A stretch of 64,000 nt of DNA from Eubacterium sp. (GTDB lineage: Bacteria > Bacillota > Clostridia > Oscillospirales > Ruminococcaceae). Below the pieces are notes generated by a model that saw nothing but the letters and a program-made list of their open reading frames with translations, did not search any database and had not been told where the DNA came from. Position 1 is the first letter of the stretch; the number at the start of each line of letters is the position of its first letter. This document shows positions 1 to 64,000 of the stretch, in pieces. The translations under genes were made by a program, and so were the position numbers. The DNA lies in contig JAFLRX010000011.1 in assembly GCA_022511265.1 (NCBI GenBank), positions 1-64,000 on the forward strand, given 5' to 3'.

Positions 1-775
1 CAACTACTGCTGCGCCTGCTGCAAGAACTGCAACTGCTGCTGCAACTGCGATACCTTCAGCGCCGGTACCTGCGTTGGGCTTGCTGCTGTCGCCGGTAGT
101 GGGCTCTTCGGTAGGCTCTTCAGTGGGTTCCTCGGTGGGCTCTTCAGTAGGCTCCTCGGTAGGCTCTTCTACTGCCTCGGGAACGGTCAGAGTAAAGGTT
201 ACTGCGATATCAATATAGTCCTGAGGATCGTTCTTGTTAACTGCGGGATCGTTCTTGCTGTCGCCGTACTCGTTGTAAAGCTCGATACGGATCTTGCCGT
301 TGCCTTCGATATCACCGAACAGAACCTTGGACTGGTCAACTGCAACTTCCTCGGTAGAGCCGTCAGACAGTGTAAGCTTAACGCTTACATCGGTGATCTC
401 AATGCCTGCCGCCTTAGCAAATGCCATCTTCTCAGCAGCGGTCTTAAGCTCGTCGTAGCCCTCTGCATCCTTACCTGCGTTGTAATCAGTTGCGAGATCT
501 GCGATATCCAGGCAGAATACGGTAGTACCGTAACCTATAATGTCAAACGGATCTCCGCTCTCTTCGTCAATGCCCTCTATCGTACCGGACGATACAGTGT
601 AGGTGCCGCTGCCGTTAATCTCGGTAGAGTTCATTACATAATAGTCAGCCATGGTGCTGAAGTACCAGCTCTCGTCAGCAAACGTAAGATGTGCTTCGTT
701 AGCGCTTGCTGCAACCGCCATTGTAGTAGCCATAGCTGCTGCAACAACGCCTGCAAAAATCTTCTTTAATTTCAT
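1..775 (-). CDS. Secreted/surface protein, partial (runs off left edge); signal peptide, EPTE repeats, C-terminal N-x-x-TG plus hydrophobic tail
   Basis: Read on the minus strand from ATG at 775: MKLKKIFAGVVAAAMATTMAVAASA...VEEPTEEPTEEPTEEPTEEPTTGDSSKPNAGTGAEGIAVAAVAVAVLAAGAAVV..., open to window position 1. Absent from the supplied ORF track because no stop lies in the window. Confidence 0.8.
   Translation of the reverse strand, partial: MKLKKIFAGVVAAAMATTMAVAASANEAHLTFADESWYFSTMADYYVMNSTEINGSGTYTVSSGTIEGIDEESGDPFDIIGYGTTVFCLDIADLATDYNAGKDAEGYDELKTAAEKMAFAKAAGIEITDVSVKLTLSDGSTEEVAVDQSKVLFGDIEGNGKIRIELYNEYGDSKNDPAVNKNDPQDYIDIAVTFTLTVPEAVEEPTEEPTEEPTEEPTEEPTEEPTTGDSSKPNAGTGAEGIAVAAAVAVLAAGAAVV
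99..172 (-). repeat. In-frame 12-bp tandem repeat encoding (EPTE)n
   Basis: Repeated ggctcttcNgtNggNtcNtc on + strand = GARCCYACYGAR on the coding strand. Confidence 0.8.
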
Positions 776-984
776 TTTTGGTTTCCTCCATAGAATTTTG
801 TATCAGAAATAAATTCCGTTATAAACATTATATATTAAATCGTCCGCTTTAGCAAGGTGCAAATTGCACAAAAAAACCAAATATATTTACGCATTTTTAC
901 CAAAAAACGGACAGTTTCGTGATAACGTTTACATTTACTCTTATTACAGCTAAAGCTCACCGGTTAAGGTGAGCTTTTCGGTGG

Positions 985-1425
985 TTACTTCTTTCTGCGT
1001 ACCGTTACCGCCATCGCAGCAAGTCCGCCGACTGCCGCCGCTCCGAGTGCGGCAAGCTCCAGCGCCGGTACACCGGTATTTACGTTTTCATTTCCTACGA
1101 TACCGCTGTCCAAGCTGTTGTCTGAGTTGTCATCGCTACTTTCATCAGAGCTGTTATCAGAGCTTTCGTCCGAGCTGTCAGGGATAGAATCGCTGTCGCC
1201 GATAGTCGCGTCAGAAACGGTGTCGGGTATAGAGTCATCGTCACCCGTTACGGCGTCTCCCACTCCGTCAACAACATCCTCCGCTCCGCTGACAACACCG
1301 TCTACGACATCCTCAGCACCGCTGATAACGTCACCGATTATGCCGCCGTCGCTCTCAGCGTATGCGGTAGCGCCCGCGCACGCCATTACAGCGATAGCAG
1401 ATAAAATAGCCGCTGTCTTTTTCAT
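985..1425 (-). CDS. Small secreted acidic Ser/Asp-rich protein with C-terminal N-x-x-TG, hydrophobic stretch and RRKK tail
   Basis: MKKTAAILSAIAVMACAGATAYA signal peptide; ...NVNTGVPALELAALGAAAVGGLAAMAVTVRRKK end. Start taken at MKKTAAIL rather than the longer ORF. Confidence 0.75.
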   Translation of the reverse strand: MKKTAAILSAIAVMACAGATAYAESDGGIIGDVISGAEDVVDGVVSGAEDVVDGVGDAVTGDDDSIPDTVSDATIGDSDSIPDSSDESSDNSSDESSDDNSDNSLDSGIVGNENVNTGVPALELAALGAAAVGGLAAMAVTVRRKK

Positions 1426-1588
1426 ATAAATTCTTCCTTTCTTAGAAGTGTACAGCCGTACACTTAAGAGTATCAAGCATTGAAAAAATGCACGAAAATT
1501 GACTTCGCACTGATATTATGACTGATTTTTTCCGAATTATACCGAACGGTTAATTATGGTAATATTTTATGTCGTTATTTATCCCCGC

Positions 1589-1617
1589 TTGACATCAGCT
1601 CAAAGTAGTGATATAAT
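1589..1617 (+). promoter_or_regulatory. Sigma-A promoter of TetR/ABC operon
   Basis: TTGACA (1589-1594) N17 TATAAT (1612-1617). Confidence 0.85.
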
Positions 1618-1620
1618 TAA

Positions 1621-1644
1621 AACATACGTTGTGCAACACTTGTT
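1621..1644 (+). promoter_or_regulatory. Candidate TetR operator (autoregulatory)
   Basis: Imperfect inverted repeat AACATACGTTG-TG-CAACACTTGTT directly after the -10, before the TetR-family gene. Confidence 0.6.
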
Positions 1645-2228
1645 TTAGAATGGAGGATGACATGCCGCCAAGATGTAAATTTACCCGCCAAGAGGTTGCC
1701 GAGGCAGCTTTGGAGATAACAAGAGAGCACGGTATCGCCGCCGTCACGGCACGGGCGTTGGGAGAGAAATTAGGCTCGTCCTCGCGTCCTATCTTCAGCC
1801 TGTTCCAAAGCATGCAGGAGGTGCAACAGGAGGTCATAAACTCCGCTTCCGCATTATATCAGGAATATCTGAGACAGGATATGCAGTCCGGCAAATATCC
1901 GCCGTACAAGGCCAGCGGCATGGGATATATACGCTTTGCGAAGGAAGAGCCGGAGCTGTTCAAGCTGTTGTTTATGCGCGACCGCTCGACCGACAAAATT
2001 GACGAAGGCGAAGAGGTAAAAGAACTCATTAAAATAATAATGAAAAACACCGGGCTGTCAGAGCAAAACGCCCGTATGTTTCATCTTGAAATGTGGGTGT
2101 TCGTCCACGGTATCGCTACAATGATAGCCACCTCGTATCTTAACTGGGATTGGGATACTGTCAGCGACGTACTGACCGACTGTTACACAGGACTAAAAGA
2201 ACGATTCATAAAAGGAAAGGGTGCATAA
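1629..2228 (+). CDS. TetR/AcrR family transcriptional regulator
   Basis: N-terminal HTH (FTRQEVAEAALEITREHGIAAVTARALGEKLGSSSRPIFSLF); likely start at an internal ATG (about 1650 or 1662). Confidence 0.85.
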   Translation: MCNTCFRMEDDMPPRCKFTRQEVAEAALEITREHGIAAVTARALGEKLGSSSRPIFSLFQSMQEVQQEVINSASALYQEYLRQDMQSGKYPPYKASGMGYIRFAKEEPELFKLLFMRDRSTDKIDEGEEVKELIKIIMKNTGLSEQNARMFHLEMWVFVHGIATMIATSYLNWDWDTVSDVLTDCYTGLKERFIKGKGA

Positions 2229-2230
2229 TA

Positions 2231-2959
2231 ATGGACGCGATAAAAACCGTTGAATTGACCAAAAAATACAAGGATGTTACCGCCGTCGACGGGCTGGAGC
2301 TGACAGTGAAAGAGGGCGAGCTGTTCTCCCTGCTGGGTGTAAACGGCGCGGGCAAAACCACAACGATAAAAATGCTGTCCTGCCTGACAAAGCCCACAAG
2401 CGGCAACGCGTTTCTCGGCGGTAAAAGCATAGTAAACGAAAGCGCGGCGGTAAAAGAGATAATCGCCGTCTCCCCGCAGGAAACGGCAGTCGCCCCCAAT
2501 CTCACCGTAAAAGAAAATCTTGAACTAATGGCGGGCGTACACGGCTTTTCCAAAGAAAAATCAAAAGAGCGTGTCGCCGTGCTGACCGAGCAGTTCGGTC
2601 TTAAAGAGATAACCGACAAAAAGGCGGGCAAGCTGTCCGGCGGCTGGCAGCGCAGGCTGAGCATTGCTATGGCACTGATAAGCGAGCCGAAAATATTATT
2701 TTTGGACGAGCCTACGCTGGGTCTTGACATTCTCGCGAGAAGCGAGCTGTGGGACGCCGTCCGCGCCCTAAAGGGCAAGATAACCATAATCCTGACCACA
2801 CATTATATGGAAGAGGCGGAGGCATTATCCGACCGCATCGCCATTATGAAGGACGGAAAGCTGATGATAGTCGGCACAGCAGACGAAATAAAGGCAAAGG
2901 CAGGCACCGAAAAGTTTGACGATGCGTTTGTCCGCATAGTGAAGGGAGAAACCGTATGA
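2231..2959 (+). CDS. ABC transporter ATP-binding protein (multidrug type)
   Basis: Walker A GVNGAGKTT, signature LSGGWQRR, Walker B ILFLDEPTLGLD; start MDAIKTVEL at 2231. Confidence 0.93.
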   Translation: MDAIKTVELTKKYKDVTAVDGLELTVKEGELFSLLGVNGAGKTTTIKMLSCLTKPTSGNAFLGGKSIVNESAAVKEIIAVSPQETAVAPNLTVKENLELMAGVHGFSKEKSKERVAVLTEQFGLKEITDKKAGKLSGGWQRRLSIAMALISEPKILFLDEPTLGLDILARSELWDAVRALKGKITIILTTHYMEEAEALSDRIAIMKDGKLMIVGTADEIKAKAGTEKFDDAFVRIVKGETV

Positions 2960-3687
2960 AAATACTGACATTTTCCAACCGCAACGTAAAGGAAATATTG
3001 CGCGACCCGCTCAATCTTATCTTCGGTTTAGGCTTTCCTATCGTACTGATACTGCTGCTTACCGTCATACAATCCAACGTGCCTGTCAGCCTGTTTGAGA
3101 TATCCAGTCTCGCGCCGGGCGCGGCGGTTTTCGGTCTGTCGTTTATGACGTTGTTTTCAGCAACGCTTATCGCGAAAGACCGCGGCAGCTCTCTTTTACA
3201 AAGGCTGTATACCACACCGCTTTCCTCAAAGGATTTTATAATAGGCTATACCTTGCCGATACTGCCCGTCTGCATAGCACAGGCTTTAGTATGCTATATC
3301 TTTGCCGTTATACTCGGTCTGAAGATAACAGTCAATATCCTGTTGGCGGTCATCGCCGTCATACCCATCGCGGTGCTGTACATATCCGTCGGCTTGCTTT
3401 GCGGCAGTATCTTCAATGACAAACAGGTGGGCGGCATCTGCGGCGCGCTGTTTACCAACCTTTCGGCGTGGCTGTCCGGCACATGGTTTGATCTGGACCT
3501 TGTGGGCGGCGTGTTTAAGGACATAGCGTACGGGCTGCCCTTTGTTCATGCCGTCGAGCTGGAACGTGCCATAATCAGCGGCAACTACGGCGACATCTTC
3601 CCCCACATCTTTTGGGTGCTGGGATATGCCGTTGCTGTCACCGCTATCGCGGTATACGCATTCCTGCATCAGATGAAAAAGCAATAA
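2956..3687 (+). CDS. ABC-2 type transporter permease
   Basis: Overlaps ATPase stop; hydrophobic, multiple TM segments; LFSATLIAKDRGSSLLQRLYTTPLSSKDFIIGY typical of ABC-2 permeases. Confidence 0.88.
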   Translation: MKILTFSNRNVKEILRDPLNLIFGLGFPIVLILLLTVIQSNVPVSLFEISSLAPGAAVFGLSFMTLFSATLIAKDRGSSLLQRLYTTPLSSKDFIIGYTLPILPVCIAQALVCYIFAVILGLKITVNILLAVIAVIPIAVLYISVGLLCGSIFNDKQVGGICGALFTNLSAWLSGTWFDLDLVGGVFKDIAYGLPFVHAVELERAIISGNYGDIFPHIFWVLGYAVAVTAIAVYAFLHQMKKQ

Positions 3688-3699
3688 GTCACATTGTAA

Positions 3700-3735
3700 T
3701 AGTGCATAAATATCCCGCACGATATTTATGCACTA
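3700..3735. repeat. Perfect 15-bp inverted repeat with 6-nt loop after ABC operon (terminator-like, weak U tract)
   Basis: TAGTGCATAAATATC-ccgcac-GATATTTATGCACTA. Confidence 0.7.
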
Positions 3736-3758
3736 TGCATAAACTTATTACCTTACTC

Positions 3759-3787
3759 TTGACATTTTCCCCGACCGAGAATATAAT
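3759..3787 (+). promoter_or_regulatory. Sigma-A promoter of trp operon leader
   Basis: TTGACA (3759-3764) N17 TATAAT (3782-3787). Confidence 0.85.
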
Positions 3788-3799
3788 AGTACCATAATA

Positions 3800-4078
3800 T
3801 TAAACCGTTGACGCGGAGATAAAAACAGTCGCCGGCAATACAGAGATTCGGGAATGCTGAGACCCCGGACAGAAACGGGCTGTTAAATGGACCGCTGAGG
3901 GCACGGTCAAAGGCTGTTTGCCGAGTATTCCGTGACGTATGGCGCACGTTAGCCGTCGGGGATATGTCAGTATCCTGCTAAGTGGCGGATATAATTAATT
4001 CCGCAATTCAAGGTGGCACCGCCGATATGATTATCGGTCCTTGACGAGATACATTGTCTTGTCGGGGGCTTTTTTATT
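3800..4078 (+). ncRNA. T-box leader, tRNA-Trp responsive
   Basis: T-box core AAGGTGGCACCGC (4010-4022). Stem I specifier loop closed by gcgg/ccgc (3813-3816/3892-3895) and acag/ctgt (3825-3828/3880-3883) with UGG at 3888-3890 followed by A. UGGC pairs with discriminator G73. Upstream of trpE. Confidence 0.93.
4039..4076 (+). terminator. Intrinsic terminator of the T-box leader
   Basis: CCTTGACGAGA-tacattg-TCTTGTCGGGG stem (with G-U pairs) followed by gctttttt. Confidence 0.85.
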
Positions 4079-4113
4079 TTCCCTCCAAGACAAACAGCTT
4101 GGAGGGATTTTTA

Positions 4114-5601
4114 ATGATAAGACCTAAAATAACCACAACGCTGGACGAGGCAAAACGGCTTTCCGACGGCGGAAAATTCAAAATGGTACCTATCGCGGCG
4201 GAGATATTCTCGGATATGCACACCCCGTTGAGGGTGCTGTCGGTGCTGAAAAAGACCAGCAAGCACTGCTTTATATTAGAAAGTGCGGACAACTCAAAGC
4301 AATGGGGGCGTTATACCTTCCTCGGCTTTGACCCGATAATGGAGGTCACCTGCACCAACGGCACAGTCACTATAAAAGACGGTGAAACAAAGACCTACGA
4401 AAACGCCGACCCGCGCAAGTTTTTACGCGAGATACTGGAAAGCTGCAAAAGCCCGAAATGCCCCGGTCTTCCCACCTTTACCGGCGGACTGGCAGGCTAC
4501 TTTTCCTACGATTATATAAAGTACAGCGAACCGACGCTGAACCTTGACGCCGAGGACAGCGAGGGCTTTAAGGACGTAGACCTGATGCTGTTTGACAAGA
4601 TAATCGCGTTCGACAGCTCTTTGCAGAAGATATTTGTTATCGTCAATATCAAGACTGACGATATAGAGAAAAACTACCTTAACGGCTGTGCCGAGCTGGA
4701 AAGGATATGCGAGCTTATCCTGACCGGCGAGCCGTCCGCCTTTGAGACGCTGAAGTTAAAGTCGGACATCAAGCCGCTGTTCTCAAAAGAACAGTACTGC
4801 GGCATGGTAGAGCGGGCAAAGCAATACATCTACGACGGCGACATCTTTCAGGTGGTGCTGTCCAACCGTCTTGAGGCGGACGTACAGGGCAGCCTGTTTG
4901 ACGTGTACCGCGTATTGCGCACCGAAAACCCCTCGCCGTATATGTTCTACTTCTCCAGTGACGATATAGAAATGGCAGGCTCGTCCCCCGAAACATTGGT
5001 AAAGCTGGAGGACGGCGTACTGCACACCTATCCGCTGGCAGGAACAAGACCGCGCGGCAAGGACGAGGCGGAGGACAAGGCACTGGAGGAAGAGCTGCTG
5101 GCCGACGAAAAAGAACGGGCAGAGCACAATATGCTGGTAGACCTCGGCAGAAATGACATCGGCAAGATAAGCAAATTCGGCAGCGTGTCGGTAGAAGAAT
5201 ATATGGCGATACAGCGCTTTTCCAAGGTAATGCACATCGGCTCGTCGGTGCGCGGCGATATAGCCGACGGACTGACCGCGCTGGACGCGGTGGACTCGAT
5301 ACTCCCTGCCGGGACATTATCCGGCGCGCCGAAGATACGCGCCTGCGAGATAATCAACGAGCTGGAAAATAACAAGCGCGGCGTATACGGCGGCGCGATA
5401 GGCTATCTTGACCTGTCGGGCAATCTCGACGTCTGCATAGCCATACGCCTTGCGTTTAAGAAAAACGACCACCTGTTCATCCGCAGCGGCGCAGGCATCG
5501 TCGCGGACAGCATACCCGAAAACGAGCATAAGGAATGTATTAATAAAGCCAAAGCTGTGGTCGAGGCGATAAAGCTTGCCGAGGGAGGTATTTCATCATG
5601 A
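4114..5601 (+). CDS. trpE: Anthranilate synthase component I
   Basis: Chorismate-binding signature (GSSPETLVKLEDGVLHTYPLAGTRPRG..., LPAGTLSGAPKIRA); start MIRPKITT at 4114. Confidence 0.97.
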   Translation: MIRPKITTTLDEAKRLSDGGKFKMVPIAAEIFSDMHTPLRVLSVLKKTSKHCFILESADNSKQWGRYTFLGFDPIMEVTCTNGTVTIKDGETKTYENADPRKFLREILESCKSPKCPGLPTFTGGLAGYFSYDYIKYSEPTLNLDAEDSEGFKDVDLMLFDKIIAFDSSLQKIFVIVNIKTDDIEKNYLNGCAELERICELILTGEPSAFETLKLKSDIKPLFSKEQYCGMVERAKQYIYDGDIFQVVLSNRLEADVQGSLFDVYRVLRTENPSPYMFYFSSDDIEMAGSSPETLVKLEDGVLHTYPLAGTRPRGKDEAEDKALEEELLADEKERAEHNMLVDLGRNDIGKISKFGSVSVEEYMAIQRFSKVMHIGSSVRGDIADGLTALDAVDSILPAGTLSGAPKIRACEIINELENNKRGVYGGAIGYLDLSGNLDVCIAIRLAFKKNDHLFIRSGAGIVADSIPENEHKECINKAKAVVEAIKLAEGGISS

Positions 5602-6164
5602 TATTATTGATAGACAACTTTGACAGCTTTTCCTACAACCTTTATCAGCTGGCGGGCAGTATCAACCCCGACATCAAGACAGTCCGAAACAACGAGGTAG
5701 ATGCGGAGGACGTACGCCGTCTCGCGCCGACACACATAATAGTCTCGCCAGGTCCGGGCAGGCCCTGCGACGCGGGCAACTGCATCGACATCATAAAGGA
5801 GATAGCCGGAGAGATACCGATACTGGGTGTATGTCTCGGTCATCAGTCTATAGTCGAGGCATTCGGCGGTAAGGTAATACACGCGGGCAAGCTGGTACAC
5901 GGCAAGGCGGAAGTGATAGAGATAGACAACACCCACCCGCTGTTTAAGGGACTGGGCAAAACGATAACCGCGGCGCGCTATCATTCGCTGGCGGCGGATA
6001 AAACTTCTATGCCCGACTGTCTCGAGGTGCTGGGTATGTCCTCCGACAATGAGATAATGGCAATAGCGCACAAGTCGCTGTCGGTGTACGGCGTGCAGTT
6101 CCACCCCGAGTCTATTATGACCCCTGAGGGCAGAACGATACTTGAAAACTTTTTAAATATGTGA
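5598..6164 (+). CDS. trpG: Anthranilate synthase component II, glutamine amidotransferase
   Basis: IILLIDNFDSFSYNL, SPGPGRP, GVCLGHQ, HPESI. Confidence 0.97.
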   Translation: MILLIDNFDSFSYNLYQLAGSINPDIKTVRNNEVDAEDVRRLAPTHIIVSPGPGRPCDAGNCIDIIKEIAGEIPILGVCLGHQSIVEAFGGKVIHAGKLVHGKAEVIEIDNTHPLFKGLGKTITAARYHSLAADKTSMPDCLEVLGMSSDNEIMAIAHKSLSVYGVQFHPESIMTPEGRTILENFLNM

Positions 6165-6201
6165 TTTATAATTTGTAATTTATTATAAGGAGACAAACAT
6201 T

Positions 6202-7209
6202 ATGCTTAAAAAAGAAATTTCCGAGCTGGCGGCAGGCAACGACCTTAGCAGGGCAGCGACCGAGGCGGCATTCGACAAGATAATGAGCGGCGACGCGAAC
6301 GATTTTCAAAAGGCGGCATTCCTCACCGCGCTGTCCATCAAGGGCGAGAGCATTGACGAGATAACCGCTGCCGCTGATGTGCTGCGCAAATACTGCACCA
6401 AGGTGCCGCACACTTCCGACGCGTTTGAGATAGTGGGTACAGGCGGCGACAAGTCCAACACCTTTAACATCTCCACCACCTCTGCCATTGTACTGGCGGC
6501 GGCGGGCGTAAAGGTAGCAAAGCACGGCAACCGTGCCGCATCCTCCAACTGCGGCGCAATGGACGTTGTGGAGGCATTGGGTATTGATCTGCAGCTCTCT
6601 CCCGAGACCAGCGGCAAGCTGCTGGACGAAAAGGGACTGTGCTTTCTCTTCGCGCAGAAGTATCACTCGGCAATGCGGCACGTAGGTCAGGTGCGCCGTG
6701 AGATAGGCATACACACTATCTTTAATATTATAGGGCCGCTCGCCAACCCCGCATTTCCGAAATATCAGCTTATGGGCGTATACTCGGAAGAGCTGGTAGA
6801 GCCGCTGGCGGCGGTGCTGAACAACCTCGGCGTTGAAAATTTGATGGTGGTATACGGCAGAGACCGTCTGGATGAAATTTCACTCTGCGGCGAGACAGCA
6901 GTCTGCGAGATAATCAACGGACAAAAGAGATCATATACGATCACCCCCGAAGATTTGGGACTTACCCGCTGTGCAAAGGACGACCTTGCGGGCGGCACCC
7001 CCGAGGAAAACGCAAAGATAACATTGGATATACTTTCGGGCGTAAAGGGCGCAAAGCGCGACGCCGTGGTGCTGAACAGCAGCTATGCTTATCATGTGGT
7101 AAACCCCGAGGTTTCGCCGCTGGAGGCCAAGGCGATAATAGAAGAGGTTCTCGACAACGGCAAGGCGCTCGCGTTCCTGAACGACTTTATCGCAGTCGCA
7201 AAAAAATAA
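6202..7209 (+). CDS. trpD: Anthranilate phosphoribosyltransferase
   Basis: GTGGDKSNTFNISTTSAIVLAAAGVKVAKHGNRAASS motif. Confidence 0.97.
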   Translation: MLKKEISELAAGNDLSRAATEAAFDKIMSGDANDFQKAAFLTALSIKGESIDEITAAADVLRKYCTKVPHTSDAFEIVGTGGDKSNTFNISTTSAIVLAAAGVKVAKHGNRAASSNCGAMDVVEALGIDLQLSPETSGKLLDEKGLCFLFAQKYHSAMRHVGQVRREIGIHTIFNIIGPLANPAFPKYQLMGVYSEELVEPLAAVLNNLGVENLMVVYGRDRLDEISLCGETAVCEIINGQKRSYTITPEDLGLTRCAKDDLAGGTPEENAKITLDILSGVKGAKRDAVVLNSSYAYHVVNPEVSPLEAKAIIEEVLDNGKALAFLNDFIAVAKK

Positions 7210-7224
7210 TATAAGAGGAAGAAC

Positions 7225-8004
7225 ATGATTTTAGACGATATAGTTGCCGCTACAAAAATACGGCTTGAAAAGGCGGAGCAAGCGGTTTCATTTGACGAGA
7301 TAAAGCAGGCGGCGCTGTCGCTGCCCGTCAGCGAGGATTTCCCTTTCAAAAAGGCGCTTGCCAAGGACGGCTTATCCTTTATCTGCGAGGTAAAAAAGGC
7401 CTCCCCGTCAAAGGGTGTCATCGCGGAGGATTTCCCGTATCTTGAGATAGCCGAAAGGTACCGCGATATGGGTGCGGACGCGATATCAGTGCTGACCGAG
7501 CCGGACTTTTTCAAGGGCAGTCCCGACTATCTGCGGGAGATTGCCGCTAATGTAAATATACCCTGCCTGCGCAAGGACTTTATCATCGGCGAGTATCAGA
7601 TATACGAGGCGAAAACCCTCGGAGCAAAGGCGATACTGCTTATCTGCGCGATACTGGACGACGAGCAGCTTAAAAGCTATCTTACTCTTGCTCACTCGCT
7701 CGGTATGTCGGCGTTGGTTGAGACCCACAACGAGGACGAGGTGACCCGCGCGCTGAACAGCGGCGCGGAGATAATCGGCATAAACAACCGCGACCTGCGC
7801 ACATTTAATGTTGAGCTGTCCACCACCGCAAAGCTGGCACAGCTGATACCCGATGATAAAATAATCGTCTCCGAGAGCGGTATACACACCCCCGATGATA
7901 TAGCTTTTGTCCGCAACGCGGGCGCGGACGCGGTGCTTATCGGCGAGGCGTTTATGCGCGCCGACGACAAGGCGGGACTGCTGAACAGGTTTAAGGGAAA
8001 ATAA
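7225..8004 (+). CDS. trpC: Indole-3-glycerol-phosphate synthase
   Basis: FICEVKKASPSKGVI, LRKDFIIGEYQIYEAKTLGAKAILLI, IGINNRDLRTF. Confidence 0.97.
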   Translation: MILDDIVAATKIRLEKAEQAVSFDEIKQAALSLPVSEDFPFKKALAKDGLSFICEVKKASPSKGVIAEDFPYLEIAERYRDMGADAISVLTEPDFFKGSPDYLREIAANVNIPCLRKDFIIGEYQIYEAKTLGAKAILLICAILDDEQLKSYLTLAHSLGMSALVETHNEDEVTRALNSGAEIIGINNRDLRTFNVELSTTAKLAQLIPDDKIIVSESGIHTPDDIAFVRNAGADAVLIGEAFMRADDKAGLLNRFKGK

Positions 8005-8005
8005 T

Positions 8006-8614
8006 ATGAAAATAAAAATCTGCGGAATGATGCGCCCGGAGGACATCGGCTATGTCAACATTGCAAAGCCCGACTACATCGGTTTTATCTTCGCCAAAAA
8101 CCGCAAGCGCACCGTAACAAAGCAGCAGGCGACGGAGATGAAAGCCCTGCTCTCCCCTGACATACAGGCGGTCGGCGTGTTCCTCGATAATGATATTGAC
8201 GAGGTAATCGACATCGCCGACAGCGGCACCGTTGACCTTATCCAGCTGCACGGCAGCGAGGACGAAGAATACGTAAACGCTTTGCGTACGGCTATCCCCG
8301 CCGATATGCCGATAATAAAGGCATTCAGCATAAAAACACAGGAGGATATCGACAACGCGTTCGCCTTTCCCGCTGACTTTATACTGCTGGACAACGGAAT
8401 AGGCGGCACAGGCGAGGCTTTCTCGTGGGAGCTTATCGACGGCGGTCTGCACGAAAAAGTATTTCTCGCAGGCGGTGTAAACACCGACAACATAGCCGAC
8501 GCTATAAGGCTCTCCCCCTACTGCATAGACGTCAGCAGCGGTGCGGAGACCGACGGCGTAAAGGATAAAGAAAAAATACTCGCACTGATCAACGCGGTGC
8601 GATCAGCATATTAG
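8006..8614 (+). CDS. trpF: Phosphoribosylanthranilate isomerase
   Basis: MKIKICGMMRPEDI, GFIFAKNRKRTV, IQLHG, FLAGGVNTDNI, DVSSGAE. Confidence 0.96.
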   Translation: MKIKICGMMRPEDIGYVNIAKPDYIGFIFAKNRKRTVTKQQATEMKALLSPDIQAVGVFLDNDIDEVIDIADSGTVDLIQLHGSEDEEYVNALRTAIPADMPIIKAFSIKTQEDIDNAFAFPADFILLDNGIGGTGEAFSWELIDGGLHEKVFLAGGVNTDNIADAIRLSPYCIDVSSGAETDGVKDKEKILALINAVRSAY

Positions 8615-8633
8615 GAAAGGACTGTCACGGAAA

Positions 8634-9524
8634 ATGAGCGAACAAGAATTCAAGCAAGACTTGACCCTTGAAGAACAGGCACTTGCGCCGTTTATGATCC
8701 ATCTTTTCATGAAAGAAAAGTGCGAGCTGCCCGACAAGGACACAATGACCGAGATAATGCTAAAACACCTCAGCGATGTCTCCTGCTTCAGCCACGACAA
8801 CAAGCTGGTTAATTTTTCCGCCAACAAATACACGGCAGAGTTTAAAGAGGGTTCAGCCCCGCCGCTGCTTACAATAATGGAATGTATGGACTGTGAGCAG
8901 TGGATATCCGAAAAGCTGGACGCCTTTATCCGCAGCCAGATGTGGGACTGCCCCGATAAAGAGCGCATCCTGTCAGAGTGCAAATATCACGTCATAGCTA
9001 TGGATATGATGGCAGCGTCACTCCCCTATCGTGACAGGGCGGATATGCTGATGGATTTTACCGAGGCTCTTGTTGAGATGTTCCCTCAGTGCGAGGCGGT
9101 ATATTTTGACAATTCCGGCAAGATGTTTTCTGCCGACAAAGTGAGAAACCACAATATCCCAAGAGACGACAGATTTATATACTTCGCGGTGAACGTGCGG
9201 TTTTTCAACATCAGCGGCACAGATGATATGGTTATCGACTCTTTGGGAATGAGCATATTGCATATGCCCGACCTGCAATATCATTTTCACGGCGTTGACC
9301 CCAACTGGGTGGTAAACCACGCCTACAATCTGCTCTCCTACATCTACGCTAACGACAACCCTATCAAGAACGGTGAAACGGTAGACGGGGTCTCTGACGG
9401 ACACATAGATATCAATCTTCAATGGCGCTGCCATTATGAAAACTCACTTATTCAGCCCGCAAGAGAGGTGCTTGACATCTGTATGAACGAGTATGCCTCA
9501 GGCGGCAGAAATTATGACGAATAA
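8634..9524 (+). CDS. Protein of unknown function (DUF4261-like) inside the trp operon
   Basis: ORF with RBS (gaaagg) between trpF and trpB; ...DSLGMSILHMPDLQYHFHGVDPNWVVNHAYNLLSYIYANDNPIKNGETVDG... resembles DUF4261 proteins from memory. Confidence 0.65.
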   Translation: MSEQEFKQDLTLEEQALAPFMIHLFMKEKCELPDKDTMTEIMLKHLSDVSCFSHDNKLVNFSANKYTAEFKEGSAPPLLTIMECMDCEQWISEKLDAFIRSQMWDCPDKERILSECKYHVIAMDMMAASLPYRDRADMLMDFTEALVEMFPQCEAVYFDNSGKMFSADKVRNHNIPRDDRFIYFAVNVRFFNISGTDDMVIDSLGMSILHMPDLQYHFHGVDPNWVVNHAYNLLSYIYANDNPIKNGETVDGVSDGHIDINLQWRCHYENSLIQPAREVLDICMNEYASGGRNYDE

Positions 9525-9576
9525 AACACCAATAACACGGTGCGGAAAATAAACAAGCATTAAGAAAGGAACTGTT

Positions 9577-10761
9577 ATGGAAAACGGAAGATACGGCATA
9601 CACGGCGGACAGTATATCCCTGAGACGCTGATGAACGAGATACACAAGCTGGAAGAAAGCTATGAGTTTTACAAAAACGATAAGGATTTTAACGATGAGC
9701 TGAACGCTCTGCTGCGTGAATACGCGGGCAGGCCCTCGCTGCTGTACTACGCAGAGAAAATGACTAAGGACCTCGGCGGCGCAAAGATATACCTAAAGCG
9801 CGAGGACCTGAACCACACCGGCTCGCACAAGATAAACAACGTGCTGGGGCAGGTGTTGATGGCAAAGAAGATGGGCAAGACCCGTGTCATCGCCGAGACA
9901 GGCGCGGGACAGCACGGTGTGGCCACCGCCACCGCCGCCGCCCTTATGGATATGAAATGCGAGATATTCATGGGCAAAGAGGACACCGACCGTCAGGCGC
10001 TGAACGTGTACAGGATGGAGTTACTCGGCGCAAAGGTGAACACGGTGACCACAGGCACCATGACACTGAAGGACGCGGTAAACGAAGCCATGCGCGAGTG
10101 GGTGTCCCGCGTGGATGATACTCATTACGTGCTCGGCTCGGTAATGGGGCCTCACCCGTTTCCGATGATAGTGCGCGACTTTCAGAGCGTGATAAGCAAA
10201 GAGGCAAGAGAGCAGATACTCGAAACAGAAGGCAAGCTGCCCGCGGCAGTAGTCGCCTGCGTCGGCGGCGGCAGCAACGCGATGGGTATGTTCTATAACT
10301 TTATAAACGACAAGGACGTAAAGCTGATAGGCTGCGAGGCTGCGGGCAAGGGCGTTGACCACCCGCAAAATGCCGCAACGATAGCCAACGGCACGCTGGG
10401 TATCTTCCACGGTATGAAGTCTTACTTCTGCCAGAACGAGGAGGGACAGATAGCCCCCGTTTATTCGATATCCGCAGGTCTTGATTACCCCGGCATAGGT
10501 CCCGAGCATGCCAACCTGCACGATACCGGGCGCGCGCAATACGTCCCCGTCACCGACGAAGAGGCGGTAGCCGCATTTGAATATCTCGCCCGCACTGAGG
10601 GCATTATCTGCGCGGTAGAATCTGCCCACGCGGTGGCGCATGTGCTGAAGACAGCAAAGGACTACAGCCCCGACGATTCGATAATCATATGCCTTTCGGG
10701 TCGCGGAGACAAGGACGTAGCGGCAATAGCAAGATACAGAGGAGTGAAGATATATGAGTAA
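9577..10761 (+). CDS. trpB: Tryptophan synthase beta chain
   Basis: [64 protein letters not shown]. Confidence 0.98.
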
Positions 10762-11533
10762 CAGAATAGCAAACGCGTTTAAGGAAAAGGCGTTCGTGGC
10801 GTTTCTCACCGCGGGCGACCCGACTATAGAAAAAAGCGAGGAATATATCGGCAGGCTGATAGACGGCGGCGCGGACGTAATAGAGATAGGCATACCTTTC
10901 TCCGACCCTATCGCCGAGGGTCCCGTTATCCAAGCGGCAAATATCCGCTCGCTCTCGGCGGGCTGCGACCTGTCAAAGGTCTTTACGCTCACCGAAAACG
11001 TGCGCAAAAAATACCCCGATACCGCAATAGTATACCTCACCTACCTCAACCCCGTATACAAGTACGGACCGGATAAATTTTTCGCAAAGTGTGCCGAGAT
11101 AGGCGCGGACGGTATAATCGTCCCCGATATGCCGTTTGAGGAAAAGGGCGAGATAGCAGAAGCGGCGAAAAAGCACGGCATAGAGATAGTCTCGCTTATC
11201 GCGCCGACCTCCGAGGATAGGATAAAACAGATAGCCGAACAGGCAGAGGGCTACATCTACATAGTATCCTCCATGGGTGTCACCGGCATGCGCAGCGAGA
11301 TAAAGACAGATATTTCAGCTATCGTTGAGGCGGTGCGCAAATACTCCGACCGTCCCGCGGCGGTGGGCTTTGGCATCAACACCCCAGAGCAGGCGGCGAA
11401 ATACTCCGCCATCGCCGACGGTGTTATTGTCGGCAGTGCGATAGTAAAGCTTATCGAGCAGCACGGCGAAAACGCAGGTGACGCCCTGTATGAATACGCA
11501 AAGAAAATGAAAAACGCCTGCATATCACAATAA
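10754..11533 (+). CDS. trpA: Tryptophan synthase alpha chain
   Basis: [32 protein letters not shown], overlaps trpB stop. Confidence 0.97.
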
Positions 11534-11542
11534 CCTATAATT

Positions 11543-11576
11543 AAAGCGCACGGTCTTTGCCCGTGCGCTTTTTTTA
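11543..11576 (+). terminator. Terminator of trp operon
   Basis: AAAGCGCACGG-tctttgc-CCGTGCGCTTT then TTTTT. Confidence 0.9.
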
Positions 11577-11622
11577 TCCGTCCGCAGAGCGGACGACTAT
11601 AACTCTTCACTATTCACTAAAA

Positions 11623-13236
11623 TTACTGTTCTCCCCTGAACCACTTTCTTATCCACTTTCCGCTCTCGGACATATCGTTTTCGCTCCAGTTGCCGTTAGC
11701 GGACGCGGAGGACTTGAACGCGGAGGAGCTTTCGTTCTTGTTTGCCAAGTTCCAGTTCATATAGCTGATGCCGAGATCGTCCAGCAGCTCCAGCCACTTA
11801 CGGGTCTGGTTAAAGTCATTCGCGCCGTTACCGGATGCGTCACAGCAGCCGAACTCGGTGACAAACACCGGCAAGCCCGCGCTTACGCAGTTCTTTAATC
11901 TGTCTCTCAGCCAGTCGGTATGTGTTGCAGCGTAGAAGTGCAGCGCATACATAACATTGTCGTACTTCAGCGGGTTGTTCAGCGCCTTGTCTATATCCTG
12001 GCTCCAGGTAGGCGTACCGACGATTATCACAGCGTCGGGGTCGTTCTTGCGTATCACGGGGATAACTTCTTCGGCATACGGCTTTACGTCGCCCTCCCAT
12101 GTGGCATAGCCGTTAGGCTCGTTGCATATCTCATATATGATATTGGGATATTTGCCGTAGGTCTTGGATATCTCGTCAAAGAATCTCAGCGCGTCCGCTT
12201 TCATCACCTGCGGCGACTGGTCGGCAAGCACATGCCAGTCAACGATGACGTACATATCCAGCTTTATCGCTATATCAATGCCCTTCTTTGCCAGCGCCTC
12301 GTATGTTGCCTTGCCGGAGCCGCTGTACCCCTCGCTCGCGCCTGTATACATCGCAAGCCGTATCGCGTTGGTGTTCCAATCGTCTCGCAACGTCTTGAAT
12401 GCCTGCTCGTTCACAAAATCCGGGAACCAGCCTATGCCGTGGGTACTCATGCCCTTCAGCTGATAAGCCTTGCCGTTTTTATCCACCAGCTGTGTACCCT
12501 TTACCGACAGCTGACCGTGCTGAGAAACAGGCGTGCTGCCGTCAGGGTCAGGTGTTGCTGTCGGTGCAGTCTGTGCCGTGGTAGTAGTTGCGGCAGGTGT
12601 GCTGCTGTTGTCGCTGCTGTTATCATTACTGCTGTTATTGTCGCTGTTGTTGTCATCTCCGCCGGATGTTCCCTCAGAAGCCATCGTACCGTTTACGGTG
12701 ACGTCGCCCGGCTCAAATTCCTTCGGCGAGGCGTAATTAAACCCAAAGCTTATATTACCGCCGTTGTCTATAGTGCCGTTATACTCCTCATTGGTGACGG
12801 TCACCTTACCGCCGTCCACCGAGAAGATACCGTTCCATTGAGAGGTCAGCTCAAAGCCCTCAGGCACTTCAAACTCCACCGTCCAACCCTCAACCGCGCT
12901 GCCGGTGTTATTGGTGACGGTCACCTCATAGCCGCCGCAGTAATCATCGCCCTGCATCCATGTGCTGGAAAGATTCCACTGCACGTCAAACTTAGCTTTA
13001 TCAGTCTCGGTCTCACTTTCAGCCGGCACGGAGGATTCCGTCGGCGCGGGGGTCTCCGCCGCGGATGAATTTTCTTCACTGCTCTGCCCGTCCGAGCTTG
13101 TCTCGGATACCGATGACTGCTCGCTGCTGACCCCGTCAACGGATGATATATCTACTGAGCTTTCACATCCCGCAAGCAACATAGACGCACTCAGCACCAG
13201 TGCCGCCGCCCTTATAAATATCTTTTTCATAATCAT
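11623..13236 (-). CDS. Lipoprotein endoglucanase: CBM2-like domain plus GH5 catalytic domain
   Basis: Lipobox LLAGCESS; CBM2-like AKFDVQWNLSSTWMQGDDYCGGYEVTVTNNTGSAVEGWTVEFEVP; GH5 motifs YPNIIYEICNEPNG and PVFVTEFGCCDASGNG. Confidence 0.9.
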   Translation of the reverse strand: MIMKKIFIRAAALVLSASMLLAGCESSVDISSVDGVSSEQSSVSETSSDGQSSEENSSAAETPAPTESSVPAESETETDKAKFDVQWNLSSTWMQGDDYCGGYEVTVTNNTGSAVEGWTVEFEVPEGFELTSQWNGIFSVDGGKVTVTNEEYNGTIDNGGNISFGFNYASPKEFEPGDVTVNGTMASEGTSGGDDNNSDNNSSNDNSSDNSSTPAATTTTAQTAPTATPDPDGSTPVSQHGQLSVKGTQLVDKNGKAYQLKGMSTHGIGWFPDFVNEQAFKTLRDDWNTNAIRLAMYTGASEGYSGSGKATYEALAKKGIDIAIKLDMYVIVDWHVLADQSPQVMKADALRFFDEISKTYGKYPNIIYEICNEPNGYATWEGDVKPYAEEVIPVIRKNDPDAVIIVGTPTWSQDIDKALNNPLKYDNVMYALHFYAATHTDWLRDRLKNCVSAGLPVFVTEFGCCDASGNGANDFNQTRKWLELLDDLGISYMNWNLANKNESSSAFKSSASANGNWSENDMSESGKWIRKWFRGEQ

Positions 13237-13346
13237 TTTTCCTTTATGTATTTTTATGTATAGCTTTTACACTTTTATTATAATATACCCTATCTCGGAT
13301 TTTGTCAAGAGCGGGAGATAAAAATTGAAAGTTTTCGAGAGGGAGT

Positions 13347-13382
13347 TTGATGGAGACCGTTTTTCAAAAGGGTCTACCTCAA
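13347..13382. repeat. Degenerate TTGAGG..CCCTTT hairpin (copy A)
   Basis: TTGATGGAGACCGTTTTTC/AAAAGGGTCTACCTCAA, related to hairpins at 14518 and 15673. Confidence 0.5.
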
Positions 13383-13680
13383 TAATAGTTATAACCCTTC
13401 TTTGCGGACATCAGCCATACTCTGTCGTCTTTTTCCGACAGCATACCCCACAAAAATTCCCTAAAATAAACCAAAATAACCGCCGTTACGGCGGGGTTCG
13501 ACTGTTAGACAAAATAAGTCAAGTTTCCCTATGGATTTTTCCGCCGTATTCGATATAATTAAAGATGAAATATACGTCGTTCGATATTTATTTCGTTTAT
13601 ACGGCTTTTTACATATTTTCCGTATGAATTTTGATAAGAACGGCGATATATAGGCAACTAAAGGAAAGGATTGATTATTT

Positions 13681-14484
13681 ATGCCGGAATCTATGAAAGT
13701 TCTTATCGGAGATGACTCGTTAGAGTCGGGGATAGCGTGGGCAACGCTGTTCAAGCAGGCGGGATTTTACGCCATAACAAGGAGCGGCTCGGGACAAGCG
13801 ATACTTGACTGCGCCGCAAGCACCCACCCGCAGGTGATAGTTTTAATGGGCAGCGCCGAGAGCTGCCGCCTTATCAGGTCGCTGAGGAACATCGCGGAGT
13901 ATTCTCCGCTGATAGCCGCAGTCACCGACTGGACAATGAACGCGACCGACCGCGAGCTTATCGAGGCGGGCGCCGACTGCTGTATACCTCGCCCCTCAGA
14001 CGGCGCGGAGATAGTAACCAAAATAATGTCACTGCTTATCTCCAAAAGCAACGGAGCTGCCCTTAAAGAGGACGACCGGGACAAGCTGAATATGGAACGC
14101 GCCGTCACCGAGATAATCCACCAGATAGGCATACCTGCCCACATCAAGGGCTATCATTATCTGCGCACCGCTATAATATATTCGGTCAATGACCCAGAAA
14201 TGATAAACAGCGTGACAAAGGTGCTGTACCCGTCGGTGGCACAGCGCTACCGCACCACCGCCTCACGGGTAGAGCGTGCCATCCGCCACGCGATAGAAAT
14301 AGCGTGGGACAGGGGCGACGTTGACGTACTTAACAGCTATTTCGGCTATACCGTGCGTACCTCCCGCGGCAAGCCCACAAATTCAGAATTTATCGCGCTT
14401 ATCGCGGACAGACTGCGGTTAGAACAGACCGCACCCGCAGCACGCAGCGAAAAGAAAGCCTACGGCCGTGTAGCGGCGCTTTGA
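13681..14484 (+). CDS. spo0A: Spo0A-family response regulator with degenerate receiver domain
   Basis: C-terminal Spo0A DNA-binding domain nearly intact ([21 protein letters not shown]...[47 protein letters not shown]...[18 protein letters not shown]); receiver lacks phospho-acceptor Asp. Confidence 0.93.
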
Positions 14485-14517
14485 CAGCAAAAACCTCTTC
14501 ACTCTATATAACTTTTA

Positions 14518-14551
14518 TTGAGGGCGACCCTTTACAAAAGGGCCGCCCTTA
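14518..14551. terminator. Hairpin after spo0A (copy B of TTGAGGG..CCCTTT family)
   Basis: GGGCGaCCCTTT-aca-AAAGGGcCGCCC. Confidence 0.6.
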
Positions 14552-14592
14552 AACCTCATAAGCATTTAATTTTCTGACAGCAACAGGTGTTT

Positions 14593-14716
14593 TTATCGTT
14601 TAACATTAAATAATTATCGTGCAAGATGCACAGCCAAGCCTCTGATTTTTCGCAAATTATTGTAAAAACATATAATATTTATCGTTAAACGATAACAAAC
14701 TATTGACAAACGATAA
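14593..14716 (+). promoter_or_regulatory. Array of TTATCGTT/AACGATAA sites (candidate operator)
   Basis: TTATCGTT 14593, TTATCGT 14614, perfect 8+1+8 palindrome TTATCGTTAAACGATAA 14679-14695, AAACGATAA 14708-14716 inside the promoter spacer. Confidence 0.65.
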
Positions 14717-14731
14717 TATGCGTGATATACT
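14703..14731 (+). promoter_or_regulatory. Sigma-A promoter of DUF2975-HTH operon
   Basis: TTGACA (14703-14708) N17 TATACT (14726-14731). Confidence 0.85.
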
Positions 14732-14791
14732 GTGTACAGCATTTGAGAATAAACTGTAAATCAAATCAAAACACATAAAGGGGTAAATAAA

Positions 14792-15439
14792 ATGAAAAAC
14801 GAAAAAATCGTAAAAATCAACACCATCGGTAAGGTAAGCAAGATACTCTCGATAATCGCGCGGGTAGCGGTCCTCATTGCGGCAGTCGCAATGGTAGTTA
14901 TAGGTATAGGGGTGATCTTCCTTCCCGGCAACGCCATTCAAGCAAGCGGTACGGCACAGGGACAGATAATCCTTGACGGCAACAGTCTGCCGGTCGACTT
15001 AGTAAAATTCGACCAAAGCAATTCACACTTTTCCGTAATGGGTATGAAGTTCGACTATGTTCTCACCGAGACACAAAGCGGCAGCGACAGGATAATCGAC
15101 ATCACCGCCAACGCCGACAACCTCACCGGAGAGGGTGTAAAGCTTGCTATCGTATTCGCCTGCTTTGGCTATGCTATTATGCTGGTCAGTGTTGCTATCA
15201 TATTCATCTTCGCGACAAAGCTGGCAAAGGCCCTCGAAAAATGCGAGTCGCCCTTTGAAGAAAATGTTATTAAGGCATTGAAAAAATTCTCATTCTCTCT
15301 TATTCCCTTCGGCGCGATAATGCTGTTAAGAGGCGTCGGCAGCATACCGATAGCGCTTGTGATACTCATTGTAATACTCATCTCCTACTGCTTCAGCTAC
15401 GGTGCACAGCTGCAAAAAGAATCCGACGAGACCCTGTAA
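14792..15439 (+). CDS. DUF2975-like integral membrane protein
   Basis: 4 predicted TM segments; paired with a YozG-like HTH gene as in DUF2975 operons. Confidence 0.75.
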   Translation: MKNEKIVKINTIGKVSKILSIIARVAVLIAAVAMVVIGIGVIFLPGNAIQASGTAQGQIILDGNSLPVDLVKFDQSNSHFSVMGMKFDYVLTETQSGSDRIIDITANADNLTGEGVKLAIVFACFGYAIMLVSVAIIFIFATKLAKALEKCESPFEENVIKALKKFSFSLIPFGAIMLLRGVGSIPIALVILIVILISYCFSYGAQLQKESDETL

Positions 15440-15448
15440 GGAGGACAT

Positions 15449-15667
15449 ATGGCTATAATATTAAGGCTGGACAGAGTAATGGCAGATAGAAAGATGAGCC
15501 TTAACGAACTTAGCGAGCAGGTCGGCGTCAGCAACGTCAACCTCTCTAAGCTAAAGACCGGCAAGGTCAGCGCGATACGCTTTTCTACGCTCGGCGCGAT
15601 ATGCCGTGTGCTGAACTGTCAGCCCGGTGATATACTGGAATATGACCCCAACACAGCCGACGAATAA
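15449..15667 (+). CDS. Xre/YozG-like HTH regulator
   Basis: MAIILRLDRVMADRKMSLNELSEQVGVSNVNLSKLKTGKVSAIRFSTLGAICRVLNCQPGDILEY. Confidence 0.92.
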   Translation: MAIILRLDRVMADRKMSLNELSEQVGVSNVNLSKLKTGKVSAIRFSTLGAICRVLNCQPGDILEYDPNTADE

Positions 15668-15672
15668 TACCT

Positions 15673-15716
15673 AAAAATTGAGGGATACCCTTTAAAAAGG
15701 GTATCCCTCAATTTTT
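15673..15716. terminator. Bidirectional terminator between convergent genes (copy C)
   Basis: Perfect 21-bp inverted repeat AAAAATTGAGGGATACCCTTT-aa-AAAGGGTATCCCTCAATTTTT. Confidence 0.92.
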
Positions 15717-16878
15717 ATGATTTGTTTATATACATCTCAATACCGTTCTTCAATCGTTCCAGCCCGTCTTTCAGCGTGCCGCGCGGGCAGGCAACATTCA
15801 GCCGTAAAAATCCGTCGCCGCCCTTACCGTAGCTTGCGCCCGCACTGACAAACAAGCCTGTTTTACTGCGGATAAACTGCGCAAGTCCGCCCTCGGACAA
15901 TTCCGAGCAATCCAGCCACAGCAGATAGGTCGCCTCGGACGGCACCAACTTTATCTGCGGTATATTTTCCGCGATAAATTCCTTCACCAGTGCTTTATTA
16001 TCAAATAAGTACTGTCTCAGCTCGTCCAGCCAGCCGCCGCCTTTTGTAAACGCGGCTACCGCCGCCTGCACCGCAAACGCGTTCGGCTCTGCCACCTCGT
16101 CATTGTTCAGCCCGCGCATAACCCTCTGCCGCAGCGTGCTGTCTCCGACATACACCGCCGAGGTCTGCAAGCCCGCAAGGTTAAACGCCTTGGTCGGCGC
16201 GATACAGGTCACGCTTATCCTCCGACATACATCCGATACCGACGCAAACGGTACATATTCCTTGCCGGGGTCGGTCAGGTCGCAGTGTATCTCGTCCGAC
16301 AGAACAAGCACATTATACCTGCCGCACAGCTCGCCTATCCTCGCCAGCGTCTCTTTATCCCATATCCTTCCGACAGGGTTATGCGGGTTGCACAGCAGCA
16401 GCAATGATGTCTGCGGCTCTGCCAGCTTATTCTCTAAATCATCGAAATTTATTGAATATTCATTGCCGTCATAGCTAAGCACATTTTCCAGCACATTTCT
16501 GCCGTTGTTCAAGATGCAGTTGTAGAATATATTATACACCGGGCTCATTACAACGACATTTTCCGCCGGATGAGTAAGTCTGCGAACAACGCTGGATATC
16601 GCGGGGATGACCCCCGTACAGAAGAACAGGTTCTCCCGCTCCATCTTCAGTCCGTGCCGCCTGTCCCACCAGTCGGCATATGCCTGATACCACTCGTCCG
16701 GTACCACCGAATAGCCGAACACACCGTGCTCTGCCCTTTTCAGTATCGCCTCGCGTATCTCCGGCGCGGTCTGAAAGTCCATATCCGCCACCCACATCGG
16801 CAGCTCGTTTTCAGCAATATCCCATTTTAATGAATTTGTCCCGCGCCTGTCTATCGGCGTATCAAAATCGTATTTCAT
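15715..16878 (-). CDS. MalY/PatB-type PLP aminotransferase / cystathionine beta-lyase
   Basis: MKYDFDTPIDRRGTNSLKWD, ELPMWVADMDF, CNPHNPVGRIW, SDEIHCDL, APTKAFNLAGLQ. Confidence 0.93.
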   Translation of the reverse strand: MKYDFDTPIDRRGTNSLKWDIAENELPMWVADMDFQTAPEIREAILKRAEHGVFGYSVVPDEWYQAYADWWDRRHGLKMERENLFFCTGVIPAISSVVRRLTHPAENVVVMSPVYNIFYNCILNNGRNVLENVLSYDGNEYSINFDDLENKLAEPQTSLLLLCNPHNPVGRIWDKETLARIGELCGRYNVLVLSDEIHCDLTDPGKEYVPFASVSDVCRRISVTCIAPTKAFNLAGLQTSAVYVGDSTLRQRVMRGLNNDEVAEPNAFAVQAAVAAFTKGGGWLDELRQYLFDNKALVKEFIAENIPQIKLVPSEATYLLWLDCSELSEGGLAQFIRSKTGLFVSAGASYGKGGDGFLRLNVACPRGTLKDGLERLKNGIEMYINKS

Positions 16879-16891
16879 AATTGCCCCTTTA

Positions 16892-17797
16892 TCAGCTGAT
16901 GCCCTTGTCTCTCGGGTTTATGCACTGACATACACATGCCCTTTTGTTGTCCTGCCGCAGTATTATCTTGGTCTTGCATACGTCTACCTTGTCGCGCTCC
17001 ATTATCAGCTCGTCAATGCTGTCCGCGCGGATAATGCCGCCGTTCGGATTGATTATGCTGTCCACCTTGCCGTTGATGTCCGCGTCCACGGTAGAATACT
17101 CAAACGCCAGAGTGGTGTTTATCAGCTTGCAGTTTTTCATCACAAGGTTATCTATATAGCACAGCCCTTGCAGGCTCTCTACCGTGCAGTTTATCAGTGT
17201 GAGGTTTTTAGAGTTCCACCCGATATATTCTCCCGTGATAAAGCTGTCGTACACTGTGACGTTGTCGCTGTTCCAAAACGCGTCCTTGGATATCAGCTTT
17301 GAGTTTCTTATCTCGACATTCTTCACCCCGTCAAAGGAATAATTTCCGTACAGCGTCAGCCCGTCTATCTTCATATTCTCGCTGTTCATCGCAAAGTAAT
17401 CACCCTTTGCGGTGACGTTGTCTACGGTGACACCGTCACAGTGCCATAATGTCTCCGCCGCGTTGGGGAAAGACACGTTTTTCAGTGTCAGCCCGTGACA
17501 GCGGCGAAAGTTTTTGGGTGCCTCTATCGCACAGTCCTCTATATGCGCGTTGTCGGTGTACCACACACCTGCCCGCGCCATCTCGAACCATGTGCAGTCC
17601 TTTGCTGTTACGTCCTTACAGTACCACAGCGGGTACTTCCAGCGGAACATACAGCCGTACAGCTCTATATCGCGGCTCTCCTTCAGCGGTGATTCTCCCT
17701 CGCCGAATACGGTATCAACGAGCTTCAGGTTTTCGCTCTTGAACAGCGAACGCTCTCCCTCGTAAAAGCCGCGTGTTATTTCAGTTGTCTTTTCCAT
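16892..17797 (-). CDS. DUF3737-family beta-helix-like protein
   Basis: Repeating WYCKDVTAKDCTWFEMARAGVWYTDN..., ...NVEIRNSKLISKDAFWNSDNVTVYDS pattern. Confidence 0.85.
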   Translation of the reverse strand: MEKTTEITRGFYEGERSLFKSENLKLVDTVFGEGESPLKESRDIELYGCMFRWKYPLWYCKDVTAKDCTWFEMARAGVWYTDNAHIEDCAIEAPKNFRRCHGLTLKNVSFPNAAETLWHCDGVTVDNVTAKGDYFAMNSENMKIDGLTLYGNYSFDGVKNVEIRNSKLISKDAFWNSDNVTVYDSFITGEYIGWNSKNLTLINCTVESLQGLCYIDNLVMKNCKLINTTLAFEYSTVDADINGKVDSIINPNGGIIRADSIDELIMERDKVDVCKTKIILRQDNKRACVCQCINPRDKGIS

Positions 17798-17824
17798 ATT
17801 ACTCTCCCGATCTCATCAATTAAA

Positions 17825-19825
<2,001 letters not shown>

Positions 19826-20509
19826 TTAGCTATAGTTAAACAAATCCTCCACCGGGTCGGTACCAACCGAAATAATATGGGTATAGCTTTCGGGGATATC
19901 CCCTACTATCACCGTCTCCGCTATCAGAAAATCACCGCTGACCTCGGTCTGTACCGAGTACAGCGGGATAAACGCCGTCGCGCTGACAGTCGTCCGCATA
20001 ATTATACGGTGCAGCGTCTGGTTTATCCCCGCGTCCGAAAACTCGCTGATAAACACCGCGTCCGCGTACCCCGTCGGCTCGACGGTCATTTCGACATAAC
20101 CTCCGCTGCCGTAAAACGCCGATATACCGCTCAGTGTCCCGACAGACAGCTGGGTGGAAATAACATCCCCGCGCATCAGCCGTTCGTTGACGTCATCCAA
20201 TATAGCGGTCCTTATCAGGTTTATCACAGCTGTCTTGCTCTGTATCGAGGTCACCCGTCCGTCATCGTTGTAGGTGACGTTTATAAGACTGCCGTAATCG
20301 GCGGCATCCGCCAGCTTGTCAAGCTGTTCGGTCACCGCCTTGTCTATCATACCTGTTATCAGCGCACGGGTATTATACTCGCAGACCTGCACCACATTCG
20401 GCAGTATGAAGGTATGCAGCAATATCAGCAGGCTTAGCATTATCAGTGCCAGTCCTATCAGCTTTACCCCGACTTTTCGTTTCAGCCGTCTTTTTGTTTC
20501 CGCTTTAAT
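19826..20509 (-). CDS. yunB: Sporulation protein YunB-like
   Basis: Single N-terminal TM, then VNERLMRGDVISTQLSVGTLSGISAFYGSGG...; ORF track extends to 20530, SD position suggests ATT start at 20509 (see findings). Confidence 0.75.
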   Translation of the reverse strand: MKAETKRRLKRKVGVKLIGLALIMLSLLILLHTFILPNVVQVCEYNTRALITGMIDKAVTEQLDKLADAADYGSLINVTYNDDGRVTSIQSKTAVINLIRTAILDDVNERLMRGDVISTQLSVGTLSGISAFYGSGGYVEMTVEPTGYADAVFISEFSDAGINQTLHRIIMRTTVSATAFIPLYSVQTEVSGDFLIAETVIVGDIPESYTHIISVGTDPVEDLFNYS

Positions 20510-20561
20510 GCTCACACCTCCAAATATCAATATGTTAATTGATATTCAGAGGCGCGGTTTA

Positions 20562-21971
20562 TTATTCAGCCTTGTAGAACGCCGAGAACGCCTTGTACGC
20601 CATATACACGTCGTTCTTTGCGGTCACCTCAAACGGCGCGTGCATCGACAGCACAGGCACGCCTACGTCTATCGTGTCTATATTAAGGTTCGCGATATAC
20701 GCAGCTACCGTTCCGCCGCCGCCGAGGTCTACCTTGCCCAGCTCGCCGGTCTGCCATACGATGCCGTTCTTGCCAAACAGTGAATGTACATATCCCACAA
20801 ACTCCGCGTTCGCGTCGCTGGTGCCGGATTTTCCTCTCGCACCGGTGAACTTGGTTACAACGATACCCTTGTTCATGTACGCGCAGTTTCTCTTTTCCAG
20901 CACATCGGGGAAGGTCGGGTCAAAGCCCGCATTAACGTCCGCCGACAGACAGCGCGACGCGCTCATTACGTCTCTGCCGCTACAGCCAAAGCACTCTGCC
21001 AGATCGGAGATAAAATACTTCAGATACGCGCTGCGCAGTCCCGTGTTGCCGTCGCTGCCGGTCTCTTCCTTATCGGTCAGCACACATACCGCGGTCCTTG
21101 CGGGTACGCCCTTCATATCAAGCAGCGCGGTGAACGCCGTATACGCGCACACTCTGTCGTCCTGTCCGTATGCGCCGATAAGGCTGCGGTCAAAGCCGAT
21201 ATCGCGCGCCTTGAGTGCGGGCACGCACTCCAGCTCGGCACTTAAAAAGTCCTTTTCAACTATCTTGTATTTCTCAAACAGGATGTTCATTAAGTTCAGC
21301 TTTACAGCGTCGCTGCACTCGTCATCCTTGAACGGGCGCGAGCCGATAAGGATATTCAGCTCTTCGCCGGTTATCAGCTTTCCGACAGGTCTCTTGTACT
21401 GCTCGTCCGCAAGATGCGGCAGCAGGTCGGTCACCACAAAGCAGGGGTCCTTATCGTCCTCGCCGATATTTACCGTTATCTCCGTACCGTCGGCTCTTAC
21501 TATCACGCCATGCAGCGACAGCGGTAATGCCGGCCACTGGTATTTCTTTATTCCGCCGTAATAGTGGGTCTTGAAATAGCCCAGCTCTTCCGCCTCGTAC
21601 AGCGGGTTCTGCTTTAGGTCAAGACGGGGCGAGTCGATATGCGCCGCGGTGATGTTTACACCGTTTGCTATAGGCTGCTTGCCTATTACCGCCAGTATCA
21701 CTGCCTTTTTACGGTTGAGATAATATATCTTATCTCCCGCCTTATACTTTTTGCTCTTGTCAAACAGCTCAAAGCCTGCCGCCTCGGCACGCTGTACGGT
21801 TTCCGCCGCTGCCTCACGCTCGGTCTTGCCGTTGTCTAAGAACGTCTTGTAATCCTCACAATACTTGTCCGCCTTTTTCTGCTCTGCGGCGGTAAGTACG
21901 TAGGTGGAGTGCTGCTGCTTGTAAAACAGCTTGTCCTTCAGCTCCTGTGATTTTGTCTTTTTCTCTGCCAT
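20562..21971 (-). CDS. M18 family aminopeptidase
   Basis: ITAAHIDSPRLDLKQNPLYE, DKEETGSDGNTGLRS, SADVNAGFDPTFPDV. Confidence 0.95.
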   Translation of the reverse strand: MAEKKTKSQELKDKLFYKQQHSTYVLTAAEQKKADKYCEDYKTFLDNGKTEREAAAETVQRAEAAGFELFDKSKKYKAGDKIYYLNRKKAVILAVIGKQPIANGVNITAAHIDSPRLDLKQNPLYEAEELGYFKTHYYGGIKKYQWPALPLSLHGVIVRADGTEITVNIGEDDKDPCFVVTDLLPHLADEQYKRPVGKLITGEELNILIGSRPFKDDECSDAVKLNLMNILFEKYKIVEKDFLSAELECVPALKARDIGFDRSLIGAYGQDDRVCAYTAFTALLDMKGVPARTAVCVLTDKEETGSDGNTGLRSAYLKYFISDLAECFGCSGRDVMSASRCLSADVNAGFDPTFPDVLEKRNCAYMNKGIVVTKFTGARGKSGTSDANAEFVGYVHSLFGKNGIVWQTGELGKVDLGGGGTVAAYIANLNIDTIDVGVPVLSMHAPFEVTAKNDVYMAYKAFSAFYKAE

Positions 21972-22038
21972 GATAAAATGACCCCTTTCATAATGTGTTT
22001 TTTATTTAAAAGTTATTGCTCTAACTGAACAAACGAAA

Positions 22039-22638
22039 TTATTTATAAAGCCTGCAATACGTCTCGTATGCGTCGGTTATCTTATCCACATAATGCGCCG
22101 TGTCCGGGTTAGGTATCGCGGCCAGCCTGCCGTTTACGCCGTAGTCGGGGTTTTCCAGCCAGCTGCCGACGCTGCCCGGCCCCGCGTGATACGCCGCCGC
22201 CGTCTCGGTCAAGCCCCCGCCGAACTCGTCTTCAAGATAGCTCAGCAGATAGCAGCCATAGCGGATATTGTCCTGCTCATTGTACATACTGTCAAACTCT
22301 ATCCCGCTGTCCTCCTCGTCAAGGCGATAGCGTATCCATTCAAAGGTGTCCGGCATTATCTGCATCAATCCGCGCGCGCCTAAGTTGGATTCCGACATCG
22401 GGTCAAACCCGCTCTCGGTCTTGATAAACGCGTACACCATGTACTTATCCAACCCGTACTTACCGGAATAATGCTCGACATACTCGGCATATTCCATCGG
22501 GTGCGCCGCGCGGATGTATTTATCCAGCCCGTACAGCACCCCGCCCGCGACTATCGCCGCAATGACCGGGATAATTATCAGCAAAAGCAGCTTTTTGCTT
22601 TTCTTTTTTCTTCGCCGCTTTGTGTAAATTACTTTCAT
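22039..22638 (-). CDS. Lytic transglycosylase (SLT domain), membrane anchored
   Basis: YMVYAFIKTESGFDPMSESNLGARGLMQIMPDTFEW, AAYHAGPGSV. Confidence 0.93.
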   Translation of the reverse strand: MKVIYTKRRRKKKSKKLLLLIIIPVIAAIVAGGVLYGLDKYIRAAHPMEYAEYVEHYSGKYGLDKYMVYAFIKTESGFDPMSESNLGARGLMQIMPDTFEWIRYRLDEEDSGIEFDSMYNEQDNIRYGCYLLSYLEDEFGGGLTETAAAYHAGPGSVGSWLENPDYGVNGRLAAIPNPDTAHYVDKITDAYETYCRLYK

Positions 22639-23225
22639 GCAGTTTCCTTTATTTGTTCTACCGTATTGCGGACGACATCAACCAGTGCCGCCGTGTCCGC
22701 GTTATTCTCTATGCAGTATTTGCTTTTCTCTCTGTAATAATCCGCGTCATGCTGACTGGCAAGGCGGTCGGCCGCCGCCTGTTCATCCAGTCCGTCACGC
22801 CGCATTATCCGCCGCAGTGCCTTTTCCTTATCGCACACCACACAGACCACGCCGTCGCAGATATAGTCCATCCCGCTTTCAAACAGCGTCGGCGCGTCCA
22901 GCAGGACGTATTCCGCGTCACTGCCGTTTATCCGCCCTATCACCTCATAGGTGATATACGGGTACATTATGCGGTTCAGCTCCTCCAGCTTTTCCCTGTC
23001 GGAAAATACCAACGCGCCCAGCGCCTTTCGGTCAAGCTCGCCGTCGGCGATGATATATTCTTTCCCGAACCGCTCCGCTATTTTTCCCAGCGCGGGCTTG
23101 CCCTTTTGGACGACCGCCCTTGCAACAAAATCGCAGTCGATTATCTCAAACCCCGCGCGGCAAAACTCCGCGCAGACGGTGGTTTTCCCCGCACCGGACA
23201 TCCCTGTCAGACCGTATATTTTCAA
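22635..23225 (-). CDS. coaE: Dephospho-CoA kinase
   Basis: YGLTGMSGAGKTTVC P-loop, IIDCDFVARAVVQKG, LLDAPTLFESGMD; probable TTG start. Confidence 0.95.
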   Translation of the reverse strand: MKIYGLTGMSGAGKTTVCAEFCRAGFEIIDCDFVARAVVQKGKPALGKIAERFGKEYIIADGELDRKALGALVFSDREKLEELNRIMYPYITYEVIGRINGSDAEYVLLDAPTLFESGMDYICDGVVCVVCDKEKALRRIMRRDGLDEQAAADRLASQHDADYYREKSKYCIENNADTAALVDVVRNTVEQIKETA

Positions 23226-23244
23226 TACAGTGTCCTTTCGCTTA

Positions 23245-24261
23245 TCATATTTTCACTACCCGAAACGCCGCCGCCCTCAGCAGGCGGTTATACACCGCGG
23301 TGCCCAGCCCCGTCTTCTCGGGACAGCGGACATATGCGGTCTTTACGCCCAGACCGTCCGTCTCACGCAGGGCGGCAAACAGGTTATGCGCCCGCTGTTC
23401 GGCAGTCACGCCGTAATCTATCCGCGGGACGTTTATGCCCGTCTCATCTCCGTACAGCACCGCACAGATCTTTTCGCCAGCCTTTTCGTTAAGAAATTCC
23501 GCCAACGCCTGCGCGTTGTCCGTCTCTACTATTATTATTTCCGTTTTGGGAGAATAATGCTTATATTTCATACCGGGAGATAACACCCGCTCATTTTCGT
23601 CCGGCTTTTTGAACACGTTGCCGTCCAGCGTGACGTCCGCGTATTCTGCCAGCATTTCGGCGGTCACCGCGCCGGGGCGCAGTATCTTTATCGCGGTATC
23701 GTCATCGGTAAAGCATATTACCGTGCTCTCTACACCTGTCCTGCACTCGCCGCCGTCTATTATCATCGGTATCCTGCCGCATAGGTCCTCGTACACATGC
23801 CCTGCCGATGTGGGGCTGGGGCTACCTGACAGATTAGCCGACGGCGCCGCCAGCGGAAAGCCGCACAGTTCTATCAGATTCAGTGCCGCCTCGTTATCCG
23901 GCATACGCACCGCCACGGTGTCCAGTCCGCCGCTGGTGGCGTCGGGGACAATGCTGTCCTTCTTGAATATCATGGTCAGCGGTCCGCTCCAAAAGCGCTC
24001 CGCCAGCCGCAACGCCAGCTCCGGCACATATTTCACCGACTTATACAGCATATCAAGGTTGCTGACGTGTATTATCAGCGGGTTGTCCTGAGGTCTGCCC
24101 TTTGCCACGAATATTTTCCCGCAGGCGTCAGGATCATAGGCGTTGCCCGCCAGCCCGTACACCGTCTCGGTCGGCATGGCGACCAAGCCGCCGCCCTTTA
24201 TTATTTCCGCCGCCCGCCGCAGCGACTGTATATCCGGCCTTACTATCTCGGTCGTCATCAT
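23245..24261 (-). CDS. L-threonylcarbamoyladenylate synthase (Sua5/YrdC)
   Basis: GGLVAMPTETVYGLAGNAYDPDACGKIFVAKGRPQDNPLIIHV; Sua5 C-terminal domain. Confidence 0.96.
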   Translation of the reverse strand: MMTTEIVRPDIQSLRRAAEIIKGGGLVAMPTETVYGLAGNAYDPDACGKIFVAKGRPQDNPLIIHVSNLDMLYKSVKYVPELALRLAERFWSGPLTMIFKKDSIVPDATSGGLDTVAVRMPDNEAALNLIELCGFPLAAPSANLSGSPSPTSAGHVYEDLCGRIPMIIDGGECRTGVESTVICFTDDDTAIKILRPGAVTAEMLAEYADVTLDGNVFKKPDENERVLSPGMKYKHYSPKTEIIIVETDNAQALAEFLNEKAGEKICAVLYGDETGINVPRIDYGVTAEQRAHNLFAALRETDGLGVKTAYVRCPEKTGLGTAVYNRLLRAAAFRVVKI

Positions 24262-25334
24262 TATTCCTCAGACGCGGCAAGCTTTGCGGCGCTGTCCGCC
24301 ACCGCCAACGCCTCGAACACTTCGTCGCAGTCGCCGTTCATAAACGACTCCAGCTTGTACAGCGTCAGCCCGATGCGGTGGTCGGTGACGCGGCTCTGCG
24401 GAAAGTTATAGGTGCGTATCCGCTCCGAGCGGTCGCCGCTGCCCACCTGCACCCTGCGCTGCTCGGCTATCTTGCTGTTCTGCTCCTCCAGCTTTGCCTG
24501 ATACAGCTTGCTGTACAGCATCTTCATCGCCTTGTCTTTGTTCTTGAACTGGCTGCGCTCTTCCTGACATTCCACGACCACGCCCGTCGGCTTGTGGATT
24601 ATTCTTATCGCCGACTCGGTCTTATTTATATGCTGACCGCCCGCCCCGCTGGAGCGATAGGTCTGAAACTCAAGGTCGGCAGGGTTTATCTGCACATCTA
24701 CTTCCTCCGCCTCCGGCAATACCGCAACGGTCACGGCAGAGGTGTGTATGCGGCCCTGCGCCTCGGTCTCCGGCACACGCTGCACGCGGTGCACGCCGCT
24801 CTCGTATTTCAACTTTGCGTACGCGCTCTCGCCCTCGACGCGAAAGCTTATTTCCTTGTAACCGCCCAGCTCGGTGGGGTTCGCGCTTATTACCTCGGTC
24901 TGCCAGCCCTTCAGCTGCGCGTACATAGTGTACATACGGAACATAGAATTTGCAAACAGCGCCGCCTCGTCACCGCCGGTGCCGCCGCGTATCTCCACGA
25001 TCACGTTGCGGTCGTCGTCAGGATCTTTCGGCAACAGTAACAGCTTTAATTCCTGCGTATAGGTCTCGACCAGCTGCTTATTTTCCTCATACTGTGCCTG
25101 CACCATTTCCTTAAAGTCCTTGTCAAGTCCGCCGTCGTTCAGCAGCTTTTCCGCCTCGTCATAGTCTGCCTTGGCGGTTTTGTACAGGCGATATTTTTCT
25201 ATTATCGGGGTGAGGTTTTTGAACTCTCTCATCAGCTCTTTATACTGAGCCTGATCATTTATTACATTTATATCCGACAGCTTTGCGTTTATCTCTTCAA
25301 AACGCCGCTCGGTCATTTCCAGTTTTTCGTCCAC
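24261..25334 (-). CDS. prfA: Peptide chain release factor 1
   Basis: GGQ motif [41 protein letters not shown]. Confidence 0.98.
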
Positions 25335-25380
25335 GGTTATTTTCCTTTCTTTTTATATATTACTGTCAAAACCGTGTCCG

Positions 25381-25578
25381 CTATTGTTCTTCCTTATCTG
25401 CGCTGCGGATAACGGATTTTATCTTCTTTTCGCACTTGCTGCGCGGGGTCATAAACTCATGCCCGCAGCCGACGCACTTCAGCTTAAAGTCCGCGCCGAT
25501 ACGCAGCACCAGCATTTCCTTCGCGCCGCAGGGATGCTCTTTTTTCATTTTCAGCACATCTCCGACCCTTATATCCAT
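25381..25578 (-). CDS. DUF951 family small protein
   Basis: MDIRVGDVLKMKKEHPCGAKEMLVLRIGADFKLKCVGCGHEFMTPRSK. Confidence 0.92.
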   Translation of the reverse strand: MDIRVGDVLKMKKEHPCGAKEMLVLRIGADFKLKCVGCGHEFMTPRSKCEKKIKSVIRSADKEEQ

Positions 25579-25720
25579 CTCCGCACCTCCTTATAAATCG
25601 CACTTATTAGTATTGTACCACATTTTACCGAATTTTTCAATCATTTCTGATAAATTTTACCGCTGCGGTTATTTTATATATTTTCGCGCAAAATACTCTC
25701 AAACGAAAGGAGCTTTCGCC

Positions 25721-26050
25721 ATGAGAAAAAGCGTAAAAGCAAAATTTGAAAACACCGACGCCGCCGAATATGCCCTTAACGCGGTACGCGCCCTGCGCGC
25801 GGGCGCAAAGTGCGAGCTGCACGCCATCCCCGACGCGGGCAGTATATATAATTACAGCGGCGTGATACCGCAGTCGTCCTACACCTCGAACACCGTCACC
25901 AATCTGTTTGTCCCGACCTTCCCCGAAAACTCTACCCTATCGGATATAGAAAACCACCGCGCCGCCATGCTGGAGGTCACCTGCCCGCCGAGCGAGCTTG
26001 GGCATGTTACACAGACATTGATAAAGTACGGCGGAATGATAGGAAAATAG
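25721..26050 (+). CDS. Hypothetical protein (109 aa)
   Basis: ATG at 25721 with SD AAAGGAG; MRKSVKAKFENTDAAEYALNAVRALRAGAKCELHAIPDAG... Confidence 0.75.
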   Translation: MRKSVKAKFENTDAAEYALNAVRALRAGAKCELHAIPDAGSIYNYSGVIPQSSYTSNTVTNLFVPTFPENSTLSDIENHRAAMLEVTCPPSELGHVTQTLIKYGGMIGK

Positions 26051-26191
26051 CCTCACGTCGTATGACCGTATCGGCAATTCTCGCATATATTATATCAGCC
26101 CCAAGGGCAAAAACGGTCGGCCGGCGCGGTGGCACTGCCCACGAACAGCCGCGCGGCGCTCTCACGGCGTAAACGGCACGGCCGAATAGTA

Positions 26192-26219
26192 GACCCCCGT
26201 CGCGTATGCGTCGGGGGTC
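26192..26219. terminator. Terminator-like hairpin between convergent genes
   Basis: GACCCCCG-tcgcgtatgcgt-CGGGGGTC. Confidence 0.5.
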
Positions 26220-26249
26220 AGACTGTATATAGACTACATTTTTATCGAA

Positions 26250-27017
26250 CTAATTATCCGTTCTGAAAAGGACGTCCAGCAGCGCGGTATCACTGAATTC
26301 AAACTCCTTGCGTCTGCCGTCGATGTACAGGGTGTTGTCGTCCTTCCATTCCAGCTTTGCGGGCTTGTCATATGCGGAGGTAATAACATGTATGCTGCCC
26401 AGCACACGTCTGCACTCGGCAAACGGGATGCTTATATCCTCGCTCGCCCGTTCAAGATAGAACGATACCGAGCGCCGCTCGTCCTCATAGTTCTCGGCAT
26501 ATGTCACTATGCGGTACTGTTTGTCCGGCGAATAATTATAGGTGGTGCTGCGCAGCGACAGGTCCACCGAGGTCAGCGAAAAGTCGCCTATCAGCTGGCT
26601 CAGCGTAAGGTACACCAGCACACCCACCACATAAAGTATCAGATACAGCGTACCGATGATGGTCTTTGCGGTCTCTCCCGCGCCGCAGATAAAGAAAATC
26701 AGCACGCATACCGCTACCGGCGGAATGATTATTATCCAGTTGCCGAAGGTAAGTATCAGCAGTAAAAAGCTCAGCAGCGGGGTTATCATAGCACACAGTA
26801 CAGTAACTATCTGCTTTCTGGTAAACAGCATTATACCGCCGAAAATAACGTTTATAAAGATATACAGCACATACAGCGCCGCCTGATTTACAGGCTCGAT
26901 ATAATACGCGGTATATATCCATGAGGTAAAAATTATCAGCACGGGGTAAAGCACCGACAGCACCGACACCCCGAGATTAAGCCATTTATTTGTTAATATG
27001 CTTACTAACTTTTCCAT
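26250..27017 (-). CDS. Hypothetical multi-TM membrane protein with C-terminal soluble domain
   Basis: 5-6 hydrophobic segments then YNYSPDKQYRIVTYAENYEDERRSVSFYLERA. Confidence 0.75.
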   Translation of the reverse strand: MEKLVSILTNKWLNLGVSVLSVLYPVLIIFTSWIYTAYYIEPVNQAALYVLYIFINVIFGGIMLFTRKQIVTVLCAMITPLLSFLLLILTFGNWIIIIPPVAVCVLIFFICGAGETAKTIIGTLYLILYVVGVLVYLTLSQLIGDFSLTSVDLSLRSTTYNYSPDKQYRIVTYAENYEDERRSVSFYLERASEDISIPFAECRRVLGSIHVITSAYDKPAKLEWKDDNTLYIDGRRKEFEFSDTALLDVLFRTDN

Positions 27018-27171
27018 ATCTGTTTCCTTTCATAAAGTCCGCATATACGGTATATCTATATTTTACTATTATTTAAGGCAAATTGCAAGCAAAACGGCAA
27101 AAAAACTTAAAAATTCCGTCAAAGCTTTCGCCGTCCTTGTCGGGACGGCGAAAAACAGTATATTCTTTAAT

Positions 27172-28326
27172 TTATCTGTCGCGATGGTCGAGCAGTGCTC
27201 TCAGTTCGCCGAACGGGTCGTCCTCGTCATCGGTGTCGGATGTCGGGAATACCAGCGACTCGCCTACCGAGCTTTTGCTCTCCTCTTTCTTTTCCGCGTT
27301 ATCGGAAGAAAGGCTGGATAATACCGTGCCTTCCTTTACGGTCTCAACGGGTGCCTGTCCGTCGTCATTTACGAAGGATGTAGCGATAACGGTTATCTCC
27401 ATCTCTTCCTTGAGGTCGCTGGAGATATCCACACCGTGGATAACCTGTACATTCGGTACGGCTGCCGCGGTCAGCAGATCCATTACCTTGTTTACATCGT
27501 CAAGCGGGGTATCCTCGGAAATAACGAGGTTGACCAGCAGCTTGCCTGCGTTCTTGATAGAGGTCTCCAGCAGCGGGCTTTCCACTATCTGCTGTACAGC
27601 CTCTTCGGCGCGGTTGTCGCCGCTGCCGTGGCCGATAGCCATATGCGCGTCGCCCGAACCCTCAAGCGTTGCCTTAACGTCCTCAAAGTCGATGTTGAGC
27701 ATGCCGTAATGGTTTACGATGTCAGAAATGCTCTTTACCGCCTTGTACATAACGTCGTCTACCATTTCATAAGCCTTTTTCATGCTCAGGTTCTTTTCAT
27801 TGAGTGAAAGCAGCTTTTGGTTAGGGATTATGATAAGTGAATCTACGTACTTTCTCAGCTCTGCGATACCCTGCATTGCAAGGTTCATCTTGTACTGACG
27901 TTCAAAATCGAAGGGCTTGGTAACAACGCCCACCGTAAGTATACCGTTTTCCTTTGCTATCTCCGCAACCTTAGGAGCGGCACCTGTACCTGTTCCACCG
28001 CCCATTCCGGCGCAGATGAACACCATAGATGTACCCTCTATCGCCTCTGCGATAGCGTTCTTATTCTCATCAGCTGATGCGGCAGCTACCTCAGGCTTTC
28101 CGCCCGCGCCGCGTCCGTGTGTGGTCTTTACGCCTATCTGGATACAATCCATCAGTTCCTTGTCCTTGCTACGCAGTGCAGCCGCGTCGGTGTTTATTAC
28201 GGCAAATTCCACATTATCAACGCCGCCCTTGACCATGTTGTCAACCGCGTTTCCGCCGCCGCCTCCGACACCTATAACCTTTATCTTAACGTCACATTCA
28301 AATTCTTCATCGACTTCAAAGTTCAT
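27172..28326 (-). CDS. ftsZ: Cell division GTPase FtsZ
   Basis: IKVIGVGGGGGNAVDNMV, tubulin signature GGGTGTGAAP. Confidence 0.98.
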   Translation of the reverse strand: MNFEVDEEFECDVKIKVIGVGGGGGNAVDNMVKGGVDNVEFAVINTDAAALRSKDKELMDCIQIGVKTTHGRGAGGKPEVAAASADENKNAIAEAIEGTSMVFICAGMGGGTGTGAAPKVAEIAKENGILTVGVVTKPFDFERQYKMNLAMQGIAELRKYVDSLIIIPNQKLLSLNEKNLSMKKAYEMVDDVMYKAVKSISDIVNHYGMLNIDFEDVKATLEGSGDAHMAIGHGSGDNRAEEAVQQIVESPLLETSIKNAGKLLVNLVISEDTPLDDVNKVMDLLTAAAVPNVQVIHGVDISSDLKEEMEITVIATSFVNDDGQAPVETVKEGTVLSSLSSDNAEKKEESKSSVGESLVFPTSDTDDEDDPFGELRALLDHRDR

Positions 28327-28516
28327 TTAAGCATCCTCCGTATTTTCCCGCGCACACACGCGTATATTAATATTCTAACAGATTTCTTTTCCAATTGCAA
28401 TACTTTTATGAAAAAAATATTAACATTTTACGGCAGGGGTAGATTTTTTCTTGAAATTCATCACAATATATTGTATTTTTCGCCCCTGTACGGCTCCGAT
28501 TTGACTTCCGTATACC

Positions 28517-29854
28517 TTATTCGTAAACCGCCGTTGTGTCTCCCACCGTCGGCTGCTCATCGCCGCCGCTGCTGTTGTCTCCCGTACCGTTGCCGTTGTT
28601 GCCCGGCTGTGTACTGTTGCTGCCGTTATCGGTCGACGTATTGCTGTTGCTGTCATTACCGCGCTCCGGAGTAAAGGTGACCTTCATCTCGTCGGACGAG
28701 CTTATCAGCTGAGACAGTATCAGCACGCCCTTCTCGCCGTCAAACTCGCCGCGGTCTATCAGATTTTTCGCTATCGTCAGCTTGAACTGCACCTCGGTAT
28801 ACTCGCCCAGCTCCAGCGTCAGCCGATTGTCATAATTCAGCTTGATATTGTATATATTTGAAATATCTATCTGCTTTATCTTATCCGCGATGCCTACCGC
28901 CTCACAGTCCTCGATAAGGGAGAACATTATATCATACTTGCGTGCCGCCGAGCTGTCGGTATTGTCGTCCGCGCCGGAATACTGCTTTGCGCATTTCAGC
29001 AGCTTTGCCAGCAGGTTGCGGTTACCCTCGTCGGTGACTGTCAGAAAATCTCCGTCCGACGCGTATTCAGGGTCAAAGCCTACCACCGTGACATACTTGC
29101 TGTTCGGCTTTTTAAGACTGGTGTCCATTATTCTGCCGTTCCTTGAGACAAGATAGTACGCGCTGCCCTTGCTTACATTTGCCACCGCCTCCGCGGGGGT
29201 GAGCGATATTTCCAGCGTCGCGGGCAGACGCTTGTTTACCTTTACCTCGTCCACATACGGCAGCTGTTTTATCAGCTTTCGCTCTATCTCAGCGGTGTCC
29301 AGTGTGATAAGGTTCTGCCCTTCCTCAACGCCGCTAAGCCTGATCACATCCTTTTCGTCATACTGTGTCTCGCCGCTGACGGTTATCTCGCCGATATTGA
29401 ACAGCACCGTGGTGGAAAGCACGCAGATGATACCCACAGCAACCACCGCGAAAATTATGTAATACAGCAGATAGCTGGACAGCTTTTTGCGTCTTTGCGG
29501 CAGGTTTTTGTCATCGGTCTTTTTGCGGTTCCTGCTCTTGTTTTTCAGCGCCTTTTTCTGTATATCCTCCGGCTTTGCCAGGTTGAAGTCAAAGTCGTTC
29601 TTCGCCTCTTTTTTCGGCGCTTTGCCTGTTGCCTTTTCGGGCTTTGCTTTCTTTACGGGTTTTGATTTTTTATCGGCTTTCTTTATCTTGTCGGACTTTT
29701 TGCTGTTTTTGTCTTTATTATTATCCGGCTGCTCGGACGGCGCGGGCTTGTTTGCCCGTTCTTCGGCGGCCGCTCTCGCGGCGGCAAGGCGCGCCTTGCC
29801 CGAGGGCGGCATCTCCACCCACAGATTATTGTTGTCTCTGCCCTCTTTCGGCAT
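28517..29854 (-). CDS. Cell division protein FtsQ/DivIB (POTRA)
   Basis: Lys-rich cytosolic N-terminus, one TM, POTRA-like FNIGEITVSGETQYDEKDVIRLSGVEEGQNLITLD; Asn/Ser/Gly-rich tail; start at ATG 29854 after SD GGAGGTGA. Confidence 0.88.
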   Translation of the reverse strand: MPKEGRDNNNLWVEMPPSGKARLAAARAAAEERANKPAPSEQPDNNKDKNSKKSDKIKKADKKSKPVKKAKPEKATGKAPKKEAKNDFDFNLAKPEDIQKKALKNKSRNRKKTDDKNLPQRRKKLSSYLLYYIIFAVVAVGIICVLSTTVLFNIGEITVSGETQYDEKDVIRLSGVEEGQNLITLDTAEIERKLIKQLPYVDEVKVNKRLPATLEISLTPAEAVANVSKGSAYYLVSRNGRIMDTSLKKPNSKYVTVVGFDPEYASDGDFLTVTDEGNRNLLAKLLKCAKQYSGADDNTDSSAARKYDIMFSLIEDCEAVGIADKIKQIDISNIYNIKLNYDNRLTLELGEYTEVQFKLTIAKNLIDRGEFDGEKGVLILSQLISSSDEMKVTFTPERGNDSNSNTSTDNGSNSTQPGNNGNGTGDNSSGGDEQPTVGDTTAVYE

Positions 29855-29893
29855 TGCCCTCACCTCCGTTTTACGTCCTTTATCTAAATTTCC

Positions 29894-31159
29894 TTACTTT
29901 CTCTTTATATCCGCGCCGACGCTTCTCAGCGCCTGCTCTATATTTTCATATCCTCTGTCTATGTGGTGTATCTCGCTTATCACCGATACACCCTCCGCGC
30001 CGAGTGCCGCGGCTACCAGCGCCGCCCCGCCCCGCAGGTCGGTGGCTACCAGCTCGGTGCCGGACAGCCGCTTTACGCCCTGTACTATGGCGACCTTGCC
30101 CTCGACCTTGATACTGCATCCCATGCGCAGCAGCTCGCTGACATGGCGATAACGGTTTTCAAATATATTTTCCACAAACACGGTAATACCGTCCGCGCAT
30201 GTGCATGCCGCCATTATCAGTGCCTGCGCGTCGGTGGGAAAGCCCGGATACGGCATTGTCCGTATCGTCAGCGGCGCTTTCAGCCGCCCCCGCACGTTGA
30301 TGTATATGCTGTCCCTGCCGAAGGTATATATACGGCAGCCCATCGTCTGCATAAGCGGTATCACAACACCAAGGTGCTCTGCGTTTACGCCGCTCAGCAC
30401 CAGCTCGCCGCCCGCGCACGCGGCACAGCAGAGATATGTCGCCGCCGCTATGCGGTCGGGTATCACGCTATGCTCGCACCCGTGCAGCTTTTCCACACCC
30501 TCAACGGTGATGACGTCGCTGCCCGCACCCTTTATCTTCGCGCCGCACTTTGTCAGAAATTCCGTAAGGTCGGCTATCTCCGGCTCGCGCGCCGCGTTGT
30601 GTATCAGTGTGGTGCCCTTTGCCAGCACCGCCGCAAGTATGATATTCTCGGTCGCCCCGACCGACGGAAAGGTCAGCGATATATCCGCGCCCTTCAACCC
30701 GTCCGGCGCGCTGCACTCAAGATATCCGTGCTCTTCTCTTATCTCCGCGCCCATCTCTCTCAGCGCCGCGATATGCAGGTCGATAGGTCTCGGACCTAAC
30801 TCGCACCCGCCGGGAAAGGACAACCTGCATTGTCCCGTCCGCCCCAGCACCGCGCCGAGGAAAACTATGGACGAACGCATCTCACGCATCAGCTTGACCG
30901 GCACCTCGTGGCAGGTTATGTTATCCGCCGCGGTTATCACCGACGAGCCGTCGCGCTTGCACTTTACGCCGATATGGTTCAGTATGCGGCAGGCGGCGTC
31001 AACGTCCGTCAGCCGCGGACAGTTATGTAATATGCACTCTCCGTCGGCTATCAGTGCCGCCGCCGACAGCAGCGGCAGCGCGCTGTTTTTCGCGCCGTGT
31101 ACGCGTATCTCTCCTTCGATACGCTTTCCGCCGACTATCATCAGTTTCTGTGTATCCAA
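29894..31159 (-). CDS. murA: UDP-N-acetylglucosamine 1-carboxyvinyltransferase
   Basis: [32 protein letters not shown]; probable TTG start at 31159 (SD gagagg). Confidence 0.96.
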   Translation of the reverse strand: [421 protein letters not shown]

Positions 31160-31239
31160 TAAAACCACCCTCTCAAAGCTTTTTTTCAATTTATGCTTTT
31201 GGGGGTAATTTTGTCATTCACACAGTTTTATACTCTCTT

Positions 31240-32367
31240 TTACTGGGCGGACAAGCCGCACAGGTCTATCAACTCTTTCAGTATCTTATCCGCCGCGTTC
31301 TTTTCGGCAAGCCGCGCGGCGTTCTCACCCATCAGTTCCAGCAGTGAGGGGTTGTTGCAGAACTCATTGACCTCGTCTATCAGCTTTTGTCCCGACAGGT
31401 CCGCGTCCTTGATTATCCTGCCCGCGTTGGCCTTTTGCAGTGTCAGCGCGTTGTAGTACTGGTGGTTTTCCGCCGCGTACGGATACGGGATAAGCAACGA
31501 CGCCCTGCCTACCGCGGTAAGCTCGGTCAGCGTCATTGCCCCCGCGCGTGTGACTATGAGATCAGCCGCACACATACACACATACATATTGTCGATATAT
31601 TCTCTTATTCTGAAATGCGGGTTGTCCTTGTCCACTCCGCATTTTTCCAGCAGTGCGTTAAAGGTGTCATGCCCATGCTTGCCAAAGCCGTGGATGTGGT
31701 TGATGTTACCTTTTTTCTGCTCCCATTGCAGCAGCTGCGCCGCCGCCTCATTAATATGCACCGCACCCTGACTTCCGCCGACCGACAGCACCGTCATGCA
31801 GTCGGGCAGACCCAGCTCGGCGCGTGCCTCCTGCCGCGTCATCAGCTTTATCTCGCCGCGCAGCGGGTTGCCTGTGACAACGCTCTTTTTGCAGCTTTTA
31901 AGATGCTTTAACGCGTCCTCGCTGCCGACCATAACTAAATCTACCTTGTCGCACAGCACCTTTACCGACACACCAGGCAGCGAATTACTCTCATGTATCG
32001 CGGTCTTTATCCCCGCCTTTACGGCACATTTCAGCACCGTGCCGGTGACATAGCCGCCGGTGCCTATTACAAGATCCGGCTTGAATTCGTCAAATATCTT
32101 TTTTACCTGACGTCCGGCGTTCATATAGTAGTAGACCGCCTTGACGTTTCTTTTTATGCTTTTCAGGCTGATGCGGCGCTGTATGCCCGCCATCTTCACG
32201 GGGGAAAAATCATACCCCGCGCGCTTTACCAGTCTTGCCTCCAGCCCGTCGGGCGAGCCGATGAACAGTATATTGGTATCCTCGAATACCGATTTCAGCT
32301 TATCCGCAATGGCAAGCGCGGGGTTGATGTGTCCGCCCGTGCCGCCCGCAGCAACGATTACATTCAT
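31240..32367 (-). CDS. murG: UDP-GlcNAc--lipid I N-acetylglucosaminyltransferase
   Basis: MNVIVAAGGTGGHINPALAIAD, LSVGGSQGA, RAGAMTLTEL. Confidence 0.97.
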   Translation of the reverse strand: MNVIVAAGGTGGHINPALAIADKLKSVFEDTNILFIGSPDGLEARLVKRAGYDFSPVKMAGIQRRISLKSIKRNVKAVYYYMNAGRQVKKIFDEFKPDLVIGTGGYVTGTVLKCAVKAGIKTAIHESNSLPGVSVKVLCDKVDLVMVGSEDALKHLKSCKKSVVTGNPLRGEIKLMTRQEARAELGLPDCMTVLSVGGSQGAVHINEAAAQLLQWEQKKGNINHIHGFGKHGHDTFNALLEKCGVDKDNPHFRIREYIDNMYVCMCAADLIVTRAGAMTLTELTAVGRASLLIPYPYAAENHQYYNALTLQKANAGRIIKDADLSGQKLIDEVNEFCNNPSLLELMGENAARLAEKNAADKILKELIDLCGLSAQ

Positions 32368-32453
32368 ACTGTCAGTTCCTTTTTTATGTCTTTTTTATCC
32401 GCGCCGCAGGCGCACCTTTCTTATTCACTATTCACTCTTACTTTTTACTTCAA

Positions 32454-33980
32454 TTAAGTGTCGGATTGCTTTGATACGCTTAACAGCAGTCCCATTTCCA
32501 CCAGCTGGATTATCAGTGCCGTTCGCCCGTAGCTGAAGAACGGCAGCGATATACCGGTATTCGGTATCGCGTTGCAGGCAACGCCGATATTCATAAGCGC
32601 CTGCATACCTATCTGTATCGTTATTCCCAGCGCGAGGAACGAGCCGAATTTATCCCGCGCCTTGGCGGATATATACAAACCTCTCGCGATAAACAGCACG
32701 AACAGCAGTATCACCGTCACCGCGCCGAAAAAGCCCAGCTCCTCGCAGATGATAGAGAATACGAAGTCGTTCTGGCTCTCCGGCAGGTAGAAGTACTTCT
32801 GGCGCGAGTTGCCCAGACCCAGTCCGAACCATCCGCCCGAGCCAATGGTAAGCAACGACTGATAGGTCTGATATGTATCGCCTCGTATATCCGAGAACGG
32901 GTCGATAAAGCCGTTTATTCTGTCCCACAGATATTCGTATCTGAACACGAACAGCAGCGCCAGCATACCCAGCACACCCAGCACCATGAGAAATACAAGG
33001 CAGTTTCTGTTGCACCCGCCGACAAACATCATAACATATACTATCACGAAGATTATCAGCAGCGCGGAAATATGCCTTTGCATCACGCACATAAGCAGCG
33101 CGGGGATAAGCACGTACCAGTACCGCAAAAATCCGTAATAGCTGTCACGGCGCACCTCATAATACCTTTGCAGCATATATGCGACCATGACAATGACCGC
33201 TATTTTCAGTATCTCCGATGGCTGGAACTGCGTGCCGAAAATGGTTATCCATCGTTTCGCGTCGTTTACCGACTCGCCGAAGAACATAACCATCACCATC
33301 AGCCCCAGCGATACGACCAGCAATATCTTGGCAAAAGTAATACCGTTGCCGTTTTCTTTCTTTTTAAGGCTAAGCGGGGTTATCAGTGCGTGATAGTCCA
33401 GCCTGGACAGGAAAAACATTCCGATAAGACCTATCGCCGCGCCCTGTATCTGCTTTACCGCGTAGGAAAAGCTGTCGCCCTCCTCCGCGTAAGAATACGC
33501 ATAGCTTGCCGAGGTCATCATCACTATGCCCATGACCAGTAATATCATTATTACAGTAAACATCGGCATATCAAATCTGCCGCGGTTTTTGAACCATGTG
33601 CAGGTCACCGCAGGGGCGTCCGGCTTTTCGGGGTGCACAAATATTTTTTGCACCGCCGCGCCTGCTATTCCCGCGGCTATGCCGCTGCTCTTTTTAGCTT
33701 TCTTTTTAGGTGCCGCAGGTGCGGCAGCCGCCTTTGCCGGGGCGGTCTTCTTAACCTCTGCCTTGGGCTGTGCCTGCTTTGGCTTAGCGGCGGACGCGCC
33801 GTTGCCTGCGGGGATATTTTTATATTTATTCGCGGGAGGGACCAGCACGTCGTTCAGCCCTGCCGCAGCGTTCTTTTTCGATGCGCTGTCGCTCTTACGG
33901 CTGTCGGATGCTCTTCCCATGCTGCGGGACAGTTCGTTTTGCTGTTCGCGGCTGAGCCGCCCGTAATTCAATTCTGCCAC
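32454..33980 (-). CDS. ftsW: SEDS-family FtsW/SpoVE glycosyltransferase with long Lys/Ala-rich N-terminal extension
   Basis: MFFLSRLDYHALITPL, SLLTIGSGGWFGLGLGNSRQKYFYLPESQNDFVFSIICEELGF, NIGVACNAIPNTGISLPFFSYGRTAL; GTG start at 33980 after GGGGGAG. Confidence 0.95.
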   Translation of the reverse strand: MAELNYGRLSREQQNELSRSMGRASDSRKSDSASKKNAAAGLNDVLVPPANKYKNIPAGNGASAAKPKQAQPKAEVKKTAPAKAAAAPAAPKKKAKKSSGIAAGIAGAAVQKIFVHPEKPDAPAVTCTWFKNRGRFDMPMFTVIMILLVMGIVMMTSASYAYSYAEEGDSFSYAVKQIQGAAIGLIGMFFLSRLDYHALITPLSLKKKENGNGITFAKILLVVSLGLMVMVMFFGESVNDAKRWITIFGTQFQPSEILKIAVIVMVAYMLQRYYEVRRDSYYGFLRYWYVLIPALLMCVMQRHISALLIIFVIVYVMMFVGGCNRNCLVFLMVLGVLGMLALLFVFRYEYLWDRINGFIDPFSDIRGDTYQTYQSLLTIGSGGWFGLGLGNSRQKYFYLPESQNDFVFSIICEELGFFGAVTVILLFVLFIARGLYISAKARDKFGSFLALGITIQIGMQALMNIGVACNAIPNTGISLPFFSYGRTALIIQLVEMGLLLSVSKQSDT

Positions 33981-34016
33981 GCTTTCTCCCCCTTTTCTCA
34001 ATTCGGAATTATAAAG

Positions 34017-35036
34017 TTATCTCATCCCAAAGTACGCCAGCGCCAGCGCAAGTGCGCAAAACGCAAGCTCTATCAGTGAGAACACGCCTACGATTTTTAC
34101 TTCCTTCCAGCCTCTTATCTCAAAGCTGTGATGTATCGGCGTCATTTTAAACAGGCGTTTGCCCTTTGTTATCTTAAAATACGTCATCTGGATAAGCACC
34201 GACAGTGCCTCCCAAATGTAGACAGCCGCGCACAGCACCATGATAAACTCGGTCTTGGTGCCGATACCAAGTGCCGCCACCGTTCCGCCGAGGAACATCG
34301 AGCCTGTGTCGCCCATCATTACCTTTGCGGGATAGAAATTCCACACCAAAAAGCCCAGACAGCCCGCCGCAACGACAGCCGCGACAATGCTCATCTCCGC
34401 AAAGTCAAACATCGCGCATACCACCAAAAACGCCGCGCAGTATATCACCGTGATAGACGAGCAAAGCCCGTCAATACCGTCGGTGAGGTTTACCGCGTTG
34501 ACGATGTACAGTATGCCCAACCCCATTATAAGGTAGTAGAAATACCATAAATCAAGCTGTCCCAAAAACGGAAAGGTTATCACCGTTGAGGTGTCCCCCG
34601 CAGTCACCCGCGACGCGAAATATGCCGCTATCACCAGCACCTGCATTATTATTTTCTGATTGGGGGTAAGTCCCTCGTTACGCTTTTTCTTTACCTTTAT
34701 AAAATCGTCAACAAACCCGATAAAGCCAAAGCACACCGCCATTATCATCGCGGATATCGCGTTCATCAGCTTTAGTCCGCCCGCCCCGTCAAGGACGATA
34801 AGACCTTGCAGCCAAAGTATAACTATCCCTGTAGTAAAGGCGATTATGCTGCCCGCGATGAACATTACGCCGCCCATGGTCGGCGTACCCTCCTTGGACT
34901 TATGCCACGCGGGGCCTATCTCAAGGATAGTCTGACCGAATTTCAGTCTCTTCAGCGCAGGTATGGCCACAAAGCCGAGCAACGCGGTAATGCCGAAGCT
35001 GAGTACCGCCGCGACTATCTCTGCCGATAAATTCAT
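34017..35036 (-). CDS. mraY: Phospho-N-acetylmuramoyl-pentapeptide-transferase
   Basis: HKSKEGTPTMGG, GFVDDFIKVKKKRNEGL, NLTDGIDGLC, HHSFEIRGWKE. Confidence 0.98.
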   Translation of the reverse strand: MNLSAEIVAAVLSFGITALLGFVAIPALKRLKFGQTILEIGPAWHKSKEGTPTMGGVMFIAGSIIAFTTGIVILWLQGLIVLDGAGGLKLMNAISAMIMAVCFGFIGFVDDFIKVKKKRNEGLTPNQKIIMQVLVIAAYFASRVTAGDTSTVITFPFLGQLDLWYFYYLIMGLGILYIVNAVNLTDGIDGLCSSITVIYCAAFLVVCAMFDFAEMSIVAAVVAAGCLGFLVWNFYPAKVMMGDTGSMFLGGTVAALGIGTKTEFIMVLCAAVYIWEALSVLIQMTYFKITKGKRLFKMTPIHHSFEIRGWKEVKIVGVFSLIELAFCALALALAYFGMR

Positions 35037-36487
35037 ATGGTTTGATTTCCTTTCCCACTGAGAATATTTGTTACTATCTCTCTTTCGGAAAACGGCAGCT
35101 GCTCGTCTCCCACTATCTGATAATCCTCGCTGCCCTTGCCCGCAAGGACGATTACGTCACCGGGCTTCGCTATATCCAGTGCCCGCCGTATCGCCTTTTC
35201 ACGATCAGGCTCGGTCTCGTATACGGTACTGTCGGTTATCCCCGACACCACCTGTGCGATGATGTCCTCCGGCTTTTCGTGCGCGGGATTATCCGACGTC
35301 ACTATCATATAGTCGGAATGACGCTGCGCCGCCGCGCCCATCATCGGTCGCTTGGTCGCGTCGCGGTCGCCCGCCGCGCCGAACACCGTTATCAGTCTGC
35401 CGTCGGTGACCTCTCTCACAGCCGCCAGCATTTTGTCCAGTGCGTCGTCGGTATGCGCATAGTCTGTCAGCACGGTAAATTCTCCGCTGTACACCACGCT
35501 CAGCCGTCCGTCGGTGCCGCCGTAGCTCTCCAATGCCCTGACGCAATCCTCTTCGTCAAAGCCCGCCGCCGCGCACAATCCTATCGCGCACAGCGCGTTT
35601 TGTATATTATATCTTCCTATCTCGCTAAGCTTTGTCCTAAACGCGCGCCGTGACAGCTTTGAGGTCAGCATAAATTGCGACCCGCCCGCGCCGCAGGTGA
35701 CAAACTGCGCCGATATCGTGTTGTTATTATCAAAGCCTACTGTTATCGCCTTTTCGCCGTATCTCTCGGCAAGACGTTTGCCGTATTCGTCATCGGTGCA
35801 TATCACCGGGATATCGGTCTGCTCGAACAGCATGCTCTTCGCGGCGAAATAGCTTTCCATATCGCCGTGATAATCAAGGTGGTCCTGCGTCAGATTGGTA
35901 AACGCCGCCGCCTCGAACCGCACAGCACCCACACGGTACTGCGCAAGTGCCTGCGAGCTTGCCTCCATCACGCAAAACTCCGCGCCGTTGTCCGCCATCT
36001 CGGCAAACCGCTGATACAGCACCGTTGCCGGCGGCGTGGTGGGTATGCCCTTTTCCGAGTGGTAGGTCTTTCCGCAGACGTCTATCCCCGCCGTGCCGAT
36101 ACTTCCGGTCTTTTTCCCCAACACGTTAAGCATATGCTTTATCATACCTACCGTGGTGGTCTTGCCGTTAGTTCCCGTCACGCCCAGCAGCCGCAGCCTT
36201 TCGGTCGGCTCGCCGTAAAGGCGGGAGTTAAGCTGTGCCAGCGCAAGTCTTGTATTGCTTACAATTACCTGACGGCTTGCCCCTGTGTCGTGCTCGGCTA
36301 TTACCGCCGCCGCGCCTTTTTCTACCATTTCCTTTGCGGCGTTATGCCCGTCAAAGTGTGCGCCCTTTATGCAGACGAACACATCGCCCGCATTCAGCTT
36401 TGCGGTGTTATCGGTGACGGAATTTATCTCGCGGTTTTCAACACCCTGCTCCCGTGCTTCGGGAGATATATCGTATAATGTGATAAT
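35033..36487 (-). CDS. murE: UDP-N-acetylmuramoyl-tripeptide synthetase MurE; start probably upstream of the ORF-track GTG (36382), at a non-AUG codon near 36484-36487
   Basis: GTNGKTTTVGMI, TTPPATVLYQ, NLTQDHLDYHGDME, YAHTDDALDK; conserved N-terminus (VENREINSVTDNTAKLNAGDVFVCIKGAHFDGH) continues in frame upstream of the called GTG. Confidence 0.93.
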   Translation of the reverse strand: MITLYDISPEAREQGVENREINSVTDNTAKLNAGDVFVCIKGAHFDGHNAAKEMVEKGAAAVIAEHDTGASRQVIVSNTRLALAQLNSRLYGEPTERLRLLGVTGTNGKTTTVGMIKHMLNVLGKKTGSIGTAGIDVCGKTYHSEKGIPTTPPATVLYQRFAEMADNGAEFCVMEASSQALAQYRVGAVRFEAAAFTNLTQDHLDYHGDMESYFAAKSMLFEQTDIPVICTDDEYGKRLAERYGEKAITVGFDNNNTISAQFVTCGAGGSQFMLTSKLSRRAFRTKLSEIGRYNIQNALCAIGLCAAAGFDEEDCVRALESYGGTDGRLSVVYSGEFTVLTDYAHTDDALDKMLAAVREVTDGRLITVFGAAGDRDATKRPMMGAAAQRHSDYMIVTSDNPAHEKPEDIIAQVVSGITDSTVYETEPDREKAIRRALDIAKPGDVIVLAGKGSEDYQIVGDEQLPFSEREIVTNILSGKGNQTI

Positions 36488-36496
36488 ATCACCTCA

Positions 36497-38743
36497 TCAA
36501 CCTGTTTCGCTGTTTAGTACAAAGGTTACCTCAACTACCGAGCCGCTGTACACCGACGTACCCTTGGTCAGCGACTGGCTGATAGCCACCGCCGCCGAGT
36601 TGCCGCCCGCGCCGCTGATCGCAAGGTTAAGTCCCGCCTCGCCCGCGGCAATGTTGGCCTGCTCTACGGTCATACCGGTAAAGTCCGGCACGGTGGTGAA
36701 CTGATAATCAGGCGTTGTCACACCGTCGCCCATATACAGCAATACAGTGCCGCCGTACGGCATCAATGTGCCTGCGCCCGGTATCACGCCTGTTACCGTT
36801 GTACCCTCGGTGCTGCCGATAATCTTGGCGTTAAGTCCCGCGCCTGTCAGCTTTGCCTCTGCCATAAGGCTGTTGTCGCCGTATATCCACGGTACGGTAA
36901 CGTCCTGCTCTCGCAATTCTTCCGCCGTATACTGCGGATATATGTTAAGATACTCAAGTCCCTCTTTGAACACCGCCGACACTACCGGCGCCGCCACCGC
37001 GCTGCCGTAGATAAAGCCGCTGGTCGGCTCGTCTACTATTACCAGCATTATATATTCCGGGTCGTCCGCCGGGACGAACGCGCAGAAGATAGACACATAC
37101 CGCATATTGTCATAGCTGTATTCGTCCAGCTTTTCCGCCGTGCCGCTCTTGCCGCCGATGCGATAACCCTCCATATACGCGTTGGTACCGCCGTTGGTGG
37201 ATACCACCGTCTCCAGTATCTGGCGCATGGTGGCGGAGGTCTCCTCGCTTATTACCTGACGTCTTACCGTCGGCTCGGTGGATTTTATCACGTTGCCGTC
37301 GCTGTCTATTATTTTATCCACGATGTACGGGGTCATCAGCTTGCCGCCGTTTACTACCGCGGCCGCCGCGGTAATCATCTGTATCGCGGTGACCTTGTTG
37401 GTCTGACCGAACGCCGAGCTGGACAGCTCTACGATATGCATATTCTCTTTCGATACATACAGCGAATGCGCCTCGCCCGGAAGATCTATTCCCGTCAGCT
37501 CGGTAAAGCCGTACGCCTGAAAATATTTTGTAAAGTTTTCAACACCCAGTCTTTGACCTATCGCGATAAACGCGGGGTTGCAAGAGCGTATAACCGCCTC
37601 GGTAAGTGTCGAGGTGCCGTGTCCTGCGGCACTCCAGCATCTTATCTTGGTGCCCTCAACATCCGCAACACCCGAGCAGTAGAAGGTATCGCCCAGGCTT
37701 ACCGCCTCTTCCTCCAACGCTGCCGAGCAGGTTATCATCTTGAATACCGAGCCAGGGATGTATATCTCGCTTACCGCCTTGTTAAGCCACTGGCGGCCTC
37801 TCAGCTCCGCTTCTTCTTTGTCTATTTCCGCCTGTAACACGCCGTCCGCCGACATCTGCGCCAGCAGCTTTCTGTCCTTTTCAAAGAAGATATAGGACGG
37901 GTCGTTGGGGTCATAGCCGGGATAGGTCGCCATTGCGACTATCGCGCCGGTCTTTGCGTTCATGATTATTCCGGTGCTGCGGTTTTCAACACCGTGCTGT
38001 GATACCGTCGTCTCAAGATTTTTCTCAAGATAATACTGCAATGTCTCGTCCAGCGTGAGTATCAGAGAATTACCGTCCTGCGCGGGGTATCTTGTCTCAT
38101 ATTCATACGGCATCGCGTCGCCGTTTGCGTCCTTCACCGATACTATCCTGCCGTCCACGCCCTTGAGGTAGTCGTTGTAGTACGCCTCAATGCCATAGCC
38201 CTCTTCGTTATCGTTGACAAAGCCCAGCACGCTGGCGGCAAGGTCGTCGTTAGGATAGCTGCGCACGCTGTTTTCCACCGTGTATATCGACACCGACTGA
38301 AGTCTGTTCTTGCTGATAAAGTTATTTATCTTCTCGACTACGGTCCTGTCCACCTTGCGCTTTGCCACATAATATCTCAGATCGGTGTCCGAGCAGGCGT
38401 CCACCAGCGTCTCATACTTTACGTCCAGTATCTCGGACAGTCCGCGGCAGATAAAGTCTCTGTTCTGCGGCTCGTATTCGTTGATGTCGCCGGGCGAGAT
38501 GATAACATCCCATACCGTGTTGCTCTGCACCAGCACCTTGTTGTTGCGGTCATATATCGTGCCGCGCGACGCGGTTATCGTAAAGCTGTCCTGCTGCTGC
38601 TTGCTTGCCGCCGCGCTGAACATCTCGTTGTTCACCACCGACACGTCAAACAGCTTTAACGCAATACATACAGCCGCAATAAGTATACCGAAAAACAAAA
38701 TAACTATTCGGTTGCTCATGCTCCTGCTCGGGTTCAAATTCAC
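36497..38743 (-). CDS. Class B penicillin-binding protein with two C-terminal PASTA-like domains (FtsI/SpoVD-like)
   Basis: Transpeptidase SxxK: IPGSVFKMITCSAAL; SSN-like SCN: VIRSCNPAF; KSGTAEK; PASTA VPDFTGMTVEQANIAAGEAGL. Confidence 0.95.
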   Translation of the reverse strand: MNLNPSRSMSNRIVILFFGILIAAVCIALKLFDVSVVNNEMFSAAASKQQQDSFTITASRGTIYDRNNKVLVQSNTVWDVIISPGDINEYEPQNRDFICRGLSEILDVKYETLVDACSDTDLRYYVAKRKVDRTVVEKINNFISKNRLQSVSIYTVENSVRSYPNDDLAASVLGFVNDNEEGYGIEAYYNDYLKGVDGRIVSVKDANGDAMPYEYETRYPAQDGNSLILTLDETLQYYLEKNLETTVSQHGVENRSTGIIMNAKTGAIVAMATYPGYDPNDPSYIFFEKDRKLLAQMSADGVLQAEIDKEEAELRGRQWLNKAVSEIYIPGSVFKMITCSAALEEEAVSLGDTFYCSGVADVEGTKIRCWSAAGHGTSTLTEAVIRSCNPAFIAIGQRLGVENFTKYFQAYGFTELTGIDLPGEAHSLYVSKENMHIVELSSSAFGQTNKVTAIQMITAAAAVVNGGKLMTPYIVDKIIDSDGNVIKSTEPTVRRQVISEETSATMRQILETVVSTNGGTNAYMEGYRIGGKSGTAEKLDEYSYDNMRYVSIFCAFVPADDPEYIMLVIVDEPTSGFIYGSAVAAPVVSAVFKEGLEYLNIYPQYTAEELREQDVTVPWIYGDNSLMAEAKLTGAGLNAKIIGSTEGTTVTGVIPGAGTLMPYGGTVLLYMGDGVTTPDYQFTTVPDFTGMTVEQANIAAGEAGLNLAISGAGGNSAAVAISQSLTKGTSVYSGSVVEVTFVLNSETG

Positions 38744-38887
38744 AAGGCATCTTCCTTTCGCCTATAAATGTGCGCTTAAAATAAATACTTCATAAAAAAG
38801 GTTTATCCTTTTCCGAAATTTTTAAAATCCGAAAAAGGAGCCTTTGCCGTCCCATGCTTGTATAACGGCTTGTTTATATATATTGTC

Positions 38888-39394
38888 CTAAAATCCTAAA
38901 TATTCCAACACATCGCCAAACCAGTTGAAGATGGAAACAAAGATGTTTTCATCCTCCGCCTTGGCGGTCTCGGTCAACGCGCCGGTGCTCATCTCTATGT
39001 ACCGCTCCTGAGAAGCGTTTACCTTCTGCATACCCATCTTGTTCAGTGCGTAATCTTCTACGTTGTCGATGGACACCGAGCCGTTCAGCTCGTTTTGCAA
39101 CTGGCCGTTGAGCATCTGCGCGCTCTCGTATGCGTTGGTCTCCTCGGCTATCTTGAGATTTATCTCGCTCAGCTGTGCCTTGCTGTATAAGAACATTGTA
39201 AACACCGCCAAGAACAACCCCGCGATAAGTATCACCGCCAGCGGTCTGCCGACCTTTGCGGCGGACGCCTGCGCTATTTTCAGCTCAGGCTTGGGCTGCT
39301 CTACAGGCTGTTCGGTCTTGCGTTCTTTCCTCTGCGCCGTATCAAAGAGCGAGAGGTCATATGCCACGCTTGTTCTGTTGTAAGGTGTAGGCAT
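38888..39394 (-). CDS. FtsL-like septum protein
   Basis: Single TM, coiled coil ALYSKAQLSEINLKIAEETNAYESAQMLNGQL; between rsmH and pbp in the dcw cluster. Confidence 0.65.
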   Translation of the reverse strand: MPTPYNRTSVAYDLSLFDTAQRKERKTEQPVEQPKPELKIAQASAAKVGRPLAVILIAGLFLAVFTMFLYSKAQLSEINLKIAEETNAYESAQMLNGQLQNELNGSVSIDNVEDYALNKMGMQKVNASQERYIEMSTGALTETAKAEDENIFVSIFNWFGDVLEYLGF

Positions 39395-39446
39395 TACCTA
39401 TCATTCCTTCCTATTATGTAAAGAGTTACTATTATCGTAAATACTC

Positions 39447-40373
39447 CTAAAGCTTTTCTATTATCCTTAATTTTGCGCTGTGCGAGCGCTTGTTGCGCTC
39501 CAGCTCCGCTTCCGTCGCCGTTATCGGCTTTTTGTTTACCAGCATGCCGCGCGGCGTCTTACCGCATACGCATACCGGAAACGACGGCGGGCAGGTACAC
39601 CCGGTGCAGTATTCCTTGAATTTATTCTTGACCGCTCTGTCCTCTATCGAGTGAAAGGTTATCACCGCCAGCCTGCCGCCGCTTTTCAGCGCGTCGAATG
39701 CCGCGTCCAGTCCTTTGCCCAGCTCGTCAAGCTCCGCGTTTACCTCTATTCTTATCGCCTGAAAGGTCTTTTTGCAGGGGTTCTTTTCCCTGCGTACCTT
39801 CAGCGGTACATTGCGTTTTATTATCTCGGCAAGCTCCAGCGTGGTCGTTATCGGCTTTTCAGCCCTTGCGCGTTCTATGCCGTACACTATGCCCTGCGCA
39901 TATTTTTCCTCGCCGTAATCGTACAGTATCCTGCGCAGCTGCTCCGGCGGATAATCATTCACTACATCGTATGCGCTGAGTCCGCTGCGGCTCATCCGCA
40001 TATCCAGCGGCGCGTCCTCGTGATAGGAGAACCCCCGCTCCGGCGTGTCCAGCTGATAGGAGGAGACCCCCAAGTCCATCAGCACGCCGTCAACGGCGTC
40101 TATCCCCAGCTTGTCCAGATTTTCGGTAAACCCCGAAAACCGCTCGTTGATTATCGTACAGTTAAATCCCGCCAGCTTTTCCTTTGCCGCCGCACATGCG
40201 TCCGGGTCACGGTCAAAGCCGATAAGCCGTCCGCCGTCAAGACGTTTCGCTATCTCGGACGAATGTCCCGCAAAGCCCATCGTGCAATCGACGTATATCC
40301 CGTCAGGCTTTATCTCCAGCCCTTCGATGACCTCGTCAAGCAGCACGGGTATGTGTATCTGCTTTTCCATCAT
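39447..40373 (-). CDS. rsmH: 16S rRNA (cytosine1402-N4)-methyltransferase
   Basis: HIPVLLDEVIEGLEI, DCTMGFAGHSSEIAKRL, DLGVSSYQLDTPERGFSY. Confidence 0.98.
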   Translation of the reverse strand: MMEKQIHIPVLLDEVIEGLEIKPDGIYVDCTMGFAGHSSEIAKRLDGGRLIGFDRDPDACAAAKEKLAGFNCTIINERFSGFTENLDKLGIDAVDGVLMDLGVSSYQLDTPERGFSYHEDAPLDMRMSRSGLSAYDVVNDYPPEQLRRILYDYGEEKYAQGIVYGIERARAEKPITTTLELAEIIKRNVPLKVRREKNPCKKTFQAIRIEVNAELDELGKGLDAAFDALKSGGRLAVITFHSIEDRAVKNKFKEYCTGCTCPPSFPVCVCGKTPRGMLVNKKPITATEAELERNKRSHSAKLRIIEKL

Positions 40374-40789
40374 ATTCCAAGCTCGAGCGCCTGATTAAGC
40401 AGCTCTTCGCTGTTGGTGACCTCGTTAAAGCGTGCCCATTCGGATTTATCCCAGATTTCCGCGCCGCCCTCCAGTCCGACAACAACAACGTCGGCGGTCA
40501 GCTTTGCGTATTCTCTAAGCGCGGCAGGCACCGATATGCGTCCCTGCTTGTCCGCCGTAACGTCAAACGCGCTGCCGAACAGAAATCTCTGTATCCCCTG
40601 CGTCTGCACCGACGGCATAGAGCGTATCTTCTCCACCAGCTTTTGCCACTCATCAAGGGAATATACCTTGATGCAGGAATTGCCGATAGTCTTGGATATG
40701 ACAAAGCTGTCGCCTATCTCTTCTCTGAGCTTTATCGGGATATTCATACGCCCTTTGGCGTCTAACGTGGATTTGTATTCACCCTTCAC
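40370..40789 (-). CDS. mraZ: Transcriptional regulator MraZ
   Basis: GEYKSTLDAKGRMNIPIKLREEIG, DKQGRISVPAALREYA; GTG start. Confidence 0.97.
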   Translation of the reverse strand: MKGEYKSTLDAKGRMNIPIKLREEIGDSFVISKTIGNSCIKVYSLDEWQKLVEKIRSMPSVQTQGIQRFLFGSAFDVTADKQGRISVPAALREYAKLTADVVVVGLEGGAEIWDKSEWARFNEVTNSEELLNQALELGI

Positions 40790-40991
40790 AGCCTTGTCAC
40801 TCCTTTCCGCAAAAGCCTTATTTCAGGGATGTTAAGGTATTTTTATCATTTTTAATGAAAAAATCACCACAAAACACCTCAAAAGTGTCATAATGTTATT
40901 ATACACTAAGGCGACGGAAAAAGCAAGAAAATTTTTTGAAAATTCCAAAAAACCTTTACAAAATTTATGTCGATTTTTAGTATATAATGCA

Positions 40992-41022
40992 CAAAAAGCC
41001 TTTCCTACCGGAAAGGCTTTTT
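40992..41022 (-). terminator. Terminator of the GHKL/SNF2-like operon (stem symmetric, may be bidirectional)
   Basis: AAAAAGCCTTTCC-taccg-GGAAAGGCTTTTTT. Confidence 0.85.
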
Positions 41023-41124
41023 TGGTAAAATATTCAGTGACTATATCTTGTGTTGTGTGACAAAAACGGTACAAGATAATGTGTCTACGACATTTTCTCC
41101 CTAACGGAGGATTTGCCGTTTTTA

Positions 41125-44100
41125 TTAAAACTCTTCAGCGTCAAGGTCCACTACTTTTATCTCGTGCGGCTCTTCAGCCATCATCGGCATCATGCCGTCG
41201 CCGTAAATCGGTGCAGCCTGACCGTCTGCCGCCGCAGCCTGAGCGTCCGCCTGCATCTGCTTTCTGGTCGCGCCGGGGACGGTGTTGTCCACTATCCACT
41301 TCGCTATCATAAGCGGTGACAGCACGACGTTGATGGATTGCAGCTCGCTCTCGGTGGAAGAATCCGACACCTGACCGTGCACGTCCTCATAGCCCGCGAT
41401 ATCATAGGTCAGCTGGCTGCGGTATCTTACGTTACACAGCATAAACTCCGGCGGGATATAGTCCACCTGATTTACCTCCTCCAGCCACAGGAACGGGTTC
41501 ATACCGCCGATGCTGATATCCTCGAATATCCAGCCGCTGGATGCCGCCGCGTCGTCAGAGCAGAGATAAAGCGCGAACTTGAACCGCTTTTCGGTCTCGT
41601 CCATAAAGATACTTACTTCAAACTCTTTTACAACACGGTTGTTGATTATCTCAGACTCACGCGGGCAGCACTGGCAGGTACCGCCATAGCCGAACAGCTT
41701 GCCGTTTATGTCCTTTGCGAAGTAGTTACGATAAATGCTTTCGTTCTCGATGCTGCGCACACGGTTATACAGATCTTTGAGCAGCTTGATCTCCTGCGAG
41801 TTGAGCGAGGGCTGCGGCTTATAATAATAAGGTATCTGATCCAGCAGCACACGGTTAGGCTCTTCGGTGGTGGAATAATATCTGCCCAGTCTGTTGTCGT
41901 CCATACCGGTAAGCAGAAATTCCAGATAGTGTGAAAACTCCGGCTTCGGTATTCCGTCCATAAGCACGACTATCTTTGCGGCAGCCGCGTCCTCTTCCTC
42001 GGTGGGGATACTGTTCTGATCCAGCACCCTGATGATCTTGTCTTGATCATCGATAAGCGCTATTCTCGGTATCTTGAGGTCGCTGACATGCAGTCTGGGT
42101 ACAATGCTGTCAAATCTTTCGGCTACGCCGTCCTCAGTACCCAGCAGCTCTACTATCTTAGATTTTTCAAAAGAAAATCCTGCCTTTGAAACGGTGAAAT
42201 CAAACAGTCTGCCGTTGAACATACCGCAGCTTATCAGCAGATACGCGTCGCCGACAATTTCCATCAGATCCTTACAGGTGACCTTTGACGGTATCATAAA
42301 CTGCATGCCGTACGCCGCAAAGCGGTATTTTCCGTTAATGTCACGCTGTAGACCTATATCCGCGCCGTCGTTCTTCATCTCGCGCAGGAAGGTCATAGCG
42401 TCTTTTCCCTGTGTAAAGCTGTTTATCAGCAATCTGAGTATATCGTTATAGACACGCTCGTTCTCAAATCTGTCAGCATGTGCGACCACGAAATCATGGC
42501 TGCGCTTCAGATGGTTTACCGTCATCTTGGACACGTCAAAGGTAAAGTCCGAATTGCGGGCGGTCACGTTCAGCTGGTTGTATTTCATTGAGATGCTGTA
42601 GGCCTTGCCGAACACATCGTCGAACATCGTCATAGCGCCTACCAGCGAATCATCATCGGAGAAATAACCGTTCTTTACATAGTCGTCCAGCTTGATGCTG
42701 ACAACGCTGCGGAAGCCGACATTCAGTCCGTAATCCTTTATCGCGGGATTTTTCTCGCTGTCCACTCTCCAGCTCTGATCGCCGAAGCGGAAAATGTAGG
42801 AAAACTCGCGGCCCTTTTTAGTGCCCTCTTCGTCTCTCCATTCATATGACGCGGCGGTTATGCCGTCGTCAAACTGCTCAGTCTCCTGAAGCAGCATCTG
42901 CATTCTTTCTTCTATATATTTCTTTGCGGCATCGCCGGATTCGTGCATCTCATACGGAACATTGCGTTCGTCGCTGAAATAGCCTATCTCACACATTTTG
43001 TCATATGTTATAGGCTCCATACCCGGCGGGCAAAGAGATATATTGCTCTGGAATTTATCGCCCAGCTGACTTGCCATCGGGCTGGTATGGATAAAGTTCG
43101 CGAAGAACTCAAACACAAAGTGCTTGGGTCGCAAATAGAATTTATCGCTGTTGTTGCGTTTTGCTATATCCAGCACGAAATAGCGCGAATACCTGTCGCA
43201 CATATCGCGCAGGTCGCCGGATATTGCCTGTGTCAGCTCTTCCTCGCACTCGTGCTTGATACCGGTACGGTGAGAGGTTATCAGCGAATTGGGTATGCTG
43301 ATGAAAAACGCCGACAGCTTTTGGTTAAGGAACTGCTCGCCGGAAGAATTGAGCAGTCCGGTCAGCTCATAGGTCGAAAAATAGTTGTACTTATCCAGTA
43401 TAACCTTTGCTATACCCGCCCTGCGCGCATTAGACACAGCGTACGGGATAAGGTATACGTAGCCTACCGCCTCATGCCAGATAAAGTCGATAACACCCTT
43501 GCCGTTATGTGAAAAGTGTATCAGCGGGTCGTTCTGAGAGGTCTTGTTTTCCACCCGCGCCACCTTATATGCTGCGAGCATCTGCCCGTTCTCAACGGCG
43601 ATAAGCTCGATTGTACGGGAGGCTACTTCCTTTTCGTCATAGCGTCCGGGCATTTTTTTGCGGACAAACGCAAAGCACAGCTCCACAAGGTTGATGTACT
43701 TGCCCTTTTTCTCGGTAAGGGTCAGTAGATTTTCCTTTATCGCCTCTATCTCGGAATGATCTACGCCAAAGCGTATCTCGGTACCCTGATGCAGCGGCGC
43801 ACGCAGATCCAGCTCACGCAGCAGCAGCGTCCCATCCTCATTGGTCATGCGGAAAGAGAAATTTGCGGAGTGCAGCGTAAACCACTGTACATTCATAAAC
43901 ACGCTCTTCGAGCCGACACCGAAGCGTCCCTCACGGCTTCTGTCGCCGTCGCTTCTGCCTATACTGAGATAGTACAGCAGCTGTTCAAGAGTAAAGCCAT
44001 CCTCGTTATAGGTCAGCTTGATGACGTCATCCTTCTCAAACTCAACCACCACCCTCATCTCTTCGGTGGGGAAGTAACAGCCGAACGCGTTTTGCAGCAG

Positions 44101-44340
44101 CTCGCGCAGTATTGACTCTTTGGGATAGTCGCTTATCGCAAGGCTGGTGTTGTAAGGATTACGGTCGGAATAGATATTGTTGAAGTAATCCCTGAACGGA
44201 GCGATGTCTGCCTGTTCCTGGTATATCATTCGCTGCATTTCGTTTAAGGCTTCTTCAAGCAGCTCAATGTTGTTTCGCGCATGCGCATGGAAGAAATCAC
44301 CGATAAGTGCAGATATTTCACTGCTCTGTCCCATTGACAT
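41125..44340 (-). CDS. HSP90/sacsin-like GHKL (Bergerat-fold) ATPase domain protein, 1071 aa
   Basis: N-box ILRELLQNA; NEDGFTLEQLLYYLSIGRSDGDRSREGRFGVGSKSVF (cf. HSP90 GQFGVGFYSAF). Confidence 0.75.
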   Translation of the reverse strand: MSMGQSSEISALIGDFFHAHARNNIELLEEALNEMQRMIYQEQADIAPFRDYFNNIYSDRNPYNTSLAISDYPKESILRELLQNAFGCYFPTEEMRVVVEFEKDDVIKLTYNEDGFTLEQLLYYLSIGRSDGDRSREGRFGVGSKSVFMNVQWFTLHSANFSFRMTNEDGTLLLRELDLRAPLHQGTEIRFGVDHSEIEAIKENLLTLTEKKGKYINLVELCFAFVRKKMPGRYDEKEVASRTIELIAVENGQMLAAYKVARVENKTSQNDPLIHFSHNGKGVIDFIWHEAVGYVYLIPYAVSNARRAGIAKVILDKYNYFSTYELTGLLNSSGEQFLNQKLSAFFISIPNSLITSHRTGIKHECEEELTQAISGDLRDMCDRYSRYFVLDIAKRNNSDKFYLRPKHFVFEFFANFIHTSPMASQLGDKFQSNISLCPPGMEPITYDKMCEIGYFSDERNVPYEMHESGDAAKKYIEERMQMLLQETEQFDDGITAASYEWRDEEGTKKGREFSYIFRFGDQSWRVDSEKNPAIKDYGLNVGFRSVVSIKLDDYVKNGYFSDDDSLVGAMTMFDDVFGKAYSISMKYNQLNVTARNSDFTFDVSKMTVNHLKRSHDFVVAHADRFENERVYNDILRLLINSFTQGKDAMTFLREMKNDGADIGLQRDINGKYRFAAYGMQFMIPSKVTCKDLMEIVGDAYLLISCGMFNGRLFDFTVSKAGFSFEKSKIVELLGTEDGVAERFDSIVPRLHVSDLKIPRIALIDDQDKIIRVLDQNSIPTEEEDAAAAKIVVLMDGIPKPEFSHYLEFLLTGMDDNRLGRYYSTTEEPNRVLLDQIPYYYKPQPSLNSQEIKLLKDLYNRVRSIENESIYRNYFAKDINGKLFGYGGTCQCCPRESEIINNRVVKEFEVSIFMDETEKRFKFALYLCSDDAAASSGWIFEDISIGGMNPFLWLEEVNQVDYIPPEFMLCNVRYRSQLTYDIAGYEDVHGQVSDSSTESELQSINVVLSPLMIAKWIVDNTVPGATRKQMQADAQAAAADGQAAPIYGDGMMPMMAEEPHEIKVVDLDAEEF

Positions 44341-44341
44341 C

Positions 44342-46321
44342 TTACATCACCCCTTCGTTAAATTTCTTCATAAATTCCTTAAAGCCGTCTTGTATAATAA
44401 ACTCATCCGAGAGATATTTCCAAGAGCTGAGCAGCACCGGCAGCTTCAGCACATCCGGCAGCTGGTTGACGTAGTCTCTCAGCAACGCGCCCTTGTTTTC
44501 ACCGTAATAATCCGAAAGTACATTTCTCGCGTCTTTCGCCTTTTGGTCGGTTTCGGCGTCTGCCAGCCCCGCAATATGCTCGTTGACCTTATCCGGGGTA
44601 TAGTACTCAGACAGCTTTTCTCGTCCTATCGGTACTATCTCGCCGTTTTCGTCCAAATACAGCAGCGAGTTGTTGTATTTCTCAAACACCGGTCTCAACG
44701 CCGTTACCAGCTTTTTAAGGTCGCGCTCGTTGTCCAGCGAGCCGTCCTTTATGCCCAATGCACGGAGTATCTTATCCAGCTTTTCCTTGGTGTACTCAAG
44801 TGCCGCCGACGGGTTAGCCAGATCAAGCTCCAACGGCAGATTAAAGTCGCCCTTGAATTTCAGTATCATCTCTTTGGTAAAGCGCTCGCCCGCCGCCAGT
44901 ATGCCGGTCAGCTCGAATATGCAGCGCGCCGCGTATTCCGCCGCCTGCGGCAGATCAAACAGCACGTTTCTTCCGGGCAGCCCCGCCGAAATGCTTTCGT
45001 AGATCTTACCGTACATTACCTTTGACAGCATACGTCCGTCGAACAACGCGTTATCGTCGGCGAATAATATAAACTCGCGCAGTCCGTTGCGTACATGCCT
45101 TGCGGCACGCACCTCCAGCACCATCGGGTCATCCGGCAGCTCGTAATTGAATATATGCGTATAGCCCTCCGACGCGCTTACCGACAGGCCTGCCGCGTCC
45201 ACCGTTATGAATATTCTGTCTTCTTTAGAGGCGGACACACGCTCGAACTTCTTGCCGATGCGCCCGGTGTTGAACACGCTGCCGCGCTCTACCCTCAATA
45301 TTCCGCTGCTCTTGGTGTACAGCGCATATATTACCTTTGCGAGATAATTCGCGGTCTCGCGCGTTACGCAATATACCGCAACGCGTCCGTCGGTATTCTT
45401 TATAATATCGTCCAGTCTTGACAGGAAGCAATCCAGCTTTTTGTCAACCCTGCGCAGCTCGTCAACGTCTCTCAGCGTGTATACCGGCTTGATATACAGT
45501 CTTGTGATGTCGGTGGCATATTCCTCAAATATATTTCCGCCGTAGGGGTACGCAGGCATACCGGTTTTAAGGTCGGTCATTCTGCGCAGACCGTTAAGGT
45601 ATATCGGGTCGTATGAGTAACGCAGCAGCACGGTCTTACGCGCGGTCTCGCCGCGGAACACCTCCGGCTCGAAATGCCTTGTCATCGGCACGTCACGGCT
45701 GAAATCAAGGCTGTTTTCGTCTATCACATAGCTTTTTGCCGCAGCCGCCTTTGACTCGTCCGCCAGCAATGCCGCCGCCGTACGCCCTAACGCGCCGCGA
45801 TCGCCGTCTCTGCCCACCGGGAACGGCGCAAAGATAAGCAGCTTGTCCGTCTTTATTCCCAGCTTGTCGGTGTACAGCTTTTCATCTATACCGTTTACCG
45901 ACAGGGTAGCGTCTATTATCACAAGGTCCCAGGTGACAGCCTCGCAGGACTTTTTCAGCACCTCGCTGCCGCCCTTCAGCGACGCCACCGACGCAATATA
46001 CATATTAGAGGTCAGCTCTGAAAAATACTCTATCGTGCCGGGTGAAGAGTTAAGCATCTTAAAGTCCGCGCCGCAGCCGGTGACTATATCGCTGTAGCGA
46101 TTATACATCAGGTTCTGCGGACAGATGATAAGAATGTTAGGCAGCTCTTTTTCCACCAAAGTGTCGATTATCGCCAGCTGCATCGTCTTGGTCACATCGG
46201 TGCCGTATTCGTCCAGCACAAAGCAAAAACCGAACCGGCGCAGTCTGTCGTTGCAGACACGGCTAAGCGGATCGGATTGCCTGCCTTGATATAATATCCA
46301 TTTTATTTCATCAGTTTTCAT
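44342..46321 (-). CDS. SNF2/SF2-like helicase-fold protein with eroded ATPase motifs, 659 aa
   Basis: LDEYGTDVTKTMQLA (motif I-like), ILIICPQNLM (Ia), YIASVASLKG (Ib), WDLVIIDATLSVNG (DEAH position), IFNYELPDDPMVLEVRAARHVRNG (motif VI-like). Confidence 0.65.
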   Translation of the reverse strand: MKTDEIKWILYQGRQSDPLSRVCNDRLRRFGFCFVLDEYGTDVTKTMQLAIIDTLVEKELPNILIICPQNLMYNRYSDIVTGCGADFKMLNSSPGTIEYFSELTSNMYIASVASLKGGSEVLKKSCEAVTWDLVIIDATLSVNGIDEKLYTDKLGIKTDKLLIFAPFPVGRDGDRGALGRTAAALLADESKAAAAKSYVIDENSLDFSRDVPMTRHFEPEVFRGETARKTVLLRYSYDPIYLNGLRRMTDLKTGMPAYPYGGNIFEEYATDITRLYIKPVYTLRDVDELRRVDKKLDCFLSRLDDIIKNTDGRVAVYCVTRETANYLAKVIYALYTKSSGILRVERGSVFNTGRIGKKFERVSASKEDRIFITVDAAGLSVSASEGYTHIFNYELPDDPMVLEVRAARHVRNGLREFILFADDNALFDGRMLSKVMYGKIYESISAGLPGRNVLFDLPQAAEYAARCIFELTGILAAGERFTKEMILKFKGDFNLPLELDLANPSAALEYTKEKLDKILRALGIKDGSLDNERDLKKLVTALRPVFEKYNNSLLYLDENGEIVPIGREKLSEYYTPDKVNEHIAGLADAETDQKAKDARNVLSDYYGENKGALLRDYVNQLPDVLKLPVLLSSWKYLSDEFIIQDGFKEFMKKFNEGVM

Positions 46322-46586
46322 TCCTCTGCCCTCCGAAAAGCTGTAAAAGATGATTATACATACTAATTATAATACATTTCTTAGATTTTTACAACGGGTA
46401 AAATGCAATTTATTTATATTTTATCTATAAATTACAAAAAACAACGAAAAATTCGTTTAATATTCACAAAATTGTTTTATTTAATGCTTTCATATTCACC
46501 GCGCTTCTCTTGACAAAGACCGATAAATATAGTAATATAAAGGTGTATGTGAGACAGTACGAGCAATTGTAAAGGCAGGTGGATAT

Positions 46587-47183
46587 ATGAGCCTCACCGA
46601 ACAGGAAATATCGGCTAACAAGCAGCGATTTATCAACATTATCCGTGATAACGTCAAGCGGGACGGTGCGGAAAAGCTGCTGGAATACCTAACCGATAAG
46701 AGCGACTTTTTCATTGCCCCCGCCAGCACACGCTTTCACGGCTCGTATGACGGAGGGCTGGCGCAGCATTCGCTGAACGTATATGACTGCCTGAAGGACT
46801 ACCTTTCCCGCGAAAGGTCGCGCGAGCAGTACAAGATGAACTACAGCGAAGAGACGATAGCTATCAGCGCGCTGCTGCACGACATCTGCAAGGCCAACGT
46901 CTATGTACGCGGCACCCGCAACGTGAAAAACGAGCAGGGCGTGTGGGAACAGGTGCCCACCTACTTTTTCGAGGACAACCTCCCCTACGGTCACGGCGAA
47001 AAATCCGTATATATGATTACCGGCTTTATGCGGCTGACACGGGAAGAGGCATTCGCGATACGCTATCATATGGGCTTTTCCGGGTGCGAGGAGAAAAACA
47101 ACGTCTCCAAGGCGTTTGAGATGTTCCCGCTTGCGTTCGCGCTGAGCACCGCGGATATGGAGGCAAGCTATTTTATCGACTGA
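46587..47183 (+). CDS. HD-domain hydrolase
   Basis: FHGSYDGGLAQHSLNVYDCL, ISALLHDICKANVY (HD), IRYHMGF. Confidence 0.85.
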   Translation: MSLTEQEISANKQRFINIIRDNVKRDGAEKLLEYLTDKSDFFIAPASTRFHGSYDGGLAQHSLNVYDCLKDYLSRERSREQYKMNYSEETIAISALLHDICKANVYVRGTRNVKNEQGVWEQVPTYFFEDNLPYGHGEKSVYMITGFMRLTREEAFAIRYHMGFSGCEEKNNVSKAFEMFPLAFALSTADMEASYFID

Positions 47184-47271
47184 TAAAGCCGGGGTTTAGC
47201 CCCCTTATACTGTGTATTTTGCCGAAAAATGCGTATTTTAGAAAATTTGACCGAATATGATAAATTTTTTC

Positions 47272-47300
47272 TTGACATCCAGGAAAAATTATTATATAAT
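47272..47300 (+). promoter_or_regulatory. Consensus sigma-A promoter of rpmH operon
   Basis: TTGACA (47272-47277) N17 TATAAT (47295-47300). Confidence 0.9.
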
Positions 47301-47413
47301 ATTAAAATGCGGCGTGTAAACCGCGCTATTATCAAAATAATGAGGAAATGACCCGAAGATAGTCGGGTGAATACGGCGGATAAGCCGCCTAAACAGGAAA
47401 GGAATGGATAGTT

Positions 47414-47548
47414 ATGAAGAGAACATATCAGCCCAAGAAGCTTCAGAGACAGAAGGAACACGGCTTCATGAAGAGAATGGCTACCAGAAACGGACGCAAG
47501 GTCCTTGCAAGAAGACGCGCTAAGGGCAGAAAACGTCTGAGCTATTGA
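47414..47548 (+). CDS. rpmH: 50S ribosomal protein L34
   Basis: [44 protein letters not shown] (44 aa; below the ORF-track cutoff). Confidence 0.99.
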
Positions 47549-47570
47549 TCACAGCGGCGAACCAAGCCGT

Positions 47571-47939
47571 ATGAAGAGATTTTCAAAGAAATACCTATGC
47601 ATTAAAAAGGACCGTGAGTTCCGCTGGCTTTTCAAAAAGGGGGACTGCACGGTCACTAAGGCATTTATCTGCTATGTCAACGAGAGTAAAAGGCGGAAAA
47701 ACCGCATAGGGATAGTTACCGGCAAAAAACTCGGAAACGCCGTCACGCGCAACCGCGCGCGCCGCGTAATACGCGAGGCGTTCCGTCATATCGAGCCGGT
47801 GCTTGCCGAGAGCACGCAGAAAAGATACGATATTATTTTTGTAGCGAGGGGGGCTGCCCCTCATTTAAAATCCACTCAGATATACAAGCTGATGGAAAAG
47901 AACATTCTCGGCAAATATGCCAATGCTAAACAAAAATGA
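47571..47939 (+). CDS. rnpA: Ribonuclease P protein component
   Basis: RIGIVTGKKLGNAVTRNRARRVIREAFR. Confidence 0.97.
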   Translation: MKRFSKKYLCIKKDREFRWLFKKGDCTVTKAFICYVNESKRRKNRIGIVTGKKLGNAVTRNRARRVIREAFRHIEPVLAESTQKRYDIIFVARGAAPHLKSTQIYKLMEKNILGKYANAKQK

Positions 47940-48184
47940 AGTATATAATGCTGTTTTTTGTAAAAATATACAGACTCACGTTTTCCAAGTGGCTGCCGCG
48001 CTGTTGCCGATTTACACCCAGCTGTTCCGAGTATGCAATGACTGCTATCAGGAGGTTTGGTGCGGTAAAGGGCGGCTATTTGACGTTGAAGAGACTGGTG
48101 CGCTGCAACCCTTTTTCCGAGGGGGGCTATGACTATGTGCCGGAGGAGTATTATTTTTTCAAAAAGGCAGGAAAGCGGGACTAG
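47936..48184 (+). CDS. yidD: Membrane protein insertion efficiency factor YidD
   Basis: CCRFTPSCSEYAMTAIRRFGAVKGGYLTLKRLVRCNPFSEGGYDYVP. Confidence 0.97.
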   Translation: MKYIMLFFVKIYRLTFSKWLPRCCRFTPSCSEYAMTAIRRFGAVKGGYLTLKRLVRCNPFSEGGYDYVPEEYYFFKKAGKRD

Positions 48185-48211
48185 CCCGCACATTTTTACG
48201 GAAGGTGATTT

Positions 48212-49594
48212 ATCATAGATTTCATATACACGCTTATCGGTACGCCCATGGGCTATATCATGTGGCCTATTTACCTGCTCTTGCAGAACTTCGGCTGGGC
48301 GATAGTTATATTTACACTTATAGTAAAGGTCGCTATGCTGCCGCTGACCTTAAAGCAGCAGAAAAACATGGCGATGTCACAGCTGTTCGCTCCTAAAGTA
48401 AAGGAGATACAGCAGAAATACAGAAACAACCGCGAAAAGCAGACCGAAGAGCTGCAAAAGCTGCAGCAGCAGGGCTATAACCCCGCGGGCGGCTGCGGTC
48501 CGATGCTGCTCACCATGCTGATACTGTTCGGTATGATCGACGTAATATACAAGCCCATGACACACATGGAGCATATCGGCGCCAACGATATCGCCAGCGT
48601 TACCGCTATCGCGCAGGAGACCGAGATAACCGGCATCCTGCTCAACGAATACAACGCGGAGGATCTCGCGCTTATCGAAGAGTACATTGCCGGCAATACC
48701 GACGTTGTGTTCATCTCCGAAGAGCATGCGCAGCTTACCCATGCGTTTGCCGAGGACGAGGGCTTTACCAAAGACTTTGATGAAAAGGCACCCGCGACCA
48801 TAACCGCGGAGGATATAAGCAAGTACGGCTCACTGTTCATTACACAGGAGACGGTGGCTAACGACCTGCTGGGCAACAACTCACGCCTGACCGCTGAGAC
48901 CAAGCAGAAGATAAGCATGGTCAAGACCAGATACAACGGCCTGCAAAAAGAACTGCTGGCTATACAGATATACAAGAAGTACCCCGAGACCTTTAATTCC
49001 AGCAACCGTATAACGGATGAGATAAAGGATCAGATGCAGAACCTTTCCGAGAATATGATGTTCTTCGGCCTGGATTTCGGTAACACGCCGAAATTCCTGG
49101 TGTTCGAGCCGCTGCTGCTGATACCTGTGCTGTCGTTCCTGTTCTCGGCGGCGTCCATGCTGCTGTCGCAGTACTTTAATAAAAAGAACAACCCCGAGAC
49201 TGCCAACGCACCCGGTATGGGCGGTATGAAGGTAATGCTGTACATTATGCCTTTGTTCTCACTGTGGATCGCGTTCAGCGTACCGGCGGGCGTAGGCTTC
49301 TACTGGACTGTCAACTATGTATTCAGCATTATCCAGACCTTACTGATGCAGAAGTTCTACAACCCCGAAAAGCTGAGAGAGCAGGCGGAGATAGAGTTTA
49401 AGGCAAAGCACCCTAAAACCGCCAAGGTGACCACTACCGCTGTAGTTACCGACGCGGAGACGGGCGAGGAAAAGACCGTTACTAAGGAAGAAACGCTGTC
49501 ACAGAAAGAGATAAACCGCAGAAAGCTTGCCGCGGCAAGAAAAGCCGACGCAGAGAAATACGGCGAAGAATATGACGACAGCGACGATATATGA
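48212..49594 (+). CDS. yidC: Membrane protein insertase YidC/OxaA; start likely a non-AUG codon at 48212-48217
   Basis: (I)IDFIYTLIGTPMGYIMWPIYLLLQNFGWAIVIFTLIVKVAMLPLTLKQQKNM; ORF track begins at internal ATG 48248. Confidence 0.95.
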   Translation: MIDFIYTLIGTPMGYIMWPIYLLLQNFGWAIVIFTLIVKVAMLPLTLKQQKNMAMSQLFAPKVKEIQQKYRNNREKQTEELQKLQQQGYNPAGGCGPMLLTMLILFGMIDVIYKPMTHMEHIGANDIASVTAIAQETEITGILLNEYNAEDLALIEEYIAGNTDVVFISEEHAQLTHAFAEDEGFTKDFDEKAPATITAEDISKYGSLFITQETVANDLLGNNSRLTAETKQKISMVKTRYNGLQKELLAIQIYKKYPETFNSSNRITDEIKDQMQNLSENMMFFGLDFGNTPKFLVFEPLLLIPVLSFLFSAASMLLSQYFNKKNNPETANAPGMGGMKVMLYIMPLFSLWIAFSVPAGVGFYWTVNYVFSIIQTLLMQKFYNPEKLREQAEIEFKAKHPKTAKVTTTAVVTDAETGEEKTVTKEETLSQKEINRRKLAAARKADAEKYGEEYDDSDDI

Positions 49595-49618
49595 TTGAAA
49601 AGGAAAGGACCTAAGACC

Positions 49619-50581
49619 ATGGAGAAAATTTACACCGGCAAGTCGCTGGAAGAGCTGGAGGCACTGGCTTACTCCGAGCTTACCGCACTGGGCGCGGCCA
49701 AAAGCGACATTTCCATCGAAGTAGTAGAACAGCCCGTTAAAAAGCTGTTCGGCAAAAAGGGCGACTATAAGATAAAGGCGGTATGCCCCGACCTTGCTGA
49801 AGCATCTGCACCCGCACCCGCCGCAGCACCCGCAGAGGCAGAGCCTGTCAAGCAGGCAGCCCCCGCTGAGACAGAGACTGCATCTTCCGCAGCTATCACC
49901 GACGACAGCCGTAAAAAGGCAGCTGTTGCCGCGGCTTATCTCGAAAAGGTGCTTACCGCACTGGGTATCGAAAACTTCAACGTAAATATAATCGAAAAAG
50001 AAGACATTATCGTGCTGGATATCACCGGCGAAAATCTCGGCGCGGTTATCGGCAGACGCGGCGAAACTCTGGATGCGCTCCAGTATCTCGCTATACTGGC
50101 AAGCAACCGCCACGACGAGCCCTATTGCCGCATGACCGTTGACTGCAACGGCTACAGAGACAAGCGCGAAGAGACCCTCAAGGCTCTGGCACAGCGCACC
50201 GCCAACAAGGTGCTTCGTCAGGGCAGACGCATCACATTAGAGCCGATGAACCCCTACGAGCGCAGGATAATCCACAGCACCGTTGCGGATATCGAGGGCA
50301 TTTACTCCAACTCCATCGGTGAAGAGCCTTACAGAAAGGTCGTTATCTCCTGCTCTCAGCGTCACGCCGACAGCAAGCGCGCAGAGCGCAGAGGCGGCAA
50401 CAGACGCGGCGGTAATACCACCCACCGCTCTTACAAGCAGAGCAGCGGCTTCTCCACCTCGTTTGAAAGAGAGTACAAGCGTTCCGCTCCCGCTCAGACC
50501 GACGAGCAGCCTGTTGAGTATTCGCAGGAGACCGTTGAAGCGGAAAAGAATGCTACTCTTTACGGCAAGATAGAATTTTAA
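49619..50581 (+). CDS. jag: RNA-binding protein Jag/KhpB (Jag-N, KH, R3H)
   Basis: MEKIYTGKSLEELEALAYSELTALG; KH GENLGAVIGRRGETLDALQYL; R3H NPYERRIIHSTVADIEGIYSNSIGEEPYRKVVIS. Confidence 0.95.
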   Translation: MEKIYTGKSLEELEALAYSELTALGAAKSDISIEVVEQPVKKLFGKKGDYKIKAVCPDLAEASAPAPAAAPAEAEPVKQAAPAETETASSAAITDDSRKKAAVAAAYLEKVLTALGIENFNVNIIEKEDIIVLDITGENLGAVIGRRGETLDALQYLAILASNRHDEPYCRMTVDCNGYRDKREETLKALAQRTANKVLRQGRRITLEPMNPYERRIIHSTVADIEGIYSNSIGEEPYRKVVISCSQRHADSKRAERRGGNRRGGNTTHRSYKQSSGFSTSFEREYKRSAPAQTDEQPVEYSQETVEAEKNATLYGKIEF

Positions 50582-50609
50582 TTCAAGTCCGTAAACTATA
50601 AATTTCATA

Positions 50610-50645
50610 AAAACGCTGATATTTTCACAATATCAGCGTTTTTTG
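50610..50645 (+). terminator. Terminator after jag
   Basis: AAAACGCTGATATT-ttcac-AATATCAGCGTTTTTT. Confidence 0.9.
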
Positions 50646-50690
50646 CAATTTGCAGATTTTCAACTTGCAAAATTTGTGCAATTTAACCTA

Positions 50691-50719
50691 TTGACAATTT
50701 ATGCGTTTGGGTGTAAAAT
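50691..50719 (+). promoter_or_regulatory. Promoter of type III glutamine synthetase gene
   Basis: TTGACA (50691-50696) N17 TAAAAT (50714-50719). Confidence 0.75.
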
Positions 50720-50745
50720 ATATAGCGTAACGAGAAAGAACAAAG

Positions 50746-50780
50746 GCGTTCTGATATGGTATCAGAGCGTCTTTTTCTTT
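50746..50780 (+). terminator. Leader hairpin plus U tract upstream of glnN (possible attenuator)
   Basis: GCGTTCTGATA-tgg-TATCAGAGCGT then CTTTTTCTTTT, between promoter and ATG 50820. Confidence 0.65.
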
Positions 50781-50819
50781 TAACACGATTAAACTAACTC
50801 TTCAGGAGGAAAAGGAAAA

Positions 50820-52916
50820 ATGGCAGAAAAGACATACGACGTCACCGAATTATTCGGCTCGGACGTTTTCAACGAGGCAGTGATGAAAGCAAAGCTGCCT
50901 AAGGCTACATTCAAAGAGCTGATGAAGGCTATCAACGGTCAGGCAGAGCTGACGCTCCCCGTTGCTGAGGTAGTAGCCAGCGCAATGAAGGACTGGGCGG
51001 TAGAAAAGGGCGCGACCCACTACACCCACTGGTTCCAGCCGATGACCGGCATCACCGCGGAAAAGCACGACAGCTTTATCTCCCCCGTCGGCGACGGTAC
51101 GGTTATTATGGAATTTTCCGGCAAAGAGCTTATTAAGGGCGAGCCGGACGCGTCGTCCTTCCCCTCAGGCGGTATCCGCGCTACATTCGAGGCAAGAGGC
51201 TACACCGCTTGGGATCCCACCTCCTATGCATTTATAAAGGATAACACCCTGTACATCCCCACCGCGTTCTTCTCCTATTCAGGAGAGGCGCTGGATAAGA
51301 AGACCCCGCTGCTGCGCTCTATGGACGCCGTTTCCAAGCAGGCACTGAGAATACTGAGACTGTTCGGCAACGAGACCACCAAAAAGGTTGTCGCTACCGT
51401 CGGCGCGGAGCAGGAATACTTCCTTATCGACAAGAAATACTATGACAAGAGAAAAGACCTTATCCTTACCGGCAGGACGCTGTTTGGTGCCGCTCCGGCA
51501 AAGGGACAGGAGCTTGAGGATCATTACTTCGGTGCTATCAAGCAGAGGGTCAGCGACTATATGAAGGACCTCGACAAGCGTCTGTGGGCACTGGGCGTAT
51601 CCTCCAAGACCAAGCACAACGAAGTCGCCCCCTGCCAGCACGAGTGCGCACCGATATACGAGTCCGCTAACCTCGCGTCCGATCACAACCAGCTGACTAT
51701 GGAAATGATGAAGAAGGTCGCGCTGGAACACGGTCTGGTATGCCTGCTGCATGAAAAGCCTTTCGCGGGCGTTAACGGCAGCGGCAAGCACGACAACTGG
51801 GCGATCTCCACCGACGACGGTCAGAACCTGCTTAACCCCGGTAAAACCCCGATGGAAAACGCGCAGTTCCTGACATTCTTAGTTGCCATCATCAAGGCGG
51901 TTGACGAGCACGCTGACCTGCTGAGACTGTCGGTTGCTACCGCAGGCAACGACCACAGACTGGGTGCGAACGAGGCACCCCCCGCTATCATCTCGATGTT
52001 CCTCGGCGAAGAGCTGACCGAAGTTATCGACGCGCTGGTTGCAGGTACTAATGTAGAAAGCAAGCGTTCAAAGTTTGATATAGGCATCTCGGTACTGCCC
52101 AAGTTCACCAAGGACACCACCGACAGAAACAGGACTTCACCGTTCGCGTTTACCGGTAACAAGTTCGAGTTCAGAAGTCTCGGTTCGTCACTCAACATCT
52201 CCGGTCCTAACATCGTGCTGAACACCATCGTTGCTGACGCGCTGGAAGAATTCGCCGACAAGCTGGAGGGCGTAGAGGATTTCCAAGCATCGCTGCATGA
52301 CCTGCTGGTAGAAACTATCAAAGAGCATAAGCGCATCATCTTCAACGGCAACGGCTACGACGACGCGTGGGTAAAGGAAGCTGTCGAGGTACGCGGACTG
52401 CCCGAGTTCAAGTCATCGGTTGACGCGCTCCCCCACTTCTGCGACGAGAAGAACGTCAAGCTGTTTGTTAAGCATAAGATATTCAGCGAGGTCGAGGTAC
52501 ATTCCAGAACCGAAATACTTATCGAAAACTACAACAAGAACATCAATATCGAGGCACTGACTACCGCAGAGATGGCTAAAAAGCAGATACTCCCCGCTGT
52601 CATCGCGTATGAGAAGGACATCTGCGAGGCGCTTGTCGCTAAGAAGAACGCAGGGCTCGGCTATACCGTTGAGCAGGGCATCGCAAGCAAGGTTGATTCC
52701 CTCGCCGCAAGCCTGAACGCTAAGATAGACGAGCTGGAGAGCGCGACTGTAAAGGCACACGGCATCGACGATGTGTTCGAGGCGTCCAAGTGCTATCACG
52801 ACGAGGTATTTGCCACCATGCAGAGCCTGCGCGCGGTAGCCGACGAGCTGGAGACTATCGTCGGCAGCAAGTACTGGCCGTTCCCGACCTATGAGGAGCT
52901 GCTTTTCACAGTATAA
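50820..52916 (+). CDS. glnN: Glutamine synthetase type III
   Basis: [70 protein letters not shown]. Confidence 0.97.
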
Positions 52917-52980
52917 ACTATTTATTATCTAGACCTTGGAGGGCAATAGTCCTTTAAGATAATCTGCACCCTTTTCCTTT

Positions 52981-53013
52981 GGCTATGGTCTTTTGACCAT
53001 AGCCGACTTTTTT
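52981..53013 (+). terminator. Terminator after glnN
   Basis: GGCTATGGTC-tttt-GACCATAGCC then gacTTTTTTT. Confidence 0.9.
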
Positions 53014-53115
53014 TGCAGCGTGCCGCTGCACCCAATTTAGCTCGATTTTTAACAAGAAAAGTTTTTAGGTTTTTGCTCCGGCAAGATGTTACAGCTTTTT
53101 ACAAAAGTTTATTTG

Positions 53116-53144
53116 TTGACATTTCCGGGGTGCTGTGCTATAAT
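53116..53144 (+). promoter_or_regulatory. Sigma-A promoter upstream of GNAT gene
   Basis: TTGACA (53116-53121) N17 TATAAT (53139-53144). Confidence 0.85.
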
Positions 53145-53170
53145 TGTCAAAAACCAATCGGAGAAAAGCT

Positions 53171-53704
53171 ATGGAGTATACATTAAAAAACGGGAAAACG
53201 GTTATCATCAGAGAGCCGAAAACCGATGACGCGCAGGCGCTTGTTTCCCTGATGACAACAGCCTATACCGAAACGCCGTTTTTGGCAGGAAACCCGGGAG
53301 AATTTACCACTACCCCGGAGGAGGAAAGTAAGATCATAGAAAACGCATTGAACAGCCAAACCAGCACATGGTTCGTTGCCGAATATGAGGGTAAGGTCGT
53401 CGGTCAATGCTCTGTGGGGCTTAAAGGCAGCCGCCAGCGTCTACGGCACAGGGCAGAACTGGGGTTTGTCATCCTTGAACGATTCTGCAATATCGGCATC
53501 GGCGGAAAAATGATGACGGAATGTCTTAAATGGTGTACCGACAACGGCGTGACACAGGCTGAATTAGATGTTGTCACAGGTAATGAAAGAGCCCTGAATA
53601 TGTACAAAAGCTTTGGATTTGAGATAGTGGGGACATCGCCGAAGGCTTTGAAATACCCCGACGGCACTTATGCCGATGAGTACAGAATGGTAAAGTTTTT
53701 GTGA
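53171..53704 (+). CDS. GNAT family N-acetyltransferase
   Basis: RHRAELGFVILERFCNIGIGGKMMTECLKWCTDNGVTQAELDVVTGNERALNMYKSFGFEIVG; ATG at 53171 with SD ggag. Confidence 0.92.
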   Translation: MEYTLKNGKTVIIREPKTDDAQALVSLMTTAYTETPFLAGNPGEFTTTPEEESKIIENALNSQTSTWFVAEYEGKVVGQCSVGLKGSRQRLRHRAELGFVILERFCNIGIGGKMMTECLKWCTDNGVTQAELDVVTGNERALNMYKSFGFEIVGTSPKALKYPDGTYADEYRMVKFL

Positions 53705-53726
53705 TATATTAAATTGAGGTAAATAT

Positions 53727-54266
53727 ATGAACGCATTGATTATCAATTGCAGCCCTGTACGAAACGGCGCAACCGCCGAGATAGTAAAAACGGCGTCTAA
53801 CAGCTTATCCGCAAGATATGAAGTAAAAACAATATGCATAGATGATTATGACATAGGTTTTTGCAAAGGGTGCAGAGCCTGCCATAAAACGGCACAATGT
53901 ATTCAACAGGATGATGTTGACATGGTAATGGAGCTGTACGAGTGGGCTGATGTAATCATATCAGTTGCCCCGTCCTACTGGGCGGATATACCGGGGCAGT
54001 TCAAAGTGTTCATTGACAGATGCACGCCGTGGTGCAATACTCACGAACCTCACACAGCTATCAGCAAAGGTAAAAAAGGATACACCATTGCATTAAGGAC
54101 AGGACCGGGTATGAAAGAATGCGAGCGTATCGTCCAAACTATCGAGCATTTTTACTGGCATTTGGAGATAGAGTGCCGCGGCAGCCTGTGTTTGTGTTCT
54201 GTGGACTGCAAAGAGGCTGTTGAGCCGAGAAAAAATGAAATTATAGACTTTTGTGAAAATATATAA
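53727..54266 (+). CDS. Flavodoxin-fold NAD(P)H-dependent oxidoreductase
   Basis: MNALIINCSPVRNGATAEIVKTA; CKGCRACH; VAPSYWADIPGQFKVFIDR. Confidence 0.88.
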   Translation: MNALIINCSPVRNGATAEIVKTASNSLSARYEVKTICIDDYDIGFCKGCRACHKTAQCIQQDDVDMVMELYEWADVIISVAPSYWADIPGQFKVFIDRCTPWCNTHEPHTAISKGKKGYTIALRTGPGMKECERIVQTIEHFYWHLEIECRGSLCLCSVDCKEAVEPRKNEIIDFCENI

Positions 54267-54292
54267 GTCATAAATACCGAGGTGATATATCC

Positions 54293-54814
54293 ATGTATAA
54301 GGGTTTGGTTCAATTACCCGAAACAAAATATCTGGGATTTGGTATTATGATGCCATGGGAAAACAATCTTGAAATTCAGTTCGGACTGTGGCAGCAGGCA
54401 GTGGATTTCAAGAAAATCGAAGCCCTTAAAGAATTATGCGGTAGCGAGCAAGCTATAGGAATTTTCTGCTATAGATGTGATGAGAAAACTCAAACATTTT
54501 CTTACCATATTGCCTGTGAAAACAAAAATAAAGCTGTGAGTGCAGAATTTGAAGAACTGAAAATAGACGCAGGAACATTTGCCCAATTTGAAAACACCTG
54601 TCAGAATTTTTCCGACAGATTTAAAGCATATAATGACTTGTGCGATGAGATATGGGGCAAATGGCTTCCTAATTCGGATTATATTTCTCTTATTGAGCTG
54701 GAAACATTGGGCAGTGTTGAGGGCTATGCTTCGCTCGAAGTATATAAAACCGGCAATCCGACTGCTGTTCCGTATCAGTTTGAAATACTGCTGCCTGTAA
54801 AAAGGAAATCGTAA
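54293..54814 (+). CDS. GyrI-like/AraC effector-binding domain protein
   Basis: VQLPETKYLGFGIMMPWEN...IDAGTFAQFENTCQ...YASLEVYKTGNP..YQFEILLPVK. Confidence 0.7.
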   Translation: MYKGLVQLPETKYLGFGIMMPWENNLEIQFGLWQQAVDFKKIEALKELCGSEQAIGIFCYRCDEKTQTFSYHIACENKNKAVSAEFEELKIDAGTFAQFENTCQNFSDRFKAYNDLCDEIWGKWLPNSDYISLIELETLGSVEGYASLEVYKTGNPTAVPYQFEILLPVKRKS

Positions 54815-54819
54815 AAATT

Positions 54820-54848
54820 AAAATCCTGAGACTTGCTCTCAGGATTTT
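54820..54848. terminator. Bidirectional terminator between convergent genes
   Basis: AAAATCCTGAG-acttgct-CTCAGGATTTT. Confidence 0.85.
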
Positions 54849-54849
54849 A

Positions 54850-55941
54850 TCATTTACAATACAACTCCACATCCCACGCGGGGAGATAGGGCGGCTCTCG
54901 CAGATACATGCGATATTCCGGGTTCAGCGCCTTTATTTTCAGCGGCAGCGCGAACATATCCTCCGGGCGGTGGTAGAGCGAGACTATCAGCTTTGGCTTG
55001 CAGCGGCGGATGATTTGCTCGCAGCCGTCTATTGCCCTGTCCTCGCAGCCCTCGGTATCGAACTTTATCACGGTGACATCGTCGTCCCCCGCCACGCCGT
55101 CAAGGCTTTTCATTGGCGTCATTTTCACCGACGCGGCTTTTGGCGGCAGCCCGCCGGTGAATGGGATAAAGCCGGAATTCCTGCCGCCCTTGGAGACAAA
55201 CGGCAGCTCCTCTTCCCTGTCCCACGCGCCCGCGTTTATTGTGACCAGCTTGTCCTCCAGCGCGGCGTGACGTTTTTTCAGCCGTTCAAGGCTTTTCCTG
55301 TCCGGCTCAAAGGCATACACCCGCCGCACCTTGCCGCCTGTCGCCGTCAGAAACTCCTCAACGGTGTCCCCGTTAAACGCGCCGAGGTCGGCGTAGGTCT
55401 CGCTTTCGCCTAATTCCAGCAGCGGATATGCCGCGCCCTTTTCAGTCTGGTGCGGTATAAGATAGCGAATATCTCCGCTGATACGGTAATACAGCCAGCC
55501 CTCAAACAGCCGCCTTGACTGCTCGTCGGCAAGCATGCCGTATACCTCGCTAAGCTCTTCAATATGCTCCTCGGCATATTCTTTATCAAACAGTCCGCCG
55601 CCTATCACCGGGACATCTGGGACATATAATTCCTGCTCGGCGGCTATGCGGTGGATATTTTCCAACACCTCGGGACGCTGTGTGCCGAAGCACACCAGCA
55701 CGATAAATTCCCCGTACTGCGCCTTTATATCCGAATATTTTCTCACCTCAAACCCCGCAAAGCTGTGACCGCGCACAAAATCATCGCTCGCCATAAATCC
55801 GGCGGGCGATATGTTTTTTTCGTTCATTACGTTCAGCACCTTCTGTGCGCCGTCGCCCATGCCGTAAAGAATTATCGGCTTGTCGGCGGTTTGCAGTCGC
55901 TCCCATAATGAGGGAACATTTGTGATATCAAGAGGTGACAT
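54850..55941 (-). CDS. FkbM family methyltransferase
   Basis: YADLGAFNGDTVEEFL, VYAFEPDRKSLERLKKR, VIKFDTEGCEDRAIDG. Confidence 0.88.
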   Translation of the reverse strand: MSPLDITNVPSLWERLQTADKPIILYGMGDGAQKVLNVMNEKNISPAGFMASDDFVRGHSFAGFEVRKYSDIKAQYGEFIVLVCFGTQRPEVLENIHRIAAEQELYVPDVPVIGGGLFDKEYAEEHIEELSEVYGMLADEQSRRLFEGWLYYRISGDIRYLIPHQTEKGAAYPLLELGESETYADLGAFNGDTVEEFLTATGGKVRRVYAFEPDRKSLERLKKRHAALEDKLVTINAGAWDREEELPFVSKGGRNSGFIPFTGGLPPKAASVKMTPMKSLDGVAGDDDVTVIKFDTEGCEDRAIDGCEQIIRRCKPKLIVSLYHRPEDMFALPLKIKALNPEYRMYLREPPYLPAWDVELYCK

Positions 55942-55988
55942 ATTTTCTCCTTTATACAACTATTCGGGCGGCAAGCCGCCCGAATTAC

Positions 55989-57812
55989 TTATTCTACAGT
56001 TACCGATTTAGCGAGATTTCTCGGATGGTCAACGTCGCAGTCCTTCAGCACCGCGGTGTAATATGCGATAAGCTGCAGCGGCACCACCGCCACCAGCGGC
56101 ATCAGCATATCGCGTGCCGTCGGCAGATATACCGGGCAATCGGCGTCCTTGCCGAGATCATTCATACCCTCTCCGCAGATAAGCACCACCATAGCGCCGC
56201 GGGATTTTACTTCCTTAACGTTGCTTGCAGTCTTTTCGTATAGGTCGTGCTGGGTCGCCACCGCGATGACCGGCATTCCTTCTTCAATAAGAGAAATAGT
56301 ACCATGCTTTAACTCGCCTGCCGCATAGCTTTCGGAATGGATATAGGAGATCTCCTTCAGCTTCAGGCTGCCCTCCATGCTCAGCGCATAGTCCAGCCCC
56401 CTGCCGATGTACAGCAGGCTGTCCGCGCTCATCAGACGTGCCGCAACCTTCTGATACTGCTCTTGATCATCTATGCATACCTGCACCTTGTCGGGTATCT
56501 CTAACAGCTCTGTAATAAGCTGCTTTGTCTCCTGCTCGCTTATCGCACCGCGCGCATACGCCACACGGAATGCCAGCAGATACATAAACGCGGTCTGCAC
56601 CATATACGCCTTGGTAGAGCATACCGAAATTTCAGGTCCTGCAAGAGTATACATTACCATTTTCGCCTCACGTGCGATAGACGAGCCGACAACATTTACT
56701 ATAGCCAAAGTATCAGCGCCTACCCTGTTGGACAGCTTGAGCGCCTCCAACGTGTCGGCGGTCTCGCCCGACTGGGATATTACTACCACTAAATCGTCCT
56801 TTGTCAGCAGCGGGTTGCGGTATCTGAACTCCGACGCCATGTCAACAATGACAGGCGTACGCGCCAGCGACTCTATTATATACTTGCCGACTATGCCCGC
56901 ATGCATTGCCGAGCCGCAGCCGATTATGTAAATATGCTTATACTCGCGCAGCTTTTCGTCGGTCAGTCCGCACTCTGAAAAGTCCGGCATACCGTCCTTT
57001 ACACGCGGGTTTATTGTCTTCTTCAGCGCGTCCGGCTGCTCGGTTATCTCTTTTAGCATAAAGTGTGCATAGCCGCCCTTTTCCGCCGCGGATACGTCCC
57101 AGTCAGCCACCTGCAATTCTTTTTCTATCACGTTGCGGTGTACGTCATAGAAGGTCACGCCGTCCTTGGTGATATCCGCTATCTCGCCCGGCTCAAGCAG
57201 ATAATATTCCTTGGTATGCTCGATTATCGCGGTGACATCCGAGCCGATGAACATCTCGCCGTCGCCCTTGCCGACAATAAGCGGGCTTTCCTTTCTTACC
57301 GCGAAAAGGCGGTTTTTATGCTCACGGAAGATGATACCCAGCGCGTACGCGCCCTCGATATCCGCGACAGTCTTTATGATAGCGTCCAGCGGGTCGCCGT
57401 TGTAGTTGTAGTCCAGCAGCTTTGCCACCGTCTCGGTGTCGGTCTCACTCTCAAAGCCATAGCCGTGCTCGGTAAGAAACTCCTTTATCTTGCGGTAATT
57501 CTCGATAATACCGTTATGTACGATGGACACACGCCCGTTGCCTATCGGGTGAGAGTTGATGTCGCTCGGCTCGCCGTGGGTCGCCCAACGGGTATGCCCT
57601 ATGCCGGATATCGCCGACATATGCCGCTCGGTCTTTAACCGCTTTTCCAGTCCCTCGGCTATCTTGCCCTTTGCCTTGACAGTCTGTATCCTGTCATTTT
57701 CAAACAGCGCGATACCCGCAGAGTCATATCCCCTGTATTCCAGCTTTTTAAGCGCGTTTACGAGAATATCCGTGCATTCTCTCTCGCCTGCATATCCGAC
57801 AATTCCGCACAT
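55989..57812 (-). CDS. glmS: Glutamine--fructose-6-phosphate aminotransferase
   Basis: MCGIVGYAG N-terminal Cys start at 57812 (SD AAAGGA); IGHTRWATHGEPSDINSHPI; SIS domains; ends PRNLAKSVTVE. Confidence 0.98.
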   Translation of the reverse strand: MCGIVGYAGERECTDILVNALKKLEYRGYDSAGIALFENDRIQTVKAKGKIAEGLEKRLKTERHMSAISGIGHTRWATHGEPSDINSHPIGNGRVSIVHNGIIENYRKIKEFLTEHGYGFESETDTETVAKLLDYNYNGDPLDAIIKTVADIEGAYALGIIFREHKNRLFAVRKESPLIVGKGDGEMFIGSDVTAIIEHTKEYYLLEPGEIADITKDGVTFYDVHRNVIEKELQVADWDVSAAEKGGYAHFMLKEITEQPDALKKTINPRVKDGMPDFSECGLTDEKLREYKHIYIIGCGSAMHAGIVGKYIIESLARTPVIVDMASEFRYRNPLLTKDDLVVVISQSGETADTLEALKLSNRVGADTLAIVNVVGSSIAREAKMVMYTLAGPEISVCSTKAYMVQTAFMYLLAFRVAYARGAISEQETKQLITELLEIPDKVQVCIDDQEQYQKVAARLMSADSLLYIGRGLDYALSMEGSLKLKEISYIHSESYAAGELKHGTISLIEEGMPVIAVATQHDLYEKTASNVKEVKSRGAMVVLICGEGMNDLGKDADCPVYLPTARDMLMPLVAVVPLQLIAYYTAVLKDCDVDHPRNLAKSVTVE

Positions 57813-57839
57813 AGTATAAGTCCTTTCGAGTTTTTCTAT

Positions 57840-58046
57840 GGCAACACCGCACAGAGATTGTGTGAAAGATGCGCCGTCAGATTTTTCGTCAGATTGTATC
57901 AAAATTTTGCAGGCATACTGTCGTATGTCAAGAAATTTTGGTGCAAGATGGCGGAAAATATGCAAGCATATTTCGCCACGATCTGAAAGATCGTGCAGGT
58001 CTTTAGACAACGCAAAGCCGCCAGGCGGTCTTTGTGCGGTATTGCC
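57840..58046. mobile_element. MITE-like element in glmS leader: terminal inverted repeats and multiple internal hairpins
   Basis: Left GGCAACACCGCACAGAG versus right (reverse complement) GGCAATACCGCACAAAG, 15/17 identical; internal hairpins CATAC-tgtc-GTATG, GAAAATATGC-aa-GCATATTTC, CACGATCT-ga-AAGATCGTG, CCGCC-a-GGCGG. Confidence 0.6.
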
Positions 58047-58110
58047 CAATATAAATTCTATTTTCAAGGGTAAAAAATAATACCGAAAACCGTGCTGTTT
58101 CAGCAATTAA

Positions 58111-58139
58111 AGTATAACACAAATCATATCCAATGTCAA
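58111..58139 (-). promoter_or_regulatory. Sigma-A promoter of glmS
   Basis: Minus strand TTGACA (58139-58134) N17 TATACT (58116-58111). Confidence 0.85.
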
Positions 58140-58246
58140 TCGGATTTCCGTTATTGCGTTTTTTCCGAAAAAATGATAAAATTTCTGTAATACCACGTCA
58201 AAAAATCCGATTATTATTACAGAGAGATCTCAGAGGGAGGGATAAA

Positions 58247-58804
58247 ATGGAGGACAGAGAAATAATAGGGCTGTTTTTCGACCGCTCAGAGCGCGCGGTT
58301 TCCTGTCTTGCCGACAAGTACGGAAAGATTTTCCTTATCACCGCACAAAACATACTCGGCAGCCGCGAGGACGCGGAAGAATGTGTCAACGACGCATATC
58401 TCGGCGTCTGGAACAGCATCCCGCCCAAATATCCCTCCCCGCTGCTGCCCTATGTCTGCCGGATAGTGCGCAATATCGCGGTGGACAAGCTGAGAAAAAA
58501 CACCGCGCAAAAGCGCGGCAGCGGCTATGACCTTTCGTTGACCGAGTTGGGAGATTTTCTTTCTTCAGATATCTCGGTAGAGCAACAGTCCGACGCGAAT
58601 ATGTTGGCAGCGCAGCTGAACGAATTTCTCGGCACGCTGGACAAAGAGCAGCGGATAATGTTCGTGCGGCGTTACTGGTACTGTGACAGCGTCAAGGAGA
58701 TAGCCGAAAGGATGAATATATCCTCCGGCGCGGCGGCGGTACGTCTCTCCCGTATACGAAAAGAACTTAAAAGCTACCTTAAAGACAAAGGAGTTACGGT
58801 ATGA
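58247..58804 (+). CDS. ECF-type RNA polymerase sigma factor (module 1)
   Basis: Region 2 NILGSREDAEECVNDAYLGVWNSIPP; region 4 RYWYCDSVKEIAERMNISSGAAAVRLSRIRKELKSYL. Confidence 0.92.
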   Translation: MEDREIIGLFFDRSERAVSCLADKYGKIFLITAQNILGSREDAEECVNDAYLGVWNSIPPKYPSPLLPYVCRIVRNIAVDKLRKNTAQKRGSGYDLSLTELGDFLSSDISVEQQSDANMLAAQLNEFLGTLDKEQRIMFVRRYWYCDSVKEIAERMNISSGAAAVRLSRIRKELKSYLKDKGVTV

Positions 58805-60336
58805 AATATGAACCCTTATCAAAAGCAATAGAAAAAATAGACGACAGCTACATCAACGAAGCGGCGGACTATCACGCTGACCCCTCCGCGCGTAAACGGA
58901 TACCGTTTGTAAAATACGCGGCGGTCGCCGCCTGCGGCGTGCTGGCGGTGGGCGCGGGCGCGTTTGTGATAACCGACAGTCTAAGCGTCGGGTCGCCGAT
59001 AAGCTATAGTGACACCGGCAGCACCGCGTCTGTCTTCTCCGACAATTCAGCCGACATCGTAACATCGGTGACAACCGAAAGCTCCGACACCGCAAGCGGC
59101 AGCACCGAGACAGAGTACAAGATATATGAATATATAAGCAGCAAAGAACAGTACGCAGGCAGTGAAAAAATTATCCCGAAATATGCGTCAATAGAAAAAA
59201 TAAAAGAAGAAATAAACTCAATGTATTCCAAGCCGCCGTATTATGAACCGTATGAGCTGGCATCGGAAGATTATGAAAGACTGCATTTGCCGAGCTTTTG
59301 GGAAAACGTAGAGCTTATCTCCGATTCCGTCACAGTTCTTGACACCGCCCGGACAGCAGCGCTTGACGAGCAGACGCGCGATGAGATAATAAAGGACTTT
59401 TTCGGTGATGAATATGACCCGAAATATGTTGCACAGCCGGGCGATGATTATTATATTAGAGGGATGTATAACTATGTTGACAGCGAGCGCAAAAACCGCG
59501 TTTCACTGGACAACGACATAGCAAGAGGCATTATAACCGACTGCAAAGATGTAATATATTTTGACGAGTTTTCAGAGCTCAAAATGTCCTTATATCTTAA
59601 TGCAAAACCCGATACACCCGAAAGGGAAAAATGGGGCAACCACACAATAGAGTTGTGGGGAGAAACGATAGCCGTTGGTAAAACAGTAGTATTCGCTGAA
59701 AACTATGCGACGGATCTGATAGCAAAACTTGGCATCGAAAATTACATTGTTGACGCTTCAAGTGTACAGCTATACCATTTAACCAACTTTGACAAAGAGA
59801 CCGAGACGCTGGGCGGCGAAGATGAGATTGACTATCTGGTAATAAATTTCAAGGCATACTGTGTTGACGAGGATTATAACGGAGTTCCGCTGATGTCTTA
59901 CTCTGCCGCAGGATATAACAACAGTTCTGACGATGATACTATCGCTCCGTCGTTAGTAAATCCGTTTTCTCTTACTGTTATAATGTATAAGCCGGATAAG
60001 ATCGGCTATATCAATTTTGACATACCACAGATAACCGAGCCGACGGTCTGCGCAAAATACGCCGACATGCTGACACTGAATACCGCCGCACAGATTGCCG
60101 ATGAATATCTTGCAAGCGCATTTTTCTCCGAAAAAGTCTCTCTTGAATATATGCAAAACGCCGAGACCGGACAGCTTATGCCTTATTGGATATTTAGAAA
60201 AGGCGGACATTATAACGTTCCCAACAGCATTAAATATAAATTTATCTGCGTAAACGCCGTCACCGGCGAGGTAGATTCCAACCTGCCGGAGAATATGATA
60301 AACATTCAAGCATGGAACGGCGAAAACGCCGAATAA
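58801..60336 (+). CDS. Putative anti-sigma / single-TM membrane protein (module 1)
   Basis: Overlaps sigma stop (ATGA); short N-terminal segment, TM KYAAVAACGVLAVGAGAFVI, large extracellular domain. Confidence 0.75.
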   Translation: MKYEPLSKAIEKIDDSYINEAADYHADPSARKRIPFVKYAAVAACGVLAVGAGAFVITDSLSVGSPISYSDTGSTASVFSDNSADIVTSVTTESSDTASGSTETEYKIYEYISSKEQYAGSEKIIPKYASIEKIKEEINSMYSKPPYYEPYELASEDYERLHLPSFWENVELISDSVTVLDTARTAALDEQTRDEIIKDFFGDEYDPKYVAQPGDDYYIRGMYNYVDSERKNRVSLDNDIARGIITDCKDVIYFDEFSELKMSLYLNAKPDTPEREKWGNHTIELWGETIAVGKTVVFAENYATDLIAKLGIENYIVDASSVQLYHLTNFDKETETLGGEDEIDYLVINFKAYCVDEDYNGVPLMSYSAAGYNNSSDDDTIAPSLVNPFSLTVIMYKPDKIGYINFDIPQITEPTVCAKYADMLTLNTAAQIADEYLASAFFSEKVSLEYMQNAETGQLMPYWIFRKGGHYNVPNSIKYKFICVNAVTGEVDSNLPENMINIQAWNGENAE

Positions 60337-60478
60337 CTCCCTCACCCTCTTGCCGCCCGACAAATGTCGGGCGGCATATTTGTTTTTACGGCAAAAATAT
60401 GTTAAAATAAGAAAAATAAAAAATTCTTGTAATATTCCACTCTAAATCCTTAATGTATAAGTGAAGGGACGTGATCTG

Positions 60479-61036
60479 ATGGACGACGGCAAAATAATAG
60501 ACCTGTTCTTTGAACGTTCAGAACAGGCTATATCACAATTATCCGAAAAATACGGGCATATCTGCGTAAGGATTGCCCAAAACATCCTAAAGAACCGCGA
60601 GGACGCGGAGGAATGTGCCAACGACGCATATCTCGGTGTATGGAACACCGTTCCGCCCCGCCGCCCCGACCCGCTTATATCCTATCTTTGCCGTCTGGTA
60701 AAAAACAACGCGCTCACCAAATATCATTCCAACACCGCGCAAAAGCGCAACACCTACTACGACACACCCATAACAGAGCTGGAAGATTGCATCCCTTCAC
60801 CCCGCACCACCGAAGACAGCTGCGACGCGAGAGAGCTGTCCCGCGCCATCAACGCGTTTTTGCGCAGTCTTGACATCGACAGCCGCGTGATGTTCGTCCG
60901 CCGTTATTGGTACCGCGACAGTGTAAAAGACATTGCCAAGCGTTTCAATATCACCCCCGGCAACGCCGCGGTACGGCTCTCCCGCATACGCGGCGACATG
61001 AAAGAACACCTTGAGAAAAGAGGGATATCCGTATGA
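60479..61036 (+). CDS. ECF-type RNA polymerase sigma factor (module 2)
   Basis: Paralogue of 58247..58804: NILKNREDAEECANDAYLGVWNTVPP, RYWYRDSVKDIAKRFNITPGNAAVRLSRIRGDMKEHLEKRGISV. Confidence 0.92.
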   Translation: MDDGKIIDLFFERSEQAISQLSEKYGHICVRIAQNILKNREDAEECANDAYLGVWNTVPPRRPDPLISYLCRLVKNNALTKYHSNTAQKRNTYYDTPITELEDCIPSPRTTEDSCDARELSRAINAFLRSLDIDSRVMFVRRYWYRDSVKDIAKRFNITPGNAAVRLSRIRGDMKEHLEKRGISV

Positions 61037-62316
61037 GAAAAGATATTATCAACAACGCAGTAGAAGATATAGACGATTCGTTTTTGGCAGAGGCGTCCGA
61101 TTATCGCCCCGCGCATTCATCCCGCAAGAGCATACCGTTCGCGAAATTCGCGGCGGTCGCCGCCTGCGGTGTGCTGGCGGTGGGAGGAGGCGCGTTTGTA
61201 ATAACGCACGGTCTTTCCGCAGGCATGCCCGTCTCCTACTCCGGCACAGCTTCCAACAATACCTCAAGCACAGAAGAAAGCAGCTGTGAATGGATACGAC
61301 CTGAGGACTATTACGAACACGCACCGTTGTCCTACATCCGTGACAACAGTGAAGAATACATTGCCGAGATAAAGGCAATGGACACCCATAATATGGTGTT
61401 CCACGGCGATTTCGGCTTTGATGTGCCGGAAAAGATAGGCACCTATTACAAGATAGAGCGTTGGGATTTCAACAATTACGCGGAGGACGTTTTCCGCTGC
61501 TTGGTGCCTGAGGGAAGCTTTGACGAAAAAAATATAACAGAGTTTGAGTACGACCCGCTTAAAATCCCTGAGGATAACGACCCATACTATTATGTGGACG
61601 AGAAAAATAATCTCCTCGCGATAACAGCCGAAAACGGTTATTTCTTCTACGAAGACGGCACGCTGCCGCTTGAACGCAGCGATAATTCCACAGAGCTGTA
61701 TAAGACAGTATACCTCGACGAGGAATACGAGGACGAGACGCTGGAGCTTATCGGCGGCACGGCTAAGATGTCAGAGCTTATCGACATCGCGCAGAAAAAG
61801 CTGGATGAGGTATTTACAGTCACCAATTCGGCAACAACCGTAAAGCCGCGCTGGATGTATATCTTTTTCGATACCGTCAACAAAAAATATTTCTGTCAGA
61901 TAGACTTTGATACAGTCTATAACGAAGTGGCGATATTCACACCGTTTGAGGACGGCATCTACTCCTTCAAGCCGTTCGGCAGAGACGGCGCAAGTGTTTA
62001 TTTCACTTCTCCCGACAGACCCGCCAGAATATTCAACAATCGTATATTAAAGGACTGGCGCGGTGCTTCGTCTCAGGAATTGGATGAAATTATAACCCCC
62101 ACCGCAGCCACACAGATAATGTCTGACTATCTGCAAAGCCGTGTGGATAATTATGTGGGCTATAATGTTGACGATATTCGGCTGACCTATTTAGTGTTAA
62201 ATGACACATCAACCGTACTGGTCCCCTATTGGCAGTTTGTTATGATAACCGACAGCGGCGAAAGTCAGTCACTGTTTGTAAATGCTATTGTCGGACAAAT
62301 AGAAACTATCCTGTAA
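61033..62316 (+). CDS. Putative anti-sigma / single-TM membrane protein (module 2)
   Basis: Same N-terminal anchor IPFAKFAAVAACGVLAVGGGAFVIT as module 1, divergent extracellular region. Confidence 0.75.
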   Translation: MRKDIINNAVEDIDDSFLAEASDYRPAHSSRKSIPFAKFAAVAACGVLAVGGGAFVITHGLSAGMPVSYSGTASNNTSSTEESSCEWIRPEDYYEHAPLSYIRDNSEEYIAEIKAMDTHNMVFHGDFGFDVPEKIGTYYKIERWDFNNYAEDVFRCLVPEGSFDEKNITEFEYDPLKIPEDNDPYYYVDEKNNLLAITAENGYFFYEDGTLPLERSDNSTELYKTVYLDEEYEDETLELIGGTAKMSELIDIAQKKLDEVFTVTNSATTVKPRWMYIFFDTVNKKYFCQIDFDTVYNEVAIFTPFEDGIYSFKPFGRDGASVYFTSPDRPARIFNNRILKDWRGASSQELDEIITPTAATQIMSDYLQSRVDNYVGYNVDDIRLTYLVLNDTSTVLVPYWQFVMITDSGESQSLFVNAIVGQIETIL

Positions 62317-62332
62317 AACTTAACAAAACAAA

Positions 62333-62370
62333 CACCGCCAGTGTCAAAAGACACTGGCGGTGCTGTTTTT
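62333..62370. terminator. Bidirectional terminator between convergent genes
   Basis: CACCGCCAGTGTC-aaaa-GACACTGGCGGTG ctgTTTTT. Confidence 0.9.
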
Positions 62371-62381
62371 GAACAATTATT

Positions 62382-63521
62382 TTATTTTGAATAAAGCACA
62401 CTGTACAGCGGCTCGATATTGCTTTCTCCCTCCAGCTTGCCTGCGCCGTACTTGCCGTCTAGCTTATAGATATAATACCCGTCGGAGAACGGTACGCTTA
62501 TCTCGTCATATTCCGCTGTCACCGCGTTAAATTCGGTATCAATAAGTATCATTTTGCCGCTGTCGGCAGTTACCGCTGCATAGCCACCGGAAAAGCCCAC
62601 AGGCGGCTCGGTGTATTCGTCGCCGCACAGCTCGCCGTTTTCATCAACAAAGCTGTAATGCTTGCCATCAGGCAAGCCAACCCAGCCATAGCCCTCGGAA
62701 TAATCTCCCGCCGACTTGTACATCGGGTTGACGGTATATTTGCCCTCGGTATTGATATAGCCCCACTTACCGCCCAGCATCACCGCGCAAAAGCCCTCTG
62801 AAAAAACACTGCACCCGTCAAACTGTCCGGGTATAACGATCTCGCCCGCCTCGTTGATAAAGCCGTAGCCGTTGTCGGTCATCACCGCCGCCAGCCCCTC
62901 GGAAAAAGGCTTCGCGTCCTCGTACATAAGCTCTACCGTCAGCTTGCCGCTTTTATCTATATAGCCCATCTTTTTGCCGACCTTAACCGGCGCAAATTCG
63001 CTGTTGCCGAAACTGCCTATCTCGTCATACTGCGGCTGGGCAACATACTCGCCGCTTGTGTTTATCAAGCCGTATTTGCCGTCCAGCTCTACCACCGCGA
63101 ATCCGGCGCTCTCAAACTCTCCGGCACTGTCAAACTGCGGATTGATAAGATACTGCCCTTTACTGTCCACATAGCCGTACTTTGTACCTATCTTCACCAG
63201 CGCGGGCAGCTTGCCGTCATAGCTTTGCGCAACGTCAAACTGCGGCAGTGTGATAAAATCACCCGAGGTGTTTATGTAACCGTACTTTCCGTTCAGCTTT
63301 ACGGCGGCGTTGCCGTTGATGAACGGGCTTGCCTCGTCATACTGAGCCGCGATAGCAACATTTCCGTCCTCGTTTATATAGCCGTATCTGCCGTTGATAC
63401 CGTACACACACAGCCCGTCGGTAAACAACGCGTCACCGTCGGCTGTCACGACCGTGCCCGAACATCCGCCCAGCATCAGCACCGCCGCCGTGAACAACGC
63501 AGCAGCCTTGATAAATTTCAT
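62382..63521 (-). CDS. WG-repeat lipoprotein
   Basis: Lipobox LMLGGCSG; about 11 repeats of the type hGKYGYINtsGeyvi.pqFD.a..F. Confidence 0.93.
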   Translation of the reverse strand: MKFIKAAALFTAAVLMLGGCSGTVVTADGDALFTDGLCVYGINGRYGYINEDGNVAIAAQYDEASPFINGNAAVKLNGKYGYINTSGDFITLPQFDVAQSYDGKLPALVKIGTKYGYVDSKGQYLINPQFDSAGEFESAGFAVVELDGKYGLINTSGEYVAQPQYDEIGSFGNSEFAPVKVGKKMGYIDKSGKLTVELMYEDAKPFSEGLAAVMTDNGYGFINEAGEIVIPGQFDGCSVFSEGFCAVMLGGKWGYINTEGKYTVNPMYKSAGDYSEGYGWVGLPDGKHYSFVDENGELCGDEYTEPPVGFSGGYAAVTADSGKMILIDTEFNAVTAEYDEISVPFSDGYYIYKLDGKYGAGKLEGESNIEPLYSVLYSK

Positions 63522-63664
63522 ACAACACCGCCCCCTTTTAACAATTCATAATGCCTAATTAACGACATATTCCGACAATTTCAGTATACTATTATTCAAT
63601 GAAAATGTCAAGATAATCGGATAAAGAAAATTATAAACACGCACCGCACATTAATTCCGCATTA

Positions 63665-63688
63665 AAAAAGCGCCTTTCGGCGCTTTTT
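63665..63688 (-). terminator. Terminator of thioredoxin gene
   Basis: AAAAAGCGCC-tttc-GGCGCTTTTT. Confidence 0.85.
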
Positions 63689-63689
63689 A

Positions 63690-63989
63690 TCAGTCAAGCA
63701 ATGCAAGTATATACTCCTTGTCGGCAAGACCTATATGAGTATCCTTCAGCTCGCCGTCTACGAATGCCAGCACGCGTGGTATCGTCGTTATACCGAACTG
63801 CTCTGCCAGCTCGGGGTTGGCGTCGACGTTTACCTTGCATACCTTTATCTCGTCATGCTCTCGCTCTATTTCCTCCATAATGGGAGCCAGCATCATGCAG
63901 GGTCCGCACCACGAAGCCCAAAAATCCACCAGCACCGGCTTGTCGGAGTTGATTACCTCTTGCTCAAAGTTTTCGATATTGATATCCAT
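63690..63989 (-). CDS. trxA: Thioredoxin
   Basis: VLVDFWASWCGPCMMLAPIMEEI; FGITTIPRVLAF. Confidence 0.97.
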   Translation of the reverse strand: MDINIENFEQEVINSDKPVLVDFWASWCGPCMMLAPIMEEIEREHDEIKVCKVNVDANPELAEQFGITTIPRVLAFVDGELKDTHIGLADKEYILALLD

Positions 63990-64000
63990 AATATTCTTCC

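Follow-up and report, generated by a model that had tools for sequence, protein, structure and literature searches.

A core GHKL ATPase gene paired with a predicted pseudo-helicase of the SNF2 fold in a branch of gut Clostridia

Introduction

What task is served by a two-gene unit in which a GHKL ATPase of the Hsp90/sacsin type is encoded directly behind an SNF2-fold protein whose own ATPase motifs have decayed? This question is raised by two adjoining genes in a 64,000-nucleotide stretch of Eubacterium sp. DNA (contig JAFLRX010000011.1, positions 1 to 64,000), which as a whole is called the window below. An initial annotation of this DNA had coloured the pair as a possible anti-phage module; a protein-folding machine and a housekeeping machine of the chromosome are the other main readings weighed here.

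Results

A two-gene unit beside the dcw cluster

Both genes lie on the minus strand. The upstream one (44342..46321) encodes a 659-residue pseudo-SNF2 protein, with a RapA-like SF2 fold and eroded ATPase motifs, and the downstream one (41125..44340) encodes the 1071-residue GHKL ATPase; as the initial annotation had described, a single base (44341) separates the SNF2 stop codon from the GHKL ATG. A promoter-like TTGTAA-17-TATAAT element, a pattern match at 10 of 12 consensus positions, precedes the SNF2 gene (46366..46394, minus strand). In the interval between the GHKL gene and mraZ, the strong terminator previously placed at 40992-41022 was located as an intrinsic hairpin (GCCTTTCCGGTAGGAAAGGC) followed by T5 (40993..41017, minus strand), and the 150-nt 3' region folds with z = -4.95 against shuffled sequences. 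Eight close relatives carry a hairpin of differing sequence at the same position, and none was found in most of the distant relatives. Co-transcription of the pair with the dcw genes is ruled out by the terminator in the window clade, and may occur in distant members.

The pair sits, as first reported, between mraZ (40370..40789, minus strand), which starts a dcw cluster in the order mraZ-mraW-ftsL-pbpB-murE-mraY (names read from translations), and a divergent gene for an HD-domain protein (46587..47183, plus strand). The HD protein was considered as a third component and dropped, because the HD-domain gene found upstream of the pair in a second genus has no detectable homology to it. In GC content and codon use, the pair is native.

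A single-copy core locus that is inherited vertically

When 199 related genomes were searched with a single sequence as query, the GHKL gene turned up in 69 of the 72 genomes of the genus, including all 41 near-complete genomes sampled from it, whereas the 104 other genera gave no match; the two genomes of the genus that are listed without the gene have completeness values of 76% and 86%. Searches with a 28-row GHKL profile extended the family to two further genera of the same family, with the pair present in 27/27 near-complete genomes of the second genus and in one genome of the third. Sampling of about 1,000 genomes across the family, order and class did not yield the pair anywhere else, and gave only weak matches to other GHKL proteins. 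The relatives bear titles such as uncultured Ruminiclostridium or Oscillospiraceae MAGs.

Homologues of the two genes, whose linkage the initial annotation had left to be checked, are indeed linked: SNF2 stands immediately upstream of GHKL in 42 of the 43 loci with enough flank, and one species (L068) has GHKL without SNF2. The pair, its motifs and its order are kept down to about 34% (GHKL) and 22% (SNF2) identity, and conservation to such low identity places the association beyond chance. At 22 loci in two genera, including the third-genus locus L100, the pair closely precedes mraZ-mraW-ftsL-pbpB-murE-mraY in the same direction. At roughly half of the loci, mraZ is not nearby and the neighbours, where checked, are ordinary chromosomal genes (where identifiable, triosephosphate isomerase, phosphoglycerate mutase, Rnf subunits and purine synthesis), which suggests that the link to the dcw genes may be positional only.

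Pairwise species distances of GHKL and SNF2 correlate with r = 0.97, and those of GHKL and MraW with r = 0.90, similar to the values of dcw genes among themselves; the pair has therefore been inherited vertically, in step with the dcw locus. Lateral transfer as the origin of the pair is ruled out by this correlation, by synteny and by the native composition. Both genes are under purifying selection, with dN/dS of about 0.02-0.14 for GHKL and 0.04-0.22 for SNF2 (from simple Jukes-Cantor counts that exclude saturated pairs). The pair is a single-copy core chromosomal module of one small Oscillospirales-type branch of gut Clostridia.

The SNF2 subunit evolves faster than its partner, which resembles what parts of conflict systems often do.

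A conserved GHKL ATPase of distant sacsin type

The Hsp90/sacsin-like motifs claimed for the downstream protein were all found as described: the N box RELLQNA (44086..44106), with E80 and N84 in 28/28 relatives; the motif NEDGFT (43990..44007; YNExGF in the family and also in the Tiamat-like pair described below), with E113 in 28/28 and G115 in 27/28; and the ATP-lid motif GRFGVGSKSVF (43897..43929), with G141, G143 and K145 in 28/28, all on the minus strand. An arginine in THRTGI, R358 (43267..43269, minus strand), which by eye we take to be the candidate Hsp90-type middle-domain arginine, is likewise present in 28/28 relatives, making the catalytic residues E80, N84, E113 and K145 as well as R358 invariant. 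Towards the C-terminus, a putative zinc site, the one feature assigned beyond the ATPase and middle regions, is formed by C889-x2-C892 (41665..41676; 28/28 and 27/28) and C927 (41562-41560; 28/28), also on the minus strand.

The ExxxN box, the G-containing second motif and the GxxGxG(K) lid, together with an Hsp90/MutL fold match, place the protein in the GHKL superfamily, and profiles and Foldseek searches with its predicted structure bear out the proposed Hsp90/sacsin-type fold. NCBIfam P_loop_sacsin (NF047352) matches it with E 5.7e-6, under that model's cut-off (26.7 bits against 50); Pfam SACS scores 12.7 against 32.8, and HATPase_c_3 matches among family members are as good as 1.6e-5. 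Judged by these profiles, the similarity to sacsin-type proteins is real but distant. A search of the GHKL profile against the PDB by sequence gave no match. In the structure model, which is of medium confidence (pLDDT 71, pTM 0.49), TRAP1/Hsp90 was the best Foldseek match (E 3e-8), followed by MutL (1e-7), with GyrB/ParE also among the best.

That Hsp90s are the nearest solved folds of this model, that the motifs are of sacsin type and that the SNF2 partner comes without its ATPase would all suit a protein-folding machine, in which an Hsp90/sacsin-like chaperone works with an SNF2-fold protein adaptor away from nucleic acid. However, the ATPase domains of MutL and topoisomerases match nearly as well, and the constant SF2-fold partner recalls the DNA-acting MORC/paraMORC operons (PMC2292703), so that we give a chaperone role a distinctly small share of the probability.

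The SNF2 member has lost its motor motifs

By single sequence, the SNF2 protein has weak family matches (Helicase_C 0.0014, HmaA 3e-8). A profile of 25 relatives (A4) found RapA as the best PDB match (E 9e-9) over the motif regions of both lobes, and an AlphaFold2 model (pLDDT 83, pTM 0.86) again placed RapA first in Foldseek (8spg, E 4.5e-12), which confirms an SNF2/RapA-like fold with two RecA lobes in SNF2 order.

Within this fold, the motor motifs are eroded. Motif I (DEYGTDVTKTMQ; 46178..46213), which aligns to DEVGTGKT of intact relatives, has lost its P-loop; motif II (WDLVIIDATLS; 45899..45931) keeps D137 in 44/44 relatives and the following Glu in only about 9/44; and motif III is also replaced. 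Walker A GxGKT and DExH, the marks of an active SNF2/SWI2 ATPase, are both absent from the window protein. By contrast, the motif VI-like ExRxxRH (EVRAARHVRNG; 45092..45115) keeps R405 in 44/44 and R408 in 36/44 relatives, and a family signature between the lobes (YGGNIFEEY; 45518..45544) has G261, G262, N263, F265 and E266 invariant in 25 relatives (all on the minus strand). The suggestion of an SNF2 fold with altered ATPase motifs and a VI-like RAARHVRNG was therefore sound.

Could the protein still be an ATPase with a non-canonical P-loop? A Lys aligns to the P-loop Lys in 38/44 relatives, one relative (L070, GEGKT) retains GxGK[ST], and the motif II DE of a minority and the invariant motif VI Arg point the same way. 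However, motifs I and II occur together in 0/44 relatives, the window clade has V, I or F in place of the Lys and has lost the motif II Glu, and one shortened partner (L067, 438 aa) is without the motif I region altogether; we consider residual ATPase activity highly improbable. Selective loss of motifs under purifying selection instead identifies the SNF2 member, at the level of sequence, as a maintained pseudo-helicase.

Related pairs with an intact SNF2 motor

Four further SNF2-GHKL pairs have an intact SNF2: three of the same family (L103, L104 and L117) and one on a Lysinibacillus plasmid (L107). Their SNF2 proteins carry DEVGTGK[TS], DExH-type and EQRxGR motifs, with motifs I, II and III intact. 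They share with the core pair the gene order and a C-terminal CxxC...C (HCPIC...CCKSC close to the C-terminus of the intact-type GHKLs), whereas their proteins are longer and their occurrence is rare and patchy. The core SNF2 profile matches the intact GHKL-paired SNF2s with E 6e-22 over 482 columns; between the GHKL proteins, homology runs through the ATPase domain only (E 1.6e-9). A further pair (L105) combines a Tiamat-like GHKL (TmtA 1e-83) with a DrmD-like SNF2 (4e-118); its GHKL protein is a better-scoring match for the core GHKL domain than the intact-pair GHKLs are. The arrangement of an SNF2 gene followed by a sacsin-type GHKL gene thus exists in at least three forms, and an unrooted SNF2 tree of core and intact pairs shows three separate groups. 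Two genomes (G479 and G070) carry the core pair plus one of the other forms, so the core pair has not simply been replaced by them. The core pair is likely to have descended from such an SNF2-GHKL form, although neither the GHKL scores nor the three-group tree singles out the intact pairs as its source. A weak match in another genome (G330) proved not to be such a pair; its ORF resembles HtpG by eye.

The plasmid-borne pair is flanked by PD-(D/E)XK and UvrD genes and by an integrase and an Eco57I-type gene, and this company of nuclease, helicase, R-M and integrase genes is one reason to consider anti-phage defence, with GHKL as sensor or effector and SNF2 recognising invader DNA. The resemblance of the GHKL ATPase domain to Tiamat TmtA (residues 80-169 only, E 1.8e-7; found in 21-23 of 28 relatives), that of SNF2 to HmaA/DrmD and the faster evolution of the SNF2 subunit agree with it. 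However, the core pair occupies one locus in 68/68 near-complete genomes of two genera, with vertical inheritance, ordinary neighbourhoods and native composition; profile searches of both proteins revealed neither a nuclease domain nor any other known effector; and the pair is absent from plasmid records. Its sole match in a phage collection (MT835670.1) is a mislabelled bacterial scaffold, an UNVERIFIED fecal record in which HD, SNF2 and GHKL genes stand among ordinary bacterial-looking genes, and phage carriage was rejected. The anti-phage colouring is not supported, since the locus is core and single-copy, shares its synteny with dcw genes and is passed on vertically: defence appears unlikely, and less likely than a housekeeping role.

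Discussion

A proposed core machine driven by its GHKL member

The reading that we favour, with about even confidence, is a core two-gene machine with a housekeeping role, made up of an ATP-driven GHKL protein and a motor-less RapA-type SNF2 adaptor. ATP-dimerising clamps are established in the Hsp90, MutL and MORC families, and the GHKL protein (Hsp90/sacsin/MORC-like) would be the ATP-driven element, probably dimerising on ATP. The pseudo-SNF2 protein would be kept as a structural adaptor that binds nucleic acid or RNA polymerase; for DndH, DNA binding has been proposed as the function of an inactive SNF2 lobe (PMC10853773). The two proteins would form a physical complex acting on chromosomal DNA or transcription, and the pair may descend from SNF2-GHKL pairs of the mobile or defence-context kind. 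A GHKL ATPase with a non-motor SNF2 clamp, as proposed in the initial annotation, fits the conservation, in which the GHKL residues are kept in 28/28 relatives and SNF2 motifs I and II are never kept together, and, given core status, a chromosomal role is more likely than defence.

A bolder version, which we put forward only tentatively, is that an SNF2-GHKL conflict module became a core machine of the chromosome or of transcription, in which the engine role passed wholly to the GHKL protein and SNF2 decayed to an adaptor; bacteria would here parallel the way in which eukaryotes recruited MORC ATPases. If this is true, a core-fixed pair with a selected pseudo-helicase would show a route from conflict machinery to housekeeping. 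Known pairs of GHKL ATPases and SF2 helicases belong to defence and R-M operons that move laterally, and the present pair offers a two-gene test case for the role of MORC/sacsin-type ATPases in bacteria, as well as a caution against calling helicase-GHKL pairs defence systems on their domains alone.

Comparison with known systems

Checked against named systems, the pair matched none over any curated cut-off. In MORC/paraMORC R-M operons, GHKL proteins are encoded with SF2 helicases (Rad25-like or SWI2/SNF2; Iyer et al. 2008, PMC2292703) and have been proposed to loop DNA together with them (PMC2292703). The present pair likewise joins GHKL ATPase and SF2/SNF2 genes in one operon, but its SNF2 is eroded, it is core and vertical rather than laterally mobile, and it has no methylase, endonuclease or VSR gene; no companion methylase or nuclease gene adjoins it in the window, nor in those neighbourhoods of relatives that were examined.

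With Tiamat (PADLOC TmtA), the GHKL protein shares a sacsin-type domain with YNExGF, but the similarity covers about 90-150 ATPase-domain residues rather than full-length TmtA, and the pair is a strict two-gene unit outside defence contexts. The SNF2 C-lobe has its best PADLOC matches in the SNF2-type helicases DISARM DrmD and HmaA, yet the score is 22 bits against a DrmD cut-off of 610, the ATPase motifs are lost, and the adjoining genes are dcw genes and the HD-domain gene in place of drmA, drmB, drmC or Hma partners. RapA (HepA), the SNF2 ATPase of RNA-polymerase recycling, is the best PDB match by both profile and fold; unlike RapA, this SNF2 protein has lost motifs I and II and has a GHKL partner, and the N-terminal RNA-polymerase-binding domain of RapA was not identified in it.

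The initial annotation knew of no described system with this exact pair. The literature searched contains no description of it, and to that extent the statement stands; the association of GHKL with SF2/SNF2 proteins is itself described (PMC2292703), which limits the novelty to this variant. What is new in it is the fixed core status of the pair and its motor-dead SNF2.

3' region of the operon

In the 3' region of the window operon, a second palindrome (AAAACGGCAAAT...ACCGTTTTTG, 41060-41120) lies immediately before the terminator, and folding of this entire region gave z = -4.95.

Related loci

At one related locus, L068, the GHKL gene (6882-9803) is solo, standing without an SNF2 partner, and the C-terminal CxxC of its product is gone (reading CPVSG), a single case hinting that the putative zinc site and the SNF2 partner of the GHKL protein go together. 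A window-like HD-SNF2-GHKL arrangement was also found, alongside genes of ordinary bacterial look, on MT835670.1, a record labelled 'Bacteriophage sp.' that appears to be mislabelled bacterial DNA.

On the Lysinibacillus capsici plasmid pFN9B (NZ_CP106864.1, 192-12081), a PD-(D/E)XK nuclease, a UvrD helicase, an SNF2 protein with intact ATPase motifs and an unannotated GHKL protein form a candidate for a so far undescribed defence cluster, adjoining an integrase and an Eco57I-type restriction-modification gene.

Finally, one genome bearing the core pair also carries a second gene pair (L105, 3786-12150), in which a DrmD-like SNF2 protein (1193 aa) is encoded immediately ahead of a Tiamat-like protein (1593 aa) with two GHKL repeats.
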